NCBI GenBank assembly: GCA_002682825.1
Contig: NOKP01000023.1
Coordinates: 620,001-684,000, forward strand
Direction: 5' to 3'
Source: Neonectria sp. B-13
Lineage: Eukaryota; Ascomycota; Sordariomycetes; Hypocreales; Nectriaceae
Length of the DNA: 64,000 nucleotides
This document shows positions 1 through 64,000 of this stretch, one piece after another. The notes under the pieces were generated by a model. It made no database searches and was not told where the DNA came from. It worked only from the letters and a program-made list of their open reading frames with translations. The translations under genes and the position numbers were made by a program. Positions within the stretch are counted from its first letter, which is position 1. The number at the start of each line of letters is the position of its first letter.

Positions 1-459
1 CAGGCGGGCACCGCTGTGACGGTGTCAGGCGATGAGACCGAGGTATCGACCCTATCTCTTCTCATTCACGAGCTCTCGCCTGAGGCTAGGTATTACCTCC
101 TCGCCAGCATGATCAACCAGTTGCGGTTCCCCAACGCCCACACGGATTTCTTTAGCCAGGTCCTCCTATACATCTTTGGCAAAGACCTAAACGACCCAGA
201 GGAGTCGGAGATTCGCCAAGAAATTACGCGAATTCTGCTTGAGCGCCTCATCGGATTCTGGCCGCAACCATGGGGCCTGATGTGCACCGTCCTGGAGTTG
301 GTCAAGAACGAGAAGTACATGTTCTTCGATCTCCCGTTCATCAAGTCAACACCAGAGGTAAGCTACACACATACTTCTCCATCCCCACTTGAAACGACAG
401 AAATATTAACTCGTCATCAGGCTGCCGAACGATTCGCTCAAGTGCTCCAACGGGCTTGA
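1..459 (+). CDS. NOT1: CCR4-NOT complex scaffold subunit NOT1, C-terminal end (partial)
   Basis: Only the last two exons are in the window; the gene enters from the left edge in frame at base 1. The translation matches the extreme C-terminus of NOT1/CDC39, the scaffold of the CCR4-NOT deadenylase complex that shortens mRNA poly(A) tails and represses translation. Recognisable pieces are the SxLLxELSPE start, the RFPNAHTDFFSQVLLYIF block and the ERLIGFWPQPWGLMCTVLEL helix of the NOT-box region. A 63-bp intron at 358-420 (GTAAGC...CAG, phase 0) is skipped. It is divisible by three and has no stop, so an ORF reads through it; removing it joins STPE to AAERFAQVLQRA, as expected of the family's short tail. 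The stop TGA is at 457-459. Certain as to family; the start lies outside the window. Confidence 0.9.
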   Translation, partial: QAGTAVTVSGDETEVSTLSLLIHELSPEARYYLLASMINQLRFPNAHTDFFSQVLLYIFGKDLNDPEESEIRQEITRILLERLIGFWPQPWGLMCTVLELVKNEKYMFFDLPFIKSTPEVSYTHTSPSPLETTEILTRHQAAERFAQVLQRA

Positions 460-872
460 GTAACATGACGACCGCGACGGATGGAGGCGCAGTGAAATAC
501 GGAGGCATAAGGAGGATATATATTTGAACCACGTTATGGCGATGATTTCTGGAATCAGTGCAGTACATCGTCGAGAGATCCGGGGGGCGTTTGGTACAAG
601 GCTCTCTCGGAAACAATAGAGATGTGGTGTCAGCGGGCGCCGAATGCCTCGTCTGGGGGGACTCGGCATCGGGGCCTAAGGGCACTCGGTAATACTGTAT
701 TAATGTACGATAAAGTAGTTTTACGAAGGTGTGAAGAAAATACTGGGCGCATTGGTTTGTCACAAAAAGGCATACGAGGTCACAATTTAGAGCATGGGCT
801 GAGGGTGACTCTGCTCCTGGCGAGGGAGACTGGAAGTGGTTAGCCAGATAAACTGTTCGCCTCCTCTCCAAA
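460..872. other. Convergent 3' intergenic space, NOT1 / PhzF
   Basis: About 410 bp between two converging stop codons. It must hold both 3' UTRs and polyadenylation regions. I see no further gene or RNA in it. Confidence 0.6.
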
Positions 873-1787
873 TCAAACAGTGACATATCCTCGCATGACT
901 TGCGTGGCAGTCCCTGATAGCTTGACTGTGTCAATCTTAGAGTCACGAAGGGCGACTTCGACTGTGATGTTGCTCTCCCTGCCCATTTCGACGCCTTGGT
1001 CGATCTCGAACCGGAATGTCTGGTTCTGAAGGTCGGGCTGTCTGAGAGTAAGGTAGCTAGAGAGGGCACATGCAGCACTGCCCGTGGCGGGATCCTCAAT
1101 CACGGCCTCCATCATACGGGAGCGGATGGAGAAGACTGTCTTGCCCTCCTCATGTCGCTGTCCAGTGTGAACGAAGAAATACTTGGACAGGAAGCCTTGT
1201 TGCCAGCCGTCGTCGAGAAGCTGCTCGCTGTAGAAGGGGGTGATGCTCGTGGTGACCTTTGCGAGGTGGTCTAAGTCAGGAAGATCGACAAGAGCAAACG
1301 TCATGCCTTTGACGATACTGAAGAGTGGGGCATCGAGTTCAAGACGCTGGATGGCCGGATCGGCGTTCAGCTGGCCGGGGGAAGGGTCGGGCAGGTCGGC
1401 GATGGATCTGCGGTGCTGGCGGACATTGTGCGGGATAGCAGCCTGGATGTGACCGGGAGCCGTCTCGACGAGGGGAATAGGGCCGGCCTTTGTGATGAGG
1501 GTATCGACGCCGTAGGGCCGTAGGTAGACGGCGGTACCGATGGTAGGGTGTCCGGCAAAGGGGAGCTCGGCATCGGTGATAAAGATGTCGATGACACGCT
1601 GCTTGTCGGCTTCGGGGTCGGCGACGTCATGGACAAAGACGGTCTCGGAAAGGTTGAACTCGCGGGCGATTGCCTGTTTCTGGGCTTGGGACGGAGTAGC
1701 GCCGGCGGGGATCGTGATGACGGCGAGAGGGTTGCCGCGATAGCGAGTGGTGGTGAAGACGTCGAGGGTAACGAAGGGGAGCTCCAT
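873..1787 (-). CDS. PhzF-family isomerase/epimerase-like protein
   Basis: A 304-residue, intronless protein of normal PhzF length. PhzF proteins have two pseudo-symmetric diaminopimelate-epimerase-like halves and catalyse isomerisations of small acids; in phenazine producers the substrate is trans-2,3-dihydro-3-hydroxyanthranilate, but most fungal members have unknown substrates. Visible hallmarks are the N-terminal [16 protein letters not shown] stretch, [11 protein letters not shown] with the conserved catalytic glutamate of [16 protein letters not shown] for the first half, and [15 protein letters not shown] in the second half. The start at 1785-1787 is the first ATG of the family's conserved N-terminus. 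It is convergent with NOT1. No other phenazine genes are nearby, so a housekeeping or detoxifying role is more likely than phenazine synthesis; that is inference. Confidence 0.88.
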
Positions 1788-4700
1788 AGCTCTGTGGCTC
1801 TCTCTCGGGATCGGAAAGTCTATAGCTGTCGTGGGCGATGTGCAACGATGTAGCTTAGATAGGTACGAGATGAATGGTTGGCAGAGGGGAAAATTGAAAT
1901 GCCATGATGAAATCGAGTGGTGTGTGTGTGTGTGCGCGTGTCATTGAGGGGACGGAGGGGTCAATTGTGGTGGTGGTGTGGGGTCAAAACGAGTAGGGGA
2001 ACCTGAGTCAGGAAAACAAAGTTGGGGCTACGGACTGAGGTATAGGGTAGTCGACGGACGCGGATTGGCCAATGGAGTGATAGGGAATTGAAGCCTTTCG
2101 AGTTTCGGCCTAAGGCAAGGCGAGGCAAAGGCAAGGCAGAGAGACCAGGGAACCTATTGGGCGACATGAACCACTCTCAGACACAGCTGCAAGGTAAAGG
2201 AGCGTTGATCGAGCTGTCTCAAGATACGGAGAATGAACTACGTAGCTTGCGTTCCTCGGACATTGGCAGTGGGGCAAGGTGCAGATGAGGGAGATCTCGC
2301 AATGATCAAGAGGATCGGAAGTTGAGAACTCATGATTGCGCCAAACGCCTGGCCTAGAGAATGAGCCAGGTAATGCAGCGCATACACACAGTAAGCAACC
2401 GAGGCGGTCGGTTATGCCTCAAGTAGTGTGTAAATCAAGATGGATGGAGGGACATCATGCGATGTTGGCCCGGTTTCGGGGCGAGGCGTGCCAGCGGTTT
2501 CGTGGGTGTGGGTGGAGAAGCAACTTGGACTGCAGCACGAAAGCAAGGGGGAGGGGAAGCTAGAGCTGCATAGAAGCCCACCTCGTGGGACTTCAGCTGG
2601 GAGGAAGTTCCAATTTTTTTACGATTTCGGAGCCGCGCCTGTAGGGTACCTTTACCTTACCTGACTTGGGTGTTGGCTTGTTGGAAATTGTCGGATGATG
2701 GAAGACGTCGGAGAAAAGGGAGAGAGAGAGGCCCGGGAATGGATCATGGGTGCCGAAGATGACGCCGCTGCCGGGTGGAGGGTAGCATTCGCAGTCAGAT
2801 AGCGTTGTGGTTGCGCACGCGAGCCCCAGCGCCGACAAGGCCTCGTCGAATCGACGTACAGGCCATGTAAGTTGCGTGTAAGAGGAGTGGTTGTCGCCGA
2901 CTCGGGAGGGGGGAGAGAAACAAGGTTGGGTGGTGTGAAATGTCAATGTCTCACTTTATTAGTGCGAAGCCTCATCACGGACGAGGGGACAGGTAACCGG
3001 TTTTCACTTGTTTTGTTGGCAATGTAACATCTCGTTCGAGAGAAAGCGCAGAATAACAAACCGAAAGTGCTTCCAAAACAACGACAATAATAACAACGGC
3101 GGGTAAGAAAGAGACCGGAGGTCAAGGACAAGGACCGGGGACAGGAGCGTACATGAAAAGTGGGGACTTGCCCAAATAGGGAAGCAAGCGCTCCGTGCTC
3201 TGGACCGCTGGCATCGGACGAGGAGGGAGGGGCCTGGACCAATGTAAGTGCCATAGGTGTAAAGTGTGTAAGTAAGCACAGGTGGTCAACCCCTAGGAAC
3301 GCCGCCCATCCATGCCCATGTCGGTCAGGCTGGCTGGCTGTTCTCTGTCTGTCCGTCCGACTGTTTGAGTGTGTATCGGATGCGGCGGGTTACTCGATGG
3401 GAAACGGGAGGGAGGGGAGGGATTAAAACAGGAACACCCACGAGGAAACAAGCGGTGGCGATTGGTAGAGTGTTGGATGAGGTTGAGACACGAGCACTCA
3501 ATCTCACGCATTCCCTCACACGCTCTCACACACTCTCACACACTCTCACACACTCTCACACACTCTCACACACTCTCTCAATCCCACCCTCTTACACATT
3601 TCAGTCACCCATTCTCACACACAACCTGAGGCGCAGACGCGGCAACCGATGATAATACTTTGAGACACGGAGACAGAGATCGATTGCCATGGGCGACGGG
3701 GGTCTGACCTGATGGGGTGGAACGGGGTCTTCCAGGGTCTAACGGGGTCTTGATGGAGAAAATGATGGGGATGAAGAGATGATTTGGTCCACTCGTCATC
3801 TACTGACATAGTACGAAACGGGGATACGTACCACCTAACCAAGGGCATGTGCGTGACAAGGAGTTAACCATTCTGGCGGGCCATTGAAAGTCAACGAGTG
3901 TCATTGACGTCGTAGGTAGGTTTAGCAGTTCATAGATCGTTCTTTACTGAACTTTCGCTCTTCTTAGATGCGAATCGACGACGTCGTACTTCCATTGCAC
4001 ACCGCACCGCATTTACTGCGCCCCCGACCTACACATCCATGTGCCATGGCACTCCTGCCATGCACACATACGTCGTAGTCTCTGTCCGTGTTAGTGCCGA
4101 CTCAAAAACCACACTGGCCCGGGCCCCTCTCACCAAAAGATTTCAGGGTCCCTCGGCGGACGAAGCACTAACAGACAAGACCCGGAGTGGCCCGGCGGCC
4201 GGAAGGGCCAGAGGGCGGGTGAGGCGGCAGGGTGGCCGACCAAGGATTGACCTAGGTAAGCCTGGGAGCTCTAGCACGAGGCGGCGGCGACTACGAGAGA
4301 GAGAGAGAGAGAGAAAAGCCGTACGTAACTTATTAGCCTGAGTGCTGCTAGCAAGGCTTGACATGACATGAGAGAAATGCGCATTCGGAGAGCAAGGCCG
4401 AGAGGAAGAAAGAAAAAGGCCGCGGCCACCGTTCTCGTTTCTGAAAAAAAGGACCAATCGGCGGAGGGATGATTGGATTGATGCCCCTGCTGAGTCGTTC
4501 CAAGACGACGAAATTCACGCGCGCCATAGTAGCATCCAGTACTCGTACCCAGTATTCGTTCCCCCCAGCCAGCATCGGCGCGTATGCACATACGAATACT
4601 GTAGTCCGTGAGAAAGACGGTATGAGTGCAGAATGCAGAAGGTAGAATGCAGAATGCAGTCGGCACGGAGCGAGTGCTGAGTACGAAGTAGTCGATGTAC

Positions 4701-6036
4701 AGCATGCGTGCGCAGTCCAGTCTCGGTTGCGCCCATTGCATTCATTGCCTGCCACTGCCCACCGCCATTCTGCGTGCCATCCGTCCCCCATGCCTTTCCC
4801 CTCCCTTTGGCGACGGGCCTGGCCTCACACACTCTCTCCCTTGTTGTCTGTATCGGTGTTGGTTGGTTGCTGGCACCCAGCTTTCCCGATTCCCATCACT
4901 GAGATCAGCGCACCGACCGCAGCAAATAGCCTCCTCCCTCGTTTTCCGCCGGGGCTGCATCAACGTCAGAGCGGGCTGGGTTCGAACGCTCCAGGATGAG
5001 ATGGGTCTCGCACCGCATTGGGCTGCCTGAGGCCGTTGGGCGGGCGTGCTCTTTGCCTGCATTCAAGATATGGGCCCCTCTTTTAATCATTTTCTGCCGC
5101 TCATCACTCGCCTGCTTGCCCATCAGTTCTGGTTCATCTTGCCTCCGGCGTTGCCTCGTTCTTTTTTTTTTTCTCCCTTCTCCTGCGGCTGGGTCCCCTC
5201 TTTTTTTTCTTGCCCACCAAACCCAGCTAGGCACACGCAAGTGCCAGGGATCCATGGGTTTTCTTAGATGCTCTGGCGCGCCCCACTGACGTTTAGCGCG
5301 CCCCACTCTCGGCAGCCATGCACGCCAGTCTCGGCCAATGGGGGCTAGGGGAAACGAAAAAAAAAGTTCGAGCTCTCGTGCTCCTGCCTGGGGCTGTCCT
5401 GGGTTGCCAGGGTGTGTGTGTGGTGCTTCTCCTTCCTCCTACGTACCTACAGTACGAGTGCCGCCTACCAGCACCAGCACCAACGTTGAGCAGCAGAGAC
5501 GGACGACTCGGACCCTCCCACTTCCCAGCCCGCCAACCAGCCCGCTAGAAATTCATTCTCTCATCCATTGCCTCAGCTCTCCGTCGTGCCTTCCGTCGTC
5601 CGCCGTCCGCCTTCCCCAGTGCCCACTTCCCACTCTCCTCCCCCGTTATCCCCGTTGTGTTCGTCGTCCTGGTCCTCGCCGCCTTCCCTCCCTTCGCATT
5701 GCCTTGCTCCTGCCGTTGCCAACCCGTAGACCGCCCTCTCTTCCCTCCTTCCAACCCCCCCGACTGCGCCCGATCAACAACAACAATCTCCCTTCACTCC
5801 TTCTCCGACAACATCACCGGAAGGCATTCTACTCTCTCGCCGTCTCTACCCTCACGCGTACACACATTCACGACACCCTCTCCTGCCAAAGATACACCGT
5901 CCCGCCCTGTATTCGTATCCCTCGACGAGTCCCAGCGACCGATCCATGGACATCGACCTCTCCGCCACCGCCTACTCATAGATCTATCTCCAACCTCATC
6001 AACAACTCCTACTCCCTGCTGTCCCTCACCATCATC
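1788..6036. other. Long intergenic region: PhzF promoter and pyrimidine-rich leader of the Gds1-like gene
   Basis: About 4.2 kb with no convincing gene. It contains a (GT)n tract at about 1921-1941 just upstream of the PhzF start, a minisatellite at about 3521-3580, repeated GAATGCAG words at about 4625-4660, and a strongly C/T-rich segment from about 5000 to 6036 that looks like the leader/promoter of the next gene. Short ORFs here overlap in several frames and resemble nothing. Confidence 0.5.
3511..3590. repeat. 10-bp minisatellite CACTCTCACA
   Basis: Roughly six tandem copies of the decamer CACTCTCACA with slightly degenerate copies at each side. Because the unit is not a multiple of three it gives the same low-complexity His/Ser/Leu/Thr string in three frames, which explains the spurious overlapping ORFs there. 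Confidence 0.85.
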
Positions 6037-7305
6037 ATGCCTTACAATACGCGCCGAAAATCGCTCTCCTTGCCCAGTCTGGGCATCCACGTCCCCATGA
6101 CACATGCGGCTCGTGATGCCGCTCGTGCTGCCGCTGCTGCCTCCAAGGGTTCATCACGCACATCCCCCTCCGCTTCAGCCTCATTGTCGCCACCCACGTC
6201 TCGCCCCGAGTCCGCCGATGCCCCTCCTAGCAAACGACGAAAGCGAGCACATACCGACGACTCCCTCGTCGAGCAGACGCCGCCCCCGTCACCCCCCGCA
6301 GACTCGTCCATGACTGATGCCGACTATTCCCCTAAAATTGACCTCGACGGCATAAACGACGACATTGTCGAGGCTGTCGTTGTCCAACTGCAGTCAACCG
6401 CCAACCGCCCTCACCTCGTCAAGGAGTTGGCCACTGTCCTTGCCCAGCGCCTGACCTCTGTTCAACAGTAAGTTTGCGCCCCTCTACCCCCCCTCCCCCA
6501 ACCCGTTGGCCTTGCGTGCGCTGACATCACCCTTTCCAGCTCGGCAAACCCCTGTGCCATCATCTCCTCCCGCTTGGCCTCATATCTAAAGCGTGCTTGC
6601 TGGAGCGCTTTGGCCCCCTGCCCCCTTGCCAAGGAGCTTGAGGCTGTCCACCCTCGGCGAACCTACTACTTCCTCACCACTTGTTCTCGTCAGCCCCTCC
6701 TGGACTCGAGCTCTATTCTACCCAGTCGCCAGTCCATCGTTACCCCATCTGTATCACTCACCGACGACTCCGGCTCCGACGATGCCGATGCTCGCCGTCG
6801 CGAGCTCAGCCCGTCGCCTGAAGTCGACCTTTCGCCTCATCAATTCGAGGACGTGGACGATGACTTCGCCATGCCTGCTACCCCCATTGGCTCTTTCCAC
6901 TCCCATCAACGCCACATACCTTCCCGTCGGGTCAGCCGGCACAATTCGCCTCCTTTAGAGAAAGACGAGCGCGAGTTCACTCAGACTGCCGACGTCTTGC
7001 AAAAGCGCAAGCTTAACGAGGAGACTCCAGTCTCCGAGTCTGCCGACCGCAATTCCAGTTTCGAGTATGGCTACCGCGACGATATCTGGTTCGGTGACCA
7101 CCGCATGGTCGGCCCGACTGCTTTCATCACCAGCCCGTCCATCAAAACTAGTGGCATTTCCAGTGGACTCTCCAACGTCATGTCAAGCGCACGAAAAGAG
7201 GACGAGGCAGAAAGCTGGCTGAAGTTGAGCAAGCTCCTGGAATGGGACAAGGGTGCCGAGAGCATTGAGATTGACGAACTCGACGGCCTGCTAGACGCAT
7301 GCTAA
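6037..7305 (+). CDS. Gds1-type winged-helix domain protein
   Basis: Two exons, 6037-6467 and 6540-7305, joined over a 72-bp intron (GTAAGT...CAG, phase 2), give 398 residues. The N-terminus is a basic, Ala/Ser-rich tail starting MPYNTRRKS. The conserved block begins at about residue 105 (KIDLDGINDDIVEAVVVQLQ) and runs across the splice junction through ANPCAIISSRLASYLKR and CPLAKELEAVHPRRTYYFLTT; this is the winged-helix domain of yeast Gds1-like proteins. The rest is acidic and Ser/Pro-rich, presumably disordered. Yeast GDS1 is a multicopy suppressor linked to nuclear control of mitochondrial function; here a nuclear DNA-binding or regulatory role is inferred. The start was chosen because the family begins MPYNTRRKS; the open frame upstream is only pyrimidine-rich leader. 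Confidence 0.82.
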
Positions 7306-7728
7306 GCGACCTCTTTGGGTAGGCGCAATGAGTTAACAAGAGGAGATGACCGAGACGAAGAATTGCCATGTCTGAGACGGCGAACACATGATATATTAAT
7401 TTGCACCATTTGCATGGCGTGGTTTTGTAGAACTACTTGTACATTTAGACATTTTTGGGTATGGTGTTTGGTCGGTTATGTGGTCGGGGTCGGTTTACGA
7501 GGCAAAACGGAACAGGGGAGTTCCGATGATTCTTGGTTTTACTTGGCGCAAAAAATACGCGCTCCTTCAGATTTCAAAAATGGACATGCCACCACTCAGA
7601 TTGAGATACTCTATACTCTACGTTGCTTTCCAAAATCGTACATAGTTCTAATGATACACGCCCTCCTCAAAGTTTGATCTTAGTCATTCATTGCGCCGTT
7701 CGTTCCGGTCTTGTCTTGTCTTGTCTTG
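7306..7728. other. Convergent 3' intergenic space with TTGTC repeats
   Basis: About 420 bp between the stops of the Gds1-like gene and OMS1. It contains 3' UTRs and, at about 7709-7729, three to four tandem TTGTC units next to the OMS1 stop. No gene seen. Confidence 0.55.
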
Positions 7729-8958
7729 TTAGTCGGACGTCGAGTCAGCCTTGTCAGAGACTCGGAGCTCAACCCAGACCAGGGTTCCCATCTGGAGTAC
7801 GCTGGGCCGCTCCACCTTGACGACTTCCAAGCCTGGTGTCTTGCGAGCTGCTTCCTCGACTACCTCCTGAATATCCCGGTTCCACCAACAACCGTACTTT
7901 TCGAAGTGTTTATCGGCGTTTTTATCGAGGAGGCCATTGACGATACCGTACCAGCCCTTGCCGTGTTCGAGGAGTATGATGCGGCCGGAACCAGGCTTGA
8001 TGGCACCGGCCAGGTTGGTAAGGACAGCGACCGGATCGGCGACGGAGCAGAGGCCAAAGGTTTGGATGACGGTATCGTACTTGGCCGATGAAGAAGGATT
8101 TGAAGCGGCAGATGGAGGTGGGAGCGGACGGTGGGCGTCGGAGTGTATGAGCCGGAGCTGTTCGTCGAGGAAGGAAAGCTGACCGCCGGTATGGTCGGCC
8201 ATGGTAGATGCTCGGACGATGGGGGCTGAGGAGGCCATGGGAGGAACCGTCTTGACGAGGCGTTTGCGCGCGACGTCGAGCATGTCGACAGATATATCCA
8301 GGCCAGTAAATGATGTAATGCCCTTTGCACATTTTGCCCTGGCAACCGCCGTTTCCTCTTGCACGCGCTCGTTCAAGGGCTCCCAATTGTAGTACTCGAG
8401 GTTCCGACCCGTTCCCATGGCCAGCTCCAGCACATGGCCGGTCGCCCGCTCGGCAATCCGCTTCCGTAGCTTGGTGATACCCATCCACCACTCAGGCATG
8501 TTCAGCTCCTTGTCGAACTGCTCGGCATTATCGCCCGTCAAGGCGGGGGGTCGACCGGTGGGGGTACTGTGCTCGCATAGCCCGCCGCAAGGGCATGCCT
8601 TGAAGGAGGCGGCGACGGTGCCGAAAATATAGAAACCGAGGGCGCCAGCTAGGAGGGCTGCGCCAGTGAGCGGGAGCCAGGTCGCGCTCCATAGATCGAG
8701 GAGGGTTTCGGCTTGTGGAGGTGGAGGGGGAGGTGGTGATGCGGAAGGTGATTTCCTGCAGCGTTATGTGAGTGAGCTGGCGTGCGATCTAGAAGCGTGA
8801 TAGAGGAAAACGGACGGCTTATACGGCCTGGTGATATTGGGCATCGCCTTGGCCGGCAGTGTCCTGACGGCGGCACGAGGGGCTCGCGAGATAGTGCTTG
8901 CGAGCCGCCATTGGGAGTGGGCGGCCTTTGCAACGAGGCCTCGACACGGTGCGATCAT
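7729..8958 (-). CDS. OMS1: Mitochondrial methyltransferase OMS1-like
   Basis: Two exons, 8825-8958 and 7729-8755, joined over a 69-bp intron (donor GTATAA, acceptor CAG, phase 2), give 386 residues. The first 45 residues are rich in Arg, Ala and Ser without acids, typical of a mitochondrial targeting peptide. A Pro-rich stretch is followed by one hydrophobic segment (TGAALLAGALGFYIFGTV, about residues 75-95), then the sequence EQFDKELNMPEWWMG and a class I SAM-dependent methyltransferase fold with motif I VLELAMGTGRNLEYY. Yeast Oms1 is an inner-membrane methyltransferase-like protein that suppresses oxa1 mutants. The first exon is my reconstruction and rests on the presequence character and on phase agreement; the donor is not a perfect consensus. 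It shares a short promoter with the next, divergent gene. Confidence 0.8.
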
Positions 8959-9345
8959 CGGAGCAGCTGGTCCGGGACTCTCGGGTGTCGTTGGAGGAAG
9001 ATTGGCTCTGCGCGCGCACGCAGCGTTCAGTTCGTCGTTGCGGCACTTGAGATGCGGTGCGGTTTTGTGTCTTTGACTGCCACATGGGAAAATGGCGATT
9101 AGGTTCTCCGATAGCGGGTCGGCTCCATCCGACAGGCCGGGGCGGGAAAAGTGGAGCGCATCCATGGGAAGCTCAAGCGTATTCCTTGGGTGCATCGAAA
9201 CTTGAGCGAGGACCAAACTTGTGACTTACAACATCGGAACCTGCGCATCGTTCGACATCTTTCGGCACCACCACTCAGTGAACCCGTGTTTTTCATACAA
9301 CACGGGCTGGGTAGTGTAGCTCCTCTAGTCAAACTCGTCGCAGCC
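8959..9345. promoter_or_regulatory. Divergent promoter, OMS1 / IMPACT-domain gene
   Basis: 387 bp separate the two start codons, so both 5' UTRs and promoters must be packed here. No clear TATA box is evident. Confidence 0.55.
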
Positions 9346-10890
9346 ATGGCTACACAGAATGATCTGCAAGAGCTGCTGCGGCTCTTCACGGCCCGCAAGA
9401 TGTCCATGATGGCCGCCATGGGGCAGGTCAAGGCCCTCCAGGCCAAGAATCTCCGGAGGTCTGCTCTCAATCACCCTGCTTGCGCCGCCCTAGGCTGACA
9501 CGCGTCTGAGCCCTGCAGCATTGCGCAGATTGCCGAAGCACCCCTGGCCACCGTCGAGGAAGCCCTCGGCGGCGATGCCAAAGCAGCAAAGAGCCTGCAT
9601 ACCGCATGCAAGAGCCACAAGAAGAACCCCAACAAGCGGGCGGCTCCTGGTAATAGCAGCTCTCCCAGGGATAGCGTCAAGAAGCCCCGGTTGGAGGCGC
9701 ATCGGCGCGATCTTGATTATAGCTCCATGTCGGGCGATGACCTTGAGGCAGCACTTGAGCTACCGTTGGTAGAGGACGAGGAGATGATTCGAAAAACGGC
9801 AGTGGAAACGAACCGGGCGCCGCTTGTCCTGGCGTTTGTCGTGGAGTTGTTGCGCTTCACGATGCCGGAGCAACCGCCAAGTAGTCGTCTCAGTCTCGCG
9901 CAGGCGGTGGTGAGCGCCAACTCACGGTCCAAGGCAGTAAGCATAGGGATCGAGAAACCAGGAAAAGAGGAGCTGCTTCCTGAGGGCCAGCCAAGAGTCA
10001 ACGTCATGAATCGCCAGATCCCGGTTCTCAAGCGTGGAGGTTACTCATGGTCTGGTTCCTCACAGCCCGCGTCCTCTTCGACCACCATCAAGACCAGCCA
10101 ATCGCCATCCAAAACATGGGCTGCGAGCCAGAAGCTGTCTTCGAAGGGTTCTGTTTTCATCGCTCATGCGACTTCCGTGTCGTCACCCGCTGGTCGTGCG
10201 AACCTCGTCAAGTCGCTGATGGCTGAGAAGCCAGAGCTGGAGACAGCGTCGCACAACGCCTGGGCCATCCGGACGAGCTTCGGTAACTCGCCTCTGAAGC
10301 AAGAGGCATCGTTCGATGACGGGGAATCTGGCTGCGGCAACTTCATGCTTCAGCAGCTACGCGAACTCGACATTAGCAACACACTCGTCGTCCTGACGCG
10401 GTGGTACGGCGGAGTGATGCTGGGACCGGACCGCTGGCGGCTCATGCGCGAATGCATCAACGACGCGCTTTCTGCCCAGCGCCGCACGTGGAGTCTCTCT
10501 GGAGAGGCCCTCTGGGCGCTCGACACGCAAGACACGCGGCCCGCGGCATCGACGATTGGAATGCCCATTCACCGACCTGAGGGAGCACGGAACTACCTCT
10601 TGCGGTCGTTTGGATCGGCGCCGGGGACAGAGGGAGGCAAGAAGACGGCGGCCGCGGCGAACGACGAGCGCCAGGAAAACCTAGGCCGATTGCTGGGTGC
10701 GCTACGGTTGCTGTTTGCGAGCTGGGTAGGAGTACTCAGCCGGGAGGAGTTGGATCGGCGGGCGTGGAGTTGGTACATCGCTGTGCGGCCGGACGTTGAG
10801 GCCGGACCGGCGGGATGGGGAGCCAAGGGGACGCTCCAGCTGGAGAGGATACTGGAGCTACGGCGGAAGGACGCTGCGGAGGAGACATGA
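9346..10890 (+). CDS. IMPACT/UPF0029-domain protein
   Basis: Exons 9346-9458 and 9519-10890 around a 60-bp intron (donor GTCTGC, branch CTGAC, acceptor CAG, phase 2) give 494 residues. The N-terminal third begins with a helical segment (LQELLRLFTARKMSMMAAMGQ), then a basic linker. The central part carries the UPF0029/IMPACT N-terminal fold: FIAHATSVSSPAGRANLV, DDGESGCGNFMLQ and the signature TLVVLTRWYGGVMLGPDRWRL. In Yih1/IMPACT this domain follows an RWD domain and the protein binds Gcn1 to restrain Gcn2 signalling; no RWD-like domain is apparent here, so that role should not be assumed. The C-terminus is helical and conserved-looking but unassigned. The start is the ATG just inside a good context, and the junction was chosen because only it joins both frames. 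Confidence 0.78.
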
Positions 10891-11629
10891 TGGGTGCGTT
10901 ACGGCCTCTGGATAGGAGCCGTGTGGTGTTGAATCCTTCTCGCTCCGTGTGCCTGTATACAAGTCGTATGATATCGGGCAGTGCCGCTATGTGGTACAAG
11001 GGGGGGTGGTGGGATACAGGGATGCATGTGGCCGGGAAGGAGCGGCTGCTACGACGAGAAATAATGGTCCTGGTAGTATTATTGGTTTTGAATAGCCGTC
11101 GGGTACGGATGTGACGTGTAGGACGTTCGGCAGTTGAGTGTTGTGTAACCTGTGCTGGGAGATTTGGGCATTCCGCATGTTAGTGTAGGGTAGCTTGGAC
11201 GCAACCAAAGGACGTGGCTTCCAGGTAATTCAAATGGACGGTGAACTGGGTTGAAGATGTTTCATCTTCTATCTTGATCGGTGTATTGGGTTCGGGAAGA
11301 TATTGGATACTCTCTACTGCAATTTGATGCAGGAGTGTGTGGCTTAATGTGACAATGAACTTCTTAGACTCGAGCAAAGTAATTTCATCAAGACCCAAAA
11401 CTGTAATGATTCAGGTCGTATTGATTAAAAATCTCATCACAAGAAAGACAAATTTATTATAAAGTCGCCTTCCTCCTCATCGAACTGATACTATGCTTCA
11501 TGTTATCTATAATGAACGGCTCAAAAGCATGTGTATCCCGTCAAGGGTGCATACTCATCGTTCAAGCTCTTTCACACCAAGGAGATAATCTGCAGTTTGC
11601 AGGTGGATTCCCATCAAATAAGCCAATTA
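10891..11629. other. Intergenic, AT-richer
   Basis: About 740 bp between the IMPACT-domain gene and tRNA-Ser. It holds the 3' UTR of the former. A 72-codon open frame on the minus strand at 11180-11398 has no recognisable features. Confidence 0.45.
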
Positions 11630-11711
11630 GACGCAGTGGCAGAGTGGTCTAATGCGTATGACTAGAAATCATATCTCCTCGGAGGCGTCTGTTCGAATCA
11701 GGCCTGCGTCG
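11630..11711 (+). tRNA. tRNA-Ser (anticodon AGA)
   Basis: An 82-nt intronless class II tRNA. The acceptor stem pairs GACGCAG (11630-11636) with CTGCGTC (11704-11710), followed by discriminator G. The anticodon stem TATGA/TCATA encloses the loop CTAGAAA with anticodon AGA. The long variable arm CTCC-TCG-GGAG is diagnostic of serine. The T arm is GTCTG-TTCGAAT-CAGGC. A run of five T residues follows about 10 nt downstream and should terminate Pol III. It reads UCU serine codons (and UCC through inosine). Confidence 0.95.
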
Positions 11712-12884
11712 GCACCAATAACTTTTTGCCATTTTGCACCGCACCAGATATGATTCATTAACCACCAACATGCCTCGTTGAATTTTTGTTTATTTTCGTT
11801 CAGATAGGACTTATGGGGGAGCTTGAAGAGATTGCTCGATGTTGGGTGATTCTTGAGCTTGTATCACGTTGTTGCTGGGAAAGAAGTGAGGGGAAGGAGG
11901 AATGTTTACATATGTGCGCATGGCAACAGTGAGGAGAGACATTCGCATCTGGGCTGCAGCTGCACAGCCTAATTTTAAGAGGTTAATTAATAAGACTGTG
12001 CATACGCAGGTTGACGAATGCAGCGATGGGGTATTTTTACTTCGCATTGTCTTTCTGTGCATGAGAGACAAAGAAGCAGAAACAAAGACAGACAACCCGA
12101 CGGTGCTCTATCGATAAGCCCGCCGACGACTGCCCCTGGCGCGTCTTCTGGCAACGCGTTCCTGTCCAGTGTGATTCATCAGCGACAGCGGACATGCTAA
12201 TTACCTGTTAGCGGACTCATTAGCGGACTGTCGCCAGCGCGGCCGGTTGCTTACAGGCTACAGCTGGCGGTTGGTTTGTTTTCAAGGCGGAGCAGCCAGG
12301 CCGCGCCGGAAAAAGCGCCAAAAAAGCACCAAAAAAAGAGCAGCAAAGCACGCCCATTGGCAAGTAAACACAACAACATAATTTGCACAGGTCACCACCA
12401 TCGCAACCACGGTCCACGGCCCACGGCTTCGACTTCCCGCAAACCTCACAGCGGCTGCACACACATTCCCTCCTTTTGCATCTGCCATCCCATGGCCAGC
12501 TTCCAGTGACCAGCCTTTCTCTCCCGGCTGCCCTCAGTGCCCGATTCTTCGCCCCTAATCCCCCTCCCTTTCCTTAGCCTTTAGGCTTCTCCCGCCCGCC
12601 GCGTCTCTAATTCGAATTTCCATCAAACAACCCCGCCCTCGTGTTCGAGGTCCCCTTGCTGACCGATCCCACCTCGCCCCCACCTTCGACATCGACGACA
12701 AAGAGGACAACGACGACGACGGTAGCTGCTGCGACCACTGCGAAGGCCATATCTCGACCACCGCGGCCTCTCGACGCCTTCCGCCGGCACGACTCCGTGT
12801 TGAAACCGTCTCGCCGGATCATTGGATCGGCCTTCTCGTTCTGCATCCCGTACCGACCCTCCCTCTCTCATCACACCTCTAGCC
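11712..12884. other. Intergenic and pyrimidine-rich CDK1 leader
   Basis: About 1.2 kb. The first part is AT-rich without a gene. From about 12380 it becomes C/T-rich up to the CDK1 ATG, the usual look of a fungal housekeeping promoter and 5' UTR. Overlapping open frames there are low complexity. Confidence 0.5.
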
Positions 12885-14060
12885 ATGGAGAACTACCAGA
12901 AGTTGGAAAAGATTGGTGAAGGTGCGTCATGCCTGCATCCCATTTGCCTCAAGTCGCGGTCCCTCGGTGCACTGTTTGCTGTGGAAGCGGCCCTCTTTGT
13001 CCATCGACATACCTCACCGCTGCGTCCTCGATGCTAATTCTTTCATCACTACATAGGGACATACGGTGTCGTCTACAAGGCCCGAGATCTCGCCAACGGT
13101 GGCCGGATTGTCGCCCTGAAGAAGATCCGTCTCGAGGCTGAAGATGAGGGTGTTCCCAGTACCGCGATCCGCGAAATCTCCCTCCTCAAGGAGATGCGAG
13201 ACCCCAACATCGTCCGCTTGCTGAACATCGTCCACGCGGACGGTCATAAGTTGTACCTCGTCTTCGAGTTCCTTGATCTCGATCTCAAGAAGTATATGGA
13301 GTCTCTGCCTGTCAGTGACGGTGGTCGTGGTAAGGCCCTGCCCGAGGGCGCGTCGGTGCACCTGATGCACCTTGGTCTTGGCGACATGGTCGTCCGCCGG
13401 TTCATGATGCAGCTCTGCGACGGAATCAAGTACTGCCACTCCCACCGTGTGCTCCATCGCGACCTTAAGCCTCAGAACCTGCTCATCGACAAGGATGGAA
13501 ACTTGAAGCTGGCCGATTTTGGTTTGGCCCGCGCCTTTGGTGTGCCCTTGCGCACCTACACTCACGAGGTCGTCACGCTATGGTACCGCGCTCCCGAGAT
13601 TCTGCTGGGTGGAAGACAGTACTCGACCGGCGTTGATATGTGGTCGGTGGGCTGCATCTTTGCAGAAATGTGTACTCGCAAGCCGCTTTTCCCTGGTGAC
13701 TCGGAGATTGACGAGATCTTCAAGATCTTCCGGTACGTTGACATGGCATTCGTGAATCACTCCTCGGCATAGTGACTGACAGTAGTATCTAGCACTCTTG
13801 GAACTCCCGGAGAAGAGCTGTGGCCTGGCGTCACCTCGTACCCTGACTTCAAGTCGTCCTTCCCGAAGTGGCAGCGTGATATGAACGCCGTGCTCTGCCA
13901 TAACCTTGACGACCAAGGTCTCGACCTTCTAGAAATGATGCTCGTTTACGACCCGGCTGGACGACTTTCGGCGAAGCAGGCGTGCAACCACCCTTACTTT
14001 GAGGACTACCTGGCAGAGCAGCAAGTGGCGACTGGTCGTGCGAATGGATACTATCACTAG
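12885..14060 (+). CDS. cdc2: Cyclin-dependent kinase 1 (Cdc2/Cdc28)
   Basis: Three exons, 12885-12921, 13057-13732 and 13793-14060, separated by introns of 135 bp (GTGCGT...TAG, splitting the Gly-rich loop) and 60 bp (GTACGT...TAG), give 326 residues. All landmarks are present: [13 protein letters not shown] then TYGVV with the inhibitory Thr-Tyr pair, VALKKI lysine, the cyclin-binding PSTAIRE helix, [10 protein letters not shown] catalytic loop, ADFGLARAF, the activating Thr in [14 protein letters not shown], and [13 protein letters not shown]. Compared with yeast and animal CDK1 it carries an insertion of roughly 20 residues after the hinge ([12 protein letters not shown]...), known from filamentous fungi. 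It drives G2/M and G1/S with B-type cyclins and is normally essential. The family assignment is certain. Confidence 0.97.
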
Positions 14061-17000
14061 AATGGGTACAATGGTCCGTTCCCGACGGCAGGCTGAGCGT
14101 CTTTCGACCAGCTGGTGAGAGAAAGCATCCTTTGAAACTTATTTTCAGGATACAAAGGGAATCTCCGGACTTTGGCCGTGCGGAGATTCCGTGGTTGATA
14201 TTGACATGGCCACGAAAATACCAAGACAGACAAGCGGATGTGCGCGGCGGCATCGCAGTACAGGACGCTTACCCGGGAGCTCACTCGGTTGCTTTGCTTT
14301 ACTTATTTTTTGAAAGCCCTCCGCACACCCTCCCGCCAACACTGCCTGCATCAAACAGGAAAACGTTGGTCAGGATGCCGAAGCTGGTCCTTGAATTGGC
14401 GACCCGTGCCAAGGGAACGAGATGGCATTGTGGAGGTGCAGGGAACCGACGCCAACAAGGCGGACTGGGCGAAAACATAGTCGGATGACAGAGTAGGGGG
14501 ATAGGGCAAGGCTGGCACGACTTTCTGTGGGAGGGCGGCATTTCATTTTGTTTGGCTTGAGTGTACAGAGTAGACGGGGCACACAGTCTGGTCCTCCGGC
14601 AAGGCAGGACAGGCAGGGTAATGGATGACTCAAAACTAGCTGCTGCGATGAATGTAGCCAACGGATGTAGCCAACAAGCCAACCAAATCAGGCATCATGG
14701 TGCTTGGGACGTGTGGTGATGCCAACTGAGTGAGGACCAACGGTTTGCACCTAACAAGCAGCATGTGCCAACGGACCTACGGGCCAACGGGGGCCGCATA
14801 CAACAAGCTGCGGATGATCTTCACTGCCCGTCTACCAGACTGCTGGGACATGCGGTTGGGTTGGGAACCGCAGAGTCGGGTTCTTTGCATAGCCCCGGCC
14901 GCCTTGAGCGGCCATGATCCTTTGTACTTTCGTCTGATGATGAGTCTATGAGGATGCGCCATGGAAATGCAAAAATCCTTCAACTCGGTCCACCCTTTAC
15001 GCCAGATCCAACCCCAAGCGCCTTTATCAAGATTAAAGGAACTGTACTCGTACAGTTTTACGAAATTACCATGTCTATACTTAGAGCGTTGCCGCACAGG
15101 TACGAAGCGCCTGATGGTGTCGGCGGGTAGTGGTAAGCGCTCGTAGTGCGGTCCTTGTATTCACGTGTTTCTCTGTCCTTGATGACTTAGCAATCTACTG
15201 TAGACATGTTTGACACGTCCAGAGGACCCTGTGTTCTATTCTCGTTCGGTAGGCGCCTGGGTGGGAGATGATGGGCAGGGGTGTAACCGGTTGGTTGCTG
15301 AAACGCGGCGCTTGGGGTGGGTGTTTGTTTATTTAGGCGCTGAGATGGGCATGGGCTGAGCGGGTTTCAGGTATTCTTCCGGAGATGGACTGTACCGATC
15401 CTGTGGGATTCGGATGGATAACGTTCCAGCTAGAATGTTCCGACTTGTTTGAGGTTTGGCGATGGGGCATTGTCGAGCTTCGATCGGCATGGAAGACCTT
15501 GGGAGGCAACCCGCCATGATGAAGCAACTAAGCGCCGGTCCCTCACCACGAGTGCAATCTCGACGGATCTCAATCCTCGAACCTGCCCGTGGTCGTTATG
15601 CAGTATGAGATGAACCCCAACACTGCTGAAAAAAAATGCCCCGGAGCTACTGCAACCTGTGTTTCGATGTACGCTCCGTCGAGGCGGCGGTGCACAGAAC
15701 GGCATGTCGCGAGCACGCTTCCCTCTCTCGGCGTGTCCCGAACGGCGAAGAGCCAACGGCCGCGAGGTGGGGCCTTTATTTTGCTGTCGTCGGGTGGAGA
15801 ATGGGGAGGCTCCGGAGGCAGCCGGCGAGCGGGCCGACCGATAGGGCAGAAGGATGAGGAGGGTTTGTTGCCCGGGATGGACTTTGGACAGGAGGATTTC
15901 AGATGATGATGGATGTTTGAATGGCCATTGGATGATGGTGGATTTCGAACTTGGAATTGTCAGTCAGCACTCAATTCAGGGCAATGTGGGGGTTGTTCGT
16001 ATCGCTGCGGTGTTGCATCCGAACACAGTCACACAAGATCAAGTGCTTTGGTTGCAGCGGTATCGCAGGTAAGAAACTCAGCAGTAAGGCTCATCTCAAC
16101 AGTCAGTGGTCAGTCCGTGTTGTAGTAAACCCGCGTGGACCTAGTTAGCTCTTCAGCTTCCCCCGCACGACCTCCTCACGCAAGGACAACGTCGTGAGCG
16201 AGCACGCGGACTGGTCATGAGGTCGAGGCTAAGATGGATCCCACGATGGATCCCCCGCCGCCAGTGTTGCCCCTCAATCCTTGGAAAGAGGAGTTAAGGA
16301 CCAACAAGGACACCGTTTCCGCAGTTTGTTGCCAACTGACTGGGGGGGCGGGGTTCTTACGCTGCGACGGGGTGGCTGGTGATGTTGGTCATGATGGAAC
16401 GCTTGGACATGGATACATGACAATAGAGAATTGGAGAGCAAGGCTGTCAGCCAAGTCACTTGACCTGGTGTTGTTCCCTTGTGGTGTAGCAGCGGTGACC
16501 TGTGGCGATCTGCACTAGGGGGCTAGAGTGAGCGACCACGATGGTTAGGGGAGGGAGCTGGCCCCTAGAGCGACTCGATATTCACAGCCTTATCGACTAG
16601 CTCCGTCCCTATTGCCTGGGATGACACCGGCGTGCTGGCACTGTTGGCCTCATCAGTTCTTGGACGAATGGCGATGCCGCAAGCACTGGCAACTCACGGG
16701 CCATGAAACGCGCCGCCCATGGCCAGTGACAGACTCGGCCGCATCAACCGAGTTCGACCTGCCTAGAGAGTAGCAGTGCATCGTAGTGGACGTGTAGTGT
16801 CGCGTGGTTTTTGCAGAAGCGGTGACTCGGCTTGGTGGCCTTCTCCCCCAACAAATCTCAACCATCGGGGTTGCAGCTGCGCCCAGAAACTGTTGCGGCG
16901 GTGCTGCACTCTAAAGTCTTTGATACGCAATGCGCTGTCGACATCCCGGATCGAGGACGGAGCTAATTACTTCGTACTCGGTGGTTGTGGTGTTCGTATT

Positions 17001-20000
17001 GCAGAGCAGAAGCCGCTTTTGCCCTGCGGCCAAGAACTCGTCCTCCTGTCGTCATAGTCCGCGTGGACGCATTGCCACTGGCCACTGGCCACTAGCCACA
17101 CAGGGGCTCCTCCCGCCTCAGCCACACCTTGCCTGCGTAACATTGAAGAAACCGAGGCATGAACGGAGCCTGCGCATCGCCGACACCGACAACTGACAAC
17201 CCGGATTCCACCGTTCATGCCGACACTATGCAAGAGTGGCCGTACAATGATGTCGGCGACCTTATTTTTGCCTCTGCCTTGATTCCACAAGTCTTGACTT
17301 TTGACTTTTTTCTCTCTTCGAATGACATATCCCAGGAAAACAAGTGGGCAAGTTGTCAGGGATGTTGGCCCCTGTCCGCAACCGCACTTGGGCTAAATGC
17401 GGCCGGCCAATCGCCGTGGGCAGATGGCCCGTGTTGATGGGCGCCGGTGGGAGGGCGAATCTGGGGACGAGGACGGCTCTACGACGGACTAGGGAAGGGA
17501 CGGAATACGAAAGGTTGCAGGGATTATGTCCCCCTTCCCATCTTTTGTTTGCTCTCAACTTGACAGGCTTCAGGGGTTAGGGGTCGGAAACCAAGAGATG
17601 GTGGGGTGGGTTCTGTGTGCAATCGACTGGTGGTTTTGTAGTTTGGCGGTGGATGAAAGAAGGAATGCCAGATGCTTATTGGAGATGGTGTCAGTTGTCG
17701 ACGGCAACACACCCGGCCTTTTGGGGGCATGAGATGCGTGTGTCCAGGTTAAGGCCGGGGGCGGTGAAGCGGAGCGAGAAGCACCAACGGCCAAAGTACC
17801 AACCAAATTTTCTGAAGCGATGAGAGTCAACCGATGGACGCGATAGATTTTGCTTCCCTTAATCTTCGGTCCCGAGTCCCAGAGATAAGTAACCAACCTG
17901 CCAGCCCGATTCCGAAAAGTCGAACTCAATCACCATGTGAAAGAGTCCGGTCCATCCAGATGGAAGAGCGAGCAAAAGCATCGTCCGGAGGTCCGCTCCC
18001 GAGACAAGGCCTCGGTGGAGCAATTCTGTCTTTTTGTGGCTGGCGGACGGACACCGCGAGATCCCTGCATGGGGCACCAAGGTCTCAAGGCGTCTGGGCT
18101 TTTGGGACCGGACTGGACTCGAACTGGAGACGCAAAAAGGCCCTAGAGCGGGCCGGTTGATAGACATGGATGGATCGATGGATCATGGATCCCGCGCTAT
18201 CTGAACAAGTACGAAGTACCCAATGTCAAATGCTAAAATCCGCATTGCCAAGTTACGCCATTGGACGAGGGCAACATGCATTTACACAGAGACTCGAGAC
18301 CCTTGTTCCGTTGGTATGCAGCTGCCAACCATTTGATCAACCACTGGTAATTAATCATCATGGCCTGCCTCGTGCCAGGGGTCTAGAGCCCAAGGGCCTC
18401 AAGGTTTCCCACACCATCCATCGCCAGAGACGAGACTGCTCTGCGGTGGGGACAAAGTTCCCTTCTTCCATGTCCCCGGCCATCTTGAAGCCATCAGCTG
18501 GCATGCCGCATTCCACGGGCAGCGCACAGCTCAACCCGCGTACACACTGACGCCCCTTACCACACCCGCCTGCCCTCCCACCTAATGTTGGCCCCCTCGC
18601 CATTCCCCAAACGGGCTGCTCCCGAGGTGCTAGTGGCCTCCTTCCGACGGGCTGGGCAGTCCATTGGGAAGAGCTGGCTTTGTTTCTTGGGACACCTCGA
18701 GACAGGGCGGCGGGTGTGGGGGGAAGCTACGCTACTTTGCAGCATTTGCGTATTGCGACGAGTTGGAAGGGGGTAAAAAGTGAGACAGCTGGGTGATGGA
18801 CTTGGTCATTATGATGTTATTACTGAACGGGGACGTGCGGACGCGGGGCCGATGGAGTGGGAAGAGGGGGCTTGCAGACGGTGGTCCGGGCCGTGGCCGT
18901 GATGCGGGTGTTGAGTCGGCGAAGGATGATGCGACAGCGTTGTGATGAAGCTGTACGCAAGCAGCACTTTACAATTCCTCTGCAGCGCATTCAAACTCCG
19001 TACCCAGGCTTCAGAAAGACCAGAAGAGAAGGCGAGGAGACGAGACGAGACGAGGCCATGCCGAAGCAGCAACACACATCAAACACGAGGCGTCCGGATC
19101 CGTGAAAGCTTCGCCGGGCCCCTGGCTGACAGGCTTGGTTCGACTGGCTGGGGGCCGTCTGAACTTGGATGAATGACCTGCAGCATCGCCGGGGTTCCGT
19201 GGATCGTGATTGATAGATCACCAATCGATGCATCAGGACAGGGTCGTTGCTCGTTAGCGGCCCCCCCGTCCTACCCTGGCCCCAGTTCTGAACCCCCTCC
19301 CTTCCTGGACGAGGATGTCCCAGTCCAGTCCCAATCCATCTGAATCTATCGAGCACCACCCAGCTTGGGCCAGAGATGGACTCATCCACGGCGTTGTGTA
19401 GGTTTTCTGTTTCGCTTCCGTCCAAAAGCTCTACTTAGGCTTTGTCTCAACCAGGCGGGCTCCCTTGGCGATAGACTCGACCGGCTTCCAACGATGCCAT
19501 CAGTCGAGCTACCTATCGTCCTGTGATGAAGTACTGGAATGTGACCGGGAGACGCGCGAACGCCTAGTTGGGCCCTTTTTGATATCTGGATTGAGTGACG
19601 CCATGATGCTTCGGGCTGTAATCGATCCGGAGAGGACTACCGCCACAGCTTCGGGAAATGGAGCGTAGATCTTCGGCCGCGATGCGCTGGAGCCGGACCT
19701 TGATCGAGCCTAAGGCTAAGGCTGGCTTGAGCTTGAAGCTGCTCGCGACGACGGCCGGGCTGGCTGACACCAGGGCCACGGAGATGAAGGCAATCAATCG
19801 ATGACTACGGAACCTGCGAATCGGGAGGCGTCCGCCAACCATCAGCCCAAACCCCACGGACGGGTCCTCACCACTGGTGCTTGCGGGCTTGGATCGCAGC
19901 GAGGCGGATGGCGTGTGGGTTGGCAATCGACGGTAGAGTGGAAATGACCTGGAGATGGCGTCGTGTTGATTACGCTCGTCCTCGCTTCACGACGACGCAA

Positions 20001-21600
20001 TGTAACCAAAAGGAAAAAGAAAAAGCAAGACGACGGGAGCCGATGAGGCGGGACGGCCAACCGCAAGGGCGACTTAGACTACCAGGTTTCAGGTACAAGC
20101 GAGGCGGCTTGGAGAAGCCCATTGTGCATCGCATCTCATCTCAGCCTCATTTCTCCACGGGAACGGCTTTGTGTATTGTGCACTTGTTTTTCTTTTTATT
20201 CTACCCTTGCTCGGGCGTCTTTGCTTCGTCTTGCGTGTTTCTCCTTGCTGCTGCGGTTGCTGCTGCAACTATTTTATGGTGCCACTCCTGCGTAACGCCC
20301 GCATGCAAGAGTGAGTGGCCTACGTGCTGTGATGTGATGTCTGTCGTGGACGCAGCACAACGGCAGCACTGGCCGTTCTTATGGGTCGTGTATCAGCGCC
20401 GTCGCTTATGCAGAAGGGCCCTCGAGTCCCGTCCGTGTTGAGGCGGCGTTATACAAAAAATACAACAGAACTCAAAGCGAGATTTGTTGTTGTTGATGGC
20501 GAAGGATGGATGCACTGTACGAGCCAAAAATGAATAAACGGTACCCGTGCGGATAGAAGAGGTTAATTAGCTGCCCAGGCCGAGCCGTCTGCAAGGTAGC
20601 AAGGAAGTCAAACAAGCGGAAGCAAATCCTCTTTCATGCCTGGGCTGGTAACGCCCGTGGCTCTGTGCTTTTTTTGGTCCATGCGATCCGTCGCGCGTAG
20701 TGAAGTAAAAAAAGACATGGCGAGCGCCTATGCCCCGGCGGCAGGTGCAGCAGCCAGCAGCAGCAACGTGCACGGTGCTGTGTCTGTACAGTACGCAGCA
20801 CACCCCGGCCTCGCAGGGCAAATTAACCCAGTAATCTATTCGTAGTTAATCTTGCTACCTTACCTCAGATAGGCGGCATCTGGGGTGTGGAGCCTCCTTC
20901 CTCGTCCGATGGTGAAGCAGCACTCGAGTCTGGAGGCTACGCGTCCATGAAACGCACAGTAGTGAGTGGCTGACTGGCTGGCTGGCTGTGGTTCCAGGGA
21001 CCGTATGAACGGCCACGATAGCACAGCCTCCCCCGACGAGCGTCAAACAGCTGCCGTCTAATCCAGACAAGGAAGGAAGCCTTGGGGAAGCACTTGCAAC
21101 GGTTGCTTCCATCGTCTGGCCATTGGATATCCGCCCGCAGCTGATTGGACGAGCCGCAGTCGACCAGGGAAACAGGAGTTGGCATCGAAAGGCGGTTTCA
21201 AGTGTCGAGCCGTCACAGCCAATCAAGGCCGTCGAGCCGCCCAAGACCTGCAACCGCAGCGTTTTCCCGTGTTTGAGCGCTCGTGCGCGCGCGCCAGTCA
21301 GGAGCCGCAGGACGGGGCCCTCCTCGCAGCGGCAACACCACGGCCGGCTTCCCATTTGGTTGGCAGCCGGTGGACAGATTTGCCATCGGCCGAGTTGCAG
21401 CCCAGCCGGCGATGCGACCATGCGACTGGACGAGCTTCACTGGCAGTGGCAGTCAATCTCCTCGCCCCCCCTGCGCGGGCTGCTGGTCTGCGCTGGCGGT
21501 GCGTTGCCTGGTTCTTTCTCCGTCGTTTTGGTGTCTTTGCCCCCAGTTGGACGGACCACAACATCGAGGCCAAGAAGCCGGAGAAGGGATACAATACAAA
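14061..21600. other. Gene-poor interval downstream of CDK1
   Basis: About 7.5 kb in which I cannot support any gene. Open frames on both strands are short, overlap one another and show no family motif, signal peptide or consistent splice structure. The composition is mixed and not pyrimidine-rich until the far end. Short tandem GACT/GGCT words occur at about 20964-20990. It could contain a non-coding RNA, far-upstream control sequence of the cyclin gene, or decayed DNA. Confidence 0.5.
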
Positions 21601-23552
21601 GTCTGCCCCCATCGGCCACTTTCCCGCCCTTCACATCTTCGAACAACCCACTCTCCCATCCTTCCCTCCATCTCCATCGCCATCCTCCTTTTTTTCCTTG
21701 TTGCCCTTTTTGATTTCCTTATTCAGATTCTTTGGAATTCCGTCGGCGGCTTTATTGACTCCAAGGGCGCCCCCTCGTTTCCATACTCCAAACCGTCTAC
21801 GTACCTCTGGCAGGTATCCATACACCGCGAAACCCCTTTGAAACGAACCAACAATACGACCATCACCCGCAGTCTTGACGACTCGCCGCCCTAGTGCTTT
21901 CGCTCTCAGTCTCCCCAAAAGTCTGTCTTCGTGGTGCCGGTCACCCCCCTCTAGAGACGAGCAAGACTCTCTCTCCTTGACACCTCTCCCTTTGTATTCG
22001 TTTTTCAATTCCAATCAATACATCCCCTCCCCTTGCTACGGGTTCGTTCTATCGATTTACCTGGCTCCAACTCCAACAATCGACAACCCCTTCAACAAGC
22101 TGGTCTTGATCAATTCTCTATAAACTCGTCTGGACTCGCAGCCTCTCTTGTGTGTTTCCATCACCATCACCATCACCATCACAATCACCATCAGCCATCA
22201 TCAGCCCCTGCAACGCCTCAATTCCAGTTCTCGGAATCCACCACCGCTCGAATCCGAAATTTCAGATCCGGCCCGCCATCCACGATCTGCCCCCCGCTCC
22301 TCGCTCTTTGCCGCCAAAGTTTAAGAGCCTTTCACAATCAGCTCTCTTCCGGCCCCAGACTAAACCGGAAGCTTAATTGTTCGTGAACGTTCGTTCGCCT
22401 AATCAAACCGTGACCGGATTGTACGAAAGGCCTCGGCCATCTTGACTCGTGCTTCTGGACCTCGTTTGCATCCCGTCAATCCCGCTTCCGCCCTCGCTCC
22501 GGACCCGGCGGAAAACCACCACCACAACCCGCACAGCACACCGGCTCTTGCACGACACCGCAAGCGAAAACTTTCATTTGCACCAGACTATTGTTGCATT
22601 GTTGGGACTTTTTTGATTCATTCTCTGCTCCCGTCGAGCAAAGCAAGCGACCCAACCCAGCACAATCCATCTTCTACAAACGGCCCTTTCGTCTCTTTCG
22701 GCTCTCCGGGCGCGTCGCGAAACCACGTCGAAAACCCGACCGAAACCGAAACCGCCGAAACGCAACCAACCACGCACTCCCAGCCAAGGCAACGCACGCA
22801 CTGCGACGCGAGAGCAACGCAACACCAAGACCCAAGCCACAGCGAAGCAAGCAGCCCAGCGATTCTCCTCACGCCCCTCTCGACTACCCTTCGCCACCCC
22901 TCCCCGCATTTGTCGGCCTGTAAGTGGTCCCCCTCCCAGCGCTTTGATTCCACTGAATCGCCAACTGACTTGGGCCTGTCCAGCGCCACTTCCAGACCCA
23001 GCCCAACCCAGCCCGTTCTAGGAACCTCCAGGCTCCACCGGAAGAAAACCCCCTGCCGGACTTCCCAGACCCACCGGACCCGCTCCCCACCACACTGCAA
23101 GCCCACTGCAAGCCTACTGCAAGCCCACTAAAGCAGTCTCCACCACGGCACCTCCAGCACCCCTGCCCACCTGTGAGTACCCCCTGCAAGCCAGCCTGTG
23201 GCACCGCACCGCACCTGGTGGACTCAGCCTCGTGGCCCCTCCCCCAAACGTCACCCACTGACGACTCAATAGCCAAGGTCACTTGTCCTAAACGAGGCAC
23301 ATGAGCGTCTGTCTGCTTCGTGTCTGATATATCAAGCCTCGCGCCCCCGTCATACCCTCCCCTTGTTGTCACCAGTTCAAGCTCTTGGCTTTGCATCAAG
23401 CCCTATATACCCTTCCTCCTTCTCCCATCCTCCCATCCCAACCCGTCTTGGTGGTATCCAGCAATCTACGCCCCTTCCCACTTATACGTCGGGTTGACCC
23501 CAACTACCTTAATCCACCACCACCACCACCACACTCACACCACACCTCCGCA
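21601..23552 (+). promoter_or_regulatory. Long C/T-rich leader of the PCL-type cyclin gene
   Basis: About 1.9 kb of pyrimidine-rich DNA up to the cyclin ATG, with a CATCAC-type hexanucleotide run at about 22159-22200 and imperfect TGCAAGCC(C/T)AC repeats at about 23095-23130. Several AUGs lie in it, so either uORFs or leader introns are likely. Long, multi-uORF leaders are common for fungal cell-cycle regulators; this particular assignment is inference from composition and position. Confidence 0.45.
22159..22200. repeat. CATCAC hexanucleotide repeat
   Basis: About four tandem CATCAC units with imperfect neighbours, in the leader of the cyclin gene. In one frame it encodes a His tract, which is a chance effect. 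Confidence 0.8.
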
Positions 23553-24695
23553 ATGGATTACTCGAGGTATCTCACCATGGAGGAGCTCAACAAGAATGCT
23601 CTTGAGCAATTCGTCTACCAACCCGTCGGCCGCGACATGATTTCCTACCTTGCCGAAGCCGCCAACAACGTCATCTCATGCGACACTTCTCTCATGCCTC
23701 CCGCCCCCGTCGACGCCCGGAACATGCCCCCCTCGCCTCCCCGGAGTCCCGAGCCCCGTACCGTCCGCTCCGAAGATGGCGGCCTTCCCACTCTGGAGGA
23801 GTTCATCACCCAGCTTGTCGTCTCCTCCAACGTCCAGGTCCCCACCTTGATGTCGACTCTCGTCTACCTCACCCGCCTCAAGTCCAAGCTCCAGCCCATG
23901 GCCCGCGGCCTGCGATGTACCACCCACCGCATCTTCCTCGCTGCTCTGATCCTCGCTGCCAAGTACCTCAACGACAGCTCACCCAAGAACAAGCACTGGG
24001 CCAACTACTCTCACATCAACACCGAGGTTTACAACTTCGGCTTCAGCCGCACCGAGGTGAACCTCATGGAGAAGCAGCTCCTCTTCCTACTCGAGTGGGA
24101 TCTCCGCATCACCGAGGAGGACCTCTACCGCGAGCTCGACGACTTCCTCGAGCCCCTCCGCCACAAGGTCGCCGAGCGCCACGCCAAGAAGATGCGCCAC
24201 CGCGAGGAGAAGCTCCGCCAGCAGCACCTCTACGCTGCCTCGACGCGGTACCCCAGCCCTCCCGCGTCCCGTGGTCACTCCCGCTCCCGCCAGACGACCC
24301 CCGAGCACACTCGCACGCACTCGCACACCCGAACCATCAGCGGCCAAAGCGGTCCCATTACGCCTCCCGGCCTCACCTACAGCAGCTCTGCCAGCTCATA
24401 CGCCTCTTCCACCTCCAGCCGAGCCTACTCGCGGGCCACTACCCCTCTTGACTCGGAGCAAGAAGCCTCTTACCTCTACGAGACCCAGCAGTGCAGTCTC
24501 TACGACTCGCCCGTGCAAATCGTCGCTGACGTCGACTACCCCAAGCGCGCCCCCGCCGGCCGCATGCTCCCGTACGAGATCTCAGCCGACGAGTACCAGC
24601 AGTACCAGCACAACGAGAGTCAGTGCAAGAAGCAGCGCCCTTCGAAGCGCGGCATGTGGGGACGTCTGCTCGGTGGTTCCGTCGCTGCGCGATAG
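23553..24695 (+). CDS. Pho85-type (PCL1/2-like) cyclin
   Basis: A single-exon protein of 380 residues. Residues about 95-230 form a cyclin box of the PCL subgroup: LEEFITQLVVSSNVQVPTL, LVYLTRLKSKLQP, the core CTTHRIFLAALILAAKYLNDSS, then KNKHWANYSHI and LMEKQLLFLLEWDLRI. PCL1/2 cyclins activate the kinase Pho85 at the start of the cell cycle and in polarity; Aspergillus PclA also interacts with CDK1. The C-terminal third is Ser/Thr/Pro/His-rich and probably a phosphorylated, unstable tail (SPPAS, TTPEHTRT, SGPITPP). It is preceded by an unusually long leader and a 9.5-kb interval after CDK1 on the same strand. The start is the first ATG giving the conserved MDYSRYLTMEELN beginning. Confidence 0.85.
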   Translation: MDYSRYLTMEELNKNALEQFVYQPVGRDMISYLAEAANNVISCDTSLMPPAPVDARNMPPSPPRSPEPRTVRSEDGGLPTLEEFITQLVVSSNVQVPTLMSTLVYLTRLKSKLQPMARGLRCTTHRIFLAALILAAKYLNDSSPKNKHWANYSHINTEVYNFGFSRTEVNLMEKQLLFLLEWDLRITEEDLYRELDDFLEPLRHKVAERHAKKMRHREEKLRQQHLYAASTRYPSPPASRGHSRSRQTTPEHTRTHSHTRTISGQSGPITPPGLTYSSSASSYASSTSSRAYSRATTPLDSEQEASYLYETQQCSLYDSPVQIVADVDYPKRAPAGRMLPYEISADEYQQYQHNESQCKKQRPSKRGMWGRLLGGSVAAR

Positions 24696-26242
24696 ACAAC
24701 CGTGCTCTCATGCTCGCACACACATAATGCATATCCTTGGCGTTCACGGACCAAAGTTGGCATCGGATTCACATCTCTTCAAAAAAGAAGCCGGCATGGC
24801 GTTGATTGCTCTTTTTGTCCTTGCTTTTACTAGAAACACAGATACACCACCGGGAGAGAGGGGTGAAGAACCTCCCGAAGCATTTACTATTTTCCCTTTG
24901 TTATCATCGCGCTCTCATTTTTTACTATATCTACTGTACTGTCTATGGTTTCCGACAAGGAAGGGAACGGGCGTTTGGGATTTACATGTTAATGCATCCG
25001 AGGGACTTTTGGGCATTGTGTCGGAAGGCATACGGGGGGCGTGCATCGGCGGCAAGAGAGGGGAGCATAAGGATGGGCATCGATTAGGCGATTAGGCCCT
25101 ACAGTTTAGAGGCAAACTGGGATCATGGCTGGGAACGGCAATGCATATGATGGGATGGACACTGCCACGTTTCAGGGATAGGGATGGGATGGGCGAGTGG
25201 AGTCATTGGTAGAAGCAAATGTCATCCGCCTTTTGCGAGGCATGGAATCAATCAATACCCTGGCCTCGGCCGTTTTGACCAAGACCTAAAACCTCCAAAA
25301 CCTGCAAGCCAGCCTATGACAGTGCCTTGAGTATGCCTGCTTGTCTCATGACAACACCACCTTTTGCCGTTGTTAATGTGTGCACATGGCATAATCTGAA
25401 TTTTTCATACGGTCCGGCACTTGCGGGCGATGCCTTGGGCGAAGCCTGACTGTCAGCCTCGGTCGAGTCTGAATGCGATGGGACATGACATCTAAGCCCA
25501 GTACTTACTATTCACTGCCGCATGTGGGTGGTACGTACTACCCGATTTTTGTTTCCCGTTTTGGGCAGTGCGCGGATCTGGTCGCTAGATGCATGCACTG
25601 CAGGCGTCGCAGGTGGGTCCATCGTTTTACAGCGAGCAACCATCGTTGGAGGTTAGTGTAGACTACGGATACAAGACCGAGGTTTGCAAAACGGGACAAA
25701 GGGAGTGAAACAGTGAAATGAACACGCCCAGCGGCACGAAACATCCCCGTATCGGTGTTTTCTTGGTGACGCCTCCCCGGGGACGAGCGGATGACGGGGG
25801 AGGTTTTCCGTATAATGTTTCGGGCTGCGGGGGAGGGCATGTCGCTGGCCGGGGGGCGTGGCTTGGCGGGGGATGCTGCATGTGCGTTTGGATGAGAGTG
25901 TGCGTGGCGTCGTGAATTCAGCGGGCGTTGGGGAAATGGCTGGGACCGGGAATACGGGGGGGATTGAGATGGGAGGGGGAAGAATGCAGAGAGAGACCCC
26001 AAGACGACAGGAGTTCGACGACAAGAGTCCTTTTCTGGGGCTGAGGCGTTTGGGCGGAGCCGTCGTTGGTTTGGACTTTGGAATCTTTCGCTCCATGTGA
26101 GTGAGATATTAGTGGTCACGTTGATATTGGTGCTTCAAACTGCTAGAAATAACTACCTAACACAGACAAGGGCCTGGCCAAAGTACAAGAGTCAGACCCC
26201 GCGCTGAGCAAGCAAACAGTGGAATCGCAGTCGACTTTTAGG
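24696..26242. other. Intergenic
   Basis: About 1.5 kb between the cyclin stop and the convergent kinase-like gene. No gene, RNA or repeat that I can support. A 193-codon minus-strand frame at 25538-26119 is Pro/Arg/Ser-rich and looks like chance. Confidence 0.5.
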
Positions 26243-27829
26243 CTATAAAGGACCATCCTGCTTGCGAGCTTCCTCAACCCATTGCCACAATCTATGGTCG
26301 GCAAGAAAACCTGGGTTCATCTCCGACATCAGGGTCAGCTTTCTCGCCACGGCAATGGCGTCCGAGTTTACGGTTCTGCTAGGAGGGAAACAAGCTCGCT
26401 CCTTCTTCTGCAGCTCTTCCACCGTTAGATCCTCCTCTTGCATCTCGGCAAGAAGTTTTTTGTTTTCATCCCTGTTAGCTCGCTCATGGAAGAGCCAAAG
26501 AATTCCCGCTGAACTTCCAGCTTCCTCAGCGCTCGTCTTGTATACGAGCTCAAACAACCTTCTAAAGTGCTCGTAATCGTTTTTGGAAACTAGCCGAACT
26601 AGTCGAGAGAAGTACCACATTCTGTCCGATCTCTCCCAGAGACTTGAGTGGGGGGGTTCTTGGGCGACGTTGGTGGCTCGTTGACTAAAACCCGACCGAA
26701 AGGCAGCAGCGAGGTATTCTGATGGTGGTGCAGCTGAGCTGCCTAGTGATGGGGTTGTAAGCAGCTCAGTGATGGGACCCGATGACGCCGAGCTCCAATT
26801 AATAATACATGTGATATTGAAGTCGTCATCAACATAAAGATTGCCGACATGGAGGTCCGGGTGAGAAAGTGTGAAGCTGTTCCCCACACCTGAGGAGAGG
26901 AGAGGAACCATCTCCAGCAAGAACTGCCCTGCAATGCAGTAGTAAAGCATGTTCTTGCTATGGTCGACTTTTTGGCCAATTGCCACAAAATCATTCCACC
27001 GTCTTGCTGCTGCCTTGTAGCTGTCTATACTCTTGTAATCTAGAATATTAGGAACTGGTGTAAAAAAGGTGTGGAGTGTAAGCGGAAGCTCCTCGGCATG
27101 AGATGTAAAGGCTGAAATGAGAGAGATCAAGTAATCGCGTTCTTCGTGGAATGGACCTCGATCTAGTTCAAGCGAGTCTCTCTCTTGCCAGGTGAGTGAT
27201 GGCGAAAGACATTCACCAACGAAGCAACTCCCATTTTCATCGTTAAATATCGAACCAATCTCCTCAAAGCGATGATCAGATAATTCCGACATGATGGCAC
27301 CAAGCTGGCTCATGACTTTCTCTCGGTCTTTGTCAGAGAGGGGCAGAAGTGGGCGTTGATTTCGAGATCCCGTTACCCAGTGCAGAGGTTGAGACCAGTC
27401 GTAGGATCCCAAAGAACGGCCAGCGGCTTTACTCTGAAGGATGTATGGCACACCAATGCTGTTGTCGCTGGATCTGCTAAGATAAATTAATATTCGGGAT
27501 CTTCTAGCGAGTCATGCTACTTACCTGTACGAGTAGACCTCAGGAACCGGGATCGAGGTGTGAGTTTTTAGATACATCAATGTAGATGCTTCGCTCGCAA
27601 CGATCTTAGAAGTGGTCTCATCTGAGTAGAAGCCATTGATACTGCTTGTTGGAGAGCGAAAAACCCACTCGATCCCATCGTCGAAAGATATGAAAATGAC
27701 CCAGTTTAGGCTGCCACTCTTGGGCATTTGGGACACGTCGCAAGTGCATGGTCGGCCGCGACGCTGTTCTGATAGAGAAAGGAGCGCTTCGAGGTGAAAA
27801 TCCGCGTAATAGTAAATCTTGTCCTTCAT
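26243..27829 (-). CDS. Aminoglycoside-phosphotransferase-like (APH) protein, degenerate DxG site
   Basis: Exons 27525-27829 and 26243-27473 around a small intron (GTAAGT...NAG, phase 2) give about 511 residues. The acceptor is a TAG-CAG tandem, so one residue is uncertain. The fold is that of the fungal APH/choline-kinase-like superfamily: WVIFISFDDGIEWVFRSP for the first strands, EASTLMYLKTHTSIPVPEV for the helix and hinge, and the Brenner-type loop SHPDLHVGNLYVDD. The following metal-binding position, normally IIDW, reads IINW, an Asp to Asn change. Fungal members are numerous and mostly of unknown substrate. The ATG at 27829 is the first in the frame; an additional 5' exon is possible. With the altered metal site it may be a pseudokinase; that is inference. 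Confidence 0.7.
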
Positions 27830-28402
27830 GACTCTGAAATTCCTGAATCTTGATGTATTACGGCCGTGCGGGCCATTTTGATGTTGGTTCGTAACAGGGA
27901 AATTCCTGGCCAATACTTTTCCTTCGCTAGCCGCCCTCACCACATGACACTGGGGGCGCGTATCTCTGTTGGGTCGGTTTGCTTCACGGTGTTGCTGAGT
28001 TTCGTCATGCAAGTGTAAAAGTTGAGGAAATAGGGAAGCAAGATACAACCCGCATCACATATTCAGTTCGCGACGCTTACCAGATAAGATCCCGGAGACT
28101 AGTAACTCCTCGAATGGTACTCAAAAGCCGTGACAGCAAGAACATGTCTCAATCTCCACATGTGATGTCTAGATTTTATTTCGATTTATGCTGTAATGTT
28201 GAATTACACTTGAAAAGGCCGACGTGACAAGTGAGAAGATTGGGTGATGCAGTCCTGAGAAGCGCTGTATTAATTATTCATTCTCTTAGTTCTGTATAGA
28301 CTTTGCTGATCCGAATACCCCCCCCTTACTCCAGACACCGAAAGAAACAAAGAAAGAAAGACAACAAAAAGACACGGCAGATCATCATCATATATCACCA
28401 CT
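27830..28402. other. Intergenic between APH-like gene and copper ATPase
   Basis: About 570 bp. It contains the upstream region of the APH-like gene and the 3' region of the copper ATPase, with a purine-rich GAAA/GAAAG stretch at about 28336-28370. No gene seen. Confidence 0.5.
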
Positions 28403-31400
28403 TCAGTCCTCCGTAACCCTGGTGTACCGGTATCCCACCCCTGGCACCCTCGTCCGCAGGCTCAAGCTGCTCAACACCACGCTGATGCTCGACAGTGCCA
28501 TCGCCAGCGCCGCCCACACAGGGTCCAGCCGCACGTGCCGGCCGGCCGCCGTCGTCACCGGGTACAGGCACCCGGCGGCCACCGGCACCGCGAGCAGATT
28601 GTAGACGATGGCCCACGCGAAGTTGACACGGATGCGGCGGAACACAACGTGGCTGAGGTCCAGCAATGTCACGACTGCGCCCAGCCGCGACGTCGCCAGT
28701 ACGAACGCCGCGCTGCTGATGGCCACGTCGCTGCCGGACCCGATGGCGATACCCACGTCCGCCGTGGCCAGCGCCGGCGCATCGTTGATCCCGTCGCCCA
28801 CCATGGCCACCGTGGCGCGCCGCGTCGTCGAGCCTCGCGCGTGAAGCGATGCTTGTAGCAATGAGATCTGCGCCGCCTTGTCCGCGGGAAGCACCTCGGC
28901 CAAGACGTTGTCACTGGGTATGCCCACACGCTGCGCCACGGCCCGGGCCGTCATGGCGTTGTCGCCCGAGAGCATCCAGACCTGCGTGCCGCGCGATATG
29001 AGGGCCTTGATCACGGCGCTGGCCTCGCGGCGAATCGGGTCCGAGATGGAGAGGGCGGCGGCGAGGGTCCACGCGTCGCTGGAGGATGGCTTCGTGGCGA
29101 CGAGGGCGAGGGACTTGGCTTCTGACTTCCACGTCTCGAGCAGAAAAGATACGTGGGGGGAGAGATTGATGGAGGCGTCGCGCATTAAGACTTCGTTGCC
29201 TACGAGCATGTCGAACGCTTCGTTGGCCTTGTCTGTGTAAGTTGCCTTCATCCCCTTTCCGGGAATCTCCTCTAGCCCGCCAACCTCGGCCGCTCGAGTA
29301 TCGGCGCCGCAGAATGCGACAATGGCATTGGCGATGGGATGGCTGCTGTTCTCCTCCACGGCCTTCAGAACAGACATGAGAGCGCGGCGTTCGTCCTCGC
29401 TGGCCTTGTCGTTGTCCGGGAAGACGGCAGCATCGGTAATCTGCGGCTCTCCGCCCTCGGTGAGAGTGCCTGTCTTGTCAAAAACGACGCAATCGATCTT
29501 GCTTGCCTTCTCAAATGCCTCGCCACCTCCCTTAGCGAGGATGCCATGGTTGGCCGCGATGCCACCCCCGACGAAGATTGCCGTCGGCGCCGCGAGGGCG
29601 AGGCCGCACGGGCAGGCGACGACAAACACGGCAATGGCAAACTGGAAAGCAAAGGCGACCCAGCCGCCGGCCGACTCTGCCTCGTAGTCTGAGATGACCT
29701 GTGTGTAGCCGAGCACCATCCAAACCACCCAAGTGATGACGGCGATGAGGGTGATGACAGGGACGAAGTAGGTTGTCAGGAGGTCAGCAATCTGCTCGAT
29801 AGGGGCGCGCTTGGTTTGGCCCTCGCGAACAACTTGGACGATCTGATCAAGCATCGACCGCCCTGAGGTTCCGGTAACACGCACAGTGACGGCTGACGCC
29901 TTGTTAATAGTGCCCGCAAAAACTTGGTTCCCTGGGACCTTCTTGATAAGTCGGGACTCGCCGGTGAGACTCGACTCGTCAAAGCTAGTCTCTCCGGAGA
30001 CAATGACACCATCTGCCGGTGGAGATGCGCCGTGGGGAACCCGAATCAAATCACCAGCATCTAGCTGGTCGACGGGAATCGTCGTCGTCACCTGTGCCCC
30101 GGTCTTGTCCTTGTCGAGGAGGAGGGCAGTGGTCGGCCTTAGCTTTCCCAGGATCTCCACGGCGTCGCCCGTCTTGGACTTGCTGTACCCTTCGATCAAT
30201 CGTCCAGCCAGCAGGAAGAGCGTCAAAAAGACGACTGAGTCGAAGTAAAACTCTGCGCCCGAGCCGTGGTGCTTGCGGTTAGAGACTGCGGCTGCAATCA
30301 TCTGAGCGACGGAGGAGATGTAGGCAATGCTGGTGCCCAGTGAGATTAACATGTTCATGCTGCCGAATCGCCAGAACCGCTGCAGCACAGGAATCCGACT
30401 GCCCGAGCGCCACATGGTCCGCACCTCCTTGATTGCTCGGACGTGGAAGACGTCGGCGGCTAGGAAGTAGACGGGGGTGGCAAGGATGAACAGAGCGATG
30501 TCGAGGCGGGTGAGGCCCGAGGTCCACGGCTTCATGAGATACATCTTCCCATGGTTAGAATCGGGTAGAAGGCTCATGTAGACTATGCCGAGGATAAAGG
30601 TAGGAATGGCAATGATGATGGTGAGGATCTCGCGTAGAAGAAGTGAACGTTGGTGCTTTGCTCTGATGGCTCTGGATCGCTCTTCGAGGGTAGGAGGGTG
30701 ATAAATCGAAGTGTGAAGGGATGTATCTGCAGCCTCGATGGCTCGCAAGATGTGTCTGATGGTGAAGTTTGGAGTCTGGGGAGTGTAGTGGATTTTGAGG
30801 ATGGGGTTCTGAGGGGAAGGCTCCTGAATAATCTCAAGTCGACTGGGGCCGAGGCTCTTCAGGGTCGTGCTGATCCGTTCAGGACAGCGAGAGCAAAAGA
30901 TGCCGTCGACCTTGATCTCAACATCCCGTCCATCGGTCGACCCCCTTTGCTCATCGAGGTTGATGACTTGGTCAACTGCAGCGTCGTACCCCAAGTCCTC
31001 AATGGCATCGACGATGTCTTGTGTCCGGCTTTCGTCATTATAATCGATTGTGGCACTGTTCATAACGAGATTGACAGCAACGTTGGAGATCCAGGGATTC
31101 TTCTTGAGCTCGTCGGTAATAGTGTTGACACAGACGGCACAAGTCATGCCGCCGATGGAGAGCGTCACCCGCCACGATGGGGTTGAGGGTTCGGAGTCCG
31201 CGACGACCTGCTGGAGAGGAAGAGGCAAATGCTTAGCCTCGGAGGCATCAGAAGTTGCAGTCAGGACTTGAACTAGTCGTCCCTTTTCGGGGTCTTGTCT
31301 TGAAATGTCGCTGTGTCCTGCTTCTTCAGATCGACAAGCTTCGCAGTTCTCGAGATGGGCCGCCCTGGCCGACTCCATGATGGAAGATGATTCCCTCGGC

Positions 31401-31756
31401 CACAATAGGCGAAACCACGAGTCGAAATGCCCGCTCGACTGATTCATGGCGCGACTGTGCTCGCCCAGCTCGACCTGCGAGCCGCGTTCCAGATCGGCGG
31501 CGGTATTGGCGGCAGTGGTGTGTACTCCGCAGATGTCGAAGCCAACATTTTGTAGCGTCTTCTCCATGCCGCGCACGGAAGCGACCGAGTTGTCTTTGTG
31601 CTCGACCGTCACGACGGACGTGACGAGGTTTGGTGAAACCCAGAGCACATCGTCGCCGTAGGTATCGTGCAGGAGGGAGCGGATTAGGGCGACGCAGGAC
31701 GGGCAGTGAAGGTTACCCAGCAGGTATGATGTTGTGACGATGCTGGCCGAAGCCAT
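28403..31756 (-). CDS. Copper-exporting P1B-type ATPase (CrpA/Ccc2 family)
   Basis: An intronless 1117-residue P-type ATPase. Three N-terminal heavy-metal-associated domains are visible by their CxxC pairs: CPSC at residues 18-21, MTCAVC at about 204-209 and FCSRC at about 287-291. A further isolated CEAC pair lies between the first two. The membrane part contains the CPC signature at about 715-717 in VACPCGLALA, which places it in the Cu+/Ag+ group. The phosphorylated Asp is in DKTGTLT at about 760; SSHPIANAI (HP motif) and MVGDGINDAPAL follow. It should move Cu+ out of the cytosol, either for detoxification at the plasma membrane or into the secretory pathway. The start was set at the ATG before ASASIVTTSYLLG; no in-frame ATG lies upstream. 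Confidence 0.93.
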   Translation of the reverse strand: MASASIVTTSYLLGNLHCPSCVALIRSLLHDTYGDDVLWVSPNLVTSVVTVEHKDNSVASVRGMEKTLQNVGFDICGVHTTAANTAADLERGSQVELGEHSRAMNQSSGHFDSWFRLLWPRESSSIMESARAAHLENCEACRSEEAGHSDISRQDPEKGRLVQVLTATSDASEAKHLPLPLQQVVADSEPSTPSWRVTLSIGGMTCAVCVNTITDELKKNPWISNVAVNLVMNSATIDYNDESRTQDIVDAIEDLGYDAAVDQVINLDEQRGSTDGRDVEIKVDGIFCSRCPERISTTLKSLGPSRLEIIQEPSPQNPILKIHYTPQTPNFTIRHILRAIEAADTSLHTSIYHPPTLEERSRAIRAKHQRSLLLREILTIIIAIPTFILGIVYMSLLPDSNHGKMYLMKPWTSGLTRLDIALFILATPVYFLAADVFHVRAIKEVRTMWRSGSRIPVLQRFWRFGSMNMLISLGTSIAYISSVAQMIAAAVSNRKHHGSGAEFYFDSVVFLTLFLLAGRLIEGYSKSKTGDAVEILGKLRPTTALLLDKDKTGAQVTTTIPVDQLDAGDLIRVPHGASPPADGVIVSGETSFDESSLTGESRLIKKVPGNQVFAGTINKASAVTVRVTGTSGRSMLDQIVQVVREGQTKRAPIEQIADLLTTYFVPVITLIAVITWVVWMVLGYTQVISDYEAESAGGWVAFAFQFAIAVFVVACPCGLALAAPTAIFVGGGIAANHGILAKGGGEAFEKASKIDCVVFDKTGTLTEGGEPQITDAAVFPDNDKASEDERRALMSVLKAVEENSSHPIANAIVAFCGADTRAAEVGGLEEIPGKGMKATYTDKANEAFDMLVGNEVLMRDASINLSPHVSFLLETWKSEAKSLALVATKPSSSDAWTLAAALSISDPIRREASAVIKALISRGTQVWMLSGDNAMTARAVAQRVGIPSDNVLAEVLPADKAAQISLLQASLHARGSTTRRATVAMVGDGINDAPALATADVGIAIGSGSDVAISSAAFVLATSRLGAVVTLLDLSHVVFRRIRVNFAWAIVYNLLAVPVAAGCLYPVTTAAGRHVRLDPVWAALAMALSSISVVLSSLSLRTRVPGVGYRYTRVTED

Positions 31757-33030
31757 GATTGGGAGATGTTTTGGGGAAGGGAAGTGTGAAGAGGGTTGGG
31801 AAGAGGCGACGAGATGTGAAAAGAGGAGAGGAGGCTGATGTGGTAATTGATAATTGGTAATGTGATCGGAGTGAAGAAGGTTTTGCCGTTTACACACTGT
31901 AAGTCACTGTCCAATACAGCAACAGACAAACGACATGCAGTTGGCGCCTTGCTCAAAAACTCGGAGTCTTTATTCAAGATGAGGTGAAGCAGTTTCTTGA
32001 TGGGAACTAAGGAGTAGAGAGCAGACAAGATGAATTGTAATGGAATGATTAAACGTTCTTACCTTGGGACGGCGGTGATTTAATACTTGGGCCATGTCAC
32101 CCAAAATCCGCACAAATCTCGCAAACAAGGGTGTCATGGTGGTGTTTAGCTCGTGCGTGACGACCAACCACGTCAACGAACTAGTCCAAGATGGAGTTGC
32201 TGAGTGGCCAGGGTCGGCTGACAGATCGCGCTAATAGCATCATCGACCGGGGTGGCGTCATACTGGCTGTGTCGTTCGTTTGCAGTTGCAGCAAAATGTT
32301 GTGTCTTTCTCAACATTAGACTACATTATTGTCTTAAGCCACAGGGACGGTGAAGAATCTCAGTTTCAACAGGCAGTGCCGGTTCGGGGAGAGAGTGGAG
32401 TCGGCGGTCCGCGGATTTGCGGGCGGGTCGCGAAGCCGTTCTCGACGGGAAGCCTCCATGCATGCCCGTTCTTGCCATCTCCACAAAAGAACGGGCTGGG
32501 CCGATGCGGTCTTTGTGCGGCGTGACCACGCTACGTACAGGTTGCGAGGATTGTGCCTTGTAACTGGCATTTCTCAGCCTCAGTCCAAATTAAACCGGTG
32601 ACAAAGCATCCAGGGCCTTCCAGAACCGGCTCAGACACGGTGCATAGTGTATCTAAGGCAAGGGCGTAAGAGGTGTTGAGGAATGGTCGCCTGAGATTAC
32701 AGCATGCCAAGGCCCTCTGGAAGGCCATTTGCATCGGCCGACTTCTGCGAGGGCCTCCGATAAACAAGATTAGTATAGTGGCCCGCGAGAGTATAGAGTA
32801 TGAATAGCTATGGAATTGGTGCAGTAACTGGTGCAAAGTGCAGTAGTAGTTGTGGACTGGAGACCACCTGATTCACGTCAACCTCAAGCCCAACCTCTAA
32901 GCGTTGGGATATGACTAGGGATTAGGGAAGGGGTATATTTCGCCGTCTGTACATGGTCATATTGACTGCTGATGAGAACACGTAGATCACTTGACTATGA
33001 TACTACTACATTGATTTCACCTTCACGTTC
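31757..33030. other. Intergenic, promoter of the copper ATPase
   Basis: About 1.3 kb between the copper ATPase start and the HET gene stop. It must contain the ATPase promoter. Overlapping short frames at 32280-32600 on both strands show no protein character. Confidence 0.5.
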
Positions 33031-34950
33031 CTAGACTAATGTAATAATCCTCGTAGCTCCCCTACTACCCTTGCACACCTCTCCCTTCATCAGCTCATGA
33101 ACATAACAATCACCAACAAGCACATATTGCGAAGAGCCACTTTGCGGCCGGAGCACAAACGGAACCGCTCCTCCGGCGAAGAAAGCAACCTCATCACCAA
33201 CCTCCATCTCTGCCGCGCCCATGCCGATATAGCCCTTCTTCGTCGTAAAGAATTTGCGGAAGAGGTTGCCCGCATGGAGAATACTATCTCGGTACTCGCT
33301 GCCCTGCCCCCTAGCGAAGTTGTGACGCCCCTGGAGTTGGCCGAAGACGTTGTCCTTGCCATCGTTGGCATTGGGACCGGAATCATCCATCATCACGTCT
33401 CGCCTCCAGGCCTCCATTACAAGTGGATCGATGTCAGGCGGTTTCGGTCGTTGACATGGATCATACCTCCGAAGATTAACTTGAGCCTCAAGTTTCGCCC
33501 GGCCTTTTGCGGGACGTATGTATGCTTCGAATTCATTCCCTAGGGACGCTGGGGCATTGCTATTAACAAGGCGCTTGTGGTCCAAATCTGATATGAGGGT
33601 TCGCCAGAATGCCTCAAGGTATGTTTGGCCTCCTGGATAGTTCTTTGTCGAAGATGTGAGCCGCTTATACTCATTGCGAGCCCAACAATATCGCTCCATC
33701 CTGGCCGTGATGAATGTCCTGCGTAATGTGTCTGTCACATGGACTACCTCGTCATGTAGCTTGCCCGAGAGTCTCAGAGACCCAGGGGTCGAGGTGTCTG
33801 GCAAGATTTGTGGTCTCAGTCCTTTTGAAACATTGAAACGATGGCATTGGGAGACCGGGATCTGAGACATCGGAACGCTCCAGTCCGGGACCCAGGACGG
33901 AATATCTGGACTTTTTCTTATGCCCGCATGGCCGAGTACTTCTATGCCGTAATAAGACAGCAAATGCCGTGCCGTTTCCGTGTATATTTCGGCCATAGTC
34001 TTCTCGTAGTCCAAGGTGATCTTGGCATCCCGGCACAGAGAGGCGAGTGCAAACACGCGATCTTTGGGGTCACTGCAGTCGAGGTCGCGAGAACATTGTA
34101 GGAGCCTGAACAATGACATCGGGCTCTTTTGGTATTCCACTCTCATCCGGGCCATGAGGCCCATCGCCCCGACCTGCTTTTCCGAATTGGGTTGGATTGA
34201 AGTATACTGCATTAACTCAGCTTGCTCCATCGTGATGCTCAAATTCGTGAAAGTGTCCCAATCTATCTCCACAGCCCCGCACATCATGATCATATCTGAA
34301 TTCAGAAGAGACTCCTGGACGATCCACATTCGGGTGTACCATGATCTACCAAGAAAGTCTCGCAAATATTCCCAGGTAGGGTCAGTTGTGTCTGGAACAT
34401 TGTGCTTGGCGTATGCAACGGAGACTGCGACGGTATTGAGACTCTCGTGGCGCTCTTCCCCAGCCAGAATGAGCTTGTTGGCCAACTCAATCCCTCGGCT
34501 GACGTTATGGGTGTTCTCTCCAACATATGTGATGACGCGGCGGGCCGATCGATAGATCTCCGCCATCAGCTGGACCTGCTTGCTCTTCTCGGCGTTATCC
34601 CCTTGGTTGATGCAAACGCCGTCTGCCCATACGTAGCGAGGGCCATCCTCTGTTTTGGAATGACGGATGGCCCGCAAAGCATTGTAAAGCGATGCTGTGA
34701 TCTTCAAAGTCCCGCCACCTTTTACAGAGAGGGCATGAGACATCTCAGAAACCCCCCAAGTATAGGATATGGCCTCGTATGGCACGCAGCTTCCAAGTGT
34801 TGTCTCGAAAAGTTCAGCAAAAAGGATCCCGGAGTCGCCTCCCGAGAGACGCAAGATTCGAATGGCTTTCGGCCCCTGGAGGGTCGTGTATTGATATAGC
34901 AACGGGGCATCCATGGCTTCAGCGCTAGGTCCTGCTCGTGAACCACTCAT
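33031..34950 (-). CDS. HET-domain protein (heterokaryon-incompatibility-like)
   Basis: A single-exon protein of 639 residues from the ATG at 34950 (MSGSRAGPS); the frame is open further upstream but has no ATG. The HET domain covers about residues 25-230: ILRLSGGDSG, the signature YEAISYTWG, LYNALRAIR, YVWADGVCINQGD, KSKQVQLMAEIYRSARRVITYVG and the WTRMWIVQE-like block (WYTRMWIVQESLL). HET domains trigger cell death after fusion of unlike hyphae when activated by a partner. The long C-terminal half has the usual end of the subfamily, a glycine-rich VGDEVAFFAGG and LVGDCYVHELMKGEV region that in such proteins closes the chain. No NACHT or repeat domain is present. Confidence 0.9.
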   Translation of the reverse strand: MSGSRAGPSAEAMDAPLLYQYTTLQGPKAIRILRLSGGDSGILFAELFETTLGSCVPYEAISYTWGVSEMSHALSVKGGGTLKITASLYNALRAIRHSKTEDGPRYVWADGVCINQGDNAEKSKQVQLMAEIYRSARRVITYVGENTHNVSRGIELANKLILAGEERHESLNTVAVSVAYAKHNVPDTTDPTWEYLRDFLGRSWYTRMWIVQESLLNSDMIMMCGAVEIDWDTFTNLSITMEQAELMQYTSIQPNSEKQVGAMGLMARMRVEYQKSPMSLFRLLQCSRDLDCSDPKDRVFALASLCRDAKITLDYEKTMAEIYTETARHLLSYYGIEVLGHAGIRKSPDIPSWVPDWSVPMSQIPVSQCHRFNVSKGLRPQILPDTSTPGSLRLSGKLHDEVVHVTDTLRRTFITARMERYCWARNEYKRLTSSTKNYPGGQTYLEAFWRTLISDLDHKRLVNSNAPASLGNEFEAYIRPAKGRAKLEAQVNLRRYDPCQRPKPPDIDPLVMEAWRRDVMMDDSGPNANDGKDNVFGQLQGRHNFARGQGSEYRDSILHAGNLFRKFFTTKKGYIGMGAAEMEVGDEVAFFAGGAVPFVLRPQSGSSQYVLVGDCYVHELMKGEVCKGSRGATRIITLV

Positions 34951-35364
34951 CTGCAGCGGTAAGATGCGAAGCGCAGGGACTCGGTCAAGGCTATCGATGG
35001 GAGTAAAAGTAGGCACAGGAATGGTAAGACAGAAACGGGCTTGATGAGAGAAGATGCAGTGAGATAAACTGGAATCACTCGAAGTCCTTGATATCTGCTG
35101 TTGGGCCGGGCTGGGTCTTGCATTCAGGCCTTGCTTCCATCAGGCTCCGGGCGGGGTTTGATCATTGGCGCCCGCTCGTATAATGCTCATGCAGCTTTAA
35201 TCGCGCCACTTTGATAATCAGGCTGGCGGCAATAGCTGGATAGGGAGCTGACGAGTCAAGTTTGAGAGCACAGAGACAGCCTGCAGCATGTTGTTGGTTG
35301 CGCAGGTTCTTGGCGCTGCCTTGCATCCACTGCGGCCCTCCTTTCACGCTTGCAGCAATCATTT
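34951..35364. other. Intergenic upstream of the HET gene
   Basis: About 410 bp that should contain the HET promoter. No gene seen. Base composition drops toward AT from here rightward. Confidence 0.45.
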
Positions 35365-36128
35365 CTAAGATTTGCGAGTCAGGTCGACATCCTCTGAAAT
35401 CTGTGAGTCATGGACAAGCATAATCCCATATAAACGTATCAGTGGACAACGCGCCGTGATTGTCATTTCGTCGATGCTGGTAGTTGGGAGTGACTCTCCG
35501 AACCTCCTTGCATTCAACTGAATTGGAACTACCATCAAATCCAGTGCGAACACCCCAACACAGCTAAGGGATAGATACATCGCACGTTGAGGGCATGGCT
35601 CTGCACTCAGGAGTGCCCTACTCGGTTCACAAAGCCATCGTTTTCTCTCCGGTTGTACGATCACTCTTTGGACTAGGAACCCATCATAAGCTTCTTCGAT
35701 GAACAACTTGTACATGGTTCGTCAAAGTCCCCACTGCCGAAGTAGGTATGGATGGAGGTGATGTCTAGCGCGGGAGACTCGAAGATGTCGTTGAGCTAGT
35801 TGTGGCCATCATTCACGTTGCTAAATCTGTTCCTGGGATGCCTCTAGAGGTAACAGTAATGTTGGCGAGCTTACAGCAATTCTTTAGATAAGTTAATACG
35901 TCGCAGATCTAGCCACCAAAGTCGTGTGTCCTCTCCATCCGCGACCGTTGGCTCGTTTTACAAACTAACAGTTATGATAACCTCAGACACATTACTCCAA
36001 GCACGAATGATTATGGTGCCGCCGTTGTGCGGCTTCGTGATGACATCGTCTTGTTTTGTTGTATCGATATTAGCATGATAGTCGTTGACACTAATAAACT
36101 TGGTTCCGCTGAGATCACCGCGAGTTGG
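35365..36128 (-). pseudogene. Decayed glycosidase-like (GH5/clan GH-A-like) gene remnant
   Basis: On the minus strand three stretches read as protein in different frames. At 36128-35958 one frame gives GTKFISVNDYHAN ... GGTIIIRAWSNV, which resembles the first strand and helix of GH5-type barrels (G.NY...GG.VIR.W). At about 35880-35735 pieces read LANITVTSRGIPGTDLAT and then NDIFESPALDITSIHTYFG, like the late IDF.SIH.Y strand. At 35715-35670 KLFIEEAYDG resembles the strand that carries the catalytic glutamate. They are separated by frameshifts and a TAG inside GHN-stop-LND, where CAG would be expected; only about 130 bp separate the first two pieces, so the middle of the barrel is missing. The frames and stop are seen; the family call is a resemblance judged by eye and could be another secreted enzyme. 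Confidence 0.42.
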
Positions 36129-36375
36129 CTAGTAAGTGCCAAAAGGAAGCAATGAGGCTTTATCAATTAGAAGATAGAAATGTCATCTTTAATATGGTAT
36201 TAAATGCAACGCCTATTAGAGTTAGAATGAATCAAAATACTGAATGAGTGAACGCTCCAAGCGCCAATTTGACGAGAGAGTGACACATTGCTATATTGCT
36301 TGATGGAAGCAAAGAAACCTCACACACAAGTGCCATGTAGCCCCATAACCAGTGCTTCCAGTCTTCTGCTCTTCC

Positions 36376-37114
36376 TTAGAGCTTGCTCTTAGAGTTGAGG
36401 ATTAAGGCAACGATGAGGCTATCCAAATCAGCAAGATTGAGGTGTGGGGATACGGCGAAACAAACCCGTAGAGACCTAGGACTTCTCCAAAAATAAGAAT
36501 CAAGACCATGCCGACGAAGACTTTAGACTGCGACATGTATGCTCGAACACCGGCATCACCAACGATACCAATGCAATAGCCTGCGCTCAGTCCAGTCATG
36601 CCGACAGTAATACCGCACCCAAGGTGTAAAAATGACCTTTTTGTGTTAGCGAAGGTTCCAAGGGCACCTAAGATCGATGAAACGGACGTGAACAAACGGT
36701 ACTCCCCCTCAGAAGGGGGAGGTATATCTTCAGCAATGAGGACCGAGATGACAAGCGAGTAGACTGCGATAATCCCTGCCATGATGACCGGTATGAGGCT
36801 CTACTAAGTTCTTAGATGATGCCTAGTATATGATGGTTTCGCTGCAGCGTACCGTCATGACGAGTTCTGGCCGAAAAGTGCCCACACCAGCAATTGCAAT
36901 TCCAGATTTGACGGTTCCATAGGCCGCGCCAATAGCTACAAACTGAGTTAGTATCCTCCTATGCAGAGAGATGGTGAACAATTACATCCGAGAAACATGG
37001 CCACACCACAACCAGCCTGCCCAGTAGAATGTTAGCTAGGCCTTGAGTAGTAGATAAGATGCGCACCATGCCGATAAAGTAGGCGTACTTCGGGTTCAGC
37101 TCAGACTGCTCCAT
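36376..37114 (-). CDS. Divergent V-ATPase proteolipid subunit c paralog
   Basis: Six exons, 37067-37114, 36986-37016, 36853-36935, 36688-36800, 36466-36636 and 36376-36418, with five introns of 47-52 bp, give 162 residues, the normal length. The four hydrophobic helices of the 16-kDa c subunit (Vma3/Vma11) can all be followed: [77 protein letters not shown] and [23 protein letters not shown]. The proton-carrying glutamate of helix 4 is present. Many normally invariant positions differ (for example [10 protein letters not shown] where GVRGTAQQP is usual). The subunit sits in the Vo ring that pumps protons into vacuoles. One 51-bp intron is stop-free and in frame. The copy looks functional but diverged; it is probably not the housekeeping one. 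Confidence 0.82.
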
Positions 37115-37444
37115 GTCGAGAAAGTAGTTGGACTAGATTGAGAAGAGAGAAAGTCAAGATGAAAGCCGGAACAAGACTTCAACTTGGTTTGATCTCGAAG
37201 GCGGGGAAATGCCGTCTGGAAGATGAGATGCTGCGCCAGATTGATTTTGGTTGCTGCCTGACGCAGGCAGCAACCATTTGCATCGCGATTAACCAGCCCA
37301 GTTCCAGCTACGGGTAAGCAAATGCTCCGGCATCAGCGCACAATTGCAATCGTATGCCTCGTATTTCAACTAAGTACCCCGCGGAATAGCGGGAAGGGTG
37401 CTAATCGGCCGACTGCATACAAAATACAAATCAGGCAGTTCCCG
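37115..37444. other. Promoter region of the V-ATPase c paralog
   Basis: 330 bp between this gene's ATG and the stop of the regulator upstream on the same strand. A short inverted pair GTTGCTGCCTG / CAGGCAGCAAC at about 37250-37275 forms a near-perfect hairpin of roughly 11 bp with a 4-6 nt loop, which may be the terminator/3' end of one gene or a protein-binding site. Confidence 0.45.
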
Positions 37445-39527
37445 CTAGATGCTATTCCAATCTATGATGCTCATCCAATCCTCAATGTTGCTGGGCTCTT
37501 TCAATTGAGACTCGTTGTCTGTAAGCAAGTCATACCAATTTGGCGAATTTTCAGGAACGAGAACCCCCTTTCCCTGCAAAAACTGCGAGGTGTATCCATC
37601 GTATTCTTGATACAATCCTTGAAAAACAGTGTGCACCGATTCTGCGTTGGGCCAATACTCCGCCAGTGCTTCAGCGGATTGCAAAAGTCGTGCCAATCGT
37701 GCCAATGCATCAACAGCTACGGAGTGTGTTCTAGTAAGCACGGCAGCACGGATTTCTGTCACTGTCTGGATGCCCGCCGCCGTGACAGCGCTGATTGCGG
37801 TGAAATGACACTGCCTCAAGCTATCCGACGCCGCAAGTTGTTCAAAGAGAGCCACGATAGCCTGTGCAGCCACAGAGCAGACTGACCTGCTCCTGGGTTC
37901 GTCAGAGGAATTGCGATGCAAGTGAAGAAGCACAAGGTTATAATGAATCCGCAATTGACAAGCCCACGGGTCGTTATCTGTGTCTGAGAATATACCAGAT
38001 CGGAGAGACCACAAACCGAGCTGTGCATCGATGCTCTGAACGTTGAATCCTCGCTTCTGTGACGGGGCATTTGCTGCGATTATGTCGAGTCCGACGTAAG
38101 ACAGATCGACCATTGCCCTCAAGAACCCGAGATGTGAGTCCACGGTTGAATGTGACGATTCTGAGCTTGCGCTCTCCGAGGATGGCGTGCCCATTTCGAG
38201 GCCTAGGGAGATCGGCAGTTGGTCGATTTCTTCAGGCCGGATTGCATTCGGTCGCCCAGCATCGAGCGAAGAAAATACATCGCAGACAAACGCAGACCAC
38301 CAGGAGAGCTTGAAATGTAAGTTGTCCCTGGCTGGCAAAGCTGTACCACGTCGATGTGCCCCCAGTCCACACCCAATTCTTGATGCTATGCCTGCCCAAT
38401 AGTAGGGACCGCCAGTTACTGTATCCCCATCTCCGGAATACCACGTGAAGAGAATGGCTGCTTGCATGAGATGAGTGCGGTCCGTTTCATGACGAATATG
38501 AAACAACATGCTGGCCCGACGGAACAAGAGGCTTTTAATCCAGTGTCGGTTTTGTACAACAAGTGGATGTGAACATGCATGTGCTCCAGCCATTAAAACA
38601 GCTTGGTATAGGAGTAGAGGTGGCTGCTTGTCCGATTCTTTATCACCATCCATGAAATCATCTCTAGATAGGAATGGTAGAAAAGGGTGGATGTGTTCGA
38701 AGTACGCCGAAACCAAGGCGTCTCGGATATCTGGTTCAGGGACTGACGACACGTCGGATAGGAGGTTCTGCGTTGATGTAATTCCAAACACATCCGTGCT
38801 TGGTCTCCATGCCTTGTTTTGACGGATGGGAGGATAGGGATAGTGCAATGGTTTTACACTTGTTGCTTGTTCGCTCTTTCCATCGAGATCGAGGAGCGAC
38901 TCTATTTGGCCCACGTCAAGCACCATGTCGGCTGACGATGGACGAGGTGTAGAGGGCCTAGGGCATGATTTTTGCAGATCGACGAGGTGGGCAATATTTG
39001 ATGCCGCGGTTCCAACGTACGCAATACGGAACTTGTCCAGAGAGTCGAATACGGCCCAGCCGCTATCAGTAATGCCGTGTTTGAAGAAGCGCGCTAGCCC
39101 ACTGCGAGCGAGTTGTTCTTGATCAGAATTGCCAGTGGTTTTATTGACGCTTTGTTCCTGAACCTTTGGCAGCTCCGGAGGTCCTACAGCTGGAACAACA
39201 GGGGGGTTGTCTGTGTCAGGCAGTTGGTACTGCGACTGGCCTGGCGAGTCATGGAGCTGAGGCTGCTTTGCATCAGTCAAGATCCGTCTGGCAACAGGCC
39301 ATTTTGTTGTGGATCTAACTTGTGGTCAGCTTTGGCTTGACCATTCTTCTCGGAGCAGTCTTTAAAGCTCACCTACACTCCGCTCCACTCCGGCGACACG
39401 CAGAACATGGCCCGATTGGTTGGAAGGCGATATCACACCTAACCTTGCGGCGTCTACAGATGTCACAAGCTGTGCGTTGCTTTCGTCTTGGGTGATTCTG
39501 CATTGTCGGGAATGGGGAAGTTGGCAT
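37445..39527 (-). CDS. Zn2Cys6 fungal-type transcription factor
   Basis: Exons 39373-39527 and 37445-39314 around a 58-bp intron (GTGAGC...TTAG, phase 2) give 674 residues. The first exon encodes the binuclear zinc cluster: ACDICRRRKVRCD followed by CSACRRSGAEC, with all six cysteines in proper spacing. The second exon carries a fungal-specific regulatory domain: SAYFEHIHPFLPFLSRDDF, LLYQAVLMAGAHA, RTHLMQAAILFTWYSGDGD, YYWAGIASRIGCGLG and WWSAFVCDVFSSLDAGRPNAI. This pattern is near the cutinase-regulator (Ctf1/Far) group, but the exact regulon cannot be read. It would bind CGG-type sites and control unknown targets; the V-ATPase c paralog 330 bp downstream on the same strand and the decayed glycosidase are candidates. 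Start is the first ATG after an in-frame stop. Confidence 0.85.
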
Positions 39528-40329
39528 GGATTCGAATGGCAAAATGAAGGTGCAGGTGCCTTGATCAATGACTACCTACTCGGTGCTCCCTAGAATCATG
39601 GGGAGCAGTCACCTATAAACAGCGCAGACTACATGTTGACTAATAACCTTAGGATCTATTTTAGTTTCTTCCATCATATGCCGTGCCTTGCCTATCAACC
39701 TGCTGGAAGAAAATTAGGTGGGAAGATCGAGGAACTGTACGGCGAGAGGATTTTCATGGTTGGGCGCCACTGGCCTAAGAAGTTGCCTATTCAAGAAATT
39801 GTGGCTGCTTGCTACGGTGATCTAGCGTCAAGCGAATGCACTAACCACATGAAAGCTGTCTGAAAGGATCTTGCAAAACGACGATGACTCGTTTGGCTTG
39901 GTTTGAAGTCGGAGAGGGGTTGTTAGTATGTGTATGAGGGAAATGCGAGTATTGATCAATAGTCACTTACCTGTATACTGCCAAACATACTGTCTATAGA
40001 CTTTGAACGAACCATTTTGAGCTCTCACGAGTCATAAACACACCTTGAGAGACATCCTAGGTTCCCGACCCCGGCAGATGTGGCTGCTGTCAAATTGATT
40101 AAGCCATGAAGCCTGCTGATTGGCATTGAGCGATGTGACAGGTACCGGTACCTTGATTATTATCGGCTAATAAACAAGAGTTACAGTTAACTAGTTTCAG
40201 TCAGAGGTCAGTTGCGGAAACGATATAAGAACAATAGCAACGGCCGCGATCAATGGTTGACTTCCATGTCCATGCAAGACTTGATGTCACGACCATATAT
40301 TCTGAAATTTCTTCGCCTGTTTTCAACAA
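39528..40329. other. AT-rich intergenic region
   Basis: About 800 bp with the promoter of the Zn2Cys6 regulator. A 76-codon frame at 39633-39863 has no recognised features and is not called. Confidence 0.5.
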
Positions 40330-40457
40330 GCGGGTTTAGCTCAGTTGGGGTACGTTACAATAGTATTTCCCCACCTCGAACAAACAACTAACCTTCACTG
40401 GCAGAGAGCGTCAGACTGAAGATCTGAAGGTCATGTGTTCGATCCACATAAACCGCA
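40330..40457 (+). tRNA. tRNA-Phe (anticodon GAA) interrupted in the D-loop by a 55-bp GT-AG element
   Basis: Bases 40330-40349 and 40405-40457 together form an exact 73-nt tRNA-Phe. The acceptor is GCGGGTT with AAACCGC (one G-A mismatch at pair 5-68), discriminator A. The D stem is GCTC/GAGC, the anticodon stem TCAGA/TCTGA encloses CTGAAGA with anticodon GAA, and the T arm is ATGTG-TTCGATC-CACAT. The A box TAGCTCAGTTGG and B box GTTCGATCC are intact, and a T7 run follows within about 15 nt. Between the last D-loop G and the A that precedes GAGC lie 55 bases that start GTACGT, contain ACTAAC 17 nt before the end and finish in CAG. The anticodon loop has no canonical 37/38 intron. Confidence 0.88.
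40350..40404 (+). other. 55-bp spliceosomal-type intron or intron-like insertion in tRNA-Phe
   Basis: Starts GTACGT, carries the fungal branch-site consensus CTAAC 13-17 nt before the 3' end and ends GGCAG. Length and signals match the ordinary pre-mRNA introns in this window (for example CDK1 intron 2, also GTACGT, 60 bp). It lacks the bulge-helix-bulge context and position needed by tRNA splicing endonuclease. Confidence 0.8.
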
Positions 40458-43400
40458 AGACATTTCTTTTTTTGTCCTTGACATTTTGCCATTCCCATTT
40501 CGGGGACTGAATCCATTCTCACGGATGCATTTTTCGTGATTCCTCTTTGTGGGCGAGACATTGCTCGTGATCTCACTATGCTGCCCGGAAGATATCAACA
40601 TGGATGGATTATTCGTCAACGCCCACGAAATAACATTGACAACGGACCAAGTAACAGAGCCAGATCCCGAGGGCCTCCCTTAAGGTCTGTATATTCATAT
40701 CGCTTCAGGCGTCAGGATCACTGTCTCTTGATACTTGCGTTGGGCTCATTGTGCCGAGATTGCTCAAATATAGGAGAACTCCTCCAACCCAAAATCTATG
40801 CCGACATGCGCAACACTCAGAATCATCAGAGAGAAGCCAAATAAAACCTTGAACGAGCAGAGTAAGTTACCAGTATTGCACAATGTAAATATGTAACAAC
40901 TGATTGAGCTAAGGGTTGTCAAACTGAAGCCACGATACCGACCTTCTTCTTAAGTCTGGTTCAAAGCTCATCTGAGAAATCTCCCTCACATCGTAACTTA
41001 TAAACTTGATTTTCCGTAGCGTGGGAAACAGAGTCTTGTCGCTGTTACGAACGCTCTTCTCTTTGCCCCGTCGATGTCACTCTAAACCACATGATGGTCA
41101 GTACTTGGCGGCTGTAGCAACCGCTTACCAATCGAAAATGACCGGATACTGAAGTTCGGAAGTCCTAAAATGTCCGAGCCGGCTACAATGTCGATGGGAT
41201 TGTGTTAGGGCAAACAGGAAGCAAAGTCGATTTCATCACACATCCCAGTTAACGTTATCCCGTTCAAGAACACTCCAGTGCCCCACTAGTGGTCAATGTG
41301 AACAAACGAGACTCGATTCCACACCATCTCAAGGTCGTTACTTGAGACAAGCCCCGTCAACTATCGCTGAGCGGTTCCTCATCCTCAGTTTCACCTAAGT
41401 TACCAACTCAGATCTCGCTGGCGGTTACTATAAATATCTGCACAAGGCTTAGCTGCAATCTACTCGGAGGCTTCTCAATCTAACTCAACCATCTCTGCGG
41501 ACCATACTGTCGGCAATGCAATATGCTCTAGAGAACGGGGTCGATCTGCAGTCAAGGATCCAGGATCGAGGATCGAAGATTGTGGATGCGGGCTTCAGGG
41601 GCCGTTGGCTGCGTTTTTGGCCGCGTCTTGTGGAACGGGGCATCTTGCATCTCCGGGATCCTTAGGGCGCGGGCGAGCATACAAATAACCATCAAATAAA
41701 GAAATGCTGATGGTAGCGACTACCCGGTATCCTTGTGCTGATGCTAGCTTCGATAGCCATCGCCATCGTAGACCGATGATCGAAATGAGGGGCGGGGGGA
41801 ATCGGGCTTCGAGTGGAGTTGGCGCAGGCAGAAATATCAAGCCTTGTATCAGACATTGCTTTGTCCTTAGCTAACCCGCACCAACAATGGGAGCGGTGTC
41901 GGAATCTCGATTGTTGCGCGAAGACTGCCACACGGAAGCAGCTTCAGGTTTGTTCTCAACAAATGCGGTAAAGGTGCAGTAGCAGCGGCAGCCAGGCGAT
42001 ATTGTCTCGGCATGTTGACGGCCCCCAACCGGTCCATCTTCACCGAGGCAATGTTCGGTCACCGTTGGTCCGCTATCCCCGGGGCGGGTAACGGGACGTG
42101 GTATGTTTGCTTGTTGGTTGGGCCTGGTTGCTGGCAACGAGGTTTCGGGTTGGCAGAGCGTAGCTCTCGTCTCACATAAACACAGACGTGGGCGATAGAA
42201 TGCCGTCGGTGTTGTTACATAGCATAGTCTAATAGTCCAAGGCATTGTCTTGGACTCGGCGAGGTTGCCGAGTCGGGAGAGCCGGAGGGACGGAGGGACG
42301 GATGACTGCAGAAACTCAACCTCCCGCTTGGCGGCCCAACTATCATGTCACACGGGTCGAACACAGCCATTGCCAAAGGTAATTAGAGGCCACGCAGGTC
42401 ACGCAGGACACGCAGGCCACGCCACGCAAGGAGAAGAGAATCAAAGGCGTCAGTCAGATCATCTGTGCCGTGACGTCGAGGACCCACGCCATTCCCCAGA
42501 CCGGTGAGGAAGGGTCTGGGCCTGAGCAAGTCCACGAGGCCGGGCTGAGGAACGGTCAGCAAGGACTCTGGACCGGTTGGGGCCAGAGCAAAAGGGCCAG
42601 GATAGGGCGTGTTGGGTCGGATTGCGAAAATGTTGGATTTTCAGTGCATTGGCATCGCCTGGGGGAAGAAAAAGGACGTCGGCAGCTGCTGCGCCGCCTC
42701 GGGTTTCATCAGGCATCCCCGGTCCTGCAGAGGTGATCTGGCGCAGGTTGCCCTGATGCTTGCCCTGATGCTTGCCCACCAGTATTCGTGCTTGGTACCG
42801 GTCAAGAGCCGGTGACAATTCGATTGTCTGCATCTGAGCCCAAGCGAAAGCAGGCTGATGCGGGTTCCCGATCGGTGCAACTCTCCTGATCTCGTCTCTC
42901 CTGGCTGTGTGTTTGTGTGTGTCAGGCTGATGAGAGCGCCCCTCGGGTGCAGCATGTATGAGATCGCAACGTGCCTGGTTTTCGTTGTCGCCTCGCATCG
43001 AACAGCGCATACAGCACTGGCGATGACGTGAACCCAGCTGCCTGTGTGCGTGCCTCCTACCTGCGTGCCTGCCTGCATGTATTGATGCCCTGCAGCTTTC
43101 GCGTCGTCTTCGGCTTCGGGGTGGTCGGTTGCTGTAGGTTGCCGTCGAGTCGGAATGGCGGTGTTTGTTCCATTGAGACATTTTCTATGTAAGACACGGC
43201 GGCTTCGGAAGGAAGAATGGCGCGCGTTGAGAAAAAGAGAAATGGAGAGATAGGCAAGTAAAGAGAGACAAACAGTGGTTCATCAATTCTAGAACAAATT
43301 GTGAGATGCGACGACAGCCCTCCCAGACCTGCAGGATCCGACCTATCATCTGAACAGAGACTTCCCTAGGCGTCTATTCGCACCAAAGCAGAACCTAGGG

Positions 43401-44600
43401 GTGCCGTCATGCATCCCCAGGCAAAATGATACGCATGTGGTCGGCAGTTTGGCTGACTTGTCGAGAAAGGCGGCGGGTCTGGGGTACAAGCTTGCCCGGC
43501 GCCGCACCCACGCCCGCGGTCCCACGCACGCACTCAAACACCAACGCACATGCCCGTACATGCTGTAGGTGCTTCGTACCGGCACTGTGGCCCCTTCGCA
43601 AACGGGGGGTAGGTTGTTCTTGATGACCCGGGGCTCGAGGGGACTTCGGTTGGCCTCAGCGGTTTGGCGGTTGGCCCGTCCGGAAGAGGATTGAGACAAC
43701 GAGCCGGCAGGGCAAAGAAGGAGAGAGACAAAAAAGCAAACACACGCCAAATCTTGACGGCGGCTCGTGATCTTTCGCTGTTCGGTGAACCAAGCCAACG
43801 ACAAGTCCGGCCGCTGCCGGGAGGTCACTTCCATGCCAGTCCAATCTTGAACCCTGGACAAGGTCAAGCCGGCCCCGGTCCAGCATTGCTAATCCCTGTT
43901 TATCTCTTTCCTAGGTTGAGCGCCTCAGGAGCAAAACCCCAATTGCCCGTCGCGAGACGCGCTTACTGCTCCGTACGTGCTCTGTACATCTCGTAGTATT
44001 CGTACGGATCTACTTCTATCGATGCTTTATTAGAAATCGGCAAATTGGTTGGGGGCTCGTGGGGGCTTAGACGGCGGTGGTGGTCCCCCCATGCATGTCC
44101 CCACGCCGACTTGACTTGACTGCTATGTACGAGATGCAGTGCAGGATCTCCGGACTGCCAAAATGATTTTATTACTCTCCAGTCATGGAGAAGCAAAAGG
44201 CCGCCACTATCAGATTGGAATACAGAGTGCGGTACGGAGTACAGATGGATCCGTACGTTAACATCCGCACATCACTGCCGGCCCATGCCATCCCGGACCA
44301 CCTCCGTCCGACCAAGTTCCCGCCTCGATACCTGAGGGAGAGGGAGCCCACTGCAACTGCAACTGCAAATCCCAAATAGAGAGAGCAAGACAAGGAGCTA
44401 AACGAGATGCAGTGAGGGTATACAGAAACCCACGAGATACATGTACAATCCAGGTTAGTGCACTCGCTCCCTTGTACCGAGAGAAAGATAGCGAGTGGTC
44501 GGTGCTGTCTTCCCCCACACAACCAAATATCCCGGCTACAGGCCACCCGGCAATGGTGAATTGGTGATCGCTCTCCACCTTGGGCCAAAGAGAGAAAATA
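40458..44600. other. Large intergenic region right of tRNA-Phe
   Basis: About 4.1 kb with no gene I can support. Up to about 41500 it is AT-rich like the strip to its left; from there on composition returns to GC-rich. At about 42385-42430 there are four imperfect copies of CACGCAGGNC. Overlapping frames at 43346-43886 and 42459-43181 are Arg/Pro-rich and mutually antisense, typical of GC-rich non-coding DNA. Confidence 0.5.
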
Positions 44601-47036
44601 AGCAAAAGCCCTCATTTTCCCCTCTCGGTTCTTTTTCTTTTCCTCATCGCTGTTTGCGCATGTACCTGTGTGGATGGGATTCAGCGAGTTGTTGCGTTGC
44701 TCGACTGTCCTTGCTTGGCTTTCCCTCCAAATTCCCGCCTGCTGCTGCTGGCATCCTTCGGATCGCCTCAGCTACTAGTATACCTGGTAGGCAGTGCTCC
44801 GTCTGCCCTGCGCCTGCTCACAGCTCGCCTCACTCGCGCCGTAACCATACATCGACCGGGCTTGACGTGGCCGTCATCATCTCGACCGGAGCTGGGTGGC
44901 CCTGTAAGATCGATTCAGCTAGCTCCTGGTATTATTGCACCCACCATTGATTGTCCTGCACGCACTTGGTCCAGCTCCCTTGTCACACACACACACACAC
45001 ACGCGCGCGCACCCACGCACTCACACTCGTATTCTCTCTCTTTCTCTGCGGTGGTGCCTGCATCTGACTGCAATCGATGGTTGCGTACGACATATCGTGT
45101 CTCAAGCCAACAGACGAACAGTTCAGCATATCATCATCATCATTGTGCCCAATCCGCGGTAATTGGCCCATTCGTGGGTGTGTGGCCTCAGGTGTACTAT
45201 GTCTGTAGGCGTGTCTCTAAATTTTATATTCTGGCTCTCTCACTCACACTCTCTCACTATTTTGTTTTCTCTTTTCTTCCCGCCTCTCTTCTCTCACTCT
45301 CTGGCTCTCCCTCTCTCTCTCTCGCTCTCTCAATGACGGTCTCCTCTCCTCAATTCTTTCTTGTCGTCAGCCTCACTTTGTTTTTTCTGCTTCCTTGTTC
45401 CACCTGCCATGCTGCTTTGCTCCTTGCGTGCAAGTGGCCCAGCCCTAGTCCCCTACCCATACACACACCGGCAATCCTCCGTCATTGCTTTTTGCATCTG
45501 ATGGAGCAGACGCCAGCGGCAACCAGCCTTTCCCAAACGATGGCTTAGCTCCTCGTTGCCGCATGGCCGCGCGCATGGACGCTCGTACCGCACGCACACA
45601 TCCTTGGATTCTTAGCCTTGACTTTGGTCCGTCGTCGACTCGGCGCTGTCCCCTTGCTGCTTGCTGCGTGCAACCTGGTCCATCGCTCAGTCGCTGCTCC
45701 ACGGCCACGGCCACGGCCACGAGAGCGGGCATCAGAAGCAATGCGCCGCGGCCTGTACTGCACGCCCCCAGCTCTTCCAGGTCCTAACTGGCTCCTCGAG
45801 CTGACTCTGGATTTGGCTGGCTGGCCTCCGTCTCCTTCGTCTTCTCTACAATTCTCATTGCCGTGTCACACCCGTTCCATCATGTCCTTTCCCATCATAT
45901 CCTACCCCGTTCTATCTCATCTCATCTCCGTCATCGTACGTACCGTAGCCCAACACATAGACCAAACCGAATCGAGCTAACCCCCATCTCCTCATCTCTG
46001 CCAACCGCGGCTGCCAACCTCGGCGAGCCTCATCAAGGCCCAAATATCCCCAAAACACACAAACCGCCCACCTACGCCCCGTACCGTTCCGTACCCGCTC
46101 CCGAGCCACCGGCCCTTGCAGCCCGGCCCTTTCTTGACGTACCTAACTCAACGCACGCCTCATGCTCCCCCAGTCCCCACGCCCATCTCGATTTCCACCC
46201 GTTGTTCGAGCTTTACCCGATGTGCCAGATCCCACCCTCTCCCCTCAAGGGGCACGGGGAAGGAAAGAAAAAAAAGCAACTTCTTTGCCCTGACCCAGTC
46301 TACCTTACCTCCTGTACCCTCGTTACGCCGTAGTTTGCTTGCTAGTCGAGACTTCGTTCCTTCTTCTGAGGAAGCCGTTTCGTTGCTTGTCCCTCCCCGT
46401 CTTCCCACGGCGTTGAGGGCTCGCCGTCTCGTGGCTGATAGTCGTCTCAGTCTCCTTTTCCCCTTCTCCTCCTCTCTCCTCTCCCACGCGCCTCGTCTTC
46501 CTTGAATTCCTATTTCCTTTGATGCAACCTGCCGCTCAGCAAACCAAGAAGTACGAATAGTCTTGCTGCAGCTTTCGGGCAAACATTTCGGGCGCTGCGT
46601 AAACATCCTACATCCTACGTCCGCCCCCGTTTCCCGGCACCTAATCCTCTTCTGCCACATCATCCGCCCAATCTTCCCGAGCCTGTCTATTTGCTTGTCC
46701 TCGTCCTACTGCTGAGGCCCGTCGAGATAGACACACGACCACCTGCAACCAAACGCTGGCCGCCGTCCTCCAAGCTTTTTTGCTGCTGTCGTTGTTTTCA
46801 ATTCTCCCACACCCCACGCACGCCCAACCACTCTCCCAAGACACCCTCTCTCACTGTGCCGTCTCAGCTTGCCTTCACCTTATAAGTCTCGAGGCTGCTC
46901 TCCTCGAACACAACCATCATCACCTCCAGCACCTCCCAACTTTCCCAAGACTTAGGACACCAGCATTCTCAAAGACTTAGCCTGAAATCACCAACGACCA
47001 ATTCTTGTCTCACTTTTTTTTTTGCTCTACTTCATT
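44601..47036 (+). promoter_or_regulatory. Very long pyrimidine-rich leader of the small dsRBD-like gene
   Basis: About 2.4 kb of C/T-rich sequence, with a (CA)n/(GC)n tract at about 44985-45011 and long CTCTCT runs at about 45235-45340. A 322-codon frame at 44580-45548 is made of these tracts and is not a protein. No other gene appears before the ATG at 47037, so this is probably promoter and 5' UTR, perhaps with leader introns. Confidence 0.45.
44985..45011. repeat. (CA)n-(CG)n dinucleotide tract
   Basis: About 10 CA units followed by CGCGCGCG in the C/T-rich leader upstream of the small dsRBD-like gene. Alternating purine-pyrimidine tracts of this kind can adopt left-handed DNA; a role here is not shown. 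Confidence 0.8.
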
Positions 47037-47442
47037 ATGGATATTCAAGCTATTACCCCAGTCGGGCCCTGGCAAGAACGACTTGAGTGTACGATTCTCT
47101 ACCACCCACGTTCATATCTGACGAATGAAACTAATTCCCATCTCAGTGGTTTGCCGTGACGCTCAATTACGTCCCCCAGTTTTCCAGATCGTCTCTGACC
47201 GTCGTGGTATGCTCACCTATGGCCCTTGGTCTTCCTAACTCACGCATAGCTTACTGACCGACTCAGGTGGACGCACTGCTTGGTCAAGTAGAGTGACCGT
47301 TCATGGCAAGACACTCTCTGCCCGCTACTGGTACGACGGCAAGAACCTCAACAATGCCAGAGAGGATGCCGCCGAGTGCGCCGTCAACTGGTTGGTCGGA
47401 CCCAAGGCCAGCGGCTCCCCAGTTCAAGCTTGGGGCTGGTAG
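47037..47442 (+). CDS. Small single-domain dsRNA-binding-like protein
   Basis: Three small exons, 47037-47088, 47147-47206 and 47267-47442, with introns of 58 bp (GTACGA...CAG) and 60 bp (GTATGC...CAG, branch CTGAC), give only 95 residues. After MDIQAITPVGPWQERLE, the rest resembles one dsRNA-binding fold: PPVFQIVSDRRGGRTAWSS for the first strands (the family's P-x-Y...G..H..F pattern), VTVHGKTLSARYWYDG, and NNAREDAAECAVNWL for the last helix (the family's KK.AK..AA..AL..L). The tail SPVQAWGW ends at TAG. A protein made only of such a domain could act as an RNA-binding cofactor or inhibitor. The exon structure is well supported by three matching phases; the dsRBD call is by pattern, with basic residues of the last helix weaker than usual. 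Confidence 0.72.
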
Positions 47443-49009
47443 ATTGATGCTCGCTCCCTCGCTTGCTACCACGCAACACGACGACCTTGCTGCACAGTGC
47501 CGATGCACTGTCGGGACTTGCACATTTGGAATTTCCAAATCTTTCTGTTTCTTTCGATGTATGACTGGAGTTACCTTTTTCCTTCTTTTTTTCTTTGGCT
47601 ATTTTTTACACGGGTCTGTTTTGCGCTGGCGAGTTTCACGTCTGGAGTTGGGCAAAGGGAAAATGGCAACCCCAAAAAAAGTCGGGCACCACGGAAATTG
47701 GTGCATCTCCACCAACAGACGGGAGCAATTCTGGCAAATGAAGAACAGAGAAGAAGAAGAAGTGCCTCACGGTACCAAGCTTAAGACATGGCCCGGCATG
47801 TGCCCATGTCTACCGTACTGAGCATCCATGCCTTGACGCTGTTTTGTTTTGGCTCGAAGAGCTGACTTGGATATCAAGTGTGTTTGGTTTATTGCTTTGG
47901 GAGCTGGGGCAGACAGGCCTGTGCAAGAATTACAACGGAAGCAGAAATACAGATAGACGGGGGTCGGCGACCACCGTTCAATGCTACAACTACTACTTAA
48001 CAATGTATAGATGTCCAATGCCGTTGCATGAGACAGTTGATGAAGATGAGGGTAATCACGAGAACACCCACGTCGCCCAAGATCGGCCGTCTGAGACCAA
48101 TTTCGTTGATGACTGCCTTCTTTGGGCGTCACATGGCTCTTCTCCCCAATCTCCAGTCTATGTATGTATAGCGATTTGGCATAGGAACCCGCCGGATGAT
48201 GAGCGTATCTTTGCTGTTGCGAGCCCGTCGACCCCCACCCCGAGCGCAGCCACAGTCCGATACGGTGGAAGTGAGCACGGGCGGTCGCTGATCAAGACGC
48301 AACTCAAGACTATTAGTATGGCAAATAGTATTTCTCAACGCCACAGGACTTATCTCTTTAGTGTCTCCATACCGGAAAGAGCCAAGTCGGAGGGTGTATC
48401 AAAGAACAACGACGGAGGCACAGATGCGGTGAACCCAGCAGCCACTCACTCGGTGAGACCAACGTTCCAGGTGTGGTCAGGTGAAGGAAGGGAGGGGTCG
48501 TGCTGGGCCCGTAGGGATTACCGACAAGTTACCCTGCTCGGGTGTGCCATGGGGCATAACTTACGCAGAACGGATTACGGTTGAACACGTTGTTGGGGAG
48601 CTCGGTGAGGGCTTTGGGTGGGTTGGGAAAGTCTATCGGCATCTGCCGAGGTGAGTTCACAGGACGTGTCACTTTCGGAGCGACTGCCGCTGCTGTGTCA
48701 CAGTTTCGATCAGGATGGCTGCTACGATGCAGCACAACTCTATCCCGAGTCGCGGTCTTATCGAGATGCTCATTGTAGTGCCTTGTACCAAAGACATCGA
48801 AGCGACAAGAGGCTCCGTCAAATGGAGTGGGGGTCGAAATGGGTTATGTAAGCCTGTCGAGTTAGAGCTGTGCGCGTCGGAATAATTGCTGTTCCGTCGA
48901 CCTCGACTGATGGGGCAATTTTCATCTCGAATTACCCACCGACCACGCGAAGCCACAAGGCTGTAAAAGACCTTGTTCCAAGACGTTGCCAGCGACGCGG
49001 AGCTCAGTC
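47443..49009. other. Intergenic
   Basis: About 1.6 kb between the small dsRBD-like gene and uS7m. A 246-codon frame at 47844-48584 has no hydrophobic pattern, motif or start context that would make it a gene. Otherwise nothing seen. Confidence 0.5.
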
Positions 49010-50178
49010 ATGTCTTCCAGATTGAGGATATGGGGCGCATGTAGAGCGTTGGCCATTCGATCGAGGCCCGTCGCCCCCCGAACCCAGCCCTTCGTGAACT
49101 CGCTTCCCCGGACCCGATGGTACTCAAGCGAAGGAGACAACCAACCGCCGAAGCCGATTGACAACTCCAACAACGCCGAAAAGCCCCAATCGCAGGAAGT
49201 TGCGAAGGAGAAGGATGCCGCTGAAGTGCCTGCTGAGAATGGGGACGCCGAGGTAGGAATTGGAACATGGACATTGCGGGGCGTGGGACTAACGATGACG
49301 GTTTCCAGGCGACATCTTCCAACGTTGAAACCCTGGACGATGCGACCCTCGAGCAACTCTTCTACGGCGGCCGCACAGTAGCGAGCAATTCCGAAGGTGG
49401 CCTCACGCAGGCCCAAGAAGATACCCTCTACCGTGAGGGCATGATCCCATCTCCCGAAGAGGCAGAGGCTCTCGTCGCGGCGGCAGAACAAGCCGAACTG
49501 GTGGAGGTGGAGGTGGAGGAAATCGGTGGACCGCAGAACCCCGGCCATAAGTTCGGACTTCCCAGGCGGCCATGGCCCGAGGGTATCAACCAGAAGAAGC
49601 GATATCATCCCGTCCTAGAGCAGATCACGCGACTGTTGATGCGGGATGGTAAGCTGAGCGTTGCGCAGAGAGTATGTGCCATTGTGTTATGAAGTTTCCA
49701 TGCAGAGCGCTAACTTATGAACTAGAACATGGCCACTGTCATGAACTTCCTACGAACCGCGCCTGCTCCGATCTACAGCCCGAAATTCCCCCTCCTACCC
49801 GGAACCCCGCCGGCCTCGCACCTCCCCCTCAACCCCATTATGTACATTACCGTTGCCATCGACTCGGTGGCGCCGCTTCTCAAGATCCGCAACGTCTCGG
49901 GCGCCGGCGGTGGTGGCCGCGCTCTGGAGCTGCCTGTGCCTCTAGCCGTTCGACAGCGCCGGCGTATCGCCTTCCAGTGGATTCTCGATGTGGTCAACAA
50001 GAAGCCCTCTAAGGGTAGTGGACGCAAGCAGTTCCCGACCAGGATAGCTGAGGAGATTATCGCCGTCGTAGAAGGACGGTCAGGTGTGTGGGAGAAGCGG
50101 AAGCAAGTCCACAAGCTGGGCACGGCGTCCCGAGCCAACGTTGGGTCCAACAAGCTCAAGGTCAAGAAGAAGATCTAA
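49010..50178 (+). CDS. RSM7: Mitochondrial ribosomal protein S7 (uS7m)
   Basis: Exons 49010-49252, 49309-49671 and 49726-50178 with introns of 56 and 54 bp, both phase 0 with CTAAC branch sites, give 352 residues. The first 40 residues are Arg/Ser/Ala-rich and end in RTRWYSS, a clear mitochondrial presequence. An acidic fungus-specific extension follows to about residue 150. The uS7 fold occupies the rest: NPIMYITVAIDSVAPLLKI, VPLAVRQRRRIAFQWILDVV, FPTRIAEEIIAVVEG and VWEKRKQVHKLGTASRANV. The protein nucleates assembly of the 3' domain of the small mitoribosomal subunit rRNA. Length is like other filamentous fungal homologues. Confidence 0.93.
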
Positions 50179-52139
50179 CCCGGGCGAAGACAGCTTGTAC
50201 AGTAGTAGATGTGTTAAAATGTGTAACTATACCAGCCTTCGATAGAAAGATGAGTTCTATACATAATCCCGGATGCACGCATAGTCTACTGCTGGTGTAG
50301 GCTGGTCCGGTAGACCTTATTCAGCCGAGACTTCGGCTTCGATCAGGCTCGGAACTATACCATGGGTAGGTTCGGCAGAAGACGGCAGGCCCATAACTGT
50401 CTCCACAGAAGAGAAATGTCGATCGGGGCTGGATTGGCTGTGCAGCTGTGACACTGAAAGTATGCGTTCATGCACTTGGCGAACACAGGCAAATTGGGTT
50501 GGTTAAGGCAAGAGGTTGGATTCGGGGGACATCGGGGGGAGTTGAATACTTCCGAGGTTGCGGATATGGATGTGGAGTGCCAGTGTCAGTCTCTGTTCTT
50601 GACGGAGCTCGAGTGCTTTGAAGGAACATGTGAGGTTATCGGTGCACGCTAGATACAGCACGTACTTCACCGATGCAGTATGTTATGCTGAATATGAATT
50701 GGTACAAAACTTGGTTTTGGAGAGATAAAAGTAGATGTTCCTCTTTTGAGACGTTGTCCGACTCTTTGGGTTGGTTCGATAAGTTCAGTGTGGTATTCCC
50801 CCGGCTGCGTACCTATCTGCAGCCCCAGAAATTAGTGCAGGCCTAGTGGGATGTTGGTCGGGACGGTCTCACCCCACGATGGCAAAATTTAGGTCATGGG
50901 AGGAGACAAGTTTGACGAAGTAAAAGGGACCCGAATTAATTTGTTACACCCAGGGGGGCGGATGGAAATGGGAAAGGACTTTGTATCGGGACAGACAGGG
51001 CTTAGAAGTAAAAATACACACACGTTCTCAAAGGAGATTCAGGGCAGCTGAGGCATTGTCCAATGACGAAATGACGATCAAAGAGGCGCTGGGGGGCGAC
51101 TTCACATGCCAACTACAGTGCGTAGGCAGGTATGTCAATTGCCCGGTTGATGGACGTTGCGAATGGGAATGTGTTTTCTCGAGGCGGGGAAGCAAGGTTC
51201 GGATTGTGGGGATGTTTGTTTAGGAATCGGGCAAAACGACGATACGGGGAGGGGGACGCGGAGGGGCAGGCGAACATATCCAACAGCCTCCCACCAACGC
51301 ACGAAGTGCCAATAGACTACCTGTGCAGTATCCGGGAGGTACGAATTAGTTAGTGACCGCAGTGACTCTAGAGCCCTCGTCGCCTTTTTACTTTTTAGCT
51401 CAGCGTTAAGGTGAGTCCCAGAGACGCACCGTCACTACTCAAAAGTGTCGGGAAAAGGCCCTAGTGCGTGCTACTGTCAGCGGCGGAGCACTGGACTGGC
51501 TGCACTGCAACTGCAGTGACTGCACTGAGAGTCTGAGAACAGCCCCTCCTCTCCACTTGGGCGCCCAGCCTCCCACGTCGAGACCGCATTCTTCGCCATC
51601 CCAAACCCTCGTTCTTCTCTACGACGCTTGTCACCCGATTACGTCTCCCAACTTCCACCACTGCAAGAACGAACCGACCGACGCTTTCTCCTGTGAAAAG
51701 CTGCTCTTGCCTCAAACACGCTCAGTGGTTCTCTGCTCGCCGACGCCGACCGAACCGCTCCTCCACCGAGAGAAAACACACCGACATCGACACCGCACCG
51801 CAGCTGCCCGTTTGCGCCATGATCTGAAAGGCGCCAGTCCCCCGAGTCGCCCACCAGTCGCTAAAAACACCATGCTCTGTTGGCCTACCTCGACATCCCA
51901 GCGCCTCCACCCCAAGTTTCCTCGCTAAGCTCGCGTCTTGTGCGCACCCGACGGCTCTGAACATCTCTGACCCTCGCTTCACCTCGCTTCATTTGATACG
52001 AAACCCCGACGCATCGACCTTCTTCATCAGGAACTGCGACTCGTTCCCCGCATTCCATATCCAGTCATCTTCACAACTCCCACCCTGTAACCACGACCCT
52101 CTCACGCAATAGAAGCAATTGGACGACAAAACCGCCATC
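50179..52139. other. Intergenic and leader of the universal-stress-domain gene
   Basis: About 2 kb. The left part holds the uS7m 3' UTR, then AT/GC-mixed DNA without genes. From about 51480 to 52139 it is C/T-rich, with several AUGs, and is probably the promoter and 5' UTR of the next gene. Confidence 0.5.
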
Positions 52140-54420
52140 ATGTCGCACAACCAGCAGCCCATGAGCATCGAGGCCATGCTCGACATGGAGCGTAAAGAAG
52201 TCCTCGCTCTGCTGGAGAACAGAGCTCGGCCCAACCCCAACCCCAACGCCTCCCCGGAGCGAATGCGGTCTGCATCGCCATATACGACTCCGCGATCGCC
52301 CGTCCGAAGCATGCTGGACGTTGGCCCCGTTCCCCAGCAGCCTGGCTCGCCCCGGCAGGCCCCCGTGAGGAGCATGCTTGATACCAGCTCCCCACCTCCA
52401 CCCAGCGTGAGAAGCATGTTCGGCCCGGACACGCCCCCGTCTGGTCCTTCGAAGCTCCCCGGCAGCAGCACAACGCCCAGTTCCCCTGTCGACCCGGCCA
52501 AACCACAGCTCCCCAGCAGTGCTGGGCACATGCGGAGCTTTTCTGACGCGGCGCAAAAGCCCGTCGAGTTTGGTCCACGATCGGCGCTTGGCCGTAATGA
52601 TCCCATCTCTGACTACCAATTTTCTGGATATCTCACCCACAACGCTGGCGGCCAGCAAATGCCCAAGAGAAACACCCAGGGCGGCAAGCAGGGCGGCAAG
52701 AAGAAACCCACAACTGCGCAATCCGCTGGCGCTCTCGCCGAGGTTTTCCGCGGGGGCGACCTGAGCGCCCTCCAGATCCCCGGTGGCGACCATGACCGCC
52801 ACTCCTTTGGTGGTCGTCTCAGTGGTAACAAGTCTAAGTCTCCTAGCCAGCGAGTATCTTCTCGCTCCAGGTCTCCAGCTCTCTCGCCTAGCACGGTGAT
52901 GCTCGACGATGGCCAAATGATCGACATGACAAACGCATATCGTCGTCTATCCGACGCCAACCTTGCCTTTTCTGGAGGAAGCCTGTCGACTTTACCGATG
53001 CGCAAGCGAGGTGACTCGCGAACCCACGGCGGTAGGCTGGTCAAAGACTACATGGGTCCCGATGGCGAGCATCTTGGATCTAGTGAGGAAGACGAACCAT
53101 TTTCCTCTGACGATGAGGACCGCGGTCGTAAGAAAGATCCGCGCTCCTTGAACCCAGATGCCAAGGGCGAGGACGATGGCGATGCTGCGGACAATGACCC
53201 CCGGTCCTCGCCCAACAAGGGTGGTAGAAAGACCATGAGTCTACTCGCCGCTGCAGAGGAAGAGCGTATGTGCCTTGCTGCAATCTTTGTTTCGGGATAC
53301 TGATCATCTTCTAGGGACTCATGTCGCATCACAGCAACCCAAATATGTCTACCGATCTCTACTGTCGGAGCCTGAAATCAAAGTCACTAACCCTTCCGGC
53401 GACAATGTGAAGCCATCAAAAGCTTCTGTACACCCCAACACGAGCTATGACCAGGATCCAGGCTCAGGAACGGCGTCCATGATAGGTTCGGACGAGGAGG
53501 CCGACATGGATGATATCAAGAGAGCCCAGAAACTTTCTTTCTCCATGACCAACGTCATCTCCACCCCCGAGGCTCACCGTGCCATCCGTATCATCTACCG
53601 CGGAGAGTACAGCAAGATTGCCCAAGCAGCTGAAGAAGAACACAATCGGCTGCGAAAGTACCTGGTTGCAACAGATCTTAGTGATGAGTCGACGCACGCG
53701 CTCGAATGGGCGATTGGCACCGTGTTGAGAGATGGAGACACGCTTCTCGCCATCTACTGCGTAGACGAGGAAACTGGCATCGCTGGATCGGACGGACCCG
53801 TAATCCCGGATGAACCCAAGGCAATGAGGGAGCAGGCTGCCGCCCTCAACAGCGTGGCGAACTCCAAGACGCAACCACAAAGTATGACGGCAGTCCCGGA
53901 ATTTGTGCGCGCATCGGCCATGCACCTGCGGGGAGAGTCTAGGGCTAGTACTCCCAACACGTCGCCTGCGCCGTCAAGCCGCGGAGACCGCAGCAGGGCT
54001 GACGAGGACCGTCGTCGGGCAGTCAAAGACATAACCGACCGGGTTCTCCGCCTCTTAAGAAAAACGAGCCTACAGGTGCGAGTCATAGTGGAAGTGATGC
54101 AGTGCAAAAACCCGAAGCATCTAATAACAGAGGTGATTGATCTTGTCAACCCTACCTTGGTCGTTATTGGAAGCCGAGGCCGCAGTGCACTAAAGGGGTG
54201 AGTAGTAACTTGCCATCTGAATTGCGGACAACGCTAACAAGAAGATAGTGTCATCCTTGGATCCTTTTCAAACTACCTAGTGACCAAGAGCTCCGTCCCC
54301 GTTATGGTAGCTAGGAAGAGATTGCGGAAGCAGGGCAAGTATAAGAGAGCCGATGTGAAGCAGGTGAACAACCTGAGCAACCCGACGGCCAAGAGTCTGG
54401 CCAACGCCAAAATCGACTGA
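52140..54420 (+). CDS. Universal stress protein (USP) domain protein with long disordered N-terminus
   Basis: Exons 52140-53265, 53315-54197 and 54249-54420, introns 49 and 51 bp, give 726 residues. The first about 450 residues are Ser/Pro-rich and probably unstructured. They contain a repeated short motif VRSM(L/F): PVRSMLD at about 54-60 and 75-81 and SVRSMFG at about 89-95. A Ser/Asp-rich acidic patch follows at about 315-345. The USP domain starts at about residue 500 (RKYLVATDLSDESTHALEWAIGTVL) and ends with VVIGSRGRSALKGVILGSFS, which keeps the ATP-binding pattern G-x2-G-x9-G-S; intron 2 cuts this motif. USP proteins bind ATP and respond to stress; the fungal form is of unknown precise role. 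A long insertion splits the domain (residues about 545-610). Confidence 0.88.
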
Positions 54421-55229
54421 GATGTAGCTTGGCATGACCAAGCTTGGAGTTGAAACTTGATGGGGGCTTCAAATCAAGGAGCAATGAGGATTGGTAAACA
54501 TTCGGTGGCAGGACGCTTGCAAGCACACGGTAAGGGGAGTTGAGAAGGTGTTCCGTTCTCTTGTTTCCGTTGTCAGGGGCGCAGCACTTTTTGGTCGGAG
54601 AAAGGAGCACCATGATTATACCTTCAGACGGGTCTGGTTGGGAGGAGAATGGGATACAGCGGTGTAGAGATAACGCTCATTCGTTTTCATTATGAGTATT
54701 TTAAATGACTGGATTATGATGACAAACTTGGTCTTGTTGGAGTGAGCCTACAGTATCTTCAGGGGACATCCCAAATTCCCAATGCAGTCGCGCAGACGCG
54801 CAGCCGTGCACGGGCTGCATCTTACAGTGCAGGAGTCAATCCCCAGGTTTGAGTTTTAGGTACATCACGTGGCTGTCCTAGTGGTCGTTTATTTCAACCA
54901 CCATGCGCTGCAATGCTGCTGGGGAAAGAAGGATTCATTTCGACGCCGACATTAGCAGGATCGGATCGCGACAGATCTATTTATACCTGATTTATCGTGT
55001 TTTACTGGCCTCACGTTGACGTGGATCTCTTTTTTTGCGGCTGAACTAGGCCAACAAAGCGAGCTCCGCCCAAATGGGCAAGATGTCACCGTGACCACCA
55101 CTGGCTGAAACATAGGCGATGAAACAACTTTTGTCTTCTTCCTCTTTCTCAATCCAGAACGCGTCCGCGTCCGCGTCTACGTCTGCTTCTCCGATTGCTG
55201 CTATTAGTTCGGTTTCTTGAGTCGGCGTC
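54421..55229. other. Intergenic upstream of the second HET gene
   Basis: About 800 bp with the 3' UTR of the USP gene and the promoter of the HET gene. Nothing else seen. Confidence 0.5.
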
Positions 55230-57208
55230 ATGAGACTCCTCAACACCAAGACTCTGGAGCTGGAGGATGCGGGGAACGAGCCGGGGAACTACGCCATCTT
55301 GTCACACACGTGGGGCCAGGACGAGGTGCTGTATGACGATGTGCGCAACCCGGAGCGGCTGCAGGAGGTCCGGTGGAAGAACTCGACGGGGTATCGAAAG
55401 GTGGCGCGGACTTGCGAGGCGGCGTTGAAGCAGGGCTTCTCGCACGTGTGGATTGACACATGCTGCATCGACAAGTCGAGTAGCGCTGAGCTGTCTGAGG
55501 CCATCAATTCCATGTTTGGGTGGTACAGGGATGCCACCGCATGCTATGCGTACCTGTCCGACGTGACGACCCTCCCCGACGGCACGCCAGACAACTTCGA
55601 GTCCAGCCGCTGGTTCAGGCGAGGATGGACGCTGCAGGAGCTTCTCGCCCCCGACGACGTCGAGTTCTTCAGCCGGGACTGGGTGTCGCTGGGCACGCGG
55701 GGCAGCCTCTCGGCGCGCATCAGCCGCATCACTGGCATCAGCGAGGCTTTACTGAGCGGACGAGACTCGTCAAGACGCAGGCGGCACAACGTATCTCTAC
55801 TACTGCACCAGGAGAACGTTGCCACGCGGATGGCCTGGGCGGCGCACCGGGAGACGAGCCGCCGCGAAGACATGGCGTACTCCCTGATGGGCATCTTCGG
55901 CGTCAACATGCCGGTGCTCTACGGTGAAGGGGACAAGGCCTTCCTGCGGCTTCAGGAGGAGATGCTCAAGACGACACAGGACCAGTCCATGCTCATCTGG
56001 AGAACGCCGCTGGATGCGGGCGGGTCGGAGTCGCTGCGCCGGATGCACTACTTTGCCGACTCGCCAAAACACTTCAACCTACGGACGTTTGGGGGCCAGG
56101 AGGATCCAGCGCGGTTCGGGATGATGATGACGGCGCGGGGCCTGGAGGTGAGCGTCTGGAAGTGCCCGTGTCGAATAACGTACTCGACCCGAACTGGCGG
56201 GACCGAGAAGGGCGAGGAGGAGCGACAATGGTTGGCTGTTCTCGACTGCAGCCTGTCGTCGGATACGTTGGCGCGGGCAGCGATTCTCCTCGAGGCCAGT
56301 GCCAGTGGAGGCGTCGCGTTCCGACGATTGCACCCGAACGTTATAATGATTATCGAGCCCAAGCGGTCAGGGTTCCTCATGGTCGATGGCGAAATGCCTG
56401 GGTATCGCAACAGTGAGTAACCTATTGTTGTCAGGAGCAGGTGGTTCCTGGATACGGTGCTGGACTTGTGAGTCAAAGCTGATGCGACAGGATACAAACA
56501 GAAATTCAGTCGGTCGAATATGATCCTGGGGATCTAAACATGGAGACGATTATGTTGGAGAGCGCGCCAGATGGACCAGGAGCACGAGGGGTGTTCCCGT
56601 TCAAGCTCAGCCTGCCGCCGAAGAACAGCAGCATTCAGCAGCGGGCAGCGTACATGGGGTCACGGCGATACATCAGCTCGGAGCACATATCATTCATGTC
56701 GATAGACAATCCGATTTACGGGGTGGTGTTTCTCAGCGCCGGGCCGGGACGGGAGTTTATGATATGGTGGGGGCTCGTGGAGCTGGGGACGGCCATGTCG
56801 TTGATGCACGACGACCGCGGGGCGCCGCGGCTCTGGGACAACAGCATCCCGGTGTGCTTCGTGCAGGCGTGGGCGAACCTGACAGGCTCGGCCGACTTCC
56901 ACCCGGAGCTGGCGGGCCAGCTGGCGGGGGACATCTTGAACGAGGAGATCCGGCTGCCGTGGCTGAAAGGGTCGGCGCCCAAGGCGGCGGACGCGGAGGA
57001 CGGCGGGCTGGACCTGGGCGGCGGCGGCGGCGGTGGCGCGCGGCCGATGATCTCGAGCGCGGTAATAGGGTTGTTCATGCAGCGGGCGCGGCCGGCGGTT
57101 GAGAGCGTGTGCGCCGGGGTCAAGGTGCGGGCGACGATGAAGCGGGCCGAGTTTCTGGGGCGGCTTGCGTGCGAGCTGGAAGTGGAGGTGGTGGAAAACG
57201 ACAGGTGA
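55230..57208 (+). CDS. HET-domain protein (HET-E/DEAD-like N-terminal HET)
   Basis: Exons 55230-56412 and 56502-57208 around an 89-bp intron (GTGAGT...CAG, phase 1) give 629 residues. The N-terminus starts directly with the HET domain: MRLLNTKTLELED, YAILSHTWG, the Lys/Cys-rich FSHVWIDTCCIDKSS, AINSMFGWYRDATACYAYLSDV, RGWTLQELLAPDDVEFFSRDW and the end ATRMAWAAHRETSRREDMAYSLMGIFGVNMPVLYGEG. This arrangement, with the family's AYSLMGIFxxxMPxLYGEG close, is typical of HET proteins of the vegetative-incompatibility type. The C-terminal part lacks NACHT, ankyrin or WD repeats and contains a Gly run (LDLGGGGGGG) before a helix. It differs in class from the HET gene at 33-35 kb. The splice site was set because it is the only one joining both frames without a stop. 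Confidence 0.87.
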
Positions 57209-58699
57209 GGTTAGAGGCTACATATGGACTGGACTGGACTGGACTGTAATGTATGGGATATATATAAATATGTATACATGTATGCGAGTGTGCCTGTAAT
57301 CTATGGACCCTTTATCTGTGATTCCATTCCATTAGACAAAGCTGTTCCTTGCCGGGTTTGGGACTCTTATCAGTTGGAGGGTGGTTCATGCGATGTGGGA
57401 TTCCTCAAGCTAGCGAGTCCAGCACTGTCGAGGAACCGGATGGACGACAGGAAGACAGACAGGCAACCAAGACAGACAATCAATGACAAGACAATCAAGA
57501 CAGAGGAAACGGAAGGATGCGGGCCCCAATCGGAGCACCGGCCGGCTTGTGGACGCAGCCAATGGCTCGCGACAGAGCCAGCGGTGGACGCATCAACGAC
57601 AGCGTATCAAAGGCAGGGAAAGGCCCGCGAGGAATAACAACAACAGACGGCAATGAATAACATAACAACACGTCCCCACAGCTTCGCTTGCGTGATGGCT
57701 CTGCTGTTTGTTCCCTTTTGGCGTCCTTCTTTTTTTGGCCAGAGTTGAGGAAGTAAGGAAGGATAGTAAGTAGTGAGTGAGTAAGACGAAGGGAAATGCA
57801 TATAGAGAATAAGCGGCATGGCATCTTGACATCCAGGCGGCCAGATGGCCGTCCACCACGCAAACCACACAACAACCATCAACGATTCCCGATCCCCCCC
57901 CGGAATCCCCCCTCCCAATGAACAGCTGGCGGAGACCCGTAGTGCCTCGTGACCCCAAGCGGGGATGCCTTGCGCGTCAGGCCATCGCGAAAGTGATCTG
58001 GCACGCAAAGCAACGCGCGCCCAACCAGCGTGTAAAGTGGCCGCATGGGCATCCAAAGCGGCCTAGCGCGGGGTCGCCGAAACGGTCTGTTTCTGACGGT
58101 TGGCGGGCGCCAATTGGCCTGGCCGTTTCACCCCCCCCCTAGCCCGCTAAGTTGTCGTGGACTCGCTCTCCCAACCTCTTGCTTTTGGGGGGGAAGGGAC
58201 TCTGGGACTGAGTGATAGAGTGTGAGAGCTTGTTCACTATTCGTACTATTCACTTTTTATCGCTTTAAGGGACACAGCGAAGAAGCGGGAAAGGGCAAAT
58301 ATCTACCTCGGCTGCTAATGCGCATGGTCGTCTCATCTTCGTCCTCCCTTCATCTTCTCTGTTCCTGCACGCTCGCTGTTGTACGAATACATCTGACTTG
58401 TATTCGTGCGGTGTGTCGACTGCCCCTCCACCCCTCGCAGGATACTTAGGTCTACCTGTTGGCTGCAGACAGCCCGACGAACCCTTGATACAACTACAGT
58501 CCTGCTATCCGTACTTACTACCCACTCACTCTGTCTCACACACGCCTCATACAAACACACACATACACACACACACACACATCTCACACATACTCACTTC
58601 ACTCTCCGCCTTCTCTCTCTGATCCCGGTGCTCTCCTCTCACCAATCCAAACCAATCCAAACCAATCCTTGCTCGTCCTGTCCTGTCCTCGGGGCGGCC
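57209..58699. other. Intergenic with pyrimidine-rich leader
   Basis: About 1.5 kb. A (GGACT)4 run lies at about 57222-57245 just after the HET stop and a (CA)n tract at about 58553-58580. From about 58330 the sequence is C/T-rich, as a leader of the next gene. No gene seen. Confidence 0.5.
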
Positions 58700-61128
58700 A
58701 TGAATTCGTTTCTGACCGTCAACAACAACGTCTCCCTCGTCAGCATCAGCATCGCCCCGAGCACCTATCTCGTCTCCGTGGTCCTGTTCTTCGTCTTCCT
58801 CGCCCTCTACATCCCGCGCCTCTACGCCCTCGGCCTCCCGCGATTCGGCCTGCCGCTGCCGTCGCTCTCGTGGCTTGTCCGCCCGTTCACCTCCGGCGCC
58901 GACAACCCGCCCGCCCGCTACGACAAGGCGCTCCCCGAACCCCCGTTTCGGTCCAGCCAGCTCGTGCTCGAGGACCAGCAGCAGCTCGTCGTTGCCGGCC
59001 AGGACATTGTCCTCGCTCGTCGCCGCCACCAACAGCGCCAGCAGCTGCAGCTTCAACTTCAGCAGCAGCGCCAACAGGAAGACGAGGAGGAAATAGAGCG
59101 ACAGCTCCAGGTCCTCGCACAGCAGGAGCTCCAGCAACAACAACGACGCCGTCGCACCACCCGCGGGTCTCTCCTTGACTACCACCGCGGATCTGCGTCG
59201 CCGTCCCCCCGCAAGTCCGCCCGTGACTACTCCCGTGAACCCCCGCGCACCCCGGACAAGGAAAAGAAGCACCAGAACCAGATCCAGATCCAGATCCAGA
59301 ACCAGCATGACGGCGGATCTCCTCGACGGCCTCGACGCCTCGCTGCGGGACTTCGAACCCCCAGCAAGCCCGTCGCTGCACCACTCAGCCCGTCGCAGCG
59401 AGGCAGCGATGACCGAGGGGGATCTCGAGGACTCGGAAATCGCTTCCGTCGGTGGGTACTCGCCGCCGGCGTGGCGGAGACTCGGCAACGGCGACCGGAG
59501 CAGCGGCTTCTGGAGGGGGCCCCATGATGTCCTCGCCACCCTGCCGCCGCTGCGCGAGACCTTCCCGGAGCTCGACGACTACGACGATGACGACAGCGAG
59601 GACGACTTGGTCCTGGAGCGAGCGATTCGCACGAGGCTGCCCAAGGGGAGCGCCAGCCCGGGCAAGGGCCGGAGTCTGAGTCCGGAGCGGACCGAGGACC
59701 GGACGATACAGGTCAACATGCATGGCCGGGGCACTCCAGCAACAACGGCCCTGGCCGTGAGAGGCCATACGCCGTCGGATAACTGTAAGGGACCTCCCTC
59801 CCATAGCCAATCCGTACTGACAGGCTAGACATCCGCTTCGCCGTCCGGGCCGAAGTGCAACAGCGCACCGAACCCATTGAATCCGTCATCAACACCGTCC
59901 GCAACCACTACACGTCCCTCACCCGCACCTGGGGGTCGACGCTCACCACGCTCCTCGTCGCCCTCTTCTCCCTCTCGGCTTTCAAGTCTCTGCTGCAGCC
60001 GGCCGCCACGCGCCCCGCCGGCGACCTCGTCAAGGTGGCCGGGCTCGCCCGCTCCTTCGAGCCGCTCATCTACTACTCGGAGCACGCCGTCGCGCAGGTC
60101 CACGACCTCCAGGCCACCAGCGTCGCCGTCTGGGACCTCGGCGAGAGCGTCCGCACCAGCGACATGCGCGACGCCCCCAGCATCGTCGCCGACCTCGACG
60201 CCCTCAGCGAGACGATGAAGACGCTGGCCATCGAGATGACCAAGTTCTTTGCCAGAGTCGACGGCGACATTGACGGGTAACTAACATGCTCTCCCCTCCC
60301 CTTCACCTCCCACAACCCCAGAACCTCTGTCTCACATCTCCCTTCTCATCCAGAATCCTCAACGTCATGGACTGGGCCAAGATGCACCTCCACCGCCTCA
60401 ACTCCTCCCCCGCCCCCTCCACCCTCTCCTCCGCCTACGACAACCTGCACAACCTCTTCTCGCAGACCCACGTCCTCGAGGACGCCGCCGGCTCGCCCAC
60501 GCCGCTGGGCCGCCTGACCATGCACGTCTTCGGCCTCAGCAACCCGCAGCGCGAGCAGCGTATGGTCCAGCTGCTCTTCACCGAGTTCCTCGCCGTGCTC
60601 GAGGACAGCATCCAGGCCGAGCTGCAGCACAGCGTCACCCTCTTCGCCCTATTCGAGGCCGTCGACTTCCACTTCCTCAACCTCGCCCGCACCGTCGTCC
60701 GCGAGTCCTACGTCCAGGAGGAGCTGCACGCCGACCTGCTCGCCAGCCTGTGGACGCGCCTGCTGGGCACCCGCGCCGCCGAGCTGCGCAAGTTCGAGCA
60801 GAACCGCCTGCTGCTGCGCAACGTCCGCGACAAGACCGTCCGCAACAAGGGCATCCTCGTCGAGCACAACGGCAAGCTCCTGACCCTCAAGGCATCCCTC
60901 GAGACCCTCCGCAGCAAGCTCGTCTCGCCCCTCGTCCGCGGCGTCAACTCCACCACCCTGACCCTCGACGACCAGATCCGCGGCCTCAGCGACGTCAGCG
61001 AGTATCTCGGCGGTGTCCGCAAACAGCAAAAGGGCAAGGTCATGGAGTCGCTCTTCGCGAGCGTCCCCGGCAGGAAGTACATGATTGAAGACAGCAACCA
61101 CAGGAGCATCGTGAGTGATACTTTGTAA
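58700..61128 (+). CDS. Two-membrane-segment protein of unknown function, one junction unresolved
   Basis: I cannot name it. Probable exons are 58700-59214, 59306-59784, 59829-60276 and 60354-61128 (738 residues). The last two introns are clear: 44 bp (GTAAGG...TAG) and 77 bp (GTAACT...CAG). The first junction is uncertain: coding changes frame somewhere between about 59210 and 59310, in a Gln/Arg-rich stretch with CAGATC repeats; the best phase-correct solution uses a weak GTCCGC donor and CAG acceptor (91 bp). Features: an N-terminal membrane segment (about residues 15-42, STYLVSVVLFFVFLALYIP), a long Gln/Arg/Ser-rich disordered part, an acidic patch, a second hydrophobic segment (TTLLVALFSLSAF) and a long helical, probably coiled-coil C-terminus. 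A frameshift error or two genes are alternatives. Confidence 0.55.
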
Positions 61129-61869
61129 GAAGGAGTGGCCAGCAATTTTCCAATGTCACTGTAATCCAAACTCACATATAGGCGGGCTGGGCGGGCTGGG
61201 CGGGCTTGGTTAGACGGTGCTATTGGGTCTGCCTACGAAAGGCATTTGGTTTGCACTCGTCGGCGTTATTTTGTTTTTGTCTATTCGCACATAGCAGCAT
61301 GTCAAGTTTTAGCAAGTTTAGGACATAGAACAAATCTCTATTCATAATGTCATTGCCACGCTCAACCACACCAAGACATCAGCACACTACACACATTCAA
61401 TAAGGGCACCTTCACCTTCACACAACAGAGCAAGCACAAGCTTTGTGAACATATCTCTTCATTAGACGTCCAATCCGCATAAAACCTCCGTGTTGATCAT
61501 GCCTGTAAGAGGACCATCGGTGGGGGTATAGGCCAACAGGCAGAGTATCAGAAAACCTTCAACGCCTTCCAGGTGGGTTCTCTCAATCATGTGCCGCCGC
61601 AGCCGTTGATAGCAAACAACGGCCCGCGTCAAAAACCAACCACCGTAAAACCCCCTAAACTTTTGATTCTCCCTTCCTGAGAAGAAATAGCAACCAAGTC
61701 TATCTGTACATAATGTGCCTCCTCGATTGGTAGTATCGAGTGGCAAATGATGTTGCCTGACCGGTTCCGTAAACGCCTTTGAGGCGCGTCGCTCCAGGGT
61801 GAGGGGGTCGATCAGTCATGTAACCGTGACAAAAGGAAATATTGAGGCCAGGAAAGATCAAGACCAGGC
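61129..61869. other. Convergent intergenic space
   Basis: About 740 bp between converging stops. Contains three tandem GGCGGGCTGG-type units at about 61180-61209 and the PABP 3' UTR. A GTGAGT donor lies just before the stop of the unknown protein (about 61111), so a last short exon here cannot be excluded. Confidence 0.5.
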
Positions 61870-64000
61870 TTATGCCTTGGTCTCCTCCTCCTTCTGAGCC
61901 TCACCGCCCTCGGGGCCGTCGCCCTGGGCCTTGACATACTCGTCGTAGACGGCAAGAGCCTCATCCACCTTCGCCTTCAGAGCACCCTCGTCCTCAATAC
62001 TGTGGAATGTGTCAGCGTTGTGTTCACGCGATTCTGGAAAATCCAGGTTAAACTTACAGGTTAACGAGCTCGGTGTTATCCATCTCCAGAAGCATACCCG
62101 TGATCTTGCCGGCAAGCTCAGAGTTGATGGCTTGGATCTTGGGGAAGATCATCTCACCCAGGATCTGCTTCTGCTGGGCAGGGGGGGCAGCAGCAAGCTG
62201 AGTCTGGAGCACGCTAGAGGGGGCGGCGCCCTCGGCTCCTCGGGGAGCCTGGTTGGCGGCGTTGCCGTTACGGCCAGCGTTAGGGCCACCACGACCAGCA
62301 CCCTGCTGTCGGTTGTTGGGAGGGAATCCAGGCATGCCAGCACCCTGTGCACCGGGCATGTTAGGAGGGGCACCGGGAATGCCCTGAGGGCCACCACGGC
62401 CGCCCTGAGGAGCACCACGACCACCAGCAAGAGCAGCCTGCTGAACCTGCTGCATGGCAGCCATGAACTGAGGAGTACCGGGCTGGCCATACTGGGGAGG
62501 GAACTGGCCAGGCATGCCGTACATGTTGGGAGGCATCTGCTGGGGAACACCACCGCGACCACCCTGCTGAGGGTAACCGGGGAACTGGCCGGGGCGGCCG
62601 CCCTGGACACCGGGCATACCCATACCAGGCTGAGGGAAGGGCATGCCACGACCACCCTGAGGCATGAAGTTGGGCTGCTGGCCGGGAGCGTAGAAGACAG
62701 GAGGCTGCATGTACTGCTGGGGCATGCCGGCGGCGGCGGCGGCCTGCTGCATGCGAAGCTGGTTGCGGGCCTGGATGCTGGCCTCGAGCTGGCTCTTGCG
62801 GACGTCCTTTCGCTGGGCCAGGGCGACGTAGAGAGGCTTGCTGTTAATCATTCGCTGGTTCATCTCGGCAACGGCCTTGGTGGCATCATCGGGGTTGCTA
62901 AAGCAGACGAAGCCGAAGCCCTTGCTCTTACCGAGCTTCTTGTCCGTCTTCTTCTCGGACTTCTTCTCGGAATCCTCCTCGGTAGTCTCGGGCTCAGGGG
63001 TGGGGGCTGCCTCCTCCTCCTCCTCCTCCTCCTTCTTGTTCTCCTTGTCCTTGTCATCGGACTCCTCCTTGGGCTCCTCGTCACCCTCGGTGGGGGTGTC
63101 GCGCATCACCTTGGCAGAGGTGATGGGACCAAACTCAGCAAACATCTGGCGGAGCTTCTCATCATCGACATCATCGTCGAGGTTCTTGATGTACAGGTTG
63201 ACACCCTGGTACTTGTTGGCCTTCTCCAGACGAGCAGCCTCATAAGACTTGCGGAGTTCCTCCTCACGCTCATGCTTCTTCTGGGCACGGCCAACATAAA
63301 GGTCCTGGCCACGGAAATCCTTGTTGTTAAGATCATCAACGGCCTTGTAGGCAGCTTCGTGGGTGGTGAAGTTGACAAAGCCAAAGCCACGGCTCTTGCC
63401 CTCCTGGTCGCGAGCCAAAGAAGACGAGGTAACTTCGCCGAATGCCTCAAACAGGTCACGGAACTCGTCGTCGGTGACGTCGGCCTGGATGTTCTTGACG
63501 TAGACATTGGTGAAGTTGGCCTTCATCTCCTCGAACTTGCTCTGGCGGTCCTTCTTGGGGATGTGGTGGCCGACGTAAACCTTCTTCTCGTTCAAAAGCA
63601 TGCCGTTGACATGCTTGATGGCTTGAAGAGCAGCCTCGTCAGTCTCGTAGTGAACAAATCCGTAACCCTTGGAGGCGCCGGTCTCGTCCTGGGCAACCTT
63701 GCAGCTCAGGATGTTGCCGAAGGCAGCAAAGGTGTCGTGCAGGGCCTTGTTGTCAATAGCGACGTCCAGGTTCTTGATGAAGACGTTGCCCTGGCCGTTC
63801 TTGCGCAGAGCAGGGTCACGCTGGGACCACATGATGCGACAGGGGCGGCCCTTGATGAGGGTGTAGTTGAGCTCCTCGAGGGCCTTCTCACCGTCGGGGG
63901 TGGCGTTGTAGTTGACATAGGCGTAGCCGAGCGAGCGGCGCGTGACGGCATCACGGCAGACACGGATGGAGGCAACGGCACCAATCTGGGAGAAGAGCTC
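61870..64000 (-). CDS. PAB1: Poly(A)-binding protein, cytoplasmic/nuclear (Pab1), N-terminus cut by the window edge
   Basis: Exons 62058-64000 (running off the right edge) and 61870-61999, with a 58-bp intron (GTAAGT...CAG, phase 2). About 690 residues are visible. They begin inside RRM1 ([17 protein letters not shown]), followed by RRM2 ([13 protein letters not shown] ... GYGFVHYE), RRM3 ([13 protein letters not shown] ... GFGFVNF) and RRM4 ([17 protein letters not shown] ... GFGFVCFSN). RRM4 is split by an acidic and Lys/Glu insertion of about 65 residues between its RNP2 and RNP1 motifs. A Pro/Gly/Gln/Met-rich linker leads to the C-terminal MLLE domain ([13 protein letters not shown] ... 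[17 protein letters not shown]), which recruits PAM2-motif partners. It coats poly(A) tails, supporting translation and controlling CCR4-NOT deadenylation; NOT1 lies at the other end of the window. Confidence 0.95.

Follow-up and report, generated by a model that had tools for sequence, protein, structure and literature searches.

The window—a 64,000-nucleotide stretch of contig NOKP01000023.1 (hereafter C43) of Neonectria sp. B-13—contains a tRNA-Phe gene that is interrupted within its D-loop (Table 1). Joining 40330-40349 to 40405-40457 gives a 73-nt tRNA-Phe(GAA), as had been proposed from the sequence alone; the coordinates proved exact, and ARAGORN accepted the product, with CCA added, as a cloverleaf carrying the GAA anticodon. 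The insert (40350-40404) separates G20 from A21, i.e., it occupies D-loop position 20/21. Deleting 40349-40403 leads to an identical product, and one of these two possible boundary registers is the GT-AG register. The GTACGT, CTAAC and CAG elements attributed to the insert are all present, as are the downstream T run and the two internal promoter elements, the A box and the B box. The unspliced gene (40330-40457) was called neither by ARAGORN nor by Rfam at the gathering threshold. The sole window tRNA reported by both programs is an ordinary tRNA-Ser(AGA) at 11630-11711.

Table 1. Features of the interrupted tRNA-Phe gene, in window coordinates
Feature	Position	Strand	Remarks
tRNA-Phe exon 1	40330-40349	+	tRNA positions 1-20: acceptor 5' strand, D-stem 5' strand and D-loop through GGG; same in 8/8 copies
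A box TAGCTCAGTTGGG	40337-40349	+	Intact; adjoins the intron on its 5' side; identified by its motif
GT-AG intron, 55 nt	40350-40404	+	tRNA position 20/21; from sequence and comparison of copies
5' splice site GTACGT	40350-40355	+	GTAYGT or GTAAGT in 7/7 distinct introns
Branch-site motif CTAAC	40388-40392	+	Likely branch A at 40391; CTAAC in 7/7 distinct introns
Branch site-to-acceptor segment CTTCACTGG	40393-40401	+	Conserved in family 1 (8/9 columns); complementary to exon 2
3' splice site CAG	40402-40404	+	CAG or TAG in 7/7 distinct introns
tRNA-Phe exon 2	40405-40457	+	tRNA positions 21-73
Anticodon GAA	40418-40420	+	Without an intron at 37/38
B box core GTTCGATCC	40437-40445	+	Identified by its motif
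T7 run, Pol III terminator-like	40467-40473	+	5 to 7 T also 3' of the other 7 copies

Putative mRNA introns of the window were sought by reading-frame logic in a scan that required GTRNGT, CTRAY and YAG, and that is blind to the frequency of any other signals. The scan gave eight donor-acceptor pairs, built on six donors, all from the plus strand; the minus strand gave none, and two control strands gave 0 and 2. Splicing at one of these candidates (6468-6539) brings together the halves of a GDS1 winged-helix domain, and this is the sole domain-backed intron among the six donors. When the shortest pair per donor is taken, this small, signal-requiring scan yields lengths of 49-78 nt—a candidate set into which the tRNA-Phe introns fit.

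We then turn to the assembly as a whole (60.9 Mb, 123 contigs), which was searched with the window gene for further tRNA-Phe copies, as the sequence-only reading had suggested. Eight loci on five contigs were recovered: the window gene on C43, three tandem genes on C40 (C40a-c), one gene each on C45 and C42, and two on C56. Every one of them is split at the same site, and an intron at one identical place in all eight genes is far beyond chance. The exon letters (20 nt + 53 nt, 73 in total) are identical across the eight copies, and the position of the insert in the D-loop rather than at 37/38, first described for the window gene, applies to each of them. The G-A pair at 5-68, suspected earlier to be a family norm, was found in 8/8 copies and is normal for tRNA-Phe here. 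The two C56 genes are identical over 3149 bases in inverted orientation, leaving seven distinct introns among the eight genes; the alignment of copies took in seven. These two genes (C56:226368-226516 and 230760-230908) lie ~4 kb apart, and the perfect inverted duplicate represents either a recent palindrome or an assembly duplicate. The three tandem genes at C40:696893-697459 are spaced ~215 bases apart, with identical exons and intron cores of 0.58-0.67 identity. A splice-signal pattern ending in AGAGAGC occurred at 12 places genome-wide (controls, 0 and 1), eight of which are the tRNA-Phe genes; at the other four, no tRNA was seen by eye in 240 nt each. An exact-pattern search of virus and prokaryote contig sets, which are uninformative on fungi, returned no matches.

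The seven distinct introns measure 53-55 nt, and none contains a TTTT run. All donors are of the GTRNGT type (GTATGT in four introns, GTAAGT in two and GTACGT in one), every intron contains a CTAAC whose second A precedes the intron end by 11-13 nt, and all acceptors are YAG (CAG in five, TAG in two)—a composition that fits the earlier description of the insert as spliceosomal-type. Two intron families could be distinguished, with C43, C40a-c and C45 in family 1 and C42 and C56 in family 2. Core identity was 0.51-0.91 inside the families and 0.42-0.53 between them, compared with 0.47-0.51 for shuffled sequence. The cores of two family 1 pairs (C43/C40c and C40b/C45) are near the shuffled level, and family 1 is therefore held together mostly by a common 3' block, where the stretch from branch site to acceptor is invariant in 8 of 9 columns. 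Within family 1, invariant columns number 13 of 14 among the signals and 5 of 32 in the core (Fisher p = 1e-6)—a value that overstates the case, since the copies share ancestry (two families, with an inverted duplicate on C56) and the signals do not amount to eight independent observations. Introns that drift except at their splice signals, within invariant exons, display the trace that selection for spliceosomal removal would be expected to leave. In family 1, the segment CTTCACTGR (40393-40401 in the window) is also complementary to exon 2 (ACCUUCA/UGAAGGU and CUGRC/GUCAG), and its near-invariance perhaps exceeds what the splice signals need.

Folding predictions for the precursor point in a further direction. 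Predicted pairing of the intron to the 5' strand of the anticodon stem has a mean probability of 0.75-0.79 in six of the seven introns and 0.41 in the seventh, compared with 0.07-0.20 for shuffles that keep the signals; in the six strongly pairing introns, which represent both families, the native anticodon stem drops to a probability of 0.00-0.02. Shuffles reaching the observed pairing numbered 10/132 for C43, 1/136 for C40a, 28/139 for C40b, 1/125 for C45, 0/139 for C40c, 0/143 for C42 and 4/132 for C56, and the pairing of C43 and C40b is unremarkable by this measure. In C40a, C45, C42 and C56, the 5' splice site is also less accessible in the predicted fold than in shuffles (unpaired probabilities of 0.03-0.15 vs 0.33-0.42). 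We regard the predicted pairing between intron and anticodon stem, with a possible role in folding, as a suggestive lead.

The nuclear tRNA introns of textbooks lie at position 37/38 and are substrates of the tRNA endonuclease, and the tRNA-Phe of N. crassa carries such an intron. In the present genome, the tRNA_int_endo domain is encoded at two loci, and ARAGORN identified introns in a tRNA-His (19 nt, at position 38) and a tRNA-Leu (in the anticodon loop, placed at 34); judging from these sequences, the usual tRNA-splicing pathway is present beside the split tRNA-Phe genes. Canonical introns likewise split tRNA genes whose promoter boxes are intact, but their site and signals differ from those of the tRNA-Phe introns, and nothing is found at 37/38 here. 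Endonuclease cutting at a site other than the canonical one, a mechanism proposed for Cyanidioschyzon, is the alternative that survives best, and we consider it unlikely. In its favor are the two tRNA_int_endo loci of the same genome and, in a review (PMC4090602), the D-arm introns of nucleomorph tRNAs, excised by an unknown mechanism as confirmed by RT-PCR, and those of C. merolae, which seem to depend decisively on bulge-helix-bulge (BHB) motifs. In the tRNA-Phe introns, however, a BHB with helices of at least 3 is absent from all seven, in both registers and with bulges of 2-4 nt, and relaxing the helices to 2 yields a match in a single intron (C56), close to the background rate, since 6-9% of shuffled introns have one. 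Moreover, the predicted precursor offers no cloverleaf to a distance-measuring enzyme, with a D-stem probability of 0.00 in 7/7 introns (shuffled introns are low too, at 0.08-0.41), and endonuclease cutting leaves the conservation of GTRNGT, CTAAC and YAG unexplained.

Marginally less probable is the notion that the eight genes are dead insertions—pseudogenes or repeats—while the real tRNA-Phe derives from an intronless gene that lies outside the assembly or is too diverged for the searches used. The assembly may be incomplete, and according to a review, D- or T-arm insertions in eukaryotes mostly affect a single member of a large synonymous set, a presumed pseudogene (PMC4090602). Yet four whole-genome searches of the 60.9-Mb assembly turned up no tRNA-Phe gene without the intron. 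Exact matches to the anticodon arm occurred at eight places, all of them intron-bearing tRNA-Phe genes; the 3' half, searched at a tolerance of three mismatches, matched the same eight genes; the uninterrupted 5' 25-mer, at the same tolerance, had no match; and BLAST with the spliced 73-mer, up to an E value of 10, returned 13 pieces, all within the eight genes. Nine further places matching the anticodon arm with one mismatch were rejected as tRNAs by eye and with ARAGORN, a program that also misses genes with D-loop introns. The splitting of all genes, together with identical 73-nt exons, a T run after each copy and splice signals kept constant over diverged cores, makes dead insertions unlikely. 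The idea, raised in the sequence-only reading, that an intron-like element had jumped into one tRNA-Phe copy is disfavored as well, given that all eight genes found carry the intron and an intronless copy was not found.

Transcription by Pol II, with tRNA-Phe spliced within longer host transcripts, would make access of the spliceosome ordinary, and is nevertheless quite improbable: both promoter boxes are present in each copy and a run of T follows within ~20 nt, three of the seven distinct loci have CAA immediately 5' of the gene, and the flanks differ among loci, with some gene-adjacent bases shared by C40a/C45 and C42/C56. An assembly artefact is scarcely credible, as the seven distinct introns occur on five contigs in different flanks, even if the inverted C56 pair may have been duplicated in assembly. 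On general grounds, we also set aside IRE1/HAC1-type splicing and introns of group I or II.

Among the options put forward at the outset, an unconventionally spliced Pol III transcript is strongly favored, with 8/8 genes split, invariant exons and introns that have diverged except at the splice signals; the removal itself is what we infer from this pattern. We assign a probability of roughly 85% to a reading in which the spliceosome removes the D-loop intron from a predicted Pol III precursor; the supply of cytosolic tRNA-Phe would then depend on the machinery that splices mRNA. The A box, B box and T-run terminators of the eight genes resemble, at the level of sequence, those of ordinary Pol III tRNA genes. 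Following transcription by Pol III, the GTRNGT and CTAAC elements would be recognized in U1/U2 style, the intron would leave as a lariat and the 73-nt product would enter normal end processing and aminoacylation; until its excision, the intron may keep the anticodon arm out of its native fold, as the models weakly predict. A broader version of this proposal would have a whole essential tRNA isoacceptor passing from the tRNA endonuclease to the spliceosome—each tRNA-Phe arising by way of a lariat from a precursor made by Pol III, with two unrelated intron families tying up the anticodon stem, the cloverleaf having to wait, and the supply of Phe-tRNA coupled to spliceosome activity. We offer this version tentatively and would lean slightly against it; the donor is buried in four of the seven predicted folds, and not in family 2 alone, which lowers its probability.

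Introns of the mRNA type are a feature of U6 genes in other fungi, and those of S. pombe U6 hold a B box. In the genome of strain B-13, Rfam identified two U6 loci, one uninterrupted on contig C83 and the other, on C1, split and lower-scoring. The latter (C1:5177405-5177497 and upstream, minus strand) is a U6 gene with a 55-nt GTGAGT...CACTAAC...CAG intron, which splits the ACAGAGA box into AC and AGAGA and contains a B-box-like GTTCGAAAC; BLAST with this intron gave one occurrence in the genome. AGAG lies directly 3' of both the U6 and the tRNA-Phe introns. A common origin of the two is no more than an idea, since core similarity over the seven introns gave p values of 0.02 to 0.75, not significant after correction. 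U6 of S. pombe, the known precedent, is a Pol III transcript spliced by the spliceosome, likewise with a short GT-AG intron and a branch site in a Pol III RNA (PMC8917221). The present case differs from U6 in that a tRNA serves as host, every copy found is split and the insertion is in the D-loop.

Other systems offer partial parallels. Ribosomal RNA genes are multi-copy and transcribed by Pol I. Fungal 18S rRNA genes contain spliceosomal introns, as stated in PMC11889510, and likewise have introns of this type in non-coding RNA genes, the host there being an rRNA and here a tRNA. For non-canonical tRNA introns in eukaryotes, PMC4090602 names nucleomorphs and C. merolae, which likewise have introns in the D-arm and elsewhere. 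The tRNA-Phe(GAA) of the Guillardia theta nucleomorph contains two introns according to the same review, but inserts in that nucleomorph span 3-24 nt (PMC4090602), compared with 53-55 nt and spliceosomal signals here. Among the matches listed from the titles and abstract openings of open-licence literature (a scope outside of which subscription papers and preprints fall), there was no earlier report of spliceosomal introns in nuclear tRNA genes.

The way in which tRNA genes are detected is relevant in this context. In tRNAscan-SE 2.0 (PMC8450103), non-canonical introns are sought with BHB models in archaeal mode; with these models restricted to that mode, split tRNA-Phe genes would be expected to escape the program. 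D-loop introns may also explain why tRNA finders would score such a genome as lacking tRNA-Phe—both ARAGORN and Rfam miss the window gene. Of 1967 candidates, 63 were scored with Rfam, giving at least 56 matches, a coverage that leaves room for such introns in other tRNA isotypes.

If spliceosomal removal is correct, the spliceosome would be able to take over the maturation of a tRNA, acting on short transcripts of Pol III other than U6, and translation could be tied to splicing capacity. In addition, the occurrence of two intron families at one site makes intron gain in Pol III genes testable.

Elsewhere in the window, two ORFs encode HET (heterokaryon-incompatibility) domains, one on the minus strand (33031-35139) and one on the plus strand (55221-56420). 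Finally, one protein encoded in the window, a copper P-type ATPase, suggests a likely place within Nectriaceae close to three genera, being 92% identical to that of Neonectria punicea, 85% to that of Ilyonectria robusta and 82% to that of Dactylonectria estremocensis.
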